A stretch of DNA of 47,285 nucleotides from Anaerolineae bacterium (lineage in GTDB: Bacteria > Chloroflexota > Anaerolineae > Anaerolineales > Villigracilaceae): assembly GCA_018648685.1 (NCBI GenBank), contig JABGQT010000082.1:1-47285 (forward strand), in the 5' to 3' direction. Positions 1-47,285 of the stretch are shown piece after piece; the stretch's first letter is position 1; each line of letters starts with the position of its first letter. Both the position numbers and the translations under genes were made by a program. Below the pieces are notes generated by a model. It saw nothing but the letters and a program-made list of their open reading frames with translations. It was not told the origin of the DNA and ran no database searches.

Positions 1-2
1 AA

Positions 3-1346
3 TGCTTGCGCTTTTTTCTCATGGTTTTGGCTCCTTTTGTGAACTATAACATGGTTGCCAAAATTCCATTTTGCGCTGAGGCAGCACAGGGTGACAAACC
101 CGCTTATGACACTCTAGTCATCCGCTGGGCAACTGAAGGTGCACAACGCCTGCTTGAACTCCAATCCGGCACCGTTGACCAGATCACCAACCTCAGCCCC
201 GATGATTACGCAACAGTACAGGATGATGCGAACTTGACTTTCCTCCCAGTTGCCAACCCCAATGTTCTTTATCTGGCGATGACCAATCCCCCCTTCGATA
301 ATGTCGAGGTTCGCCGAGCTATTGCGATGGGTATTGACCGCGCCCGCATTGTAGACAATTTCTACGCTGAAGGTTCTGTCGTCCCCTCACACTTCACTCC
401 TTGCAGCCTCCCTAATGGCTGTGTTGGCGATTCATGGTACGAGTTCGACGCAGCAGCAGCCAAGCAAGCACTTGCTGATGCTGGCTACCCCGATGGTTTT
501 GAAACCACGATCTACTACCGCGATGTCTTCCGTGGCTACCTGCCTGAACCCGGCTTGGTTGCTGTTGAATTCCAGACCCAGTTGCGCGACAATCTGGGCA
601 TCGAAGCCGAAGTTGTTGTGATGGAATCCGGTGAGTTCATTGACGAATCCACCAATGGCCGCCTGAATGGTTTCTACCTCCTCGGTTGGGGTGCTGACTA
701 TCCTCATGTGACCAACTTCCTGGACTACCACTTCGCTGCTGCGAATCCACAATTTGGCGAAGTACATCCTGCAATCTATGAAGCACTTGAAAAAGCCTCA
801 CAGATTGGTGATCCAGCTGAGGCTGAAGCACTTTATGTTGAAGCCAATAACGCTATCAAAGAGCTAGTCCCCATGGTTCCGATTGCTAATGGTGCTTCTG
901 CATCTGCAGCCTTGAACACCCTTGGAAACGCCCACTTCCGCCCCTTCGGTGCCCCACTGATGGCGCAAGTTGACCCCGGCAAAGACACTTTCGTCTTTAT
1001 GCAAAATGCTGAACCCATCAGCCTCTACTGCGCGGACGAGACCGACGGCGAGTCACTAGCTGCCTGCCAACAGGTTGTGGAAACTCTATTGGGTTATGCT
1101 ATCGACTCTGGCGAAGTTGTGCCTGAATTGGCCACCGGCTGTACAGCCAATGCAGACTCAACCGTCTGGACCTGCACCCTACGTGAAGGCGTAACCTTCC
1201 ACGATGGCACCACTTTTGATGCCAACGATGTAGTTGTTTCCTGGGCAGCTGGTATTGACGCATCCAGCGAATATCATGTTGGTAATACCGGCGTGTTTGA
1301 TTACTACTCATATCTATGGGATGGCTTGATGAATTTAGAAGAGTAA
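3..1346 (+). CDS. Oligopeptide ABC transporter substrate-binding protein (family 5), 5'-truncated by window edge
   Basis: Extracytoplasmic solute-binding protein of the SBP_bac_5 (DppA/OppA) family, expected to deliver peptides to the permease encoded just downstream. The reading frame is open to the left edge, so the signal peptide and N-terminal lobe are missing. About 446 residues are visible. The family hallmark after the hinge is seen near residue 95 (NPPFDNVEVRRAIAMGIDR), followed by AKQALADAGYPDG. The end is odd: from about residue 318 the sequence restarts like the mature N-terminus of the same family (GKDTFVFMQNAEPISL, then LREGVTFHDGTTFDANDVV) and stops after only about 125 residues. 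The visible part therefore reads as the C-terminal part of one binding domain followed by the N-lobe of a second. Several Cys pairs (CSLPNGC, CTANADSTVWTC) could form disulfides. Family confidence is high; the extra lobe is read directly from the sequence. Confidence 0.85.
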   Translation, partial: CLRFFLMVLAPFVNYNMVAKIPFCAEAAQGDKPAYDTLVIRWATEGAQRLLELQSGTVDQITNLSPDDYATVQDDANLTFLPVANPNVLYLAMTNPPFDNVEVRRAIAMGIDRARIVDNFYAEGSVVPSHFTPCSLPNGCVGDSWYEFDAAAAKQALADAGYPDGFETTIYYRDVFRGYLPEPGLVAVEFQTQLRDNLGIEAEVVVMESGEFIDESTNGRLNGFYLLGWGADYPHVTNFLDYHFAAANPQFGEVHPAIYEALEKASQIGDPAEAEALYVEANNAIKELVPMVPIANGASASAALNTLGNAHFRPFGAPLMAQVDPGKDTFVFMQNAEPISLYCADETDGESLAACQQVVETLLGYAIDSGEVVPELATGCTANADSTVWTCTLREGVTFHDGTTFDANDVVVSWAAGIDASSEYHVGNTGVFDYYSYLWDGLMNLEE

Positions 1347-1377
1347 TTCTTCTAAGCCATCTAGCTCGTAACTAACC

Positions 1378-1432
1378 ACAACGCGAGATGGTGCTGCGCC
1401 TTACAAGGCGTGTGCTATCTCGCGTTGTTTCT
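1378..1432 (+). terminator. Large hairpin between binding-protein gene and permease genes
   Basis: A 12-bp perfect inverted repeat, acaacgcgagat (1378-1389) and atctcgcgttgt (1417-1428), encloses a smaller gcgcc/ggcgt stem and is followed by tttcttt. It lies 31 bases after the stop of the binding-protein gene and 38 bases before the permease start. Such hairpins often cause partial termination or protect the 3' end of the upstream message, so that the binding protein is made in excess of the membrane subunits. That role is inferred. Confidence 0.6.
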
Positions 1433-1466
1433 TTGTCATCATTTTCATTTTTGGATTGGTTTGCTT

Positions 1467-2546
1467 ATGACACAATATGCTATCCGTCGTATCCTGTATT
1501 CAATTCCGGTAATTTTCGGGATTCTGCTTGTCACTTTTATAATGGCACGTTCTATCCCGGGAGATCCCTGCACGGCAATGCTTGGAGAAAAAGCAACCGT
1601 GGAGATCTGCGAGCGCTTCAATCGCGAACAAGGTTTTGATAAACCTATCGCTGTTCAGTTTGGGATATATATGGAGCAAATTTTCTCGGGCGATTTTGGC
1701 AGCTCCATCCGCTACAGCCGCCCCGTAACAAAGATTCTTCTCGAACGCCTCCCCACCACCATCGAACTAGGTCTTGTCGCTCTTTTTCTTGCCGTATTGG
1801 GCGGCATCCCGGCAGGGATAATTTCTGCCGTTCGCCGCAACTCTGCTATAGATGTGGGAGTCATGATTGCAGCAAATACAGGCGTATCTATGCCCGTTTA
1901 TTGGCTGGGGTTAGTCCTCGCTTATGTTTTTGCCCTGCTCCTCAAAGATACACCTTTCTGGTTGCCTCCATCAGGGCGCATCTCTGCTGGCGTATCCGCA
2001 ATTCCATTTTATGAAGTTTTTCAATGGGAAGTTATAGAAGGCACCACCAAATATGTAATCATGGAATTTTTCGCCAATATGTACGTTCTCAACTCCATTA
2101 TTACGCGAGATTGGGAGGTTTTGAACGATGTAATCAAACACCTCATTCTTCCCGCTGTCGCCCTAAGCACAATCCCACTCGCCATTATAGCCCGTATGAC
2201 TCGCTCCAGTATGCTGGAAGTGCTGCGCCAAGACTATATTCGCACAGCACGGGCAAAGGGATTATTTGAGCGTTTTGTCATCATGAAACATGCCCTCCGA
2301 AATGCCCTATTACCAGTGATTACCATCATCGGCTTGCAAGTTGGCACTCTCTTTGCAGGCGCGGTTCTCACCGAAACGATTTTCGGATTTGCTGGTGTTG
2401 GGCGGATGCTCTTTGAAGCCATCACCGCCCGCGACTTCCCCATCGTGCAAGGATTTACAATCGTCATCGCGGTCGGCTATGTGGCTGTCAATCTTTTAGT
2501 TGATCTCTCCTACGTCTTCATTGACCCCCGCATCAGGCTGGAATAA
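1467..2546 (+). CDS. dppB: Dipeptide/oligopeptide ABC transporter permease, DppB/OppB type
   Basis: Inner-membrane permease subunit that forms the translocation pore with the DppC-like protein encoded next. It is 359 residues long with about six hydrophobic segments. The N-terminus MTQYAIRRILYSIPVIFGI is the classic family start. The cytoplasmic EAA loop that contacts the ATPases is clear (DYIRTARAKGLFERFVIMKH followed by ALRNALLPVIT). The ATG at 1467 was chosen because the upstream in-frame extension to 1410 runs through the hairpin region and does not look like protein. The gene ends 3 bases before the next one, so the two are translationally coupled. The substrate is only known to be peptide-like from the family; nickel or other small solutes are possible. 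Confidence 0.93.
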   Translation: MTQYAIRRILYSIPVIFGILLVTFIMARSIPGDPCTAMLGEKATVEICERFNREQGFDKPIAVQFGIYMEQIFSGDFGSSIRYSRPVTKILLERLPTTIELGLVALFLAVLGGIPAGIISAVRRNSAIDVGVMIAANTGVSMPVYWLGLVLAYVFALLLKDTPFWLPPSGRISAGVSAIPFYEVFQWEVIEGTTKYVIMEFFANMYVLNSIITRDWEVLNDVIKHLILPAVALSTIPLAIIARMTRSSMLEVLRQDYIRTARAKGLFERFVIMKHALRNALLPVITIIGLQVGTLFAGAVLTETIFGFAGVGRMLFEAITARDFPIVQGFTIVIAVGYVAVNLLVDLSYVFIDPRIRLE

Positions 2547-2549
2547 AAC

Positions 2550-3500
2550 ATGACCCAACAAACAGAAAACAAACTCGCCAGTCTAGTAGTAGATGGGCAA
2601 GACGAAAGCTATCACTCCGATAGCCTCCTCAAGCTCACCATGCGCCGCATCCTCCGTCAACGTTCAGCAGTGATTGGCGGCTCAATCCTGCTCTTTCTTA
2701 TTCTTGTCGCAATCTTCGCTCCCGCCATCGCCCCCTTTGACCCAAACTTCGTCCTCATCGGTCACGAAGATATAAAAAGACGCTCAGACCCTTGCATTCA
2801 TCTCTTAGGATGTGACGAAACACAACCACAGCATATACTCGGCACGGATGGCAACGTCCGCGACGTCTTCAGTCGCGTCGTTTTTGGAACACGCGTCTCT
2901 CTTATGGTCGGCTTCACCACCGTCGGTTTTGCTATCGTCATCGGCACTCTACTCGGCGCACTGGGCGGTTTTCTCGGCGGTTGGGTAGACAACGCCATCA
3001 TGCGCGTAATGGATGTCCTCCTCGCCTTCCCATCGCTCCTCCTCGCCATCGCCATTGTCGCTGTGCTAGGACATGGATTACAAAATGCGTTGCTCGCCAT
3101 TGCGATCGTGTCTATCCCCATTTACGCGCGCGTCGTACGCGCCAGTGTTCTCTCCGTTAAAGAACAGGAATATGTCGCCGCTTCACTTGCTTTGGGCGGC
3201 ACCAAAATGCACATCCTATTTAGGCGGATTTTACCGAACGCCGTCCCCCCCCTCATCGTGCAGGGGACTTTGGGAATCGCTACCGCCATCTTAGACGCTG
3301 CTGCGCTCTCGTTTTTAGGCTTGGGAGCCCAACCCCCAACAGCGGAATGGGGAACGATGCTTGGTACCGAACGAAACCAAATCTTCACTGCACCCCATCT
3401 GGTCTTCTTCCCCGGCTTAGCCATTATGATAACTGTATTAGCCTTCAACCTCTTAGGCGATGGTCTTCGCGATGCGATTGACCCCCGCCTAAAAAACTAA
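2550..3500 (+). CDS. dppC: Dipeptide/oligopeptide ABC transporter permease, DppC/OppC type
   Basis: Second pore-forming permease subunit, 316 residues. A hydrophilic N-terminal tail of about 40 residues precedes the first membrane helix (GGSILLFLILVAIFAPAIAP), the usual OppC_N arrangement. The conserved LGTD motif (ILGTDGNVRDVFSRVVFGTR) and the EAA-loop equivalent (YVAASLALGGTKMHILFRRI) are present, ending with the family signature SFLGLGAQPPTAEWGTML. It partners DppB (3-base spacing) and the two ATPases downstream. Length and motifs are normal for the family. Confidence 0.93.
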   Translation: MTQQTENKLASLVVDGQDESYHSDSLLKLTMRRILRQRSAVIGGSILLFLILVAIFAPAIAPFDPNFVLIGHEDIKRRSDPCIHLLGCDETQPQHILGTDGNVRDVFSRVVFGTRVSLMVGFTTVGFAIVIGTLLGALGGFLGGWVDNAIMRVMDVLLAFPSLLLAIAIVAVLGHGLQNALLAIAIVSIPIYARVVRASVLSVKEQEYVAASLALGGTKMHILFRRILPNAVPPLIVQGTLGIATAILDAAALSFLGLGAQPPTAEWGTMLGTERNQIFTAPHLVFFPGLAIMITVLAFNLLGDGLRDAIDPRLKN

Positions 3501-3518
3501 TCGGACGGAAAATGAGAA

Positions 3519-4547
3519 ATGAAAAAAAACACAACAGACCCTCTACTAAAAGTCCGAAATCTAAAAACCTATTTCTTCACAGCCGATGGCGTCGTTAAAG
3601 CCGTTGATGGCGTTGATTTTGATGTCAATCCGGGCGAAATTCTGGGCTTGGTGGGAGAATCAGGTTGCGGCAAGAGCGTCACTTCCTTCTCCATTCTGCA
3701 ACTAATTGATGACCCCGGCAGAATCGTAGATGGCGAAATTTACTTCAAAGGTAAAAATCTACTCAAACTTTCAGAAGCAGAAATGGTCGGAATGCGTGGC
3801 AATTTGATTTCAATGATTTTTCAACAACCTCAAAGCAGTCTCAACCCTGTTTTTACAGTTGGCGCACAAATCGCCGAAGTTTTTGAAATCCATAAAGACA
3901 TAAAAAAACAAGAAGCCTGGGATGAAGCCGTAAAACTGCTCAAATTGGTAGGCATTCCGGATGCCGAAAAGAAGGCAAAATCTTACCCCCACGAAATGTC
4001 TGGCGGACAAGCACAACGCGTAATGATCGCAATGGCTCTAGCACTTAAACCAAAATTGCTCATCGCAGACGAACCAACCACCGCCCTCGACGTAACCATC
4101 CAAGCCCAAATTTTAGACTTAATTATAGGTTTGCGCGACAAAATGGGTACATCGGTAATTCTGATCACCCACGACCTTGGTTTGATCGCTGAAAGCGCAG
4201 ACCGTGTCGCCGTCATGTACGCAGGGCAGATCATTGAACAAGCAGATATCGAAGCTGTCTTCGAAACTCCTATGCACCCCTACACAAAGGGATTAATCGC
4301 ATCCGTGCCCATCTTAGGCCAAGTACAAGAAGAACTCGAAGTTATTCCTGGAGCTGTCCCTAATTTAGTTCATATGCCCCCTGGATGCCGATTTGCCCCA
4401 CGCTGCCGTGCTCGTAAAGAGCATGATCTCGAAATTTGCAATCGCACCGAACCTGCGTTAGATGAATACCAGAGTGGACATACCGTGCGTTGCTGGCTTT
4501 ACCAGAACGGCGAAAACCATATCGCTCCATTGAAAGCGGAGAAGTAG
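3519..4547 (+). CDS. dppD: Peptide ABC transporter ATP-binding protein, DppD/OppD type
   Basis: One of two cytoplasmic ATPases driving uptake, 342 residues. Walker A is at about residues 46-53 (GESGCGKS). The ABC signature MSGGQAQRV and Walker [13 protein letters not shown] follow. The C-terminal oligopeptide-transporter domain has the characteristic Cys cluster ([15 protein letters not shown]); in some DppD homologues these residues hold an iron-sulfur cluster, which cannot be shown here. The start at 3519 follows ggacggaaaatgagaa. Another ATG at 3512 is in a different frame. The stop is 2 bases before the DppF-like ATG, so the pair is coupled. Confidence 0.94.
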
Positions 4548-4549
4548 TC

Positions 4550-5542
4550 ATGAGCGAAAATATAACAATGAACGAAGAACTTGTCCGTGTAGATAATCTC
4601 GTCAAATACTACTCCGTCAAAGGCGGTGTCCTGCGGCGTGAGATCGCCCAGGTCAAAGCTGTGGACGATGTCAGTTTCACGATCAACAAAGGCGAAACTC
4701 TCGGTCTCGTTGGCGAATCTGGTTGTGGCAAAACCACAGTTGGACACACCATGCTCCAATTGCGTCAACATACCAGCGGGTCAGTCACTTTTGAAGGCAA
4801 AGATGTTCTCAGCCTAAAAGGTGTAGCACTAAAGGAAATGCGCCGCAAGATGCAAATCGTCTTCCAAGACCCCTACGCATCCCTCGACCCTCGCCTGCCC
4901 GTTGGAGAATCGATTGCCGAAGGGTTGGTGATCCACAAAATGGGAAACGCAAAAGAGCGCTCTGCCATTGTGATGCAAAACTTGAAAAAAGTTGGCTTGC
5001 AACATTTCCACGCCAACCGTTACCCGCACGAATTCTCAGGCGGGCAACGTCAACGCATCGGCATCGCCCGTGCATTAGCTTTGCAACCGGAATTCATCGT
5101 TCTCGATGAACCTGTCTCAGCTCTCGATGTTTCTATCCAGGCGCAGGTGCTCAACATTTTGCGTGATTTGCAAAAAGAATTGGGATTAACCTACCTCTTC
5201 GTAGCGCATAATCTCGCCGTCGTTGAACATATCTCTGATCGCGTAGCAGTCATGTATCTCGGCAAAATCGCCGAAATCTCGCCTCGTGATGAGTTGTATG
5301 CAAATCCGCAGCATCCCTATACACAAGCGTTGATGTCAGCAATCCCCATCCCCAAGCCAAATCGCAAACGGGAACGAGTTATCCTCCAAGGTGATGTACC
5401 CAGCCCGCTCAATCCCCCCAGCGGATGCCGCTTCCATCCCCGCTGCCCTATCGCAGAAGATATTTGTTCACGAGAAGAACCGAAACTTAAAGCACTTGGT
5501 AGCCACCCTGAACACAAAATCGCCTGCCACTTGCGCAGTTAA
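4550..5542 (+). CDS. dppF: Peptide ABC transporter ATP-binding protein, DppF/OppF type
   Basis: Second ATPase of the transporter, 330 residues. Walker A GESGCGKT, the signature FSGGQRQRI and Walker [13 protein letters not shown] are intact, and the C-terminal oligo/dipeptide domain again carries a Cys cluster ([17 protein letters not shown]). The ATG at 4550 ([11 protein letters not shown]) was preferred over an in-frame start at 4490, which would overlap the DppD gene by about 60 bases. It is the last gene of the transporter operon, followed 12 bases later by a strong terminator. Confidence 0.94.
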
Positions 5543-5554
5543 TCAAATCTTACG

Positions 5555-5586
5555 AACTCCCCGATAAATCGGGGAGTTTTTCTTTT
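5555..5586 (+). terminator. Rho-independent terminator of the peptide transporter operon
   Basis: A 10-bp perfect stem, aactccccga/tcggggagtt (5555-5564 and 5569-5578), with a taaa loop is followed by a tttttcttt tract. It is placed 12 bases after the stop of the last transporter gene. Confidence 0.9.
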
Positions 5587-5618
5587 AAAACAAGATAAAA
5601 TTATCAAGTGTCCGGACT

Positions 5619-5638
5619 CCAAATTCTCTAGATTTTGG
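5619..5638. repeat. Short palindrome upstream of the YfcC-type gene
   Basis: ccaaattct-ct-agattttgg can fold with one mismatch. It is preceded by cggactcc. A related palindrome with the same cggactcc lead and a TCT-GG-AGA core lies after the same gene (7211-7257), so the carrier gene is bracketed by members of one small palindrome family. Confidence 0.5.
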
Positions 5639-5645
5639 CTTGAAA

Positions 5646-5676
5646 GACTACAAAAGTCTCAGAATTTTTTGTAGTC
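5646..5676. repeat. Inverted repeat in leader of the YfcC-type gene
   Basis: gactacaaaa (5646-5655) pairs perfectly with ttttgtagtc (5667-5676) around an 11-base loop. It lies 70 bases before the start codon. It could be a leader hairpin or an operator dyad; nothing else in the sequence decides between these. Confidence 0.45.
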
Positions 5677-5746
5677 TCCCTCCAAGAAAAAACGGAGCTT
5701 TTATCCGCACCCCTCCATCTAATCCATGTGCAAAAAGGAGCCTTCC

Positions 5747-7198
5747 ATGAACGAAAAATCAGGCGCACAGATCAGCCAAAAAGCATTTGTCCAATCCCTT
5801 GTCATCCTGCTTATCTTTATGATCTTCGCCGGGACATTAACCCGCGTCATCCCCGCTGGGAAATTCGCCCGCATCGAAGTTGACGGACGAGAGATCGTCC
5901 AACCAGATTCCTTCGCTTTCACTGATAGAGCAGACTATCCCATTTGGCGTTGGTTTACCGCTCCAATGGAAGTGCTCGGTGGCGAAGATAGTCTGACGAT
6001 CATCGTCATTATTCTCTTTTTGCTCATGGTTGGCGCTGCTTTTGCCGTGCTCGACAAAAGCGGAATTCTCCAAGCTGCCCTCAGCAATGTCGTCAAAAAA
6101 TACGGCGATCAAAAATATACACTCTTGCTCGTCATCAGCTTTTTCTTTATGGCGCTGGGCGCATTCTTTGGCATTTTTGAAGAAGTCGTTCCCCTCGTCC
6201 CAATCATGATCGCCCTCTCATACTCTCTTGGCTGGGATACGCTCACGGGTCTCGGAATGAGTATCCTCGCCACCAATATGGGCTTCTCTGCCGCTATCAC
6301 CAATCCCTTCACCATTGGCGTAGCGCAAAAACTGGCTGGGCTACCGCTCTTCTCTGGCGCGTGGTTTCGCATCATTATTTTTATCGTTATGTATGCCATC
6401 CTCGCTATCTTCCTAACCCGCTACGCCAAGAAGATAGAGAAAGATCCTAAAGCATCTCCTGTCTACGAAGAAGATTTGAAAAGCAAGAGTCAATACGATA
6501 ACTTCCAGCTTGATAACCTCGCCACCGATAACCCAAATCTCAAAAAAGCCATCCGCTGGATCGTCATTTTTATCGTACTTATTCTCACCACACTTTTTAC
6601 CGCACCTTTCGTTGAGATCATCTCCTTCGCCGCGCTGCCCCTCGTCGGCATCCTTTTCCTCTTCGGTGGGATGGGTGCAGGCTTTCTCTCTGGTACAGAA
6701 AAAAAGACCGTCTGGGCAGCCGCAAAAGAAGGTGCACTCGGCATCGCCCCCGCCATCCCGCTCATCCTGATGGCATCCAGCATCAAATACATCATCGCGC
6801 AAGGCGGCGTGATCGACACCATGCTCTTCAAACTCGCCAACGTCTTCACACAAACAAGCCCCATCCTCGCCGCATTGCTCGTTTACGTTCTCGCCCTCGT
6901 CATCGAAATTTTCATCGCATCCGGCTCCGCAAAAGCCTTTCTCATCATCCCCATTTTGCTGCCCCTCGCCGATCTCGTCGATGTCACCCGCCAAGTCGCC
7001 GTGACCGCCTATTGTTTCGGCGACGGCTTCTCCAACCTTGCCTACCCCACCAACCCCGTCCTGCTCATCGTCCTCGGTCTGACCGTCGTCACCTATGGCA
7101 AATGGATGAAATGGCTGCTCAAACTCTGGATATGGGTCTTCGCCGCCACCGTCATCTTCCTCGGGATCGGCGTGATGATCGGATACGGACCTTTTTAA
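5747..7198 (+). CDS. YfcC-family transporter (DcuC/C4-dicarboxylate carrier-like superfamily)
   Basis: Polytopic inner-membrane secondary carrier of 483 residues with roughly a dozen hydrophobic segments. The family features seen are the N-terminal helix with TRVIPAGKF, a first long loop containing PMEVLGG, then MALGAFFGIFEEVVPLVPIM, and in the second half EIFIASGSAKAFLIIPILLP and the conserved GDGFSNLAYPTNPVL. The substrate is not predictable from sequence; YfcC relatives are annotated as C4-dicarboxylate, amino-acid or peptide carriers. The ATG at 5747 was chosen because aaaaaggag (5732-5740) sits just upstream; the in-frame start at 5726 lies before this site. The neighbours (peptide transporter upstream, DUF2817 peptidase downstream) point to peptide or amino-acid use, by inference. 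Confidence 0.85.
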   Translation: MNEKSGAQISQKAFVQSLVILLIFMIFAGTLTRVIPAGKFARIEVDGREIVQPDSFAFTDRADYPIWRWFTAPMEVLGGEDSLTIIVIILFLLMVGAAFAVLDKSGILQAALSNVVKKYGDQKYTLLLVISFFFMALGAFFGIFEEVVPLVPIMIALSYSLGWDTLTGLGMSILATNMGFSAAITNPFTIGVAQKLAGLPLFSGAWFRIIIFIVMYAILAIFLTRYAKKIEKDPKASPVYEEDLKSKSQYDNFQLDNLATDNPNLKKAIRWIVIFIVLILTTLFTAPFVEIISFAALPLVGILFLFGGMGAGFLSGTEKKTVWAAAKEGALGIAPAIPLILMASSIKYIIAQGGVIDTMLFKLANVFTQTSPILAALLVYVLALVIEIFIASGSAKAFLIIPILLPLADLVDVTRQVAVTAYCFGDGFSNLAYPTNPVLLIVLGLTVVTYGKWMKWLLKLWIWVFAATVIFLGIGVMIGYGPF

Positions 7199-7210
7199 TC
7201 TAAACGGACT

Positions 7211-7257
7211 CCAATGTCTGGAGACATTGGGCATACAATTCAAAATCTGGAGATTTT
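7211..7257. repeat. Pair of TCT-GG-AGA palindromes between carrier and peptidase genes
   Basis: ccaatgtct-gg-agacattgg (7211-7230) is a perfect 9-bp stem. aaaatct-gg-agatttt (7242-7257) is a perfect 7-bp stem. Both share the centre tctggaga. There is no T tract, so these look like repeats or protein-binding dyads rather than terminators. Confidence 0.5.
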
Positions 7258-7287
7258 AGCTTCCGGCTTCTCATTAAGGATACAGAT

Positions 7288-8406
7288 ATGCTCACCCTCC
7301 CCACCTCTTATGAAGATTCACGGGATCGCTTTCGCGCAAGCTTGTCCTCGTTAAAAAAATATTATCCAGCGACCCAAACAGAATCTCGTTTAATTCCCCA
7401 CCCCGAAGACGATGACTTGACCACAGACACCTTCCATGCCGATGCAATAGAGAGCAAAGAGAAGCTCTTCATCCTTTCAACAGCCCTGCACGGCATAGAA
7501 GGCTATGTCGGCTCGGTGATGATGCAACTCTTCATCGAAGAATATCTGCCCGAGTTCGATCCCGCCACAACAGGATTTCTGCTCATCCACGCCATCAACC
7601 CCTGGGGGATGAAATACAGCAAACGTGTCAACCCCAATAATGTAGATTTAAACCGCAATTTCCATAGCGAGGGAAGCGAATTGGCAGAGATCAATCCCGC
7701 TTATAAAAAACTCTCTCCCCTACTGAATCCCAAAAGAACTTTTGGAACCCCTGCCCTAGAAAACATTAGCTTCCTGGGTAAAGTTGTCAAGAATTTACTC
7801 GTCAACAGCATCGGGGATATTCGCGAAGGTACGCTGATGGGACAATATCACACATCCAAAGGTATCTATCATGGTGGCGCAGAAGTGCAGGCTGAGACAA
7901 AAAACATGATGGAGATACTAAGCAAGCACATTTCTGGCTATGCGCAAATCATTCACTTGGATATGCACACGGGTTACGGCCCACGCTACGGGATGACGTT
8001 GGTGAATTCCCCGCTCGAGACCATGGATGCTCAGGCAACGGCAAGCAAGTTCGGGTACGAGCGTGTCGCGGCAACTAATCCGGAAGAGTTTTACACCATC
8101 CACGGCGATATGATGGATTTTGCTTACAAGTTAGTCAAATCCGATCAGAAAATTTACGCGTGTGCATTTGAGTTCGGCACTTACGGCGATTCGCTCGCAA
8201 ACGCCATCCACAGCTTGCGCACGAGCATCTATGAAAATCAGGTGCGGCATCATGGTGCAAGCGAGAACGCAAAGGCATGGGTGCAGCACGAATTTGATGA
8301 GCTTTTCATGCCCGCCGAAGCCGCTTGGCTGGAGAAGGCGATTGAAGACGCGCGCCAAGCCTTCACAGCTATCTTGAAAGCAGAGAATTTTCTGACAAAA
8401 ATTTAA
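7288..8406 (+). CDS. DUF2817 / M14-like zinc carboxypeptidase-family protein
   Basis: 372-residue protein of the M14/AspA-like metallopeptidase superfamily (DUF2817). The zinc ligands can be placed: H68 and E71 in HGIEGYVGS and H227 in HLDMHTGYGP. The likely catalytic Glu is E295 in CAFEFGTYGD. The substrate-site signature DLNRNF lies at about 120-125. No signal peptide is visible, so it is probably cytoplasmic and acts on imported peptides or N-acyl amino acids, consistent with the peptide transporter and the YfcC carrier upstream. An aminoacylase- or desuccinylase-type reaction is equally possible. The start ATG at 7288 follows aaggatacag. Confidence 0.85.
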   Translation: MLTLPTSYEDSRDRFRASLSSLKKYYPATQTESRLIPHPEDDDLTTDTFHADAIESKEKLFILSTALHGIEGYVGSVMMQLFIEEYLPEFDPATTGFLLIHAINPWGMKYSKRVNPNNVDLNRNFHSEGSELAEINPAYKKLSPLLNPKRTFGTPALENISFLGKVVKNLLVNSIGDIREGTLMGQYHTSKGIYHGGAEVQAETKNMMEILSKHISGYAQIIHLDMHTGYGPRYGMTLVNSPLETMDAQATASKFGYERVAATNPEEFYTIHGDMMDFAYKLVKSDQKIYACAFEFGTYGDSLANAIHSLRTSIYENQVRHHGASENAKAWVQHEFDELFMPAEAAWLEKAIEDARQAFTAILKAENFLTKI

Positions 8407-8472
8407 CCCGAAATTTCAAAAAGTGGTGTATACTCTGCGCCGATTTGTTTAGACAAAATTAGGAGATATCAC

Positions 8473-8769
8473 ATGTTGAAAAAACGTATTTTAAAAGATG
8501 GCAAAAAATGCCGGGTAAGCTTTGAACTTCCCGCTGAGATCAATGCTGAGACAGCCACGCTTTGTGGTGAGTTCAACGACTGGGATAAAGACGCTATTCC
8601 CATGAAAAAACTCAAAAGTGGAAAGTTCACCGCAGCCACAACTCTGGAGACTGGCAAAGACTATCGCTTCCGCTACTGGCTAGATAGTGAACGCTGGGAA
8701 AACGATTGGGAAGCCGACGCTTATAAAGCCAATGAGTTTGGCTCAGAAGATTCGGTTGTAGTGCTCTAG
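8473..8769 (+). CDS. Small isoamylase N-terminal / CBM48-type early-set domain protein
   Basis: 98-residue single-domain protein. The segment LCGEFNDWDKDAIPMKK and then GKDYRFRYWLDSERWENDWEA match the E-set/CBM48 fold found at the N-terminus of glycogen-branching enzymes and at the glycogen-binding site of AMPK-beta. It lacks any catalytic domain, so it may bind alpha-glucan or act as a regulatory partner; this is inferred from the fold. An aggaga ribosome site lies 5 bases before the ATG. A tatact hexamer (8429-8434) could be its -10, but no convincing -35 was found. Confidence 0.8.
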   Translation: MLKKRILKDGKKCRVSFELPAEINAETATLCGEFNDWDKDAIPMKKLKSGKFTAATTLETGKDYRFRYWLDSERWENDWEADAYKANEFGSEDSVVVL

Positions 8770-8819
8770 CAGAGCTTAATTGTTGAAGCTCAAAAGGTAT
8801 TTTTTGCCGGATTTTGTCC

Positions 8820-8848
8820 TTTACGCTCTCTCATAGCGGTGATATAAT
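8820..8848 (+). promoter_or_regulatory. Sigma-70-type promoter of rplS
   Basis: A perfect TATAAT (8843-8848) lies 17 bases after tttacg (8820-8825, 4 of 6 matches to TTGACA). It is about 50 bases upstream of the rplS start. This is why the in-frame extension of the rplS frame to 8814 is not taken as coding. Confidence 0.7.
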
Positions 8849-8900
8849 CTGCTCTTGCGTTAGACCGCAGAAATTATCAAACGAGTTTGAAGGAAAGAAA

Positions 8901-9248
8901 ATGAGCGAAATACTAAAATCTCTTGAAGCACCCGTAAACGAAAACATTCCAGAGCTCCGCTCTGGCGACATCGTTAGCGTCCACGCCCTTGTCAAAGAAG
9001 GTTCCCGTGAGCGTATTCAGCAATTTAAAGGCACCGTTATTCGCGTTCGCAACAGCGGAAATAATGCCAATTTCACCGTTCGCCGCATTGCCAGCAATGG
9101 CATCGGCGTAGAGCGCACCTTCTTGATCCGCTCACCCCGCGTACAGAAAGTTGTCGTTGAGCGTCATTCAAAAGTCCGCCGCGCCAATCTTTATTTCTTA
9201 CGTGACCGCACTGGCAAAAGCGCGCGCCTTAAACAGAAATTCGACTAA
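8901..9248 (+). CDS. rplS: 50S ribosomal protein L19
   Basis: 115-residue large-subunit ribosomal protein at the 30S/50S interface. Family signatures are clear: PELRSGDIVSVHALVKEG, RIQQFKGTVIRVRNSG, FTVRRIASNGIGVERTF and KVRRANLYFLRDRTGKSARL. The ATG at 8901 is preceded by aaggaaag, and a promoter lies between 8820 and 8848. It is monocistronic here, not next to rpsP/rimM/trmD as in many bacteria, and has its own terminator at 9272-9307. Confidence 0.97.
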   Translation: MSEILKSLEAPVNENIPELRSGDIVSVHALVKEGSRERIQQFKGTVIRVRNSGNNANFTVRRIASNGIGVERTFLIRSPRVQKVVVERHSKVRRANLYFLRDRTGKSARLKQKFD

Positions 9249-9271
9249 ATTCGCCAGAAATAACCACCAAA

Positions 9272-9307
9272 AGGGTACAGCCCATCATTCGCTGTGCCCT
9301 TTTTTTG
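9272..9307 (+). terminator. Rho-independent terminator of rplS
   Basis: agggtacagc (9272-9281) pairs with gctgtgccct (9291-9300) with one G-U pair, and seven T residues follow (9301-9307). Confidence 0.9.
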
Positions 9308-9340
9308 TCTAAAAAAACAAGTTCCAAGGAGCAAGAGAAA

Positions 9341-10060
9341 ATGACTGCCCCTCTTATAGGTATTACCGCTGGACATTCAAAAAACAAACATGGACTTCCA
9401 CAAATTCATCTTATTCGCACCTATGTGGATTCGACCATCAAGGCTGGTGGCGTTCCCGTCATCATTCCATCCGAGCTTCATGATCAGGCTTGGCAGTTGC
9501 TCTATGAAAAGCTGGATGGCATTATCCTTTCGGGTGGCGCAGATATGGACCCGGCTACTTTTGGCGGCGAACCGCATCCCACTGTTTATGGGATGGATCA
9601 CGAGCGCGATGCGCTTGAAATCTCTCTCTCTCGTCAGGTAGTGGAAGATGAGAAACCCTTTTTAGCCATATGTCGTGGCTTTCAAGTGCTCAACGTTGCA
9701 CTTGGTGGGACACTCTACACCCATATTGATGATCATTTTGACAATAAAATCCAACACGATACAAACCGCGAACGCCCCAGAGATTACCTCGCCCATGAGA
9801 TCAAAGTAGAAGAAGGCACAAAGCTTTCTGAAATACTTGGCAGCCCTATTCTGAGCGTCAATAGCTGGCATCATCAGGGTGTGAAGGATATTCCGCCCCA
9901 GCTCAAAGTGACCGCCCACTCTCCCGACGGTCTCGTTGAAGCGATGGAAATCCCCGAGCATCCCTACGCCATCGCCGTTCAATGGCACCCCGAATGGATG
10001 TCGGAAGACCCGGCAATGAATGCCTTATTTGAGTCTTTTGTCGAGGCAAGCAAAAAATAA
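9341..10060 (+). CDS. Gamma-glutamyl-GABA hydrolase-type class I glutamine amidotransferase (peptidase C26)
   Basis: 239-residue PuuD-like hydrolase. The nucleophile C111 lies in AICRGFQVLN. The catalytic His and Glu are H216 and E218 in QWHPEWM, and the oxyanion region is LSGGADMDPATFGG. PuuD cleaves gamma-glutamyl-GABA in putrescine breakdown, but many members act on other gamma-glutamyl amides, and no putrescine genes are nearby, so the substrate is left open. The ATG at 9341 was chosen with caaggagcaag upstream; the TTG at 9305 lies inside the rplS terminator and is unlikely. A terminator follows directly. Confidence 0.88.
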   Translation: MTAPLIGITAGHSKNKHGLPQIHLIRTYVDSTIKAGGVPVIIPSELHDQAWQLLYEKLDGIILSGGADMDPATFGGEPHPTVYGMDHERDALEISLSRQVVEDEKPFLAICRGFQVLNVALGGTLYTHIDDHFDNKIQHDTNRERPRDYLAHEIKVEEGTKLSEILGSPILSVNSWHHQGVKDIPPQLKVTAHSPDGLVEAMEIPEHPYAIAVQWHPEWMSEDPAMNALFESFVEASKK

Positions 10061-10065
10061 ACCCG

Positions 10066-10096
10066 AGTCCTTTTCTTCTAAGAAAGGACTTTTTCC
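10066..10096 (+). terminator. Rho-independent terminator after the amidotransferase gene
   Basis: agtccttttctt (10066-10077) pairs with aagaaaggact (10080-10090) with one bulged T, followed by ttttcctt. It ends just upstream of the murI -10 box, so murI must be started independently. Confidence 0.8.
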
Positions 10097-10108
10097 TTCT
10101 GTACGCAT

Positions 10109-10114
10109 TATAAT
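10109..10114 (+). promoter_or_regulatory. Perfect -10 box immediately upstream of murI
   Basis: TATAAT at 10109-10114 ends 7 bases before the murI ATG (10122). No Shine-Dalgarno sequence lies between them, so the transcript probably starts at or within a base or two of the ATG. No good -35 was found; the region 17 bases upstream (ggactt) overlaps the preceding terminator arm. Confidence 0.5.
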
Positions 10115-10121
10115 TCCCTAC

Positions 10122-10937
10122 ATGGATTCTCAAAGAAAAAACTCCCCCATCGGCGTCTTCGATTCTGGTGTTGGTGGTCTTTCTGTTTTACGTGCCATTC
10201 GAGCACATCTCCCCAACGAAGATATCATTTACTACGCTGACCAGGCACGCGTTCCTTATGGCGCGCGCAGTCTCGACGAAATACGCTCTTTTTCTGAAGA
10301 AATCACCGATTTTCTACTCGCACGTGGTGCCAAAATTATCGTAGTGGCTTGCAATACCGCCTCCGCAGCCGCACTCAGTTACCTTCGAAAAACCTTCCCC
10401 GACACTCCTTTTGTGGGAATGGAGCCAGCCGTCAAACCCGCAGCCGAACAAACGAACTCTGGCGTAGTTGGCGTACTGGCTACACCAGCTACTTTTCAGG
10501 GCAGGCTATACGCATCCGTTGTAGAGCGTTTTGCCAGCGATGTGATCGTTTTACAAAACACCTGTGCCGGATTAGTGGAGGAGATTGAGCGCGGCGCATT
10601 GGATGGTGAAAAAACACATCAAATTTTGAATAGCGCACTGCGGAATATGCTTGGGCATGGGCTTGATACCCTTGTATTAGGCTGTACGCACTACCCCTTC
10701 GTGATACCGTTAATCGAAGAGATTGCGGGCAACCACGTTCGGGTGATAGACCCAGCTCCGGCGGTCGCCAAGCAAGTTGAATACAGGCTCGAAACGATCC
10801 GCGCCAAATCAAAGGTAGACAATGAGGGGACTGTCCAAATCTACACAACGGGAAATGTCGAGAAATTGGCATCCCTCCTGACAAAGTTGGGTTTTGAAAA
10901 TTTCCCCATAACAGGAATCAAAAAAGGGCAGGTTTAA
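10122..10937 (+). CDS. murI: Glutamate racemase
   Basis: 271-residue cofactor-independent racemase making D-glutamate for peptidoglycan. Both catalytic cysteines are present: C77 in VVACNTASA and C188 in VLGCTHYPF. The N-terminal GVFDSGVGGLSVLRAI and the ADQARVPYG motif are typical. The ATG at 10122 (MDSQRKNSPIG) was chosen because the upstream in-frame extension to 10020 overlaps the previous gene and its terminator. The stop codon lies inside a strong hairpin shared with the convergent lipoprotein gene. Confidence 0.96.
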   Translation: MDSQRKNSPIGVFDSGVGGLSVLRAIRAHLPNEDIIYYADQARVPYGARSLDEIRSFSEEITDFLLARGAKIIVVACNTASAAALSYLRKTFPDTPFVGMEPAVKPAAEQTNSGVVGVLATPATFQGRLYASVVERFASDVIVLQNTCAGLVEEIERGALDGEKTHQILNSALRNMLGHGLDTLVLGCTHYPFVIPLIEEIAGNHVRVIDPAPAVAKQVEYRLETIRAKSKVDNEGTVQIYTTGNVEKLASLLTKLGFENFPITGIKKGQV

Positions 10938-10955
10938 ACCTGCCCTTTTCTTTTT
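10921..10955. terminator. Bidirectional terminator between murI and the convergent lipoprotein gene
   Basis: A near-perfect palindrome, aaaagggcaggttt/aaacctgccctttt (about 10922-10949), spans the murI stop codon. It is followed by cttttt on the plus strand and by a T tract on the minus strand as well, so it can end transcription from both sides. The lipoprotein stop codon is at 10954-10956. Confidence 0.88.
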
Positions 10956-11946
10956 AGCGGAATGTGGGGCGAGAGGGAATTGACGCTTCAAAACCGCCCA
11001 GGTCACGACCGGCTTGGGGCCATTCGCCGCGTGAAATTTGGCGCGTAAGCCCGTCTATGGAGCCGCCAAATCTTTGAAGTTGGGGACCGCCATTTGCCAA
11101 AATGCTGGCTTGTGCATTTGCGCCTAGCTGGGCAATTTGAAACATCTCGTTCTTGTCTATTTTTCGATCACCAAAAGATGTTTTGACAGCATCAAGATAA
11201 TCGTGCAATTGAGTGAGCGTGCCGTTTCGATCACCTGCGATCTCATTGGGCACCATATTCGCAAAGGTGTTTTCACGATCTTGCAAATTGCTTTTGACCT
11301 GCTCCAGGAATTGGTCGCGGTCTGCTTGCGATTCAGCAATATGCGTAGTAATTGATGTCGCGGCTTCGTTAAGCTGCTCTATGGCGGCTGTGGCGACTTC
11401 TGCGCCTTGTACGAGAAGATCTTCGACTTCTTCAAGGGCATAGATCAATGCATCGAGATCTTCTTCGACAGCCGTAAGCAGATAGAGCATATCTTCAGCA
11501 TAGGCGCCATAAAGATCATAATAAGCCGCTATAAGTTCATCGGCATAATAAATGGCAGCTTCAGCATCGTAGATGTATTCTGCTGTCTCGTATACTTCTT
11601 CGCTAGTCATTGTGCCATCAGAAGTAGCTTGCATGGTTGCTGTCGAAGAGGCTTCTGTCGCGACTACAGCTTCTTCTACAGCTTCATCTATTAGCGTAGC
11701 GAGTTCCTCTTCACTCAGCTCGTAGTAATCCACTGTAGAGCCTGGTGTAGGCGTAGGGGGCATGGCAACGACTGTGGCAGCAACGGCATTATCTACAGCG
11801 TTATCAAATTCGGCTTGCGCTGTTGCGGTTGCAGCAACAGCGGTCATTACCTGATCGTCCACGCTGAGGATTGGCTCTGCACCACCACCACAGGCGGCAA
11901 GGGATATTGCTAAAACAAGAAATATCACAAGGCTTTTCTTTTTCAT
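10954..11946 (-). CDS. Acidic, alpha-helical lipoprotein of unknown function
   Basis: 330-residue predicted lipoprotein. The signal peptide MKKKSLVIFLVLAISLAAC ends in a lipobox with C19 as the lipidated residue. The mature part starts with an Ala/Thr-rich linker ending in PPTPTPGS. A long, strongly acidic helical region follows (many E, D, A, Y; for example ELSEEELATLIDEAVEEAV and AVEEDLDALIYALEEVEDLL), likely a coiled coil. A less acidic C-terminal part contains FGGSIDGLTRQISRGEWPQ. I do not recognise a named family. The TPTP-type linker is common in Chloroflexota lipoproteins. A ggagg site precedes the ATG, and a TATAAT lies on the minus strand at 11982-11987. Alone in its operon. Confidence 0.75.
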   Translation of the reverse strand: MKKKSLVIFLVLAISLAACGGGAEPILSVDDQVMTAVAATATAQAEFDNAVDNAVAATVVAMPPTPTPGSTVDYYELSEEELATLIDEAVEEAVVATEASSTATMQATSDGTMTSEEVYETAEYIYDAEAAIYYADELIAAYYDLYGAYAEDMLYLLTAVEEDLDALIYALEEVEDLLVQGAEVATAAIEQLNEAATSITTHIAESQADRDQFLEQVKSNLQDRENTFANMVPNEIAGDRNGTLTQLHDYLDAVKTSFGDRKIDKNEMFQIAQLGANAQASILANGGPQLQRFGGSIDGLTRQISRGEWPQAGRDLGGFEASIPSRPTFR

Positions 11947-12068
11947 TTTTCCTCCGTTAAAATAAATTCAGAACAACAGAGATTATATAGTAATCATCTT
12001 GCCTTTATCTTCCCCCATTTTTCCCAAATAACTACCCTGCGGCATAATCAAGAGGAATATTTGTACAA

Positions 12069-12127
12069 AACCTTGCGAGAGTTCCTTTTTTCACGGCGCA
12101 ATTCTTCAATTCAACTCTCGCAAGGTT
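12069..12127. repeat. Inverted-repeat element, copy 1 (15-bp arms aaccttgcgagagtt)
   Basis: aaccttgcgagagtt (12069-12083) and its exact complement aactctcgcaaggtt (12113-12127) flank a 29-base loop. The same two arms with a 28-base, diverged loop recur at 41146-41203. Here it lies between the DUF4173 gene and the lipoprotein gene, where it may also terminate transcription. It could be a MITE/REP-like element or a structured RNA; no target-site duplication is obvious. Confidence 0.75.
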
Positions 12128-12151
12128 GGATTATTGCAAATATCTTGTTTG

Positions 12152-13708
12152 CTAATCGCAGTAATAGAATTTTCCTTCTGGCGTTCGTACCCTTCTGTAG
12201 CCATTCATATTGTAGCCAAGTAAATCACTCTCTACCTCCTTCAAAGATTGCCTTGCTTGCCAATGCGAAAGATTAAAGGAGCGCCAATCAAGCATCGGCT
12301 GATTTGTAGCGGTATGGACAAAACAAAGCAAAGCGGCCCCAATACCTTCGTGGACAGATTCGGGCAGCGTGGAAAGCATAAATTCATCCGCTAAAACAGG
12401 AACAGCATCTGTTGAAAGTGAAGTCAAGTGCGTTACGTTAAAGTGTCTCCCTTGTGATGCGCGTAATATATTATGCTTTGCAATAGAGGCATCTATATTA
12501 ACCAGCGTAAGAGAAACAGCAAAACCCAGCGATGCAATTACGGCGGATAAAGCAAAAAACTTCTGGCGCTTGAATACTTCAAGAAAAGCCACTGTTAGGA
12601 GTAGCAGTCCAAGCCAAATCAAAAAAACGCGAGGATAGAGACGCAAGCGAGAAAAACCATGCCATTGAATACCCAAAGTAATCCGATGATAGGCTGAAAC
12701 TAAAATTATCAAAACCTGAACAACAATAAAAAGACTTAGCCCAGAATAAACATATTGTTGCTTTGCTGTTCCTCGATAAGAAAAAGAACTCAACCCAAGA
12801 ATTAGCACTAAACTAAAGAAGGCGACAGTGATCAATTCGTTAAAGCCTCTGCGCGCATACTGAGAAAAGGTATAGCCCTCTACGCCAATATTCTCTGTGC
12901 CTCCAAAAAAATATTGGAACTGAACAATAACAAAGAGAAGGAAAAGTGTCGCAACACTTCCTAAAACAATAGAAGATTCAATAAACCCTAAAAGCCTTTT
13001 CTTTTTCTCGCCATCTACTTCAGCCACCTTCCTGTCATAGCTTGAGAACGCCGCATGAAGAAAAGCACCACCCACAAGATAAGCACAAAGCAAAGCAAGA
13101 ACAGAGCGCCAAATTGTTTCCGATATCTGCTCTCCACTGAAATTCTCGAAGAAATCGCTTAGTTTTTGGGCAAAAACCAAATCAGCTGAGGCCAAGAGTG
13201 ACGAAAAAAGAATCACGATCGGCAAAGCGATCAGTATGCCTCGCAATACAGGTCGAAGAGGAAAGCCGTTTTCTTTCTCAGCGCCATTCTCCTTTTCTCG
13301 CCTGCGTACTTGACCGATCATTTGACCTGAACGCACAACCATACTTCCAGTGAAAACAAGGATTTTCATAAAATAATCCGTGAGACCGTAGAAAACCCAG
13401 CTCCCTCCGTTCCAGGTATTTCCCAACACAGCCAACAGAAAAAACGTAAAGAGATAAGCGAGAAAAAGAGTAAGTGGCTCTTGACGAAGGAAAGTGCTTA
13501 CAGAAAAAAACATGATCGGCACAAGCAACCATATACTTCTTCTCGCGGGACGAAGGTTTTCCTTCAAAAGAAAATATCCAGCCCCAATCAAAACAAGTTC
13601 TAAAAACAAGACAAAATTAACTCCCACGGGACTTTCCCAGAAGAGAAAGTCAAATGTCCATGCGAGTAAAAGAAGGACAATAAAAAAGCGTTTTGGATTT
13701 TTTAGCAT
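12152..13708 (-). CDS. DUF4173 (DUF4153-like) multi-pass membrane protein
   Basis: 518-residue membrane protein with about a dozen hydrophobic segments and a short hydrophilic tail containing LDWRSFNLSHWQARQSL and a terminal GYRRVRTPEGKFYYCD. The layout resembles the DUF4173 family: paired short helices at the N-terminus, a basic loop (MIGQVRRREKENGAEKENG) after about residue 140, and the GLSSFSYRGTAKQQYVYSGL region. Function is unknown; some relatives sit beside two-component systems, but none is present here. The ATG at 13708 (MLKNPKRFF) has aggga upstream; the in-frame start at 13747 would pass that site. A minus-strand TATAAT inside ggcgtataatacgcc (13777-13790) may be its -10. Confidence 0.72.
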   Translation of the reverse strand: MLKNPKRFFIVLLLLAWTFDFLFWESPVGVNFVLFLELVLIGAGYFLLKENLRPARRSIWLLVPIMFFSVSTFLRQEPLTLFLAYLFTFFLLAVLGNTWNGGSWVFYGLTDYFMKILVFTGSMVVRSGQMIGQVRRREKENGAEKENGFPLRPVLRGILIALPIVILFSSLLASADLVFAQKLSDFFENFSGEQISETIWRSVLALLCAYLVGGAFLHAAFSSYDRKVAEVDGEKKKRLLGFIESSIVLGSVATLFLLFVIVQFQYFFGGTENIGVEGYTFSQYARRGFNELITVAFFSLVLILGLSSFSYRGTAKQQYVYSGLSLFIVVQVLIILVSAYHRITLGIQWHGFSRLRLYPRVFLIWLGLLLLTVAFLEVFKRQKFFALSAVIASLGFAVSLTLVNIDASIAKHNILRASQGRHFNVTHLTSLSTDAVPVLADEFMLSTLPESVHEGIGAALLCFVHTATNQPMLDWRSFNLSHWQARQSLKEVESDLLGYNMNGYRRVRTPEGKFYYCD

Positions 13709-13834
13709 CTTAGATCTCCCTAAGGTTTTGGGAGACTGATCCCCCAAAATTTTAGCAAAATTTCAATTTAATCTTGGCGTATTATACGCCTTTTTTCACC
13801 TACTAACATTTTTTGTTTATACTCGCAATCCCTC

Positions 13835-13870
13835 TAAAAAAAAGAGCCAGTATTTTCACACTAGCTCTTT
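13835..13870 (-). terminator. Rho-independent terminator of the carboxylase operon
   Basis: On the minus strand aaagagctagt (13870-13860) pairs with actggctcttt (13851-13841) with one mismatch, and a run of about eight T residues follows. It lies 6 bases after the stop of the biotin-carrier gene, the last of the run. Confidence 0.85.
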
Positions 13871-13875
13871 GCTAT

Positions 13876-14373
13876 CTACTCTACACTCAATATCTTTTGA
13901 CGTTGCTCAACGCTATCACCGTCTGCGACTTGAATGCGTCCGATCACGCCATCTCGCGGGGATTTGAGTTCATTCTGCATTTTCATCGATTCTAAAATGA
14001 GAAGCACGTCACCCTTTTTAACCTCTTGCCCTTCTTCAACAGAAACAGAGACAACCAATCCCGGCATGGGTGCTTTAAGGTGGAAAATTCCAGTATCTGC
14101 AACATCCCCTCCAGAAGCGGCGCGAAGACGACGTTCACGCTCATCTTCAACCTTGCTGTGATAGAGTCTACCCTTAACCAGAACTTCAAGGTCTTCTTCG
14201 CCTTCGTATACATAGGCTTCGTAGGATTTTCCATCTACGATAAGAGAAAATACTGGTTGCGATCTAACTGACTCAAAATCAACTTCAACAATTTTTCCGT
14301 CTATAGAAACATGGCGATCATCTATGATCTCAACCAAAAACTCTTTTCCGTCAATTGTAGTTATATATTTCAT
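13876..14373 (-). CDS. Biotin carboxyl carrier protein of acyl-CoA carboxylase
   Basis: 165-residue biotinyl protein. The biotinylated lysine is K131 in ESMKM, within a C-terminal lipoyl/biotinyl domain ([18 protein letters not shown] to the end). The N-terminal 75 residues resemble the BT-type linker region of propionyl-CoA carboxylase alpha subunits, so this is probably a split alpha subunit (biotin carboxylase encoded just upstream, carrier separate). It carries CO2 between biotin carboxylase and carboxyltransferase. The ATG at 14373 has ggaaga upstream and lies 8 bases after the biotin carboxylase stop. A strong terminator follows. Confidence 0.92.
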
Positions 14374-14381
14374 CGTTCTTC

Positions 14382-15890
14382 CTATTTACTCAGACGTTCC
14401 CAACGAGAGAGCCATTTCCAGTTGCTAGTATCACGTGCATTACGTCGCACAACATGGGCAGCACGCTCAGTATGTTCGTGTTGAACCAATGTCGCGATAA
14501 TTGCAGCCACTTCAGGGAAGGTTTCTTTCCCCTCAGCAATATCTTCCATAGAAAACTCTTCTTCAACAAAACGAGTATGAAATTGTCCGCCCATGAAAGA
14601 GTGAGAGTCCATCATCGCCTGATGAAAAGGGATATTGGAACGCACACCAACCACCTTATATTCTTCCAGTGCGCGTCGCATCCGTAGAATAGCTTGAGCA
14701 CGAGTTTCTCCCCAAACGATCAGCTTTGAAATCATAGAATCGTAATAAGGGGTAATATCTGTCCCTGAATAAACGCCTGTGTCTACACGAATACCAGGTC
14801 CCGTTGGCAAAACAACATGAGAAATATGCCCGGTAGAGGGCATAAAATTATTATGCGGGTCTTCAGCATTGATACGACACTCTATAGCTGCGCCGTTGAT
14901 TTTTATATCTTCTTGAGAAAAAGAGAGTTTTCTACCGCGCGCAATACGGATCTGCTCTTTTACGATGTCAATACCCGTGACCAATTCTGTAATCGGATGC
15001 TCTACTTGCAAACGCGTATTCATCTCTAGAAAATAGAACTCTTTATCTGCGTCCACCAAACACTCGATGGTTCCTGCGCTTTCATAATCAACAGCTTCGG
15101 CAGCTTTAACAGCAACATCGCCCATACGCTGACGAAGATCTTCATCAACAAATGCAGATGGCGCCTCTTCAAGCAATTTCTGGTGACGGCGCTGTAGCGA
15201 GCACTCTCGTTCATTCAAGTGGATCACGTTTCCAAACTTATCGGCCAAAACTTGAATCTCAATGTGCCGCGCGCCAAGGATCAACTTCTCAAGATAAACA
15301 TTATCATCCCCAAAGGCAGCTTTCGACTCCCGCCGCGCAGATTGGAGCAGGGTCGGCATCTCCTCGATATTCTTTACCTCACGCATCCCTTTTCCACCGC
15401 CCCCAGCAGTCGCCTTAATAAGCAAAGGGAAACCAACACCCGGCGCGAGTTCAAGCAGTTTTTCATCGCTAAGAGTATCTGTCCCTTCAGTGCCTGGCAC
15501 TACGGGAACGCCCGCTTTCATCATCGTTTCGCGCGCAATGGCTTTATCGCCCATCGAAGATATCGCAAAAGGCTTGGGACCGATAAATTCCAGCCCGGCG
15601 TTTTCAACAGCTTGCGCAAAATCAGCACGCTCTGCTAAAAAACCATATCCGGGATGGATCGCTCCTGCCCCGCTCTTGAGAGCAATTTCAATTATTTTCT
15701 CGCCCTTCAAATAGGATTCGTTCGAGGGAGCAGGCCCAAGCAGATAGGCTTCGGTCGCATAGCGAACATGCATCGCTTGGCGGTCAGCTTCTGAATAAAC
15801 CGCGACTGTTTTTATCCCTAACTCGCGGCAAGCCCGCAAAATACGAACGGCTATTTCTCCGCGATTGGCTATTAGTACTTTATTGAACAT
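14382..15890 (-). CDS. accC: Biotin carboxylase subunit of acetyl/propionyl-CoA carboxylase
   Basis: 502-residue ATP-grasp enzyme that carboxylates biotin with bicarbonate and ATP. It starts with the textbook [20 protein letters not shown]. The glycine-rich ATP loop is [12 protein letters not shown], and the substrate motifs [17 protein letters not shown] and [16 protein letters not shown] are intact, as is [17 protein letters not shown]. The length fits the stand-alone biotin carboxylase form rather than a full alpha subunit, matching the separate carrier downstream. It lies 13 bases after the HD-domain gene. It may serve propionyl-CoA, acetyl-CoA or other acyl-CoAs. Confidence 0.94.
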
Positions 15891-15903
15891 AAATGCTCCA
15901 TAT

Positions 15904-16551
15904 TTAAAACTCTAACGAAAGTGTCATCTCGTAATCAGCAATTAAGCGTTCCAGAAAAACAGCCTGTGCAGAAATCTGTTGTTGAAAAAGATCTTGGCCA
16001 CTTTTTGTCTGTACACGCCATTCCTTGCTGGCTCTTTGGCTTTTGCTCAATCGCTTCTTGACTGTAGCAATAAAAGTTTCGTATTCGCTATCGACGAATT
16101 TTCCTAAAGCAAGCATCATCCTGTAGCTGCTGAGACGATCAATTTTATCGGCATCGCTAACAATCTGTGCTTCTATGGTCAGCGGATGCTCAAAATCTGC
16201 TTTACCGTCAACGTGGCTCGCAATGGAATAGCAGATATTTTCGACATCTTCTTCAGCATATCCCAATTCTTTCAAAAAGGGGTGTGCCATTTTTGCGCCG
16301 ATCCTTCCATGCTCTACATTGCGAGAGCGATCACTCAGCTTCGCAATATCGTGCAAGAGGCAAGCTACGGTCACTATTTCAGCATTTGCGTTTTCTTTTG
16401 CAGCGAGCTTTTTTCCATAGTGAACAACGCGTAAAGTGTGCTGCCAACGATATTTTAGACGCGCGGCGTAGTCTGGACTTTCGACTAAAGCCAAATCGCG
16501 CTTTTCTTTAGCAAAAATTACTACCTGCTCAATTCTTTCTTCAGCGGTCAT
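15904..16551 (-). CDS. HD-domain phosphohydrolase embedded in the carboxylase operon
   Basis: 215-residue HD-superfamily protein. Metal-binding residues are seen in WQHTLRVVHYGKKL (first His), ACLLHDIAKLSD (HD pair) and ASHVDGKADF, plus a later DADKIDRLSSYR, the usual YpgQ/HDIG-like order. Such proteins hydrolyse nucleotides or phosphate esters; the substrate is unknown. The carboxyltransferase stop TAG overlaps a GTG at 16554 by one base. The ATG at 16551 was preferred because GTG is directly followed by ATG; no ribosome site helps decide. Its position between carboxyltransferase and biotin carboxylase genes implies co-expression, not necessarily a shared function. Confidence 0.82.
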   Translation of the reverse strand: MTAEERIEQVVIFAKEKRDLALVESPDYAARLKYRWQHTLRVVHYGKKLAAKENANAEIVTVACLLHDIAKLSDRSRNVEHGRIGAKMAHPFLKELGYAEEDVENICYSIASHVDGKADFEHPLTIEAQIVSDADKIDRLSSYRMMLALGKFVDSEYETFIATVKKRLSKSQRASKEWRVQTKSGQDLFQQQISAQAVFLERLIADYEMTLSLEF

Positions 16552-16553
16552 CA

Positions 16554-18104
16554 CTAGAGCGGGATATTTCCATGTTTCTTGGGCGGATTTGAATCACGCT
16601 TGTTTTGTAACATCTCCAGCGCGTTTATCAGGCGGGGGCGAGTATCACAAGGTTCGATAACATCATCAATATATCCACGCCCGGCTGCAACGTAGGGATT
16701 GGCAAATTTTGCACGATACTCTTCGACCAATTCTGCTTTTTTAGCGACGGGGTCATCGGCAGCGGCTAATTCTTTGCGGAAGATGATATTAACTGCGCCA
16801 TCTGGTCCCATCACAGCGATTTCTGCAGAGGGCCAGGCGACATTCAGATCGCCACGAATGTGTTTGGAAGACATCACGTCGTATGCGCCACCATAAGCTT
16901 TGCGGGTGACGACTGTCAGCTTAGGCACAGTTGCTTCGCAGTAAGCGTAGAGTAGTTTTGCACCTGATCGGATGATGCCACCATGTTCTTGCACGGTACC
17001 AGGCAAAAATCCGGGGACGTCTTCAAAGGTGATGACGGGGATGTTGAAAGAGTCGCAGAAGCGGATAAATCTTGCAGCTTTCTCCGATGATTCAATATCC
17101 AAAACCCCTGCCAAAACGGCAGGCTGATTTGCCACGATACCAACAGAATGCCCGCCCAAGCGAGAAAATCCGACGACGATATTCATAGCGTAGTTGGCGT
17201 GAATTTCAAAGAATTCGCCATTATCCATGACGCTCTGAATGACATCTTTGATATCGTAAGGCTTACTAGGATCGTTAGGAATGATGGAATCGAGCTTTTT
17301 GTCACGGCGGAGGGGATCGTCGCCGGTATCAACGAAGGGTGGGTCCTCCATATTGTTTTGGGGAAGATAGCTGAGCAATTTGCGGATGAGGAAGAGCGTA
17401 TCGGCTTCGCTATCGGCGGCGATATGGCAAACACCCGATTCTTCAGAGTGGACGCTTGCACCACCCAGATCTTCAAAAGAGACGATCTCGTTGGTGACGG
17501 TTTTTACAACATCGGGACCGGTGACGAACATATAGGATGAGTCGCGTACCATGAAGATGAAATCGGTCAGGGCTGGGGAGTAAACCGCACCACCCGCGCA
17601 GGGTCCCATAATAGCGGAGATTTGTGGAACAACACCGCTCGCAAGGGTATTGCGAAGGAAGATGTCGGCATAACCACCAAGAGAGACGACACCCTCCTGG
17701 ATACGTGCGCCACCAGAATCATTTAAGCCGATAACGGGGGCGCCATTTTTAATTGCCATATCCATGAGTTTGACAATTTTTTCAGCGTGGACTTCACCGA
17801 GGCTGCCACCTAAAACAGTGAAATCTTGTGAAAAAACGTAAATCAGACGTCCGTCTATTGTTCCCCATCCGGTAACAACGCTATCGGACATGATCTTGTT
17901 TTTATCAAGTCCAAAATCTGTTGTACGGTGGATAACAAAGGGATCAAGCTCACGGAATGAGCCTTTGTCGAGGAGCAGATCAAGTCGCTCGCGCGCAGTT
18001 AAACGTCCCTTTTTGTGCTGGACTTCAACACGGGCTTTTCCGCCACCCATACGGCTCTGGAGTTTTAGGTCTCGTAGTTCTTGAATTTTAGGGTTATCTG
18101 TCAT
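16554..18104 (-). CDS. pccB: Acyl-CoA carboxylase carboxyltransferase (propionyl-CoA carboxylase beta-type)
   Basis: 516-residue carboxyltransferase with two crotonase-fold halves. It transfers CO2 from biotin to an acyl-CoA. Typical motifs are [20 protein letters not shown] near the N-terminus, [50 protein letters not shown], and in the second half [30 protein letters not shown] and [17 protein letters not shown]. The family includes propionyl-CoA carboxylase beta and methylmalonyl-CoA carboxyltransferase 12S; the biotin carboxylase and carrier genes in the same operon favour the ATP-driven carboxylase. agagagag precedes the ATG. Confidence 0.94.
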
Positions 18105-18132
18105 AGCTCTCTCTTTTTGGGTTGAAGATTAG

Positions 18133-18170
18133 AAGTTGAAGGGTGCAAGTTTACTTGAAACCTTCAACTT
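18133..18170. repeat. Hairpin between small membrane-protein gene and carboxyltransferase gene
   Basis: aagttgaagg (18133-18142) pairs with ccttcaactt (18161-18170), and inside it caag/cttg forms a second stem with a ttta loop. It starts at the stop codon of the upstream gene. No T tract follows on the minus strand, so readthrough into the carboxylase genes is likely. It may be a repeat or RNA processing site. Confidence 0.55.
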
Positions 18171-18583
18171 TAAACTTTCTCATAAAAGTATTCACGGCTT
18201 TTCGGTAAAGCCAAAATGATTATTGCAGAAACAAAGAATAATAAACTTATTGAAAAAGAAAACAAGGCGTTACTTCTCTCTATGTGGGGTTGGAAAATAA
18301 GGCGATCCAGCCAATAGTAGCTTGCATATAGAAAGGCAAGCACGAGGAAGGCAGCGCCACTCCAGCGTTTAGCAAAGAAGACGCCAAGGTAAACGCCGAG
18401 CCAGCCTAGGGTCCAGAGCGCTCCGCTGATGGTGATGTATAGCGGCCCGGGGCTTGGCATCAGGCTAAGAAGTAAATCCCATTTAAAAAGTGCGGTCATA
18501 AAACGAATGGTATTAAATACCACTAGGATTAACGCCATAGTGCTTAAAATGGTTACGGAAAAAGGGGCTTTTTTTCTATTCAC
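18170..18583 (-). CDS. Small four-helix membrane protein, unknown function
   Basis: 137 residues with four hydrophobic segments: SVTILSTMALILVVFNTI, YITISGALWTLGWLGVYLGV, AAFLVLAFLYASYYWL and FSISLLFFVSAIIILALP. The loops are short, with a basic N-terminus (NRKKAP). No recognised family. The start is GTG at 18583, overlapping the end of the upstream membrane-protein gene by 8 bases, so it is probably read by coupled translation. Its place before an acyl-CoA carboxylase gives no clear functional hint. Confidence 0.65.
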   Translation of the reverse strand: MNRKKAPFSVTILSTMALILVVFNTIRFMTALFKWDLLLSLMPSPGPLYITISGALWTLGWLGVYLGVFFAKRWSGAAFLVLAFLYASYYWLDRLIFQPHIERSNALFSFSISLLFFVSAIIILALPKSREYFYEKV

Positions 18584-18962
18584 TTTTCGTTTTAGTAGAT
18601 GTCAACAAGCGTGCAGCGATGGATGGTGGCAGAAAAATCAGCAACCCCCACATAAGCGGAGGGAAAAAGTCGAGATGCAGCGCGGCGGAGAAAAAGATGA
18701 TAAAGAAAAGCCCTGATAATGCGCCGAGAAACGCCCTTGTAAATGCGCTTGGTGCGTGAGGACGAAAATGGAGGGCAAATGCACCTGCTCCTGCGCCCAA
18801 TCCGTAGCCGTAGATGGCGCCGGTGAGCATATTGGGAATTTCACTCCAACCGCTAGGGTCAATATACGGGGTACGCAGATAGCCAATGGCAACACCGATC
18901 AATGCGCCAAGAACGCCGCCGAGAATGCTGAAAAGGAAGGTTTTGTGGAAAGGTACAGACAT
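18576..18962 (-). CDS. Small Gly/Ala-rich membrane protein, unknown function
   Basis: 128 residues with three or four hydrophobic stretches, two of them glycine-rich (FLFSILGGVLGALIGVAIGY and GAIYGYGLGAGAGAFALHF), then ALSGLFFIIFFSAALHL and MWGLLIFLPPSIAARLL. No recognised family. It lies 3 bases after the NUDIX stop and overlaps the next membrane-protein gene by 8 bases. The two small proteins may form one membrane complex; this is inferred only from the overlap. Confidence 0.65.
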   Translation of the reverse strand: MSVPFHKTFLFSILGGVLGALIGVAIGYLRTPYIDPSGWSEIPNMLTGAIYGYGLGAGAGAFALHFRPHAPSAFTRAFLGALSGLFFIIFFSAALHLDFFPPLMWGLLIFLPPSIAARLLTSTKTKSE

Positions 18963-18965
18963 TTT

Positions 18966-19460
18966 TTAATTCTCTTTCCATTCGGCAATACCGTCCAGTA
19001 TTAACTGTCCATGCTCAACATTATGGAAATCTTGCGCTTTCAAATTGCTTATGTTCACCCAACGAGGCTTCTCCACAGCAGCATCATCTACTTGATCGTC
19101 ACTACAAGTTATCAATGTTTTAGGGCGGCACAAATAAAAAAACAACAAACAGTGTGCGGCTACATCTGATGGATCATAATAAAACATTTGCTCTGTAAAC
19201 TGAAGAAACTCAATGATTTCTATATCAATGCCCGTCTCTTCTAGCATCTCCCTTCTCAGAGCATCTTCTATTTTCTCACCAAGACCAACTCCTCCGCCGG
19301 GCAAAGAGTATCCTCCTACATAGAGAGTGTCCAGTAGCAAAATATCATCTTCATTAGTAACAATGCCATAAACTGATGGGCGAAAAAACAGTTCATTTGC
19401 TAAAATCAGTTTTTTCTTACCAAAAAGAGTTTCGCATTCTATTTCTTTTGCCGTAATCAT
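18966..19460 (-). CDS. NUDIX hydrolase
   Basis: 164-residue NUDIX-family pyrophosphohydrolase. The Nudix box is complete: G-x5-E-x7-REMLEETG in GVGLGEKIEDALRREMLEET followed by GI. A region preceding it (VYGIVTNEDDILLLDTLYVG) forms the usual first strands. The substrate (a nucleoside diphosphate derivative, such as a nucleotide sugar or oxidised nucleotide) cannot be told. Its ATG overlaps the stop of the upstream lipoprotein gene as ATGA, so the two are translationally coupled. Confidence 0.88.
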   Translation of the reverse strand: MITAKEIECETLFGKKKLILANELFFRPSVYGIVTNEDDILLLDTLYVGGYSLPGGGVGLGEKIEDALRREMLEETGIDIEIIEFLQFTEQMFYYDPSDVAAHCLLFFYLCRPKTLITCSDDQVDDAAVEKPRWVNISNLKAQDFHNVEHGQLILDGIAEWKEN

Positions 19461-20569
19461 TGCATCCTAATCAAACGAGAATATGCCCGAGCAATGATCT
19501 CGCTGCGCAATTCCACCAACTCAGGAAAATCATAGAAAAACAAAATCTTCTTTTCAGCTATTGTATTCCCCGCAGGTTTCGGCTGGGTTATAAAGAAAGC
19601 CCAGGTTTCGGCAATATCTTCGCCGGGATTTGTCGCGGCATAATCGGTCACGAAGTCGGCTTCATGGGCATAATAAAATTCATCTGTTGCTTCGTAGTAT
19701 TTGTCATCATCTTCGATATATTGAATTTCGTTCCAGTCATCGTAAATATCGTACCAAAACTCATCGAAGAATAAATAAAAATACGACGAACTTTTTGCAC
19801 AACCTTCGCCCGTAAAATAAGTATCACAATTCGCTTCAGCTTCATAAAGAGCATCTTCGTCTTCGGCGTTATAGAAAAGCTCTTCGTCAATATCCACCTG
19901 GCTGGTGTTCAATGTCAACAAATGCCCATACTCGTGGATCAGCGTAAAAGTCAACTCTTCCAAATTCTCTGTGTCTGAAATATCCACGTTCAGCATCCAC
20001 AAAGTTGGCTCATCGGGGTTTTGCTCCACAGCCGCGAGGGTACCACCCAGACCATCGGTCATCACCACGTAATGGCTCACAAAATCCCGATCTTCAGCGG
20101 GGATCATCGCCGCGTAAAAATCCCAAATCTGCTCATGCAAAGCGGTATTATCCTGCTCGTCCAACAGATCATCATCCACGCTTTCGTATTCCGGCGATAA
20201 AATCTCGCTGCCATGAATATCGTATTTCACCAAAACATACTCACCATCCAGCAATTTCTCCTCGAAGTTCTCATCATACTCCGTCACCCCCGCCATCATG
20301 GATGTAAAAGGAGTTTCGGCGTTACCTCCATCAAGGTAGCACAATCCATTTTCAGGATGATAGGATTCGCCCTCCAAACAGGCTTCTCCTCCCCCATCAC
20401 CAGATGGCGCTTCAACTTCCGGTTGCGTTGGCGGAGCATCCTGCGGGACACTCTCCTGTGAACTTGATTCCGTTAAATAATCATCATCCGGTCCCATTAC
20501 AGCCTGGCAAGCAAGCATAGTCGCAGCCAATGTCAAAATAGATATTTTTATTTGCCAATTTTTAGTCAT
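19457..20569 (-). CDS. Lipoprotein with HExxH zinc-metalloprotease signature
   Basis: 370-residue predicted lipoprotein. The signal sequence ends ILTLAATMLAC, with lipidation at about C21. It is followed by an acidic Ser/Pro/Gly-rich linker and a Cys-containing module (ACLEGESYHPENGLCYLDGG). The C-terminal half has HEYGHLL (about residues 212-218), the zinc-binding HExxH of gluzincins, and about 100 residues later NPGEDIAETWAFF, where a Glu is a likely third ligand. It should therefore be a surface-exposed protease or peptidase. The start: a GTG at 20578 is in frame, but agaggtg there is the Shine-Dalgarno sequence for the ATG at 20569, so ATG was chosen. It lies 11 bases after the GT-C gene and overlaps the NUDIX start. 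No close family is recognised. Confidence 0.78.
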   Translation of the reverse strand: MTKNWQIKISILTLAATMLACQAVMGPDDDYLTESSSQESVPQDAPPTQPEVEAPSGDGGGEACLEGESYHPENGLCYLDGGNAETPFTSMMAGVTEYDENFEEKLLDGEYVLVKYDIHGSEILSPEYESVDDDLLDEQDNTALHEQIWDFYAAMIPAEDRDFVSHYVVMTDGLGGTLAAVEQNPDEPTLWMLNVDISDTENLEELTFTLIHEYGHLLTLNTSQVDIDEELFYNAEDEDALYEAEANCDTYFTGEGCAKSSSYFYLFFDEFWYDIYDDWNEIQYIEDDDKYYEATDEFYYAHEADFVTDYAATNPGEDIAETWAFFITQPKPAGNTIAEKKILFFYDFPELVELRSEIIARAYSRLIRMQ

Positions 20570-20580
20570 TTTTTTCACCT

Positions 20581-22731
20581 CTAACGATAAAATTTAACTA
20601 CAGCTTTCTTTCTATAATTCGCGATTGGCTCACCTAAGCGGTCTTCGTATTCGCCAAGATAGGGCATATCCATTAGAAGGGCGGGATTTACGAAGACATA
20701 ATCCATCCCCATGGCGGCGAAATGTTCATCGCCACGCCCCTCTCTGTGAAGCAGGAAATAGTCATAGCTGTTGATAAGACCATCCATATTGACGATGGTG
20801 CGATCTTTGATGAAGTAGCCCAAATTTCCGCCACCCGTCATACCAATGATGGAGCCCGCTTCGGTATTCTCTTCAACCACAACCAGGATTTCCATATATT
20901 CGTGCCCCTCATATTCCACACCGTAGGGCATGAGATGCGCAAGATGGAGATAATGATCCTTTGCCCAAAAGAAAGCGAGGAGAATTGTGACGACATAAGC
21001 CAAAGTCCGTGCGGAGGAGTGAATTGTCGCAAGGTGACGAAGGAAAATATCGAGTAATAACGCAAGCAGAAGGAGGGTGAAGATAAGTTGAGAGACCCAA
21101 TACCACTCTTTGGCGGCTGAATAGCCCGTCGCATGGTAGGAGATGACCTGGATCACCGATCCAACAAACAACGGAAGCAAGCCAAAATGCAGGGAGGCTC
21201 GTATCGTCCTTTTTGGAGAGAGAAGCAAAATGATGAGGATGACGATCACGACAAAGGCGAAAAGCTGCCAGTAGGCGGCGTCCGTTTCGGCGTATCCGAT
21301 CCACTCGACGAGAGAATCCCGCAGCCAAATAACGAATTTGGAGAGCAATCCCCAAGCATTGAAATCGGTTTCGGCTTCGGTATCTAATCCGAAAAATGTA
21401 TACTTGCGTTTCGCCGCACCACCATAGACATTACCGCCGAGATCGCCCCACCAGCGTTTGACCTGCCCGCTTACGGGAGATGAAGTCCCAAACATCGCTT
21501 TGTTGAAGACCATATAAGCGACCAACGCCCCGCCGACAATGCTGAAATAAGTGATGCCATCACCCAGCCAACTTTGCCATTTTTCTCGGAAAAGCTGAAG
21601 GGGACGGGGCGTGCTTCGATCACGTTCGGTAGAGAAATAGCGAACAGCCAAACGAGTGATGCCCAACCAAAGAAGTTGCGTCACAAAGTTGAAAATCAAA
21701 ACTGTGCGCGGGAAGCCGTTCACAAAACCAAGCCGCTGCAAAATGAACATTAGAAAGCCAGAGATCGCAATAGCGAGCGCCGAAGAGACAAAAATACGCT
21801 TTACCAAAGAGGGAATACTTTCATTGCGTGGATGCTGATATAAACCCAGAAAATAAAATAAAGGCAAAGAGACCAAAAGCGAAAGCAACGCCATTTGGAC
21901 CGCTGTTTCCCCGTAAGTGTAATACTCTTTCATGCCTACACGAAAGATAAAGCTCGCAAAAGTGAAGAAAACGATGCCAAAAATATCTGTGAGAAGGAAA
22001 TAACGCAGCGGCAGGGCGCGGAAGGCAAAATAAAAACCAAAAAGGATAATGAGAAAAACCGTATCCAGTCGGCTGAGAACGACCATCACGCCAAGCAGGG
22101 CGAGAGTGACCAATTCTTTATTTATTTTGATTCTGCGAGGAGCGTCTTTTTGCGACGAAGCAGTCTCGTCATTTGCGGGATTGCTTCGTCGGGCTGCCGC
22201 CCTTCTCGCAAATTCACCACTTTCTTCGCTGCGCCATTTGCGTTCATATTGCTCGGCAACATAGAGAAAAAAAACCAGCGAAAAAGCCGTGATTCCCGTC
22301 TCAAGCCCAAACTGCGCCACTGTAGCATAAATAAAAGCGTTGAATGCCCAAAAGGATGCGATCAACATCCCAACGGTCTGCGAAAGAACACGAGAGACCA
22401 GTCGATAAAGTAAAATAGCTGTTGCGGCGTGAATTGCACCCATCAACACAAGGAGAATGCGCAGCGGTAAAACCAAGTCAAAACGAGCCAGCGCAAAGAT
22501 GGGGATATTGATCAGTAGCCAAAGCGGGTGATAGCCGTTAGCCAAATTCACGCCGTCAAAAGTACTACCAAGCCCCTCGCTGATATTTTGGGCGACTTTG
22601 AAGTAATAATAAGCGTCGTCACGGGTAAACCAGCGATTGGGGAAATTATGCGCATCTGAAAAAGCGGCGTAAAATGCGCCTGCCATGATGGCAACAATAA
22701 GGAGGATTTCAAAGAGTTTTTCTTTTTTCAT
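20581..22731 (-). CDS. GT-C fold membrane glycosyltransferase-like protein
   Basis: 716 residues with many (about 12-13) membrane segments and a C-terminal soluble tail, the layout of PMT/ArnT-type GT-C enzymes that use polyprenyl-phosphate sugars. The first outside loop holds the acidic pair D38-D39 in RWFTRDDAYYYFKVAQNIS, followed by NLANGYHPLWLLINIP, a motif seen in GT-C proteins of this type where the acid coordinates the sugar phosphate. The C-terminal domain contains GMTGGGNLGYFIKDRTIVN. The acceptor is unknown. A hydrophilic, basic loop at about residues 160-200 is unusual and looks poorly conserved. It is preceded by the 97-bp inverted repeat at 22746-22842 and ends 11 bases before the lipoprotein start. 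Confidence 0.75.
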   Translation of the reverse strand: MKKEKLFEILLIVAIMAGAFYAAFSDAHNFPNRWFTRDDAYYYFKVAQNISEGLGSTFDGVNLANGYHPLWLLINIPIFALARFDLVLPLRILLVLMGAIHAATAILLYRLVSRVLSQTVGMLIASFWAFNAFIYATVAQFGLETGITAFSLVFFLYVAEQYERKWRSEESGEFARRAAARRSNPANDETASSQKDAPRRIKINKELVTLALLGVMVVLSRLDTVFLIILFGFYFAFRALPLRYFLLTDIFGIVFFTFASFIFRVGMKEYYTYGETAVQMALLSLLVSLPLFYFLGLYQHPRNESIPSLVKRIFVSSALAIAISGFLMFILQRLGFVNGFPRTVLIFNFVTQLLWLGITRLAVRYFSTERDRSTPRPLQLFREKWQSWLGDGITYFSIVGGALVAYMVFNKAMFGTSSPVSGQVKRWWGDLGGNVYGGAAKRKYTFFGLDTEAETDFNAWGLLSKFVIWLRDSLVEWIGYAETDAAYWQLFAFVVIVILIILLLSPKRTIRASLHFGLLPLFVGSVIQVISYHATGYSAAKEWYWVSQLIFTLLLLALLLDIFLRHLATIHSSARTLAYVVTILLAFFWAKDHYLHLAHLMPYGVEYEGHEYMEILVVVEENTEAGSIIGMTGGGNLGYFIKDRTIVNMDGLINSYDYFLLHREGRGDEHFAAMGMDYVFVNPALLMDMPYLGEYEDRLGEPIANYRKKAVVKFYR

Positions 22732-22745
22732 AATGTTCTTCGCGA

Positions 22746-22842
22746 AGACCCGAAAGGTTTCAATCGCACTGTTTTTGAATCAAGTTCTATGCTTTCAAAG
22801 ACTTCTTATCAAAAACGCACCCAAATAAAACCTTTCGGGTCT
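22746..22842. repeat. 97-bp element with 15-bp perfect inverted arms
   Basis: agacccgaaaggttt (22746-22760) and its exact complement aaacctttcgggtct (22828-22842) flank a 67-base AT-rich centre. It fills almost the whole gap between the zinc alcohol dehydrogenase-like gene and the GT-C gene. The arms and length suggest a small non-autonomous repeat or a long RNA hairpin. No T tract typical of terminators is present. Only one copy is in the window. Confidence 0.7.
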
Positions 22843-22844
22843 CA

Positions 22845-23873
22845 TTAGATTTCTAAAGTTATTTTTCCCATTTGCTCATTCGCTTCGAGTCTCTCGTGCG
22901 CCAATTTTGCGTCTTTGAGCGGGAAAGATCTATCCAGCACGGGGCGCAATTTTCCTGCCACGACGAGCGACATGACTTCGTTAAAGTCTTTCAGCGTCCC
23001 CATCGTGGAGCCGATGATGGAAATATGTTTGGCGAAAATATAGCGGTTGTCTATCTCAAATTGCGGGGCGGCGGTGTTACCCACTGTCAGCAATCTCCCT
23101 CCCTTTTTCAGCGCACGGAAAGATTGCGGGAAGGTTGTGCCGACATTATCTACAACCACATCCACGCCTTCTCGGTTTGTCAATTTATAAACTTCTTTGG
23201 ACCAATTATCTGTTTTGCTGCGATCTATCAGGATATCTGCCCCCAAACTTTCTGCCAGCGCCAGCTTTTTCCCGTCAGAGCCGATCACGATTGGGCTTGC
23301 TCCCGTCAAACGGGCAATTTCTATGCTGGCAGTATTTACGCCACCCGATGCACCTACAATGAGCACTTTCTCGCCCGGACGCAATTTTCCGCGCGTGATG
23401 AGGGAGTGCCACGCTGTTTGGTAAACGAGAGATGCCGCAGCCGCGGCGTGGAAATCGAATGAATCGGGCAAGGCAAAAAGTTGTTTTGACGGAACCAAGA
23501 CAAAATCCGCGTATGTGCCGTGGATGGTCTCTCCGAGCAGATGCCAATTGTCGCAGAGGTTATCTTGCCCAGCGCGGCAAAAATCGCAGTCGCCGCATCC
23601 CAAATTGGCGTTGATAACGACTCTATCGCCGACTTGCCACCCATCTACATCTTCGCCGAGAGCGGCAATCTCTCCTGCCCCATCTGCGCCTAGAATATGG
23701 GGTAAATTGAGCCTAAGCCCAGCCCAGCCTGCGCGGACAAAAAGATCGACACGATTAAGAGCCGCCGCGTGAAGTTTGACCAAAACCTGCCCGTTGGCGG
23801 GTTCTGGCGTAGGGAAATCAGCGTATTTGAGAACGTCTGGGGAACCGTGTTCGTGAAAGAGGATTGCTTTCAT
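22845..23873 (-). CDS. Zinc-type medium-chain alcohol dehydrogenase / quinone oxidoreductase family protein
   Basis: 342-residue MDR-superfamily NAD(P)-dependent oxidoreductase. The GroES-like N-domain carries GADGAGEIAALGEDV, and a structural-zinc lobe has four cysteines (CGDCDFCRAGQDNLC). The Rossmann fold has VLIVGASGGVNTASIEIAR. The catalytic-zinc residues normally at Cys/His/Cys positions are not all evident (AALNRVDLFVRAGW lacks the usual Cys), as in the quinone-reductase-like members that retain only the structural zinc. The substrate is unknown. The ATG overlaps the GT2 stop as ATGA, so it is translationally coupled to a glycosyltransferase. Confidence 0.85.
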   Translation of the reverse strand: MKAILFHEHGSPDVLKYADFPTPEPANGQVLVKLHAAALNRVDLFVRAGWAGLRLNLPHILGADGAGEIAALGEDVDGWQVGDRVVINANLGCGDCDFCRAGQDNLCDNWHLLGETIHGTYADFVLVPSKQLFALPDSFDFHAAAAASLVYQTAWHSLITRGKLRPGEKVLIVGASGGVNTASIEIARLTGASPIVIGSDGKKLALAESLGADILIDRSKTDNWSKEVYKLTNREGVDVVVDNVGTTFPQSFRALKKGGRLLTVGNTAAPQFEIDNRYIFAKHISIIGSTMGTLKDFNEVMSLVVAGKLRPVLDRSFPLKDAKLAHERLEANEQMGKITLEI

Positions 23874-24895
23874 TGCTCTTTTTTCCTAAAAATTCCAGCC
23901 AAGTCGTCGCCACGATCACGACGTACGAAGGCTTCTAATAGTTTTTTGTTCAGTTGAATTGAGCCTAAAATAATCAGGAGGAATCCGCCAATTAGCAGAA
24001 ACCAATCGCGAAGGGTGGTTGGGAGAAATTGCAAAGCAATAATATGAAAAACTTTTTTCACCGGACCTTGTAATATAACAGGTGTCAGTAATTTGCCAAC
24101 CCCAACACCAAAAAGAAAAATGCCCGCAACGAAAAGCAACATCCAAATTCGCATACTGAGACTAGGTTCTAACCACCTCCAAAAGCTGGCGCGAGCGTAA
24201 ATTGAAAATGTGTCTCGAAAAGCCCCAAAGATGTTGCGCGAATTCATTCTTCCAAGCCCGCCGCTACGACTGAAAACAATTTTTACGGGGAATTCAACAA
24301 TCTCATAGCCAAAACGTGATGCGGCGAGTAATAATTCAATATCAAAAGCAAAGCGGCTAATACTCAGGCGCGGTACAGTTGCAGCTAAAACTTCCCGCTT
24401 GAACAATTTGATTCCTGTCTGTGTGTCAGAAATGGAGAGACCAAAGAGAAAAGCTACGCTGCGCTTATAGGTTTTGCTCATCATTCTGCGCAACCATGGG
24501 AATTGGTTCTCACTCATATCTTTTATGCCAGCGACAATATCTGCGTTCGTGTCGTCCAAGACTTTGAGCATACTGAGAAGATACTCAGGCGCAATCTCTA
24601 GATCAGCATCAAGAAAAGCAATTCTCTCGCCGGAGGTGAACTCAAAACCGTGAAAAAGCGTTGCACCTTTGCCAAGGTTTTCTTCCTGCAGAATTGCTCG
24701 AACGGGATAACCATCAACTTCTGCGCGTTTGGCTTCGCTATATGTGTTGTCTGCGCTGCCATCATCTACAACAACGATCTCAAAATTATGTTCACTTAGA
24801 GTTTCGCAAACACGCAAGATATTGTCATAGATTTTTCCGCCTTCGTTATAGGCTGGGAGGATAACAGAAAAAAGAGGATTAGGTTTTGTAGGCAT
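23870..24895 (-). CDS. Family 2 glycosyltransferase, polyprenyl-phosphate sugar synthase-like
   Basis: 341 residues. A GT-A catalytic domain starts FSVILPAYNEGGKIYDNIL, with EIVVVDDGSADNTY and the metal-binding AFLDADLEIAPEY, and the DTQTGIKLFKREV motif of DPM1/dolichyl-phosphate glucosyltransferase relatives. Two or three C-terminal membrane segments follow (IWMLLFVAGIFLFGVGVGK and WFLLIGGFLLIILGSIQL). This layout makes polyprenyl-phosphate-linked sugars that GT-C transferases consume, and both flanking GT-C genes fit that role (inference). It overlaps the downstream oxidoreductase gene by 4 bases. Confidence 0.88.
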   Translation of the reverse strand: MPTKPNPLFSVILPAYNEGGKIYDNILRVCETLSEHNFEIVVVDDGSADNTYSEAKRAEVDGYPVRAILQEENLGKGATLFHGFEFTSGERIAFLDADLEIAPEYLLSMLKVLDDTNADIVAGIKDMSENQFPWLRRMMSKTYKRSVAFLFGLSISDTQTGIKLFKREVLAATVPRLSISRFAFDIELLLAASRFGYEIVEFPVKIVFSRSGGLGRMNSRNIFGAFRDTFSIYARASFWRWLEPSLSMRIWMLLFVAGIFLFGVGVGKLLTPVILQGPVKKVFHIIALQFLPTTLRDWFLLIGGFLLIILGSIQLNKKLLEAFVRRDRGDDLAGIFRKKEQ

Positions 24896-24917
24896 AGATT
24901 TTCACAAAAAAGAGCAA

Positions 24918-27815
24918 CTATCTAATAATAACTTCGATTCGATTGGATTCTACTGTGGATTTCCCATGCATTTCGGCTATTGGCGTATTTGTTTCAACAG
25001 CCGCGAAGCATTGATAAACACCCGGAGAAAGATCAAGATGCAAAGGACCTTCTCTTTGAGGCTTGTCTAAAGAAAAAACAAGGGGATGTGTTCCTTGCCA
25101 AAGATCTTCTTCAGGGGAGAAATTAGCATTTGCGCTGATCACGATACTGTCAATAAATATCGCCATAAAATGATCGACGTCCCCTTCATGGCTAATAGAA
25201 AATTCAATATCACCATCAACTGTAATGGGACCAAGTCTTTCCCATTGCCATATATTAAGGTCATTTCCACCCACATCTGCAAAGGGATAGGATGCGCCTT
25301 CTACAACAAAATATGTGGGCTTTTCTTCTATGCTTCGTTTATAGTGTCGGACCCAGACATAAACGTCTTGTGATATTTCTGTGTTTTGTTTTATCCTAAG
25401 GGGAGCACTGCCATAATTATCTCTTGCAAAGCCTGTACCCATCCAGCCAGATGCAAAGCTAATTTCTGTCTGCCAGCCAGGCGACATAAAAAGATTCTCA
25501 GCTTCTAGCCAAAGAAAATCGGAGGCTCGTCTTTCGCAGGAAACGCTAACTTCCTGGGTTTCTTCGCCCTCCAATTCCCAATAGATGCTGTTGTTTTCAT
25601 CTTCTTCAATGCGCAAAGATGCTGAAGCACAGCCAATTCCTGCTGATTTTATATTTTCTATTTGAAAACGTGTGAAGAACTTCCCTTCGGCAACTTTCCC
25701 TGTTGGGTAACAAGCTCGAAGGGCATCTGCTACTTCTGGCGTTTCTCCTTGATCAAAGAGAATTTCGATATTTTCGTGAAAGTCCTTTTGCAGGTGGATT
25801 TCATTCAGCAGATCATCTGGCGCTATATAACGATAAGAACCTTCCAGCTTTTCAGGTGGGATATTTCCGAGCATATACAACTCTAGCATTTGGTACTCGT
25901 TATTAAGGGCTGTATTGGCGCTAGGCACCGCAGGAAGCAAAAGGAGGGTTTCCTCATCTGCTATTTGCGCGGCGAACTCTCCAATTTCCCGACGCATTTG
26001 GCGATCAGTGTTGTCGGAGACTTCGTTGAAGTAGATATAAAGATTGGCGAGAGGCAACCAAGCCAGGGGCAAGAGCGTTGCGGCAATGAGAAGAGGGCGA
26101 AGATTTTTCCCCAGAAAACTATCCAGTTCCATCCAGAAGAAGAATATCCCTAATGCTACAAAAAAGTAGACAGCAGGCAGGGCTGGGTAGTAGACACGTC
26201 CCATTGATGAGTTTGCCAAAATTGGGATGGGGAAAATAAATAAGATTACCCAGAGCAAGTTCCAAAGAGAGGCTTTTTTTCTAATCTGAAAGAGGGCAAT
26301 GACAAAACCCAATACCAGAAAGGGAAGAAAAATAGCGTTGAGTAGAGGACCCGGTCGATTATAGAGAAAATCTGAGCGTAAATCTATAAACCAGGTGGTA
26401 ATAACATTAGAAAAATACGACCAGAGTTTTGCTTTGGTTTCTGTGTCTAGCCCTTTTTCTTCAAACTGATAATAGCTCAGGCGGCTACTTAAATAAGGCA
26501 GTAAGAGGGGTAAAGAAAGGATCGTCGGCGCGAACAAAGCTGCAATGGCTTTGGCTCTCTCTAAAAAGGCTTCTTTTTGACGAGCCAACTCAACTAGAGC
26601 AATGAGAAGCATGACAAGAGAAAGGGGCCAAACAGTGTCGTAAGTGAGCATTCCCAACGCCAGCGCAATGCCGCTCAATCCATAAATTTGCCAACGTCGG
26701 GACTTTATTGCCCAGGCAAGCAAGGCGAGGGCAAGAATGGGCGGCGTTTTTACAAAACTCTCTACATTTGCCAAACGACTGGCACTAATATCAAAAATTG
26801 AAATGGCAAGAAGAGTACTCGCAAGCGCGGCAACAGGAAAGTTTGAAATTTGCCGCAAAAAATAATAGAAGAGCAATGTGCCTAGAATGCTGAGAAGAAC
26901 CACCGTGAGACGCGCAGCAAAAAGGCTGGGCCCCAAAAGGCGATGAAGGGGCATTTGGAGGTAGTAGCTGACAGGCAGAGCGTCTCGATGATATTCCCCT
27001 GAGCTGTCTGGTTCGCCAAGAACACCAAGATTGACTGCTTCTGATGTCCACTTGGCTTCATCACCTTCGATACCGTAAGGAATGACTCGCAGAGTATATA
27101 GACGTGCAAATCCGCTTAAGAAAAGGAGTGCAATGACGAAAACAATTTCTGTCCCCTTCTTGACTGGAAACACCGTATTACCGCTGTTTTCGCTTATATA
27201 TTTTCGCGAAAACCAAGCCCAAAGAGAAAATCCTGCGATGGCAACAAAATAGAGATTGCGCCCAACGCCATGCAGGTTTTCTGTTCCTGCTCCTTTGACC
27301 AAGAGCAACCATTGTCCCAAAATGGCAAGATTCATGGATGCAGCAAGGAGAACAAAACCCGCCCCAGCCCTTGAACGTTTTTTGATCACAGGGATTAGAA
27401 TAACCAATAAGAGGATACTGACCGCCGCACTCCCCCAACTCCAGAGGGCATTGTAATTGATGCGAATAAAATCTCTTCCCCAGCGCAAATTATAAAAGGG
27501 TCTCCCTGGTGTACCGGGGCTGATCGCAATCTCTCCATTTAAGCGCGGAGGAGCATAAATCCATGCAAAAATGCCAATAAGAGCAAACACACCCCCGAGA
27601 AGTATTTCCCAGCGGTATATTTTCAGGAAATATTTTATCTTTTCTTTGAATGGAGTATTTTGGGCTTCTTCGTCATCACTTTCAGGAGTGGCCACAGCAG
27701 GCGAGAGACCAACTGAAAAATTCTTCTCTTTGTCAGCAAGAAAAATCATCCCACCTACACTGATGATAAAAATAGCCAGTGAAAGGAGAATACCCAAAGA
27801 AAAGATGCTAACCAT
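24918..27815 (-). CDS. Large GT-C (PMT/GT39-like) membrane glycosyltransferase
   Basis: 965 residues, long for the family. A variable N-terminal region of about 230 residues with some seven hydrophobic segments precedes a GT39-like core starting at RLYTLRVIPYGIEGDEAKW, whose Glu/Asp pair matches the catalytic-loop acid of PMT/ArnT enzymes. About ten further membrane segments follow. The last 350 residues are hydrophilic and beta-rich (for example ASGWMGTGFARDNYGSAPL), probably an extracytoplasmic carbohydrate-binding or acceptor-binding domain. It is predicted to transfer a sugar from a polyprenyl carrier to a surface acceptor. It lies 10 bases downstream of the acyl-CoA dehydrogenase gene and 22 bases before the GT2 gene. 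Confidence 0.78.
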   Translation of the reverse strand: MVSIFSLGILLSLAIFIISVGGMIFLADKEKNFSVGLSPAVATPESDDEEAQNTPFKEKIKYFLKIYRWEILLGGVFALIGIFAWIYAPPRLNGEIAISPGTPGRPFYNLRWGRDFIRINYNALWSWGSAAVSILLLVILIPVIKKRSRAGAGFVLLAASMNLAILGQWLLLVKGAGTENLHGVGRNLYFVAIAGFSLWAWFSRKYISENSGNTVFPVKKGTEIVFVIALLFLSGFARLYTLRVIPYGIEGDEAKWTSEAVNLGVLGEPDSSGEYHRDALPVSYYLQMPLHRLLGPSLFAARLTVVLLSILGTLLFYYFLRQISNFPVAALASTLLAISIFDISASRLANVESFVKTPPILALALLAWAIKSRRWQIYGLSGIALALGMLTYDTVWPLSLVMLLIALVELARQKEAFLERAKAIAALFAPTILSLPLLLPYLSSRLSYYQFEEKGLDTETKAKLWSYFSNVITTWFIDLRSDFLYNRPGPLLNAIFLPFLVLGFVIALFQIRKKASLWNLLWVILFIFPIPILANSSMGRVYYPALPAVYFFVALGIFFFWMELDSFLGKNLRPLLIAATLLPLAWLPLANLYIYFNEVSDNTDRQMRREIGEFAAQIADEETLLLLPAVPSANTALNNEYQMLELYMLGNIPPEKLEGSYRYIAPDDLLNEIHLQKDFHENIEILFDQGETPEVADALRACYPTGKVAEGKFFTRFQIENIKSAGIGCASASLRIEEDENNSIYWELEGEETQEVSVSCERRASDFLWLEAENLFMSPGWQTEISFASGWMGTGFARDNYGSAPLRIKQNTEISQDVYVWVRHYKRSIEEKPTYFVVEGASYPFADVGGNDLNIWQWERLGPITVDGDIEFSISHEGDVDHFMAIFIDSIVISANANFSPEEDLWQGTHPLVFSLDKPQREGPLHLDLSPGVYQCFAAVETNTPIAEMHGKSTVESNRIEVIIR

Positions 27816-27825
27816 TCAATTAGAC

Positions 27826-28995
27826 CTAACGCAATCCTGTTTCCAAACGAGAGATAACCAAGCGCTGGATTTCGCTCGTCCCTTCGTAGATTTCAGTGAT
27901 CTTTGCGTCACGGAAATACCGCTCAACGGGATATTCTTTGCTGTAACCCATGCCGCCATGAATTTGAACAGAGGCGTGAGCGCAAAACATCGCGGTTTCA
28001 GAGGCAAAGAGCTTTGCTGTCGAGGCCGCCAAAGTGAAACGTTCTCCTGTTGTTTTGGATCGTTCTTTTGCCATCGCAGCGTTATAAACCAACAAGCGCG
28101 CTGCTTCAATGCGTGTTTTCATATCGGCTAATTTGAAAGAATTCCCCTGAAATTGACCAATTTTTTTACCAAAGGCTTCGCGTTCACGGGCATAATCAAT
28201 TGCGGCATCGTAGGATGCTTCGGCAATCCCCAAAGCCTGCGATGCGATGCCGATGCGCCCTACATCGAGAACGGTCATAGCGATCTTGAAACCTTCACCT
28301 TCTTCACCAAGTCGATTTTCAACAGGGCAGCGATAATCTTCAAAGACGATCTCGCTCGTTGCGGAGGCTCGAATGCCCATCTTCGGCTCTTTTTTACCGC
28401 GAACAAATCCGGGGTGATTCGCATCCACGATGAAGGCAGTGATACCCTTCGCACCTTTGTCCGGATCAGTAACCACGTAAACTACTACATAATCTGCGAC
28501 GGGGCCGCCCGTGACCCAAGACTTGCGTCCGTTGATGATATATTCATCCCCATCCCGAAGAGCTCGGCTGCGCATGGTTGCCGCATCAGAACCAGACATA
28601 GGCTCGGTCAGCGAGTATGCTCCTACAGCTTCTCCTGAAGCAACCGGGGTAACAAATTTCTTCTTCTGCTCTTCCGTGCCAAATTTCAAAATGCCGTGAC
28701 AATAAAGAGAGTTATTCACCGACATGATCGTGCCATGTGAAGCATCTGCTTTGCAAATTTCTTCCAGCGCCAAGACATAAGCGAGCGTATCCATCTCTGC
28801 GCCACCGTATACTTCGGGGACTTCGATGCCCATAAAGCCCATCTCGCCCATCGCTTTGATGGTGTCTGAGGGGAACTTCCCTGTTTCATCATATTCTGCT
28901 GCAATAGGCGCAATTTCAGACTGCGCAAAATCACGGGCAGCATCCAGAATCATTTTGTGTTCGTCGCTTAGTGGGAATAGTGCGGTATCGGTCAT
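27826..28995 (-). CDS. Acyl-CoA dehydrogenase
   Basis: 389-residue FAD-dependent acyl-CoA dehydrogenase (short/medium-chain class). Seen are GIEVPEVYGGAEMDTLAYVL, the FAD/substrate segments AYSLTEPMSGSDAATMRSRA and GRKSWVTGGPVADYV, then QIHGGMGYSKEYPVERYFRD. The catalytic base is probably the Glu in IYEGTSEIQRLVIS. It oxidises acyl-CoA to enoyl-CoA and passes electrons to ETF; no ETF genes are in the window. It may work with the acyl-CoA carboxylase encoded at the end of the same gene run. The ATG at 28995 has ggagga upstream, and a promoter is at 29032-29059. Confidence 0.93.
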   Translation of the reverse strand: MTDTALFPLSDEHKMILDAARDFAQSEIAPIAAEYDETGKFPSDTIKAMGEMGFMGIEVPEVYGGAEMDTLAYVLALEEICKADASHGTIMSVNNSLYCHGILKFGTEEQKKKFVTPVASGEAVGAYSLTEPMSGSDAATMRSRALRDGDEYIINGRKSWVTGGPVADYVVVYVVTDPDKGAKGITAFIVDANHPGFVRGKKEPKMGIRASATSEIVFEDYRCPVENRLGEEGEGFKIAMTVLDVGRIGIASQALGIAEASYDAAIDYAREREAFGKKIGQFQGNSFKLADMKTRIEAARLLVYNAAMAKERSKTTGERFTLAASTAKLFASETAMFCAHASVQIHGGMGYSKEYPVERYFRDAKITEIYEGTSEIQRLVISRLETGLR

Positions 28996-29031
28996 TTAGG
29001 TCCTCCGGTGGCAGGAATTTAGGATGGCGCA

Positions 29032-29059
29032 ATTATAGCATGAGGCGTTAGTTTCGCAA
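29032..29059 (-). promoter_or_regulatory. Promoter of the acyl-CoA dehydrogenase gene run
   Basis: On the minus strand TTGCGA (29059-29054) and a perfect TATAAT (29037-29032) are separated by 16 bases. The box lies about 36 bases before the start codon and is the only good promoter seen upstream of the long minus-strand run. Confidence 0.65.
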
Positions 29060-29081
29060 CAAAAAGAAGATTTCGAATTTG

Positions 29082-29507
29082 CTAAAATTTATAGAAATAG
29101 ACATTCGTCTTCCAATGTTTAAACCCCATTTTTTGATAGAGTTTATTTGCTGCCACTCGAAGTGGATTTGATGTGAGCATAACACCATTTGCCCCATAGT
29201 CTTTGGCAATATCGAGAGCCGCGCTAGTCAATTCGGAGGCAATTCCTTGCCCTCGGGCAGATTCGTCCACAACGAGATCTTCGATGAGGGCGCGCAATCC
29301 GGTAGGAACACGGAAGCAAGTTAAGGTTAAGGTCGCTACGATTTTTTCATCCGATTGACGAGCAAGCAGAAGCGTAGTCGCCTCTGTTGAAATTATCTCT
29401 GACAACTCATTCCACGTAGGTGGTTTTAGAGAAGAAAGTTGGGGAATTAAACGCAAAAAAGCTTCGTAGATTTCATCTGTTAGCTCAATAACTGGGTGGA
29501 TATTCAT
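29082..29507 (-). CDS. GNAT-family N-acetyltransferase
   Basis: 141-residue acetyl-CoA-dependent acyltransferase. The acetyl-CoA-binding motif A is RALIEDLVVDESARGQGIAS, with the R/Q-x-x-G-x-G/A signature in ARGQGIASEL, and the C-terminal motif B is NKLYQKMGFKHWKT. The acceptor substrate is unknown. The ATG at 29507 has ggagaag upstream; an in-frame Met 24 bases upstream lacks a ribosome site. It is read divergently from the methyltransferase gene. Confidence 0.87.
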   Translation of the reverse strand: MNIHPVIELTDEIYEAFLRLIPQLSSLKPPTWNELSEIISTEATTLLLARQSDEKIVATLTLTCFRVPTGLRALIEDLVVDESARGQGIASELTSAALDIAKDYGANGVMLTSNPLRVAANKLYQKMGFKHWKTNVYFYKF

Positions 29508-29623
29508 AACTTCTCCAATAACCGCATACACAAATTCTTTGCTATCTATCGCTGCAATATCATATCCCTTTTTAAGAATAAGGCAAATATGGAGTTATCC
29601 CGCTACACAATGCCCAGAAAAAA

Positions 29624-29639
29624 CTTTTCCATGTATAAT
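29624..29639 (+). promoter_or_regulatory. Repeated 16-base promoter box, copy upstream of the methyltransferase
   Basis: cttttccatgtataat, which contains a perfect TATAAT (29634-29639), recurs exactly at 33200-33215 upstream of another plus-strand gene. The best -35 at 17-base spacing (tgccca) is poor, so the shared upstream bases may be an activator or sigma-factor element. Confidence 0.5.
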
Positions 29640-29683
29640 CCGCATTCTATCAGTGATACTTCTAGAACTAAACGAGGTCAAAT

Positions 29684-30409
29684 ATGTCAACAGTTAAGCA
29701 ACATTATGATGAAGTTCTTTCAGATGTCTATTCATGGTTGTATGGCGGATTTGAAAATAGTGTTAAGCAGTATATTGAGTTCTTCAAAAAGCATCAAATA
29801 ATCCCTCAAGGCTCTGGTATCGCAATCGATCTTGGCGCAGGATGTGGATTTCAGTCAATTCCTTTAGCCAAATCTGGATATACAGTTACCGCTATTGATT
29901 TTGATGCCAAGCTATTAAGTGAATTAAAAAGAAATTCAGAAGGTCTTGAGATCATAACCGTTCAGGGCGATTTAATTGATTTTGATAAATCTCTGAATAC
30001 CAGCGCTGAGTTAATCGTTTGTATGACAGACACAATTCTCCATTTGGAATCAAGAGAAAAGGTAGCTTCTCTTTTTGCGAAAGTTTTTGCAGCACTCGAG
30101 GCTGGCGGAAAATTCATCATAACCTTCCGAGATCTAACTTATGAATTGAAAGATGCAGACAGGATATTACCTGTGAGGAGTGATGAAAACACCGTTTTCA
30201 CATGCTTTCTAGAATATGAGTCTAAAACGGTGAAGGTTCATGATATTGTCTATCAAAAAACCAATGGAGAATGGAATCTATCAAAAAGTTTCTATCGAAA
30301 ACTTCGATTATCTGAAGCATGGGTAAGTGAGCAATTATCGCAATCCGGATTCAGCAAAATAGATTCAACTGTAGAAAATGGTGTTATTACAATCACCGCG
30401 AGCGTTTGA
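29684..30409 (+). CDS. Class I SAM-dependent methyltransferase
   Basis: 241 residues. The SAM-binding motif I is AIDLGAGCGFQSIPLAKSGY (D49, G51, G53, G55), followed by an acidic residue at the end of strand 2 (AIDFDAKLL) and motif IV-like AELIVCMTDTILHL. The substrate is unknown; it looks like a small-molecule methyltransferase. The ATG follows cgaggtcaaat. By eye the gene is more AT-rich than its neighbours (many aaa/gaa/att codons), which may indicate acquisition by transfer. It is 151 bases upstream of ahcY, whose enzyme removes the product SAH, but a separate promoter is likely. Confidence 0.85.
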   Translation: MSTVKQHYDEVLSDVYSWLYGGFENSVKQYIEFFKKHQIIPQGSGIAIDLGAGCGFQSIPLAKSGYTVTAIDFDAKLLSELKRNSEGLEIITVQGDLIDFDKSLNTSAELIVCMTDTILHLESREKVASLFAKVFAALEAGGKFIITFRDLTYELKDADRILPVRSDENTVFTCFLEYESKTVKVHDIVYQKTNGEWNLSKSFYRKLRLSEAWVSEQLSQSGFSKIDSTVENGVITITASV

Positions 30410-30437
30410 CAATCGTGGGTGTCGCAAGTAGAATTCT

Positions 30438-30466
30438 TTGCGCCTTTTGAAAAAGGCAGATATTAT
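30438..30466 (+). promoter_or_regulatory. Possible promoter of ahcY, overlapping a small hairpin
   Basis: TTGCGC (30438-30443) and TATTAT (30461-30466) are 17 bases apart. The spacer contains gccttt-tgaa-aaaggc, a 6-bp hairpin that could be a weak terminator of the methyltransferase gene instead. The leader from here to the start codon is about 90 bases. Confidence 0.4.
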
Positions 30467-30560
30467 TTAAATCACCTAATAATGTCCAAAAAAATGTAAA
30501 TTATCCAAATTTTCATTCGCACGATTCTCTTCGCTGGAGATCATGTTTTAAGGAGAAAAA

Positions 30561-31976
30561 ATGTTAGAAGCTGTTGAAAAAACAACGACCGATTATTATG
30601 TGGCAGATATGTCACTTGCTGAATGGGGTCATAAAGAGATCGCCATTGCTGAAAAAGAAATGCCTGGCTTGATGTCCTTGCAGAAGAAATATGGTGAATC
30701 CAAGCCTTTAGCAGGTGCACGGATCGCCGGTTCCCTGCATATGACCATTCAAACCGCTGTGTTGATCAAGACCCTTGTCGCACTGGGCGCAGAAGTCCGT
30801 TGGGCTTCCTGCAACATCTACTCCACGCAGGATCACGCAGCTGCCGCAATCGCTGACCTGGATATTCCCGTTTTCGCGTTCAAAGGCGAAAATCTGGACG
30901 AATACTGGGAGTTCACTCACCGTATTATGGAATGGGCGGACGGCGGCACACCCAATCTTATTTTGGATGACGGCGGCGATGCCACTCTTCTCGTAATCCT
31001 TGGCTCCAATGCCGAAAAAGACCCCTCCGTACTCGACAACCCCGGCAGCGAAGAAGAAGTCGCTCTTTTCACTGCCATCCGCAAACGCTTGAGCGAAAAA
31101 CCCGGCTGGTACAGCGAACGCTTGGCGGCCATTCAGGGTGTCTCGGAAGAAACCACGACGGGCGTACATCGCCTTTATCAACTCTTTGAGGAAGGCAACC
31201 TCCCCTTCCCCGCTTTTAACGTTAACGACTCTGTCACCAAATCAAAATTTGACAATCTTTATGGCTGCCGCGAATCTCTCGTGGATGGCATCAAGCGTGC
31301 CACCGATGTCATGATCGCTGGTAAGATCGCAATCGTATTGGGCTTCGGTGATGTGGGCAAGGGTAGCGCTCAGTCCTTGCGCGGCTTGGGCGCCACCGTT
31401 TGGGTGACAGAAATTGATCCCATTTGTGCTTTGCAGGCTGCGATGGAAGGCTATCGCGTTGTCAAGATGGACGAAGCCTGCTCTCAGGGCGATATTTTCG
31501 TCACGGCCACAGGTAATTACCACGTCATCAACCACGACCACATGGCACAAATGAAGGACGAAGCCATCGTTTGTAATATCGGTCACTTCGATAATGAAAT
31601 CGACGTTGCTGGTCTTGAGCAATATGAATGGGATAATATCAAACCGCAAGTTGATCACATCATCTTCCCCGATGGCAAGAGAATCACCTTGTTGGCAAAA
31701 GGTCGTTTAGTCAACTTAGGTTGCGGCACTGGTCATCCCAGCTTTGTAATGTCCAACTCTTTCACCAATCAGGTTTTGGCACAGATGGAACTCTGGCAAA
31801 ATAACGACGAGTACGAAAATCGTGTTTATACCTTGCCCAAGAAATTGGATGAAGAAGTTGCCCGCCTGCATCTTGAGAAAATCGGCGTTAAACTGACCGA
31901 GCTTAGCAAAGAGCAAGCTGACTACATCAGCGTCCCTGCTGAAGGTCCTTATAAACCCGATCACTACCGCTACTAA
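30561..31976 (+). CDS. ahcY: Adenosylhomocysteinase (S-adenosylhomocysteine hydrolase)
   Basis: 471-residue NAD-dependent enzyme that reversibly splits S-adenosylhomocysteine into adenosine and homocysteine. Motifs include [57 protein letters not shown], the NAD fold [12 protein letters not shown] (G261-G266) and the C-terminal KPDHYRY. The roughly 40-residue insertion of the longer bacterial form is present (around residues 147-190). The ATG has aaggag 8 bases upstream. It is convergent with a PfkB-family kinase that could phosphorylate the released adenosine. Confidence 0.97.
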
Positions 31977-31998
31977 ATCAGCCATCTATCTTGTATAC

Positions 31999-32039
31999 AA
32001 AAAGTCAGGAAAACTCTTTCGAGTTTTCCTGACTTTTTT
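31999..32039. terminator. Bidirectional terminator between ahcY and the PfkB kinase gene
   Basis: An approximately 17-bp stem, aaaagtcaggaaaactc with gagttttcctgactttt and a short tttc-type loop, is flanked by T tracts on both strands. It serves both convergent genes. Confidence 0.9.
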
Positions 32040-32121
32040 CTTTAACTTGCCACCTCTGTCTTTAGGCTATAGATAATCTAAGGCTTGTATAGAACATATC
32101 TATAACCAGCTATTCCTATTT

Positions 32122-33081
32122 CTAATTATCCAGTAGTTGATCCAACTTTCCAGCATCATCAAAGTGCTCTCTAAAACGGGCTACAAATTCTCCCCGTGTA
32201 TAGTTATGATTTTGTGTGCCGCTCTGCTCCAAAACATAAACAGCAGCGAGCGAACCGATTTGTCCGCAAAGTTCCCAATCCCAACCTCTGCCATAAGCAG
32301 CCAGAAAGCCACCGCGGAAGGCATCACCTACGCCTGTGGGGTCAACGATCTCTTGCTCAGGAACAGTTGGGATATGGGTTTCTTTCCCATCAGCATAAAT
32401 ATCTGCGCCGTCTTTCCCGCGCGTGATCACAATATGGTTCACTTGCGCTAGCATTCCATCCAAGTCAAGCCCCGTTTTCTTGGAGATCAATCCGAACTCG
32501 TAATCATTCACGAAAAGGAAGTGAGCGCCTTGCATATCGCGGGCGATCTCTTCGCCTTCGAGACGGAGCAATTGCTGGCTGGGATCATAAAGATAAGGAA
32601 TATCCAGTTCGCGGCACTCGGCAGCGAATTTGGTCATTGCATCGAGAGCGTTCGGGGAGACGACGACCAACTCTGGTTTTTTACCCAAATCCTTGAGAGA
32701 TTGAACAGCGGCATGCCCCATTGCACCGGGAGAGAAGCTGGCGATCTGGGCACTGGTCTGGTCGGTAGTTGCAAAAAAGGATGCTGTAAAAACATCGGGG
32801 ATCGCTTTGGCGTATTCGGTGTCTACACCCTGCGCGTCAAGCCAGGTGCGGTAGTCACTGAAATCCTGCCCAACGGTCGCCATCAGACGCGGATTTCCGC
32901 CAAGTAATGCCAAAGTATAGGCAATATTTGGAGCAACGCCCCCACGTTCACGCGTCATCGAATCCACAAGAAAAGAAAGACTAATAGAAGATAAACGCTC
33001 GGGCAAAATTTGTTCTTCAAATTTCCCAGGGAAAGTCATTAAGTAATCGTAGGCTACTGAGCCTGTCAGTAAAATATCCAT
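32122..33081 (-). CDS. PfkB-family carbohydrate/adenosine kinase
   Basis: 319-residue ribokinase-like kinase. It starts MDILLTGSVAYDYLMTFPG, has the N-terminal signature region GGVAPNIAYTLALLGGNPRL, and the C-terminal PfkB signature with the catalytic Asp in VDPTGVGDAFRGGFLAAYG. Adenosine kinases and sugar kinases share this fold. Position opposite ahcY argues for adenosine kinase, removing the product that would otherwise inhibit SAH hydrolysis; this is an inference from context. aaggaag precedes the ATG, and a very good promoter is at 33152-33180. Confidence 0.88.
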   Translation of the reverse strand: MDILLTGSVAYDYLMTFPGKFEEQILPERLSSISLSFLVDSMTRERGGVAPNIAYTLALLGGNPRLMATVGQDFSDYRTWLDAQGVDTEYAKAIPDVFTASFFATTDQTSAQIASFSPGAMGHAAVQSLKDLGKKPELVVVSPNALDAMTKFAAECRELDIPYLYDPSQQLLRLEGEEIARDMQGAHFLFVNDYEFGLISKKTGLDLDGMLAQVNHIVITRGKDGADIYADGKETHIPTVPEQEIVDPTGVGDAFRGGFLAAYGRGWDWELCGQIGSLAAVYVLEQSGTQNHNYTRGEFVARFREHFDDAGKLDQLLDN

Positions 33082-33112
33082 TTTTTCTTCCTTTTTTGGC
33101 TATTTGCCCGAA

Positions 33113-33139
33113 AATAGCGCGCTCTTTGAGCACGCTATT
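33113..33139 (-). promoter_or_regulatory. Leader hairpin of the PfkB kinase gene
   Basis: aatagcgcgctc (33113-33124) pairs with gagcacgctatt (33128-33139) except for one G-U/mismatch position, with a ttt loop. It lies between the predicted start of transcription (near 33145) and the ribosome site, so it would form at the 5' end of the message. It may stabilise the mRNA or modulate translation. Confidence 0.5.
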
Positions 33140-33151
33140 AGAAACGGGGCT

Positions 33152-33180
33152 AGTTTAGCATGAGAGAAGAGGCTTGTCAA
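33152..33180 (-). promoter_or_regulatory. Near-consensus promoter of the PfkB kinase gene
   Basis: On the minus strand a perfect TTGACA (33180-33175) is followed after 17 bases by TAAACT (33157-33152). It lies about 70 bases upstream of the kinase ATG. Confidence 0.75.
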
Positions 33181-33199
33181 AGATAAATAACGAGAGTAG

Positions 33200-33215
33200 C
33201 TTTTCCATGTATAAT
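33200..33215 (+). promoter_or_regulatory. Repeated 16-base promoter box, copy upstream of the zinc-ribbon gene
   Basis: cttttccatgtataat, identical to 29624-29639, with TATAAT at 33210-33215. The leader to the GTG start at 33327 would be about 105 bases. No consensus -35 at normal spacing. Confidence 0.5.
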
Positions 33216-33326
33216 TATTGCCAGTAAGATTTACACAGCGATAATTTCGCCCCCCTAGGCGATCTCTAAATCAGAATAAATGAATCCCCTAGATAAATTT
33301 AGAATCATAAGTAAAGGATAGAAAAA

Positions 33327-33734
33327 GTGAACGCATTCAACCATGAGCTCGCAACCTTGCGAAAACAGAAAAAGCATAAAGTGTTTGGGCAAATTGATGT
33401 TTATAAATCTCCATTTGAAATTCAACCCTACGATTTATACTCGGCATTTTTCTATGTAAGCAAAAGCAAAGAATCTTTTTCTCAGAGCGAGCACGATGAT
33501 ACAGAAAGAAATGCGGCATTATTCCTGCTTGCAGAGGACACATTAAGATTACTTCAACATGCTGGTTTCTCTCTTGTGTTAAATGATTTGAACCGCTTGA
33601 TGGACGGCGTCAATGATGTGAAATGCACAATATGTGAAAATGTTGTTGACGAAGAAGAAGGGTGGGAAGAAGCTCCTAAAGGGAAAGTTGTTTGCGAAAA
33701 CTGTTCTTTTTCGCTTAGGCAAATCTTAAAGTAA
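33327..33734 (+). CDS. Uncharacterised protein with C-terminal zinc-ribbon-like CxxC pairs
   Basis: 135 residues with no recognised family. The N-terminal two thirds is mixed and soluble, with an aromatic stretch FEIQPYDLYSAFFYVSKSKE. The C-terminus has two CxxC knuckles (CTICENVV and CENCSF) about 20 residues apart, fitting one zinc site. The GTG start at 33327 follows aaaggatagaaaaa. It stands alone, with its own promoter box (33200-33215) and terminator (33770-33806). AT-rich by eye. It could be a nucleic-acid-binding or regulatory protein, but nothing proves this. Confidence 0.65.
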   Translation: MNAFNHELATLRKQKKHKVFGQIDVYKSPFEIQPYDLYSAFFYVSKSKESFSQSEHDDTERNAALFLLAEDTLRLLQHAGFSLVLNDLNRLMDGVNDVKCTICENVVDEEEGWEEAPKGKVVCENCSFSLRQILK

Positions 33735-33769
33735 ATAAGCCATTCACTCCACGTTAGACTTTACCAGCC

Positions 33770-33806
33770 AAAGAGACGCTCTTATCAAATGGCGCCTCTT
33801 TTCATT
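33770..33806 (+). terminator. Rho-independent terminator after the zinc-ribbon gene
   Basis: aaagagacgc (33770-33779) pairs with gcgcctcttt (33792-33801) with one mismatch, followed by a T-rich tract. Confidence 0.65.
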
Positions 33807-33830
33807 TTCCCCGCAAGAGTCACGCGCTAA

Positions 33831-33858
33831 TTGACATTCACAGGGCTTAGGCTAAAAT
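33831..33858 (+). promoter_or_regulatory. Near-consensus promoter of rel, positioned for a leaderless transcript
   Basis: A perfect TTGACA (33831-33836), a 16-base spacer and TAAAAT (33853-33858). The rel ATG is at 33867, so transcription should start about 0-3 bases before it. No Shine-Dalgarno sequence can fit. Confidence 0.75.
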
Positions 33859-33866
33859 AAAGCCAG

Positions 33867-36164
33867 ATGAAAAATACAACCGTAGCCGTTACCATCGAAG
33901 GGTTGCTTGAACAACTCCCTGATTATTATAGACCTTCTGACAAAGAGCTAATTCAACGCGCTTATTATTTGGCTGAGAAGGCACATCGTCCACAAAAGCG
34001 TGCTTCGGGTGAACCTTATGTGATGCACTGCCTGGCTGTTGCATCCATATTGGCTGAGTTGCAAGTCCCACCTGCGGTGGTGGCAGCCGGTTTACTACAT
34101 GATACGGTTGAAGATACAGAAGTCACTTTAGCTGACTTACAACGAGATTTTGGGGGCGAAATCACAAATTTGGTAGATGGGGTCACGAAGTTAACAAACT
34201 TGCCGCGCGTTTCGAAGCAGGAACGGCATTTCTCTGAGATAAAAGATACTGAAACGGAAGCAAGCCAAAACACGTCTGCTGCCGTGAGTCGAGAACAGGT
34301 CAACGGCGAAGATGATTATCCAAAACCTGCGCTTTTGGGACGCACGCCTGATATGGCTTCGGAGACTCTGCGAAAGACTTTCTTGGCAATGGATGATGAC
34401 ATCCGGGTTGTCCTGATTAAGCTGGCAGATCGCCTACACAATATGCGCACTTTGGGTTTCATGCCTGATCACAAACGCAAACGTATTGCCAAACAAACGC
34501 TCGAGATTTTTGCGCCATTGGCGAACAGGATGGGCATTTGGCAAATAAAGTGGGAATTGGAAGACCTTAGTTTTCGTTATACCGAACCCCAAAAATATAA
34601 AGAGATTGCTTCTCACCTGGATTCTCGCAGAGAAATACGTGAAAGGCAAATTAAATCTATGGTCACAGGCTTGGAAAAAATGCTCGCGGGTGAGGGGATA
34701 AAAGCAAAAGTATTTGGACGGCCAAAGCATATTTATTCAATCTATCGCAAGATGATGAGCAAAAATAAACCTTTCGAAATGGTACGGGATGTTCGCGCTG
34801 TTCGTGTTCTTGTTCCCAGCGTGCCTGATTGCTACTCTACACTAGGATTAATTCATACGCATTGGAGACCAATGCCTAACGAATTTGACGACTATATCGC
34901 CGCGCCGAAAGAAAACTTTTACCAATCACTGCACACAGCTGTGATCCACGATGATGGCAGGCCTTTAGAAATTCAGATCCGCACAGAAGAGATGCACGAG
35001 AGCGCAGAATATGGTATCGCCTCGCATTGGCGATATAAAGAGAACGGAAGCGGGCAAAGCTCTTCTTATAATCAACGTATTGATGATATTCGCCGCATGA
35101 TGGAATGGCGCACAGACGTTGAAGATGCAACTGAATTTGTTGAAAGCATGAAAACGGATGTTTTCCAGGATCGCGTCTATATCTTTACCCCAAATGGCGA
35201 TATTATTGACCTCCCTGCCGGCTCTACACCAATTGATTTTGCTTACCATATCCATACTGATGTTGGACATCGCTGTCGGGGCGCAAAAGTAAACGGAAAA
35301 CTTGTCCCGCTTAGCTATGAACTAAAAACCGGCGAACAAGTCAGCATCCTAACAGCAAAGCGCGGCGGCCCCAGTCGAGATTGGCTCAACGCCAATTTAG
35401 GTTTAGTCAAAACGCAACGCGCAAAATCGAAAATGCGCGTTTGGTTCCGCAAACAAGACCGCTCACAAAATATCTCTTACGGACGCTCAATGCTCGAAAA
35501 AGAATTGCAGCGAGTTGGCGTAAAAGAAAAAACCAACTTTGAAAAACTCGCCCGCGAGATAGGTTTTAAGAGCATAGATGATCTCTCACTTGCCTTAGGG
35601 CATGGCGATATATCGATCAACGCCATCATCCCTCAACTTCCCGAAGAAGAGCAGCCAGAAGAGAAAGAGTTCATTCCATCCACATCAAAAGACAGCAGCG
35701 AGACAACTGGGGCAGTCAACGTCGTTGGGATCAAAGGCCTTCTTACAAATGTCGCCAGATGTTGTAACCCTACTGCTGGCGACGAAATTATTGGCTATAT
35801 TACCCGTGGGCGCGGCGCAAGCATTCACCGCAGTGATTGTCCAAATATCCTGCGTACAAATGACAGAGAACGCCTTGTCAAAGTTTCTTGGGGTTCACAA
35901 GAACGCACCTACCCTGTTCCTATTCACGTTACCGCCTTTGACCGCAGCGGCTTATTTGGCGATATTAGCTACGTTCTCTCCAACGACGGCGTAAATATCA
36001 TTGATGCAAATGTCAAAGTAGATAAAGGCATTGCCCAAATCCGCCTCGTCATAGAAGTCATCGACATCAATGAACTCAGTCGTCTTTTAGCACGCATCGA
36101 AAATATCCCCAATGTTCTTGAAGCCCAGAGAAACCGACCTGGATATAAAAAGCCTAGCCAATAG
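33867..36164 (+). CDS. rel: Bifunctional (p)ppGpp synthetase/hydrolase, Rel/SpoT family
   Basis: 765-residue stringent-response enzyme. The HD hydrolase domain has H54, H78-D79 (LLHDTVEDT) and D188 (LADRLHNMRT), so hydrolase activity is expected. The synthetase domain (about 230-390) has GRPKHIYSIYRKM, DVRAVRVLV and AAPKENFYQSLHTAVI. TGS follows (about 430-495: DRVYIFTPNGDIIDLPAGST), and a C-terminal ACT domain (VTAFDRSGLFGDISYVLSND) after a Cys-containing segment (NVARCCNPTAGDEIIGYI). An insertion of about 45 residues, rich in S/T/E/Q, interrupts the HD domain at about 115-162, where most Rel proteins have only a short linker. It is followed by moeA after 7 bases. Confidence 0.95.
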   Translation: MKNTTVAVTIEGLLEQLPDYYRPSDKELIQRAYYLAEKAHRPQKRASGEPYVMHCLAVASILAELQVPPAVVAAGLLHDTVEDTEVTLADLQRDFGGEITNLVDGVTKLTNLPRVSKQERHFSEIKDTETEASQNTSAAVSREQVNGEDDYPKPALLGRTPDMASETLRKTFLAMDDDIRVVLIKLADRLHNMRTLGFMPDHKRKRIAKQTLEIFAPLANRMGIWQIKWELEDLSFRYTEPQKYKEIASHLDSRREIRERQIKSMVTGLEKMLAGEGIKAKVFGRPKHIYSIYRKMMSKNKPFEMVRDVRAVRVLVPSVPDCYSTLGLIHTHWRPMPNEFDDYIAAPKENFYQSLHTAVIHDDGRPLEIQIRTEEMHESAEYGIASHWRYKENGSGQSSSYNQRIDDIRRMMEWRTDVEDATEFVESMKTDVFQDRVYIFTPNGDIIDLPAGSTPIDFAYHIHTDVGHRCRGAKVNGKLVPLSYELKTGEQVSILTAKRGGPSRDWLNANLGLVKTQRAKSKMRVWFRKQDRSQNISYGRSMLEKELQRVGVKEKTNFEKLAREIGFKSIDDLSLALGHGDISINAIIPQLPEEEQPEEKEFIPSTSKDSSETTGAVNVVGIKGLLTNVARCCNPTAGDEIIGYITRGRGASIHRSDCPNILRTNDRERLVKVSWGSQERTYPVPIHVTAFDRSGLFGDISYVLSNDGVNIIDANVKVDKGIAQIRLVIEVIDINELSRLLARIENIPNVLEAQRNRPGYKKPSQ

Positions 36165-36171
36165 AAAAAAC

Positions 36172-37404
36172 ATGACTCTCCTCCCTGTAAAAGATGCCCT
36201 CGAACGCATATTAGACGTCTTTAAAACTCTTCCCGCAATACATATTCCTCTGGATAAATCTGTCGGGCGCATTCTCGCTGAAGATATTAACGCGAAAACA
36301 GATCTACCCATTTTCGACAACTCTTCGATGGATGGATTCGCCCTCCTCGCATCAGATGTGACCCAGGCTGGCTCGGCCACGCTAGTCACCCTCGAGGTTG
36401 TAGACGATATCCCCGCAGGAAAAATGCCCACCAAACATCTACGCAGCGGAGAAGCCGCCCGCATCATGACAGGTGCCCCTCTCCCCCCTGGCGCAGATGC
36501 CGTTGTCCCTGTCGAAGAAACTGATTTTAACGATCGTGCGCCCGGCACAGCACTACCGGAAAAAGTAAAAATTTATAAAGCGGCAAAACTTGGAGCCAAT
36601 ATCCGCAAACGCGGCGACGATATAAGAGAAGGCGCAAGTATTCTCCCGCGTGGACAACGCCTCCGTGCCCAAGACTTGGGGATGCTCGCCATGCTTGGCG
36701 TAGCTCAAGTACCAGTGATCCGCAAACCGCGCGTTGCTCTCCTTTCCAGCGGGGACGAGCTTACACCCATAGGAGAATCGCTTTCTGCAGGAAAGATCTA
36801 CGATGTTAATTCCTATACTCTGCGCGCTCTTCTCGAATCGGCTGGCTGCGAGATCATTCCCCTCGGCGTGGCTTCAGATACTCCAGAGTCTGTTCGATTG
36901 GCACTAGAAAAGGCAAAAGGAGCTGACCTGATTCTCTCCTCAGCTGGGGTCAGCATGGGATCCTTCGACTTTATCAAGGCAATCATCGAAGAAGAGGGAA
37001 ACTTAAATTTCTGGCGGATCAATATGCGCCCAGGAAAACCGCTCACTTTTGGAGAGTATCAAAATATCCCCTTTATTGGCTTGGCAGGAAATCCCGTTTC
37101 GGCATTTGTGGGCTTTATAGTTTTTGTTCTGCCCGTCATCGAAAAAATGCTCGGGAGCACCGACCCAACCCAAAACCACGTGCGAGTTCGGCTGGCAGAA
37201 CCACTCCAATCTGATGGCAGAGAAAGTTATCTTCGTGCTCATACCTATAGAAAAAATGGGCACCTCTACGCAAAACTGACAGGACACCAGGGTTCTGGAA
37301 ATCTCTTCTCAATGGTGCAAGCAAACGCTTTACTCATTATTCCCGCGGGAGTAAAATCTTTACCTGCAGAAACAGAAATAAAGGCTTGGCTTTTAGATAG
37401 CTAA
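36172..37404 (+). CDS. moeA: Molybdopterin molybdenumtransferase
   Basis: 410-residue MoeA/gephyrin-E family enzyme that inserts molybdate into adenylated molybdopterin. Seen are VGRILAEDINAKTDLPIFDN, SSMDGFALLASD, MTGAPLPPGADAVVPVEET, LLSSGDELTPIGE, SAGVSMGSFDF and the C-terminal GNPVSAFVGFIVFVLP. The ATG at 36172 (MTLLPVKDALE) was preferred to an in-frame start at 36112 lying inside rel. It is probably co-transcribed with rel, an unusual pairing. No other molybdenum-cofactor gene is in the window. Confidence 0.93.
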   Translation: MTLLPVKDALERILDVFKTLPAIHIPLDKSVGRILAEDINAKTDLPIFDNSSMDGFALLASDVTQAGSATLVTLEVVDDIPAGKMPTKHLRSGEAARIMTGAPLPPGADAVVPVEETDFNDRAPGTALPEKVKIYKAAKLGANIRKRGDDIREGASILPRGQRLRAQDLGMLAMLGVAQVPVIRKPRVALLSSGDELTPIGESLSAGKIYDVNSYTLRALLESAGCEIIPLGVASDTPESVRLALEKAKGADLILSSAGVSMGSFDFIKAIIEEEGNLNFWRINMRPGKPLTFGEYQNIPFIGLAGNPVSAFVGFIVFVLPVIEKMLGSTDPTQNHVRVRLAEPLQSDGRESYLRAHTYRKNGHLYAKLTGHQGSGNLFSMVQANALLIIPAGVKSLPAETEIKAWLLDS

Positions 37405-37478
37405 AAGGTATGATGTAAAAAACGGCAGTTTAAAAACACCAAGGCTTCCATTCAAACGATCAAGGAAAAACATTGAAC

Positions 37479-37904
37479 ATGAAGAAATACAATATCTATG
37501 CTCTAATTGCCGCAATTATCGGCGCACTCGACTCGACCTATCTGGCCTGGATCAAGCTCTCGCATAACGAAACACTCTGTGCCCCAGGACTGGGCGACTG
37601 CTTTACCGTGAACACCAGCCGCTACGCTGAACTTTTTGGTATTCCTATTGCGCTTTTTGGTTTAGCAACTTATGTAGCCATTATCGCCATCCTCCTTTTC
37701 GAAAACCGCATTGATTTTCTGAAAGAAAATGGCACCTTAGCCCTCTTTGGAATCGGTCTCGTCGGCGTATTATATTCTGCCTACCTATCTTATCTTGAAG
37801 AGTTCGTACTCCACGCCTGGTGCCCTTACTGCATCCTTTCAGCAATAACGATCACTATTGTTTTTATCGTTTCAATTATCCGGTTGAAAAAAGAAGGAAT
37901 TTAA
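37479..37904 (+). CDS. Vitamin K epoxide reductase (VKOR) family protein
   Basis: 141-residue membrane protein with four or five hydrophobic segments. The VKOR cysteines are all present: the loop pair C34 and C41 (LCAPGLGDCFTV), and the active-site CPYC near the end of the third long helix (HAWCPYCILSAI). The loop motif TSRYAELFGIPIALFGL is also typical. Bacterial VKOR reoxidises a DsbA-like thiol oxidase using quinone, helping form disulfides outside the cytoplasm. There is no fused thioredoxin domain, so a separate partner is expected. Starts: ATG 37479 or TTG 37473; aaggaa at 37463-37468 sits well for either. It may serve the Cys-rich exported proteins in this region. Confidence 0.9.
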   Translation: MKKYNIYALIAAIIGALDSTYLAWIKLSHNETLCAPGLGDCFTVNTSRYAELFGIPIALFGLATYVAIIAILLFENRIDFLKENGTLALFGIGLVGVLYSAYLSYLEEFVLHAWCPYCILSAITITIVFIVSIIRLKKEGI

Positions 37905-37921
37905 AAGAAAAGGAGGTCTCT

Positions 37922-38155
37922 ATGCCGCGCGTTCGTTGTCTGTACTTCAATTGCCTATATCTTGACGATGATATTTGCACAGCTTCTACTGTTGAGATCG
38001 ACCCCGACATTGGTTGCACAACATACGCGCAAAGCGCAAGTGATCTCCTTAGCGAAAGTGATGATTATGACGATTGGGATTCGGAAGATATTGACATGGA
38101 AATGGTTGACGAAGTGGAAATGGAAGACGATGACCGAGATTGGCTCAACGATTAG
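37922..38155 (+). CDS. Small acidic DUF1540-like four-cysteine protein
   Basis: 77 residues. The N-terminal half has four cysteines spaced C6-x4-C11-x7-C19-x12-C32 in VRCLYFNCLYLDDDICTAS and IGCTTY. This matches the layout of DUF1540 domains (C....C.......CtA..I.v....C.t), which probably bind a metal. The C-terminal half is an extremely acidic tail (DDYDDWDSEDIDMEMVDEV). The ATG at 37922 has a strong aaaggagg site 9 bases upstream, which decides the start against an in-frame extension to 37820 inside the VKOR gene. It is 17 bases after the VKOR gene and probably co-transcribed. Confidence 0.8.
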   Translation: MPRVRCLYFNCLYLDDDICTASTVEIDPDIGCTTYAQSASDLLSESDDYDDWDSEDIDMEMVDEVEMEDDDRDWLND

Positions 38156-38198
38156 CCTCCTTTAGCATAAAGTTAAAATAAAAAACATCTCTAATATA

Positions 38199-38238
38199 AA
38201 AGCGGATGCCAAAGTTTTAAACCTTTGGCATCCGCTTT
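38199..38238. terminator. Bidirectional terminator between the DUF1540-like gene and the CCA enzyme gene
   Basis: A 16-bp perfect stem, aaagcggatgccaaag (38199-38214) with ctttggcatccgcttt (38223-38238), with an 8-base loop between convergent genes. An A/T tract lies on each side. Confidence 0.88.
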
Positions 38239-38261
38239 ATTTAAAGGGTCACACTACTTTC

Positions 38262-39953
38262 TTATTTATTCTCTTTCAGCCACTTCTTTCCGAAAGCTAA
38301 AGCATCACTCTTTTTAGCAACCTCGCCAATCGCCTGACCTTCACGGATCGCTTCCAATAACTTCCCTACAATTGGGCTAGGACGCAATTCAAATGCCTCC
38401 ATAACTTCGTGTCCATCTAAGTAACTTGGTGGTTTTACTGTCTCTGTTGGGCGCTCCCAATAATTTTCCAATAAAAGACGAGCTACATCCAGTTCCGCTT
38501 TCCACAAATCTTCGGGCAAAGAATGTTCGTAAGTCGCACGCAAATCTGCGAGGGATAGCAGAATAATATCTACGCCAGCTTCACGTGTATCTCTGAAAAA
38601 ACGATAAATTGCTCGACGGGATGGATTGCCGCTTCGCTCTTGCCCCTCGGCATGCTCACGTTGCTCAAGCATTCTCCGCGCCATATCGTGGATGCGCAAA
38701 TGTCCCCGAACGATCCGCTTCAGCCGGTCAATTTCATCGTTGCTCAGATGCAATTTTCGTGCCCGCTCGGCGACCACTTTCCCCCCTTCAACTTCATGCC
38801 CCAAAAAGCGAATTCTGCCATCATCGTCAGTTTTACTTGTTACAGGCTTTGCCACATCGTGATAAAGTGCGGCAAGAAAAAGCAAAGCATATAAAGAGCG
38901 GTCTGTCGTCAAATTCTCAGCAAAATGTTTCGCGAATTGCTCACGATAACGACCCAGTTTGAGTACCAATAAACCATTATGAAACTCAGCCGCTTTCGAA
39001 GAATCATATTCTGGTGAAAGTGCAGCAAGCATGGATTCAAGATGGCGCATCGTGCTAAGCGTATGCGCCCAGACATCGTTCACATGCGGTGCAGATTGTT
39101 TGATTCCCTTTAGAACAGCCAACTCTGACAGAAACTCAGGAAGAACGCCGAGCATCTCTAGCGCACGCAATGCGGTAGCAGGCTGCTCCCCTTCCAAAAT
39201 TTTAAAAAACTCATCTCTTTGGCGCTCGACGGATGTTTCAGACAGACCAGCTACCGCCTCTTTCATCGCAGTTCTCGTTTCGGGCAAAATTTTGAAGCCA
39301 AAATTAGCCGCTAAGCGTACTGCTCGCAAAACACGAACGGGATCATCGCTCAGACTTGTTGGTGAGCAAGTACGCAATTCTTTAGACCGCAAATCTGCCG
39401 CGCCACCAAGGGGATCATGGAGTTTCTGGCTACGCGCATCTAACGCGATGGCGTTAAGCGTAAAATCTCTCCCACGCAGGTCTTCTTCGAGGTTTTCGCC
39501 ACGAAAAGCTGCAAAATCAAGTACATCGCGCGCTCCGTCTTCATGAATGAGAACAAGACGCGCCGCCCCGCGTTCACCATCGAGGGGGTAATAGGCTGCA
39601 CCGATCTTATTCGCTATTTGGCGGGCAACTTTTAGGGCCTCGACAGGCTTATTAAGCGTTGGCAATCCAAAATCAAGGTCGTGGCTGACGCGTCCAAGCA
39701 GCATATCGCGGACAGCTCCTCCAATTAAATATAAGGGTTGATCTGCGGGGAGGGCATCCACCACATCCGATAAAAGGGGTGGGAGAGAAAGAGGGAGTGG
39801 CATATAAATGATTTCTGGCTTTTCTTTATGACGAGATTTTTTGACCGCATGGCGAGCTTGTTCGGGCGTACCGCCATGTGCAATAATTTTTTGACGCACA
39901 CGCGCCACCCAACGTCCGGCATAGGGAGAGTTGGGCGGCGGTGACTTGGTCAT
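38262..39953 (-). CDS. cca: CCA tRNA nucleotidyltransferase / poly(A) polymerase family protein with HD domain and DUF5678-like N-terminus
   Basis: 563 residues. Class II nucleotidyltransferase core: IGGAVRDMLLG (about 77-87), the catalytic HDLDFGLP, EEDLRGRDFTLNAIALD, DDPVRVLRAVRLAANF. An HD domain follows (LAALYHDVAKPVTSK, FLGHEVEGG). It adds or repairs CCA ends of tRNA; a poly(A)-polymerase role is also possible. The first about 50 residues are an extra piece, GRWVARVRQKIIAHGGTPEQ then AVKKSRHKEKPEIIYMPLP, which resembles the small DUF5678 domain. A start at Met51 would remove it, but the resemblance and the 3-base spacing to the hpt stop favour 39953. Third gene after tdk and hpt. Confidence 0.88.
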   Translation of the reverse strand: MTKSPPPNSPYAGRWVARVRQKIIAHGGTPEQARHAVKKSRHKEKPEIIYMPLPLSLPPLLSDVVDALPADQPLYLIGGAVRDMLLGRVSHDLDFGLPTLNKPVEALKVARQIANKIGAAYYPLDGERGAARLVLIHEDGARDVLDFAAFRGENLEEDLRGRDFTLNAIALDARSQKLHDPLGGAADLRSKELRTCSPTSLSDDPVRVLRAVRLAANFGFKILPETRTAMKEAVAGLSETSVERQRDEFFKILEGEQPATALRALEMLGVLPEFLSELAVLKGIKQSAPHVNDVWAHTLSTMRHLESMLAALSPEYDSSKAAEFHNGLLVLKLGRYREQFAKHFAENLTTDRSLYALLFLAALYHDVAKPVTSKTDDDGRIRFLGHEVEGGKVVAERARKLHLSNDEIDRLKRIVRGHLRIHDMARRMLEQREHAEGQERSGNPSRRAIYRFFRDTREAGVDIILLSLADLRATYEHSLPEDLWKAELDVARLLLENYWERPTETVKPPSYLDGHEVMEAFELRPSPIVGKLLEAIREGQAIGEVAKKSDALAFGKKWLKENK

Positions 39954-39956
39954 TTT

Positions 39957-40517
39957 TTAGTCTTCAGGCTGATATTTATCGAGATCAACAACACCAACAA
40001 AAGGTAGACCGCGGAAGTATTCATCAATATCTAGCCCGTAGCCAAAGACGAATTTATCTTCGATGTCAAACCCACAATATTTGATGGGAACATCCACTTC
40101 ACGGCGGGAGGCTTTGTCGAGCAAGGTGCATACTTCGAGGGAAGCAGGTTTTTGAACCTCGAGCTTCTCGATAACCGAAGCGAGGGTGTGTCCGCTGTCG
40201 ATAATATCTTCAACAAGAAGAACGTGCTTGTCTTTGATATTTGTTTGAAGGTCATAGGTGATGCGCACATTGCCAGTTGATTCGCGCGCACCTAAGCCAT
40301 AGGAAGAAATACCCATGAATTCGACAACGTGGGGAATATCTATTCTCTTCATCAGGTCAACGGTAAAAAAGACACCGCCGCGCAAAATGCAAACAAGAAG
40401 CAATTCTTTGCCTTCATAATCTTTGCTGATCTTTTCGCCCAACTCTGCGATACGTTCTTGCAACTCATCTCTGTCTATGAGAATTTCTGCAAGGAAGTTT
40501 TTATAATCTTCAACCAT
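39957..40517 (-). CDS. hpt: Hypoxanthine(-guanine) phosphoribosyltransferase
   Basis: 186-residue purine-salvage enzyme making IMP/GMP from the base and PRPP. The PRPP loop is LLVEDIIDSGHTLASV, and the N-terminal ILRGGVFFTVDLMKRI and the flexible-loop SSYGLGARESTGNVRI are typical. The C-terminal FVFGYGLDIDEYFRGLPFVG is the family end signature. taggagg precedes the ATG, 11 bases after the tdk stop. It sits in a nucleotide-salvage/tRNA-end operon. Confidence 0.95.
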   Translation of the reverse strand: MVEDYKNFLAEILIDRDELQERIAELGEKISKDYEGKELLLVCILRGGVFFTVDLMKRIDIPHVVEFMGISSYGLGARESTGNVRITYDLQTNIKDKHVLLVEDIIDSGHTLASVIEKLEVQKPASLEVCTLLDKASRREVDVPIKYCGFDIEDKFVFGYGLDIDEYFRGLPFVGVVDLDKYQPED

Positions 40518-40528
40518 TTTTTCTCCTC

Positions 40529-41098
40529 CTAACGTGGTACTTTGTGGTGTTCGCGGCAGCGCGCTTCATAGAGTTCGTCTGCCCCAACGATCACAACCGG
40601 GTCATCATATTTGGCAGGCTCTCCGTTCACAAGCCGTTGTGTTCGGCTGGCATCATCTCCGCAGACAACGCAGATGGCACGCAACTTTCGTACTTTTTCA
40701 GCTTTTGCCATGAGCGCAGGTATGGGACCAAAAGGCTCAGCGCGAAAATCTGTATCTAGCCCTGCGACAATAACGCGCAAACCACTTTCGGCGAGTTTTG
40801 TAGCAACACTAATGATGCCTTCATCAAAAAACTGTGCTTCGTCTATCGCAATAACGGTAGCATCTTCTTCAAGGCGGTTTAGAATTTCACTGCTGTTTTC
40901 AACAGGCAGCGCATCAAATTGCGCCCCAGCATGAGAAGTTACCTTTTCAACAGCATAACGAATATCAATAGCGGGCTTGAAAACTTGAATTTTCTGTTTT
41001 GCGATCGTAGCGCGGCGCAAACGGCGAATTAATTCATCCGTTTTGCCGCAAAACATTGAGCCTGTGATGACTTCAATGGATCCATTATTATGCTTCAT
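40529..41098 (-). CDS. tdk: Thymidine kinase (type II)
   Basis: 189-residue thymidine kinase. The P-loop is GSMFCGKT (13-20), the catalytic Glu is in [11 protein letters not shown], and the lasso region and zinc-binding cysteines are in [14 protein letters not shown] and ARCREHHK. It phosphorylates thymidine or deoxyuridine for dTTP salvage. caaggagtagc precedes the ATG. It is the first gene of tdk-hpt-cca; the 15-bp inverted-repeat element at 41146-41203 lies about 50 bases upstream of its start. Confidence 0.95.
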
Positions 41099-41145
41099 GC
41101 TACTCCTTGAATAATGCCTGAATAAACAAGTAAAAGATTTGAAAA

Positions 41146-41203
41146 AACCTTGCGAGAGTTTTCCTTCCGAAGCGTTGAACTCAAAATCAACTCTCGCAAG
41201 GTT
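41146..41203. repeat. Inverted-repeat element, copy 2 (15-bp arms aaccttgcgagagtt)
   Basis: aaccttgcgagagtt (41146-41160) and aactctcgcaaggtt (41189-41203) flank a 28-base loop. The arms are identical to those at 12069-12127, while the loops differ but keep a tcctt start. It lies between rpmE and tdk. Confidence 0.75.
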
Positions 41204-41242
41204 AATTTATGGGCAATCTATATAACCCGTCCTATAACATAA

Positions 41243-41272
41243 AATGGGCAGATGCAAAAGCCTCTGCCCATT
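41243..41272 (-). terminator. Terminator after rpmE
   Basis: On the minus strand aatgggcaga (41272-41263) pairs with tctgcccatt (41252-41243), followed by a short T tract. It ends the rplU-rpmA-rpmE operon, 38 bases after the rpmE stop. Confidence 0.75.
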
Positions 41273-41309
41273 AAGTGTACCTGAGTTTATATTTAGTGCA
41301 AGCCTTGTC

Positions 41310-41777
41310 TTACTCGTCGGCTTCGGGAAGATCGTATCCCATTGTGCGCAACGCTTTTTTCGCGTCAATTAATGATTTTTGACCAAAGCCAGAAATTGCA
41401 AGCAATTCTTTTTCGCCTTCAGCGTATTTAGCCATAAAATCACCAACATTAGTAATGCCAGCTTTCAACAAAGAATCGTTCGCTCTTTTGCTCAGCCCTA
41501 ACTCGTCAATGGATCGAGTCGGGGAAACAAGTGCTTGCTCCTTTGCTGTTTTTTCCTGGACATATTCTTCGCGAGCCTGCAAACGTTTGTAGAAGCGATC
41601 AACTTGACCTTCGGTATCGACAATTCGCTGCAAATCGCCTGTATAAAAAGGATGACAATTGGAACAAATTTCAGTCTTGATTTCAGGCTGGGTAGAACCG
41701 GTCTTCCAAGTGTTTCCGCAAGCAGCGCAAGTCACAGTGGATTCCGAAAAATATTTGGGGTGAATCTTGGGTTTCAT
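41310..41777 (-). CDS. rpmE: Ribosomal protein L31 fused to an RNAP alpha-CTD-like helix-hairpin-helix domain
   Basis: 155 residues, about twice the usual L31 length (66-80). The N-terminal part is a zinc-type L31: [11 protein letters not shown]17-x2-C20 (TCAACGNTW), C38-x2-C41 ([15 protein letters not shown]) and VDRFYKRL. After a charged linker, residues 89-150 ([48 protein letters not shown]) line up with the C-terminal domain of the RNA polymerase alpha subunit. By eye, the positions of E. coli alpha R265, G296, K298 and S299 correspond to R98, G132, K134 and S135, while N268 is Asp. aaaggaaag precedes the ATG. It is the third gene of rplU-rpmA-rpmE, with a terminator downstream. Confidence 0.93.
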
Positions 41778-41798
41778 TTTCTTTCCTTTTTGTCCGAC

Positions 41799-42056
41799 CT
41801 AGCTCTCAAGTGGAACAACATTAATGCGCTTGCGTCCACGGGTAATATCAAACATCACTGTACCTTCGATAACAGCGAAAATTGTATGATCTTTGCCCAG
41901 CCCAACGTTTTTTCCGGGTTTAATGCGTGTGCCACGTTGACGAACCAAGATATTGCCAGAGATCACATGCTCGCCTGCATAGCGTTTTACGCCCAGACGT
42001 TTTGATTTACTATCGCGACCATTACTAGTGGAACCGCCACCTGTTTTATGTGCCAT
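41799..42056 (-). CDS. rpmA: 50S ribosomal protein L27
   Basis: 85-residue large-subunit protein whose N-terminus reaches the peptidyl-transferase centre. The start [20 protein letters not shown] is the classic mature N-terminus, with no cleavable Firmicutes-type leader. [20 protein letters not shown] and [10 protein letters not shown] follow. ttaggagtaaatc precedes the ATG, 9 bases after the rplU stop. Confidence 0.97.
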
Positions 42057-42065
42057 GATTTACTC

Positions 42066-42377
42066 CTAACCAATCTTCTCAATCATCAAACGAGTGTGTT
42101 GTTGACGATGACCTTTTTTAAGTCTATAGCGTTTCTTTGGATGATATTTGAAAACGATCACCTTGGGGCCTTTGAAATGTGCATCGACGGTTGCTTTAAC
42201 TTTTACACCATCCACTTCGGGAGTCCCGACAGTGTAATTATCACCATCAACGACCATAAGCACACGCTCTAAATTAATCTTGGCACCTTCTTCATCAACA
42301 AGACGATCAACCTCGATCATCCCGCCTTCGACGGCCTTATATTGCTTGCCGCCACTTTCAACAATAGCATACTTCAT
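42066..42377 (-). CDS. rplU: 50S ribosomal protein L21
   Basis: 103-residue large-subunit protein. Motifs: MKYAIVESGGKQYKAVEGGM, INLERVLMVVDGDNYTVGTP and the C-terminal KRYRLKKGHRQQHTRLMIEKI. The ATG at 42377 (MKYAIVES) is preceded by ttggagaata; an in-frame Met 30 bases upstream adds a non-family tail. It heads the rplU-rpmA-rpmE operon behind a strong promoter and a structured leader. Confidence 0.97.
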   Translation of the reverse strand: MKYAIVESGGKQYKAVEGGMIEVDRLVDEEGAKINLERVLMVVDGDNYTVGTPEVDGVKVKATVDAHFKGPKVIVFKYHPKKRYRLKKGHRQQHTRLMIEKIG

Positions 42378-42507
42378 ATTTATTCTCCAATCTTCACTCT
42401 GCCACATCTCCTGCGAGGATAATTATCCCAACGCCTGATTGCGGGAAAGTTTGGGTTTTGACAAAATTTTGCTCCCGTTCTTTATCAACGGGAGCTTAAC
42501 GGGCTGT
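42378..42507 (-). promoter_or_regulatory. Structured leader of rplU (possible ribosomal-protein autoregulatory leader)
   Basis: The predicted 5' leader is about 120 bases. It holds a strong hairpin near its 5' end, gctcccgtt/aacgggagc (42471-42495) with a 7-base loop, followed on the minus strand by aaaatttt, and the perfect palindrome ggataattatcc (42417-42428). Ribosomal-protein L21 leaders with regulatory hairpins are known in other bacteria; whether this is one is an inference. Confidence 0.5.
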
Positions 42508-42535
42508 ATTATAGCATAAGAAAGGCGAAAGTCAA
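42508..42535 (-). promoter_or_regulatory. Near-consensus promoter of rplU-rpmA-rpmE
   Basis: On the minus strand TTGACT (42535-42530), a 16-base spacer and a perfect TATAAT (42513-42508). It starts 9 bases after the stop codon of the upstream gene and 130 bases before rplU. Confidence 0.85.
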
Positions 42536-42543
42536 TAAATTTT

Positions 42544-42987
42544 TCAAGCCTTTTTGCGGATATATTCCTCTTTGACAACTTGAGCCACAACTTGCCCCTC
42601 TTCATCCACAATTTCTACTTCATATTCGGGACGAAAAACCGCACTGCTCTGCGTTTGGACATGAATCTCGTCTATTTGCGCCTGATTCAAGTGGAAACGT
42701 GCTACCACCCTCCCCCGCCCCGGACGGATAAACTTGATCCGCGCTGCCTGATCCCAAACAACATATTCCTTCCCCAAAATATTCATCAGCATCAACATAA
42801 AGAATGGGTCGGTCATCGAAGCCAAACTGCCACCAAAATGCGTTCCGACATAATTGCGGTTATACCAGCGCAATTTCATCGAAACGATCACTTCACGATA
42901 ATCATCGCTGATATGCTGAACGAAAATTCCCGCACCAAGATAGGGTGGATAAATATTGAGAAGAAGTTTTAAATATTTTGGTTTCAT
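42544..42987 (-). CDS. DUF4442 hotdog-fold thioesterase-like protein
   Basis: 147-residue hotdog-fold protein of the DUF4442/PaaI-thioesterase-like group. It has a hydrophobic-basic N-terminus (MKPKYLKLLLNIYPPYLGAG), the central helix region NRNYVGTHFGGSLASMTDPF with its THFGGS motif, and the strand IKFIRPGRGRVVARFHL. It may be an acyl-CoA thioesterase or hydratase-like enzyme; no catalytic residue is proven. Its ATG shares a base with the stop of the nuclease gene (TGATG), so the two are translationally coupled, a curious pair. Confidence 0.8.
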   Translation of the reverse strand: MKPKYLKLLLNIYPPYLGAGIFVQHISDDYREVIVSMKLRWYNRNYVGTHFGGSLASMTDPFFMLMLMNILGKEYVVWDQAARIKFIRPGRGRVVARFHLNQAQIDEIHVQTQSSAVFRPEYEVEIVDEEGQVVAQVVKEEYIRKKA

Positions 42988-43553
42988 CAGTCTTTATGAG
43001 CAATCTTTACTATGAGTCTACGAATATGAACACTCTCGTACAACCTCATATTTTTCTCTTCTGCATAATCAATTGCTGGTTGAGTAAAGCCACCTGGAGC
43101 CCAATAATGACCATGTTCAGCATGTTGCTGTTTCATAGTTTTTGAAAAAGTAATTAGCTCAGTTTTCGAAATTCGATTAACTTTTTGTTTGCATTGCACA
43201 ATTTCTACAAAGCCTTTTTTGTTGAGCATCCAAACGTCTACTCCACCATCATTACTCCCACCTGTATGCTTAACATTTTTATACCCCAAAAGGCTGTATG
43301 TTTTTGCTGCTAATTTTTCAAGATCGGATGGAGAAAGGGTTTCAATAGCATCTGAGCGCCCCTCAATTAAACGATTGAGAGCTAGTTTTTGTGCGCGGTT
43401 GGTTCTATTCGCAATTTGTTCTAATGCGGTTGGCGAACGACGATATCGGCGCTTTCCTCTAGATCGCTTTGTCATACCCTGCTTAGGCATCCTGTTTTTT
43501 ATGACAATCACCACAAAAGCTATTATCAAAATCCAAATAAAACCATCGTCCAT
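42987..43553 (-). CDS. Membrane-anchored Mrr-like restriction endonuclease-fold protein
   Basis: 188 residues. The N-terminus is one hydrophobic helix (FIWILIIAFVVIVIKN) followed by a very basic stretch (KRSRGKRRYRR). The C-terminal half is an Mrr_cat-type nuclease domain: LSPSDLEKLAAKTYSLLGYK, then GGSNDGGVDV with the catalytic Asp, and FVEIVQCKQ matching the E/Q-x-K core. TKTMKQQHAEHGHYWAPGGF-like spacing follows (start at about residue 125). No methyltransferase or other restriction gene is adjacent, so it may be a solitary defence nuclease or a DNA-repair/quality-control enzyme. ggag precedes the ATG. It ends overlapping the DUF4442 gene. Confidence 0.82.
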   Translation of the reverse strand: MDDGFIWILIIAFVVIVIKNRMPKQGMTKRSRGKRRYRRSPTALEQIANRTNRAQKLALNRLIEGRSDAIETLSPSDLEKLAAKTYSLLGYKNVKHTGGSNDGGVDVWMLNKKGFVEIVQCKQKVNRISKTELITFSKTMKQQHAEHGHYWAPGGFTQPAIDYAEEKNMRLYESVHIRRLIVKIAHKD

Positions 43554-43605
43554 CTTAACGCTCCAAGTGTCACTCCCAACTCAATAAAAAATAAACACTT
43601 ACTCT

Positions 43606-43644
43606 TGCAAAAAACCTGACAGGTCTTGAAGACCTGTCAGGTTT
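43606..43644 (-). terminator. Terminator after the DUF1015 gene, a near-perfect 16-bp palindrome
   Basis: aaacctgacaggtctt (43612-43627) and aagacctgtcaggttt (43629-43644) form a long stem, followed on the minus strand by a T tract. It lies 7 bases after the DUF1015 stop. The aacctgacaggt palindrome is a sequence I associate with dispersed repeats in Anaerolineae, so it may be a repeat recruited as a terminator. Confidence 0.8.
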
Positions 43645-43651
43645 CGTTTAT

Positions 43652-44974
43652 TTAGAGAGTTTTATCTGCGCTAACGTCCAAAACAGCCAAACCGGTGACT
43701 ACTTTCGGATAAAAATCGGTCGACTTTTGGGGCATTTTCTCGTCTACGGCGGTGCAGGCAGTGATCTGCTCCATGCGGGTAGCATTGACGATGAAGAGGA
43801 AAGCGGTCTCTTCATTGGCAACGCGCTCGTAGCCAAGATCGGGTTCGCGAAGATATTCGATGCCTTTTTTGGAATCGATCACTTCTTCGCTGATGCCCAT
43901 AACGTGCTCAAGCAGGAGTTTGTGCAGAAAGCTTGCGTCGAGAGTTTGCCAAACATCTGCTCGGGTCGGGGCAAGTGTTTCCATAACGGAAGCAGATTTC
44001 AATTCCAGGAAGTAAACCGCGTTATTGCTCACTAAACCGAAGCAGCCCATTTTGCCAATGACCGAGCCCATTTTGGCTTCCAGCGCAGCGCGATCCGCTA
44101 CTTCTTCTATATCGAAGTATTCGGCTGCTTTAGCTAAAACTTCTTTTGCGCTCATCTTTTCATAATCAAAGATCAGACGATGCGTGGGTAAAATGGTCAG
44201 ACCCGAATTGCTCATGCTGACGAGCGCGACCATCAGATAATTGAAGGCAGCATCGGCGGGCGCATCGGGGAATTTCGCGCGCTGCTCTTCTCTATAGGCA
44301 ATGGCGGTTTCATAACGATGATGCCCATCAGCAATGATCAAGCCTGTTTTGGGAGCCATTTCTGCCTGAACAACGGCGAGTACATTCTCGTCCGTGACTA
44401 CCCACATTTTTTGGCGCACATCTTTTTCGAAAAGTTCACGCACATCCACATCGGGGTCGCGTTGAATTGCGGCATCCAGTATGCTGTCTATTTTATTTTC
44501 GGCATCGGGATAAAGAATGAAGATGTTGCCATAATAGGCTTCGGTCGCGCGAGTAAGATTCAAGCGGTCCATTTTGGGGCCATCATGCGTTTTTTCGTGA
44601 GGAAGAACAATGCCTTCTTCAAATTTGGCTAATTCCAACGCAGAGATCATTGCCTTGCGTGTGACCTGTTCACCATTGAGCACAAATTCCTGATGATAGA
44701 CATAAATAGCCGGTTTTTCTTCACGGATCAAGACACCTTCTGCGAGCCATTTACTCAAAAAAGCCTGTGCACGTGTGTAGACATTTTCTTCAGCATTGTC
44801 GCTTTCGAATTCTTTCCCCTTGATCATGCGGGTTACGTTGAACTCGTTGAGCGCATAATACTTATCTTGCAAACCATGACGCACGCGATCATAAGGTTGG
44901 CTAATGACAGTGGCGATATCATCAATTTTTTCAGGGTTATAACGAATACCGTTAAATGGTTTTAGCTTTGCCAT
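43652..44974 (-). CDS. DUF1015 family protein (COG4198), linked to serine synthesis genes
   Basis: 440 residues. Family motifs: LKPFNGIRYNPEKI near the start, VISQPYDRV, VLPHEKTHDGPKMDRLNLTR, the hallmark IADGHHRYETAIAYREE, and LPTHRLIF. The biochemical function is not established to my knowledge. The ATG at 44974 (MAKLKPFNG) has aggagaaaag upstream; the in-frame start at 45004 lies before this site. It is third in an operon after a class V aminotransferase and serA, 77 bases after the serA stop. The recurring serA association suggests a role in serine or phosphoserine metabolism (inference). Confidence 0.87.
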   Translation of the reverse strand: MAKLKPFNGIRYNPEKIDDIATVISQPYDRVRHGLQDKYYALNEFNVTRMIKGKEFESDNAEENVYTRAQAFLSKWLAEGVLIREEKPAIYVYHQEFVLNGEQVTRKAMISALELAKFEEGIVLPHEKTHDGPKMDRLNLTRATEAYYGNIFILYPDAENKIDSILDAAIQRDPDVDVRELFEKDVRQKMWVVTDENVLAVVQAEMAPKTGLIIADGHHRYETAIAYREEQRAKFPDAPADAAFNYLMVALVSMSNSGLTILPTHRLIFDYEKMSAKEVLAKAAEYFDIEEVADRAALEAKMGSVIGKMGCFGLVSNNAVYFLELKSASVMETLAPTRADVWQTLDASFLHKLLLEHVMGISEEVIDSKKGIEYLREPDLGYERVANEETAFLFIVNATRMEQITACTAVDEKMPQKSTDFYPKVVTGLAVLDVSADKTL

Positions 44975-45051
44975 CTTTTCTCCTGTTTTGTAAATGGATA
45001 GCACGGGAAGCTTTCACTCTCTCCCGCGTCAATCACAAATCTTTATTTGAA

Positions 45052-45954
45052 TTACCCTTTCAATGCGTTGATCACGTTCTTGGCAACTTCTGTGCCTACG
45101 CGAGCTTTCGCTTCAACTGTGCCGGCACCAATATGCGGTGAACCGATCACTTGAGGCAAAGTATAGAGTTTATGCCCCATGCTGGGTTCTTCGGTATATA
45201 CATCCAAAGCTGCACCAGCTACTTTTCCACTCTCGAGAGCTTTAAATAGAGCATCTTCATCAATTGTTCCGCCGCGTCCGCAATTGATGATATTTACACC
45301 ATCTTTCATTTTCGTAAAAGCATCTGCATCGAGAATGTTATGGGTTTCTTCAGTGTAGGGAACGTGTAAACTGATATAGTCTGCACGGGTAAGAAGATCG
45401 TCAAGCTCTTCAATTAACTCAATACCATGAGCAGATGTCACATAAGGATCGTAAGCGATCACCCGCATGCCGAGTGCATTCGCTTTGTTTCCTGAGGCTT
45501 GCCCGATGCTCCCAACACCGACCAATCCCAAAGTTTTTCCTGCTATTTCCGTTCCCGTAAAGGATTTTTTCGCCCATTCACCTTCTTCCATGGAGATGGT
45601 CATTTGTGGGATATGGCGTGCAAGCGCAAAGATATACCCAACTGTTAATTCAGCCACAGCAGCAGTAGAAGCTGTAGGAGTGTTAAGCACTTGAATTCCT
45701 TTTGAACCAGCATATTTCACATCAATATTATCCAGACCTACACCACCACGAACAATGGCTTTGAGTTTGATTGCTGCATCGATTACCGGTCTGCGGACTT
45801 GGGTGCGGCTACGCACGACCATCGCATCATATTGTGAAATTTCTTCCAGTAATTCTTCGGGAGTAATATCCGGTTTATTGACAACTTCAATGCCAGCTTC
45901 GGAGATCATATCGAGAGCTGCTTGTGCCGTTGCATCACAAATTAGTACTTTCAT
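45052..45954 (-). CDS. serA: D-3-phosphoglycerate dehydrogenase, short form
   Basis: 300-residue D-isomer 2-hydroxyacid dehydrogenase. It oxidises 3-phosphoglycerate as the first step of serine synthesis. Substrate-domain start MKVLICDATAQAALDMI, VVRSRTQVRRPVIDAA, RGGVGLDNIDV. NAD fold LGLVGVGSIGQASGNKA; the catalytic residues lie in NCGRGGTIDE (Arg), the following Glu, and His in SPHIGAGT. The regulatory ACT/ASB domains of long SerA are absent. The ATG at 45954 has aaaggaa upstream; the apparent extension to 46011 only translates the upstream repeat (residues SHYAIRNTHYE). It follows the aminotransferase gene. Confidence 0.93.
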   Translation of the reverse strand: MKVLICDATAQAALDMISEAGIEVVNKPDITPEELLEEISQYDAMVVRSRTQVRRPVIDAAIKLKAIVRGGVGLDNIDVKYAGSKGIQVLNTPTASTAAVAELTVGYIFALARHIPQMTISMEEGEWAKKSFTGTEIAGKTLGLVGVGSIGQASGNKANALGMRVIAYDPYVTSAHGIELIEELDDLLTRADYISLHVPYTEETHNILDADAFTKMKDGVNIINCGRGGTIDEDALFKALESGKVAGAALDVYTEEPSMGHKLYTLPQVIGSPHIGAGTVEAKARVGTEVAKNVINALKG

Positions 45955-45974
45955 TTTATTTCCTTTTTTCTCGT

Positions 45975-46039
45975 AATGCGTATTTCGTATTGCATAATGA
46001 CTGAACGACAATCAACTTACGCAATACGTATTACGCAAT
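45975..46039. repeat. Imperfect inverted repeat of the 'YAIRNT' type between aminotransferase and serA genes
   Basis: Two 23-base arms, 45975-45997 and 46017-46039, are inverted copies matching at 19 of 23 positions, around a 19-base loop. The core is cgtattgc. Each arm is itself built from repeats of gcgta/cgtat-like units. It occupies most of the 90-base gap, starting 6 bases after the aminotransferase stop. Confidence 0.7.
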
Positions 46040-46044
46040 AGGCT

Positions 46045-47115
46045 TTAGAGTCCCAAAATGTCTTCGATCTGAGCGGTCAACCATTTGAGATCTTCCATCT
46101 GCAAATCACCCATGTGTGCGATGCGGAAGGATTTTTCTTTCAGGGCACCGTATCCATTTGAGAGCATTGCGCCGCGTTTAGCAAGTTCCTTGTTCAGGTC
46201 AGCAACACTAATCCCGCGCGTATTCTTGATATTGGTGATAGTTGGAGAAAGGTATCTTTCATCATCTGCATAGAGTTCGAAATGCTTGCGTGCCCAATCT
46301 TGAACATATTTTGCCATTTCAGCGTGGCGAGCAAAACGATTTTCAACGCCTTCAGCGAGAATGCGATCCATTTGTACGTTGAGAGCATGAATTAGGCTGA
46401 TCGCAGGTGTAGCAGGTGTTTGGCTTTTTACAGCTTTGCCTTCTAATGCTACAAAGTCGAAGTAATAGCCTTTATTTTCAGTTGTCTCTGAACGAGCATA
46501 AGCAGCATCACTGACCGTGATAACACACAGTCCCGGGGGAAGAGCAAAAGCTTTTTGGGTGCCTGCGAGAACAACATCCAAGCCCCAGTCATCGACACGA
46601 ATTTCTGCGCCAGACATAATGCTGACAGCATCAACGAGCACTAACACATCAGGATATTTTTCTTTGACTAAAGCAGCAATCTCTTTAATGGGATTCGTAA
46701 CACCCGTTGATGTTTCATTGTGGGTAATACAAACGGAATCAAAACCGCCTTGCGCAAGTTTTTCATCAACCATTTCGGGGGTGACAGCTTCGCCCATTTC
46801 TACAGTGATGACTTCTGTTTCTTTTCCGTTGGCAGTCGCAATTTGTGCCCAACGTTTGGAAAATGCGCCACAATTGGTCATTAGGGCTTTTTTCTGCACA
46901 CAGTTGCGGATCGCGCCTTCCATCATGCCTGTAGAAGAGGATGTAGAAAGATAAATACGATTGTCGGTATAAAGCATTTTCTTGAGCTTTTCAACGACTT
47001 CCCCGTGCATATCAGAATAGAGGGAATCGCGATGTCCGATCATCGGGACTGCCATTGCTTCAAGGACCTCATCTACAACATGAGTAGGACCAGGGATAAA
47101 GAGCTTTTTGTACAT
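46045..47115 (-). CDS. Class V aminotransferase (alanine-glyoxylate / serine-pyruvate / phosphoserine type)
   Basis: 356-residue PLP enzyme. It opens YKKLFIPGPTHVVDEVLEAM, with IGHRDSLYSDMHGEVVEKL, STSSSTGMMEGAIRNCV, the PLP-phosphate region ITHNETSTGV, the cofactor Asp in LVDAVSIMSGAEI, and the Schiff-base Lys in AGTQKAFALPPG. Some relatives act as phosphoserine aminotransferases; the pairing with serA makes that (the second serine-synthesis step) the best guess, but alanine-glyoxylate activity is possible. ttggaggcattcc precedes the ATG. Confidence 0.9.
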   Translation of the reverse strand: MYKKLFIPGPTHVVDEVLEAMAVPMIGHRDSLYSDMHGEVVEKLKKMLYTDNRIYLSTSSSTGMMEGAIRNCVQKKALMTNCGAFSKRWAQIATANGKETEVITVEMGEAVTPEMVDEKLAQGGFDSVCITHNETSTGVTNPIKEIAALVKEKYPDVLVLVDAVSIMSGAEIRVDDWGLDVVLAGTQKAFALPPGLCVITVSDAAYARSETTENKGYYFDFVALEGKAVKSQTPATPAISLIHALNVQMDRILAEGVENRFARHAEMAKYVQDWARKHFELYADDERYLSPTITNIKNTRGISVADLNKELAKRGAMLSNGYGALKEKSFRIAHMGDLQMEDLKWLTAQIEDILGL

Positions 47116-47152
47116 GGAATGCCTCCAAATAGGATTGAAATTGGTTTTCGTT

Positions 47153-47183
47153 TATCGCTGGAAGTTGTCAGACAACTTCCAGC
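47153..47183. repeat. Perfect 15-bp palindrome in the leader of the aminotransferase operon
   Basis: tcgctggaagttgtc (47153-47167) and gacaacttccagcga (47169-47183) around one central base. On the minus strand it begins at or just after the predicted transcription start, so the mRNA would carry a stable 5' hairpin. Confidence 0.7.
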
Positions 47184-47184
47184 G

Positions 47185-47190
47185 AGATTA
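47185..47190 (-). promoter_or_regulatory. Probable -10 box of the aminotransferase-serA-DUF1015 operon
   Basis: A perfect TATAAT on the minus strand (47190-47185) abuts the palindrome at 47153-47183. No convincing -35 was found in the A/T-rich sequence upstream (47191-47215). Confidence 0.5.
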
Positions 47191-47285
47191 TACCTTAATT
47201 CACAAACAAAAAACTCTCACAAAGGATTTCGGGAGTGTCTAAAACAGCGGTTATATGAAATCAATTAAGTGAGCAGGATATTTCG

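Follow-up and report, generated by a model that had tools for sequence, protein, structure and literature searches.

Two short inverted repeats in a 47,285-nt stretch of Anaerolineae DNA (the window) are probably the cores of two diverged copies, W1 and W2, of a non-autonomous, MITE-like DNA transposon of ~110–120 bp; the probability of this reading is put at roughly three in four. The family appears to be low-copy, decayed and MITE-like, and the transposase that mobilized it may have been of IS5 type (YTAR). The element is unusual mainly for inner arms that stayed identical while the rest drifted. Features are compiled in Table 1.

Table 1. Features of the two element copies and their surroundings in the window.
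Feature	Coordinates	Strand	Remarks
Open reading frame	10954..11946	-	next co-directional frame beside the DUF4153 gene; no Pfam match
Element copy W1	12041..12160	+	left end GGCATAATCAAG, right end TCGCA; bounds from alignment to other copies
Left inner arm of W1	12069..12083	+	AACCTTGCGAGAGTT
Loop of W1	12084..12112	.	29 nt; 79% identity with C91 loop
Right inner arm of W1	12113..12127	-	
DUF4153 gene	12152..13747	-	stop codon 12152-12154 inside W1 right end
Thymidine kinase gene (tdk)	40529..41098	-	downstream of W2
Element copy W2	41119..41226	+	BLAST 41119-41203, model 41112-41249, alignment; right end approximate, outer inverted repeat undetectable
Left inner arm of W2	41146..41160	+	
Loop of W2	41161..41188	.	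28 nt
Right inner arm of W2	41189..41203	-	
Hairpin after L31-like gene	41243..41272	-	kept in sister genomes
L31-like gene	41310..41777	-	ribosomal protein L31 and RNA polymerase alpha C-terminal domains

The earlier note had located both dyads correctly, with 15-bp arms that are perfect and letter-for-letter the same at the two places, and its remark that the loops are only weakly alike holds as well (13 of 28 aligned letters identical). With up to three mismatches allowed, the window contains seven arm matches, whereas 100 shuffles average 1.39. Inverted repeats that are perfect over 15 bp and have spacers of 9–40 nt occur four times, both dyads among them, against none in each of 20 first-order simulations. 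Another perfect dyad with long spacing (AGACCCGAAAGGTTT / AAACCTTTCGGGTCT, 67-nt loop, 22746–22842) adjoins a zinc-binding dehydrogenase gene (22845–23873, minus strand), with two bases between it and the stop codon; the arm of this dyad is contained in 0 of 107 fetched loci.

The source genome (3,561,898 bases in 215 contigs, 88.51% complete) holds 27 arm matches at up to two mismatches, against seven for the reversed control. Six dyads with loops of 28–30 nt are present, W1, W2, C38, C54, C66 and C91, with one mismatch each in the right arms of C38 and C66. Both copies reported earlier are real, but they are two of six; the idea that they would be ordinary terminators if they were the sole copies genome-wide and coincided with mapped transcription ends fails on copy number. 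BLAST of the genome with C91 retrieves the same six, with identities to C91 of 87% over 110 bases for W1, 78% for C54, 77% for W2, 76% for C38 and 72% for C66, and elsewhere gives only short matches with E values of 0.033 or more. A second genome of the genus, G005, carries two dyad copies (G005-C111 and G005-C43). Among 60 relatives, own genome included, the exact dyad matches in these two genomes. Of 150 family genomes, three (own, G005 and G008) contain the 11-bp arm pair at a spacing of 5–35, and five have hits at E ≤ 0.1 to the full covariance model, whose training set was the six own copies plus one from G005. Model hits in G008, G007 and G012 were dropped as tight-loop hairpins, and a 23-base match in G002 as a coding-like stretch, judged by eye. 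The exact dyad matches no viral contig, and W1 has no match in plasmid and phage collections.

Similarity among the copies extends past the arms by ~28 nt on the left and ~23–33 nt on the right, and the aligned flanks make the hairpin the core of an element of ~110–120 bp. The unit of 58–59 bp described before was right in its arms and loops but incomplete. The covariance model covers 12034–12168 at W1 with 121 bits, W1 being a member of the training set. The left terminus of C91 has the sequence TGCATAATCAAGAGAGATATTTG, and its right terminus, when reversed, TGCATTTACAAACAAG. Terminal inverted repeats are weak: comparison of left and reversed right ends over 2000 shuffles gives p below 0.05 in five of seven tested copies (W1, 0.0025; C54, 0.005; C91, 0.008; C66, 0.0085; G005-C111, 0.0485), and outer repeats are undetectable by the same test in W2 (p = 0.77) and C38 (p = 0.48). 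By local alignment scores alone, the ends of C91 stand out and those of the other copies do not.

Target duplications, which the earlier note had proposed to look for, are seen in part. The same four bases, of the type YTAR, bound both ends in three of the eight copies (CTAG/CTAG in C91, TTAA/TTAA in C66 and CTAG/CTAG in G005-C111); two others have such a 4-mer at one end only (TTAG in C54, CTAA in C38), and no flanking repeat is recognizable in W1, W2 and G005-C43. CTAG and TTAA are self-complementary and could be read as parts of the element ends instead; duplications are favoured because the bases differ between copies yet agree within a copy. G005-C43 (locus L020, 776–833), which adjoins a Tex-like gene, has the dyad and the loop with no recognizable outer ends.

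Of W1 and W2, the two copies examined for this, W2 alone has a readable element-free site. This copy sits between tdk and the hairpin that follows the L31-like gene, a hairpin not called by the terminator scan with loops of 3–8. The order tdk, spacer, hairpin and L31-like gene is common to the own genome and six relatives, and DNA similar to the two-domain gene adjoins tdk in relatives. The tdk spacer measures 147 nt in the own genome, against 116 nt in G008, 82 in G007, 65 in G004, 63 in G002, 55 in G005 and 29 in G001, and the arm core is absent from all six sister spacers, which lack the element. These spacers are too diverged for the exact W2 target to be recovered, and that of G008 is only 31 nt shorter than the own one. 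G006 gave the tdk side only, and G003 no match. In three relative loci compared with the W1 region by nucleotide BLAST, the neighbour gene has nothing similar to DUF4153 beside it, so that no empty site is readable in the loci tried. The dispersed copies, the outer similarity, the 4-bp repeats in three copies and the element-free sites in relatives support the non-autonomous mobile element proposed at the outset, except that the arms are most likely not its recognized ends, which would be located farther out.

The copies are short, dispersed and gene-free, as in MITEs. W1, W2, C38, C66 and C91 are located between co-directional open reading frames, and both G005 copies between convergent genes; C54 has no frame of 80 aa closer than 350 nt. 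Orientation relative to the genes is variable, and the neighbouring genes encode a variety of products (GNAT acetyltransferases, a response regulator with an HD domain, RNase HII, a Tex-like protein and thymidine kinase). A stop codon stands directly at the element edge in four of the eight copies (C38, C66, C91 and G005-C111). Targeting of stop codons was rejected as not significant, with p = 0.18 for four of eight and p = 0.05 for five of eight when W1 is counted as a possible fifth, since the compact gene layout makes stop codons 29% of the tolerated sites; in this test, confined to the window and a hand-picked gene list, YTAR-form sites comprise 26 stop codons and 63 intergenic sites.

Stop codons exactly at the edge of four of the eight copies would also suit transcription terminators or 3′ mRNA-stabilizing hairpins, in which the stem itself is under selection. 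T runs on the strand read (six in W2, five in C38 and five in C54, with the two T of the arm counted) point the same way, as do two hairpins of G008 that combine the same 13-bp stem with tight loops and T tails. This reading is nevertheless improbable: the loops measure 28–30 nt, the first eight bases past the stem contain 1–4 T in all eight copies, the copies vary in orientation to the genes, compensatory changes are missing and the hairpin after the preceding gene already stands ahead of W2. Intrinsic terminators have a short loop and then a run of T, a combination that the copies do not display, and this form of the reading is poorly supported. Terminator scans call neither dyad, and as they admit loops of 3–8 only, loops of 28–30 nt are outside their reach. 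Rfam covariance models give no match in the window at gathering score. The G008 hairpins (L068, 1548–1578; L071, 1524–1554) differ from the element, which has long loops and mostly poor tails; their shared 13-bp stem and T tails suggest that such a stem can belong to ordinary terminators in the genus. Locus L064 contains a near variant of them in which both arms changed together.

The transposon reading has to accommodate a marked unevenness in conservation. Identity is 98% in the inner arms and 57% in the remainder of the element. Pairwise identities over seven copies amount to 315/315 for the left arm, 303/315 for the right arm and 261/601 for the loop, and outside the dyad to 400/590 on the left and 386/681 on the right; between W1 and W2, 30/30 arm positions agree, against 47/84 elsewhere. 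The best run of 15 non-arm columns reaches 72%. Compensatory base changes occur in 0 of 15 pairs among the seven sequences, which weakens the selected RNA hairpin that the earlier note had listed as an option. Together with the contrast between arms and rest, this makes it seem, from the alignment, that the letters of the arms are kept and not merely their fold. Collecting the copies initially through their arms introduces a bias towards conserved arms, but whole-element BLAST and model searches produced no arm-diverged copies. From a plain MITE one would not expect the inner arms to be better preserved than the outer ends.

The loops behave differently. Forward identities are high for C38–C54 (87%), C91–G005-C43 (86%), W1–C91 (79%) and W1–G005-C43 (77%), and similarity is weak or missing in the remaining loop pairs of the 28. 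The loop of G005-C111 (L030, 1501–1629) aligns locally with the reverse complement of the C54 loop (p = 0.0005) and of the C38 loop (p = 0.011), values that are uncorrected and were picked after viewing 28 pairs in two orientations, with a global score of z = 1.9; judged by this match, it may be inverted relative to C54. An inversion in G005-C43 was dropped, its flanks being without similarity to C91 in either orientation. Small inversions in plastids likewise flip a loop between inverted arms of 18–19 bp, as described in an excerpt of PMC6342102; the loops there measure 5 and 9 bp, against ~29 nt and one supported case here.

Conceivably, and in keeping with the protein-binding dyad among the options of the earlier note, a host protein or recombinase binds the inner dyad, which would be selected as DNA, and the similarity of the flanks is hitch-hiking. 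The same figures (arms at 98% against 57% elsewhere, no other run of 15 columns above 72%, no covariation), the suggestion of loop inversion and the core of G005-C43, which persists with 86% loop identity to C91 and no flanks, would all fit. Six copies per 3.56 Mb are few for such a site, the neighbours belong to diverse Pfam families and the gathering of copies by their arms favours conserved arms, even if whole-element searches gave no arm-diverged copies; this explanation is improbable as well. Somewhat akin to it, and unlikely, is the proposal that the inner 15-bp dyad, not the outer ends, is the recognized unit: a DNA-binding protein or recombinase would fix the arms, the loop would drift and could flip, and the stem would be shared with the terminator-like hairpins of the genus.

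For the preferred MITE-like transposon, the YTAR motif points to IS5-like elements. YTAR is ascribed to IS701 as well, and IS711 is a member of the IS5 family. Parents of the IS630 (TA) and IS701 types were unsupported by the PF13358 and PF13546 searches. PF13358 has two hits in the own genome, one at a contig end, and neither is similar to the element ends; PF13546 has no hit there and eight hits in four of nine genus genomes, and an exact YTAR-TGCATAA end accompanies none of the eight. An autonomous partner sharing the ends of the element was thus not found via PF13358 in the own genome and PF13546 in the nine genomes. At eleven further places in the own genome, a sequence close to the left end occurs, but it is neither preceded by YTAR nor hit by the model.

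Comparison with known systems places the element among small repeats of a familiar kind. In the sections of PMC2229807 and PMC10969869 that describe them, ERIC, Correia/NEMIS and RUP elements are likewise short, mostly intergenic, with terminal inverted repeats, target duplications and stem–loop transcripts, and ERIC also sits at gene 3′ ends. Copies are far fewer here than, for example, the 108 of RUP, 4-bp YTAR repeats replace the TA ends given in those descriptions, and the inner 15-bp dyad is better conserved than the ends. YTAR is shared with IS5, whose motif it is in part of PMC10359306, and with IS711, for which part of PMC2266754 gives it as the target, with TA duplicated; the element differs in having no transposase. 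Truncated REP-like MITEs of Coxiella (QMITE2), as characterized in a portion of PMC10969869, yield copies that, minus ends and duplications, resemble bare palindromes, as G005-C43 does. REP and REPIN sequences are defined by a RAYT transposase and a high copy number; the element has six copies in the own genome. Integron attC sites were set aside by inspection.

A scenario can be proposed on these grounds. A DDE transposase acting in trans, perhaps that of an IS5-type element targeting YTAR, would have inserted the copies where insertion was tolerated, either between genes or at stop codons; movement would then have ceased, and the family would now be decaying. If transcribed, the 15-bp stem would fold into a stable hairpin, often at the 3′ end of a gene, and may influence mRNA decay, by analogy with what an excerpt of PMC10969869 relates of ERIC and Correia elements. 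That a sequence-specific binding protein spares the inner arms from decay is a guess.

The 13-letter arm piece does not occur in the literature searched, which likewise yielded nothing combining miniature inverted-repeat, Chloroflexi and Anaerolineae. As a low-copy MITE-like sequence, the element is ordinary in kind; its one real oddity lies in the invariant inner arms. What began as an odd pair of hairpins becomes a seemingly undescribed repeat family of Chloroflexota, and the opposition between invariant inner arms and decayed ends raises a testable question, namely what such palindromes are kept for.
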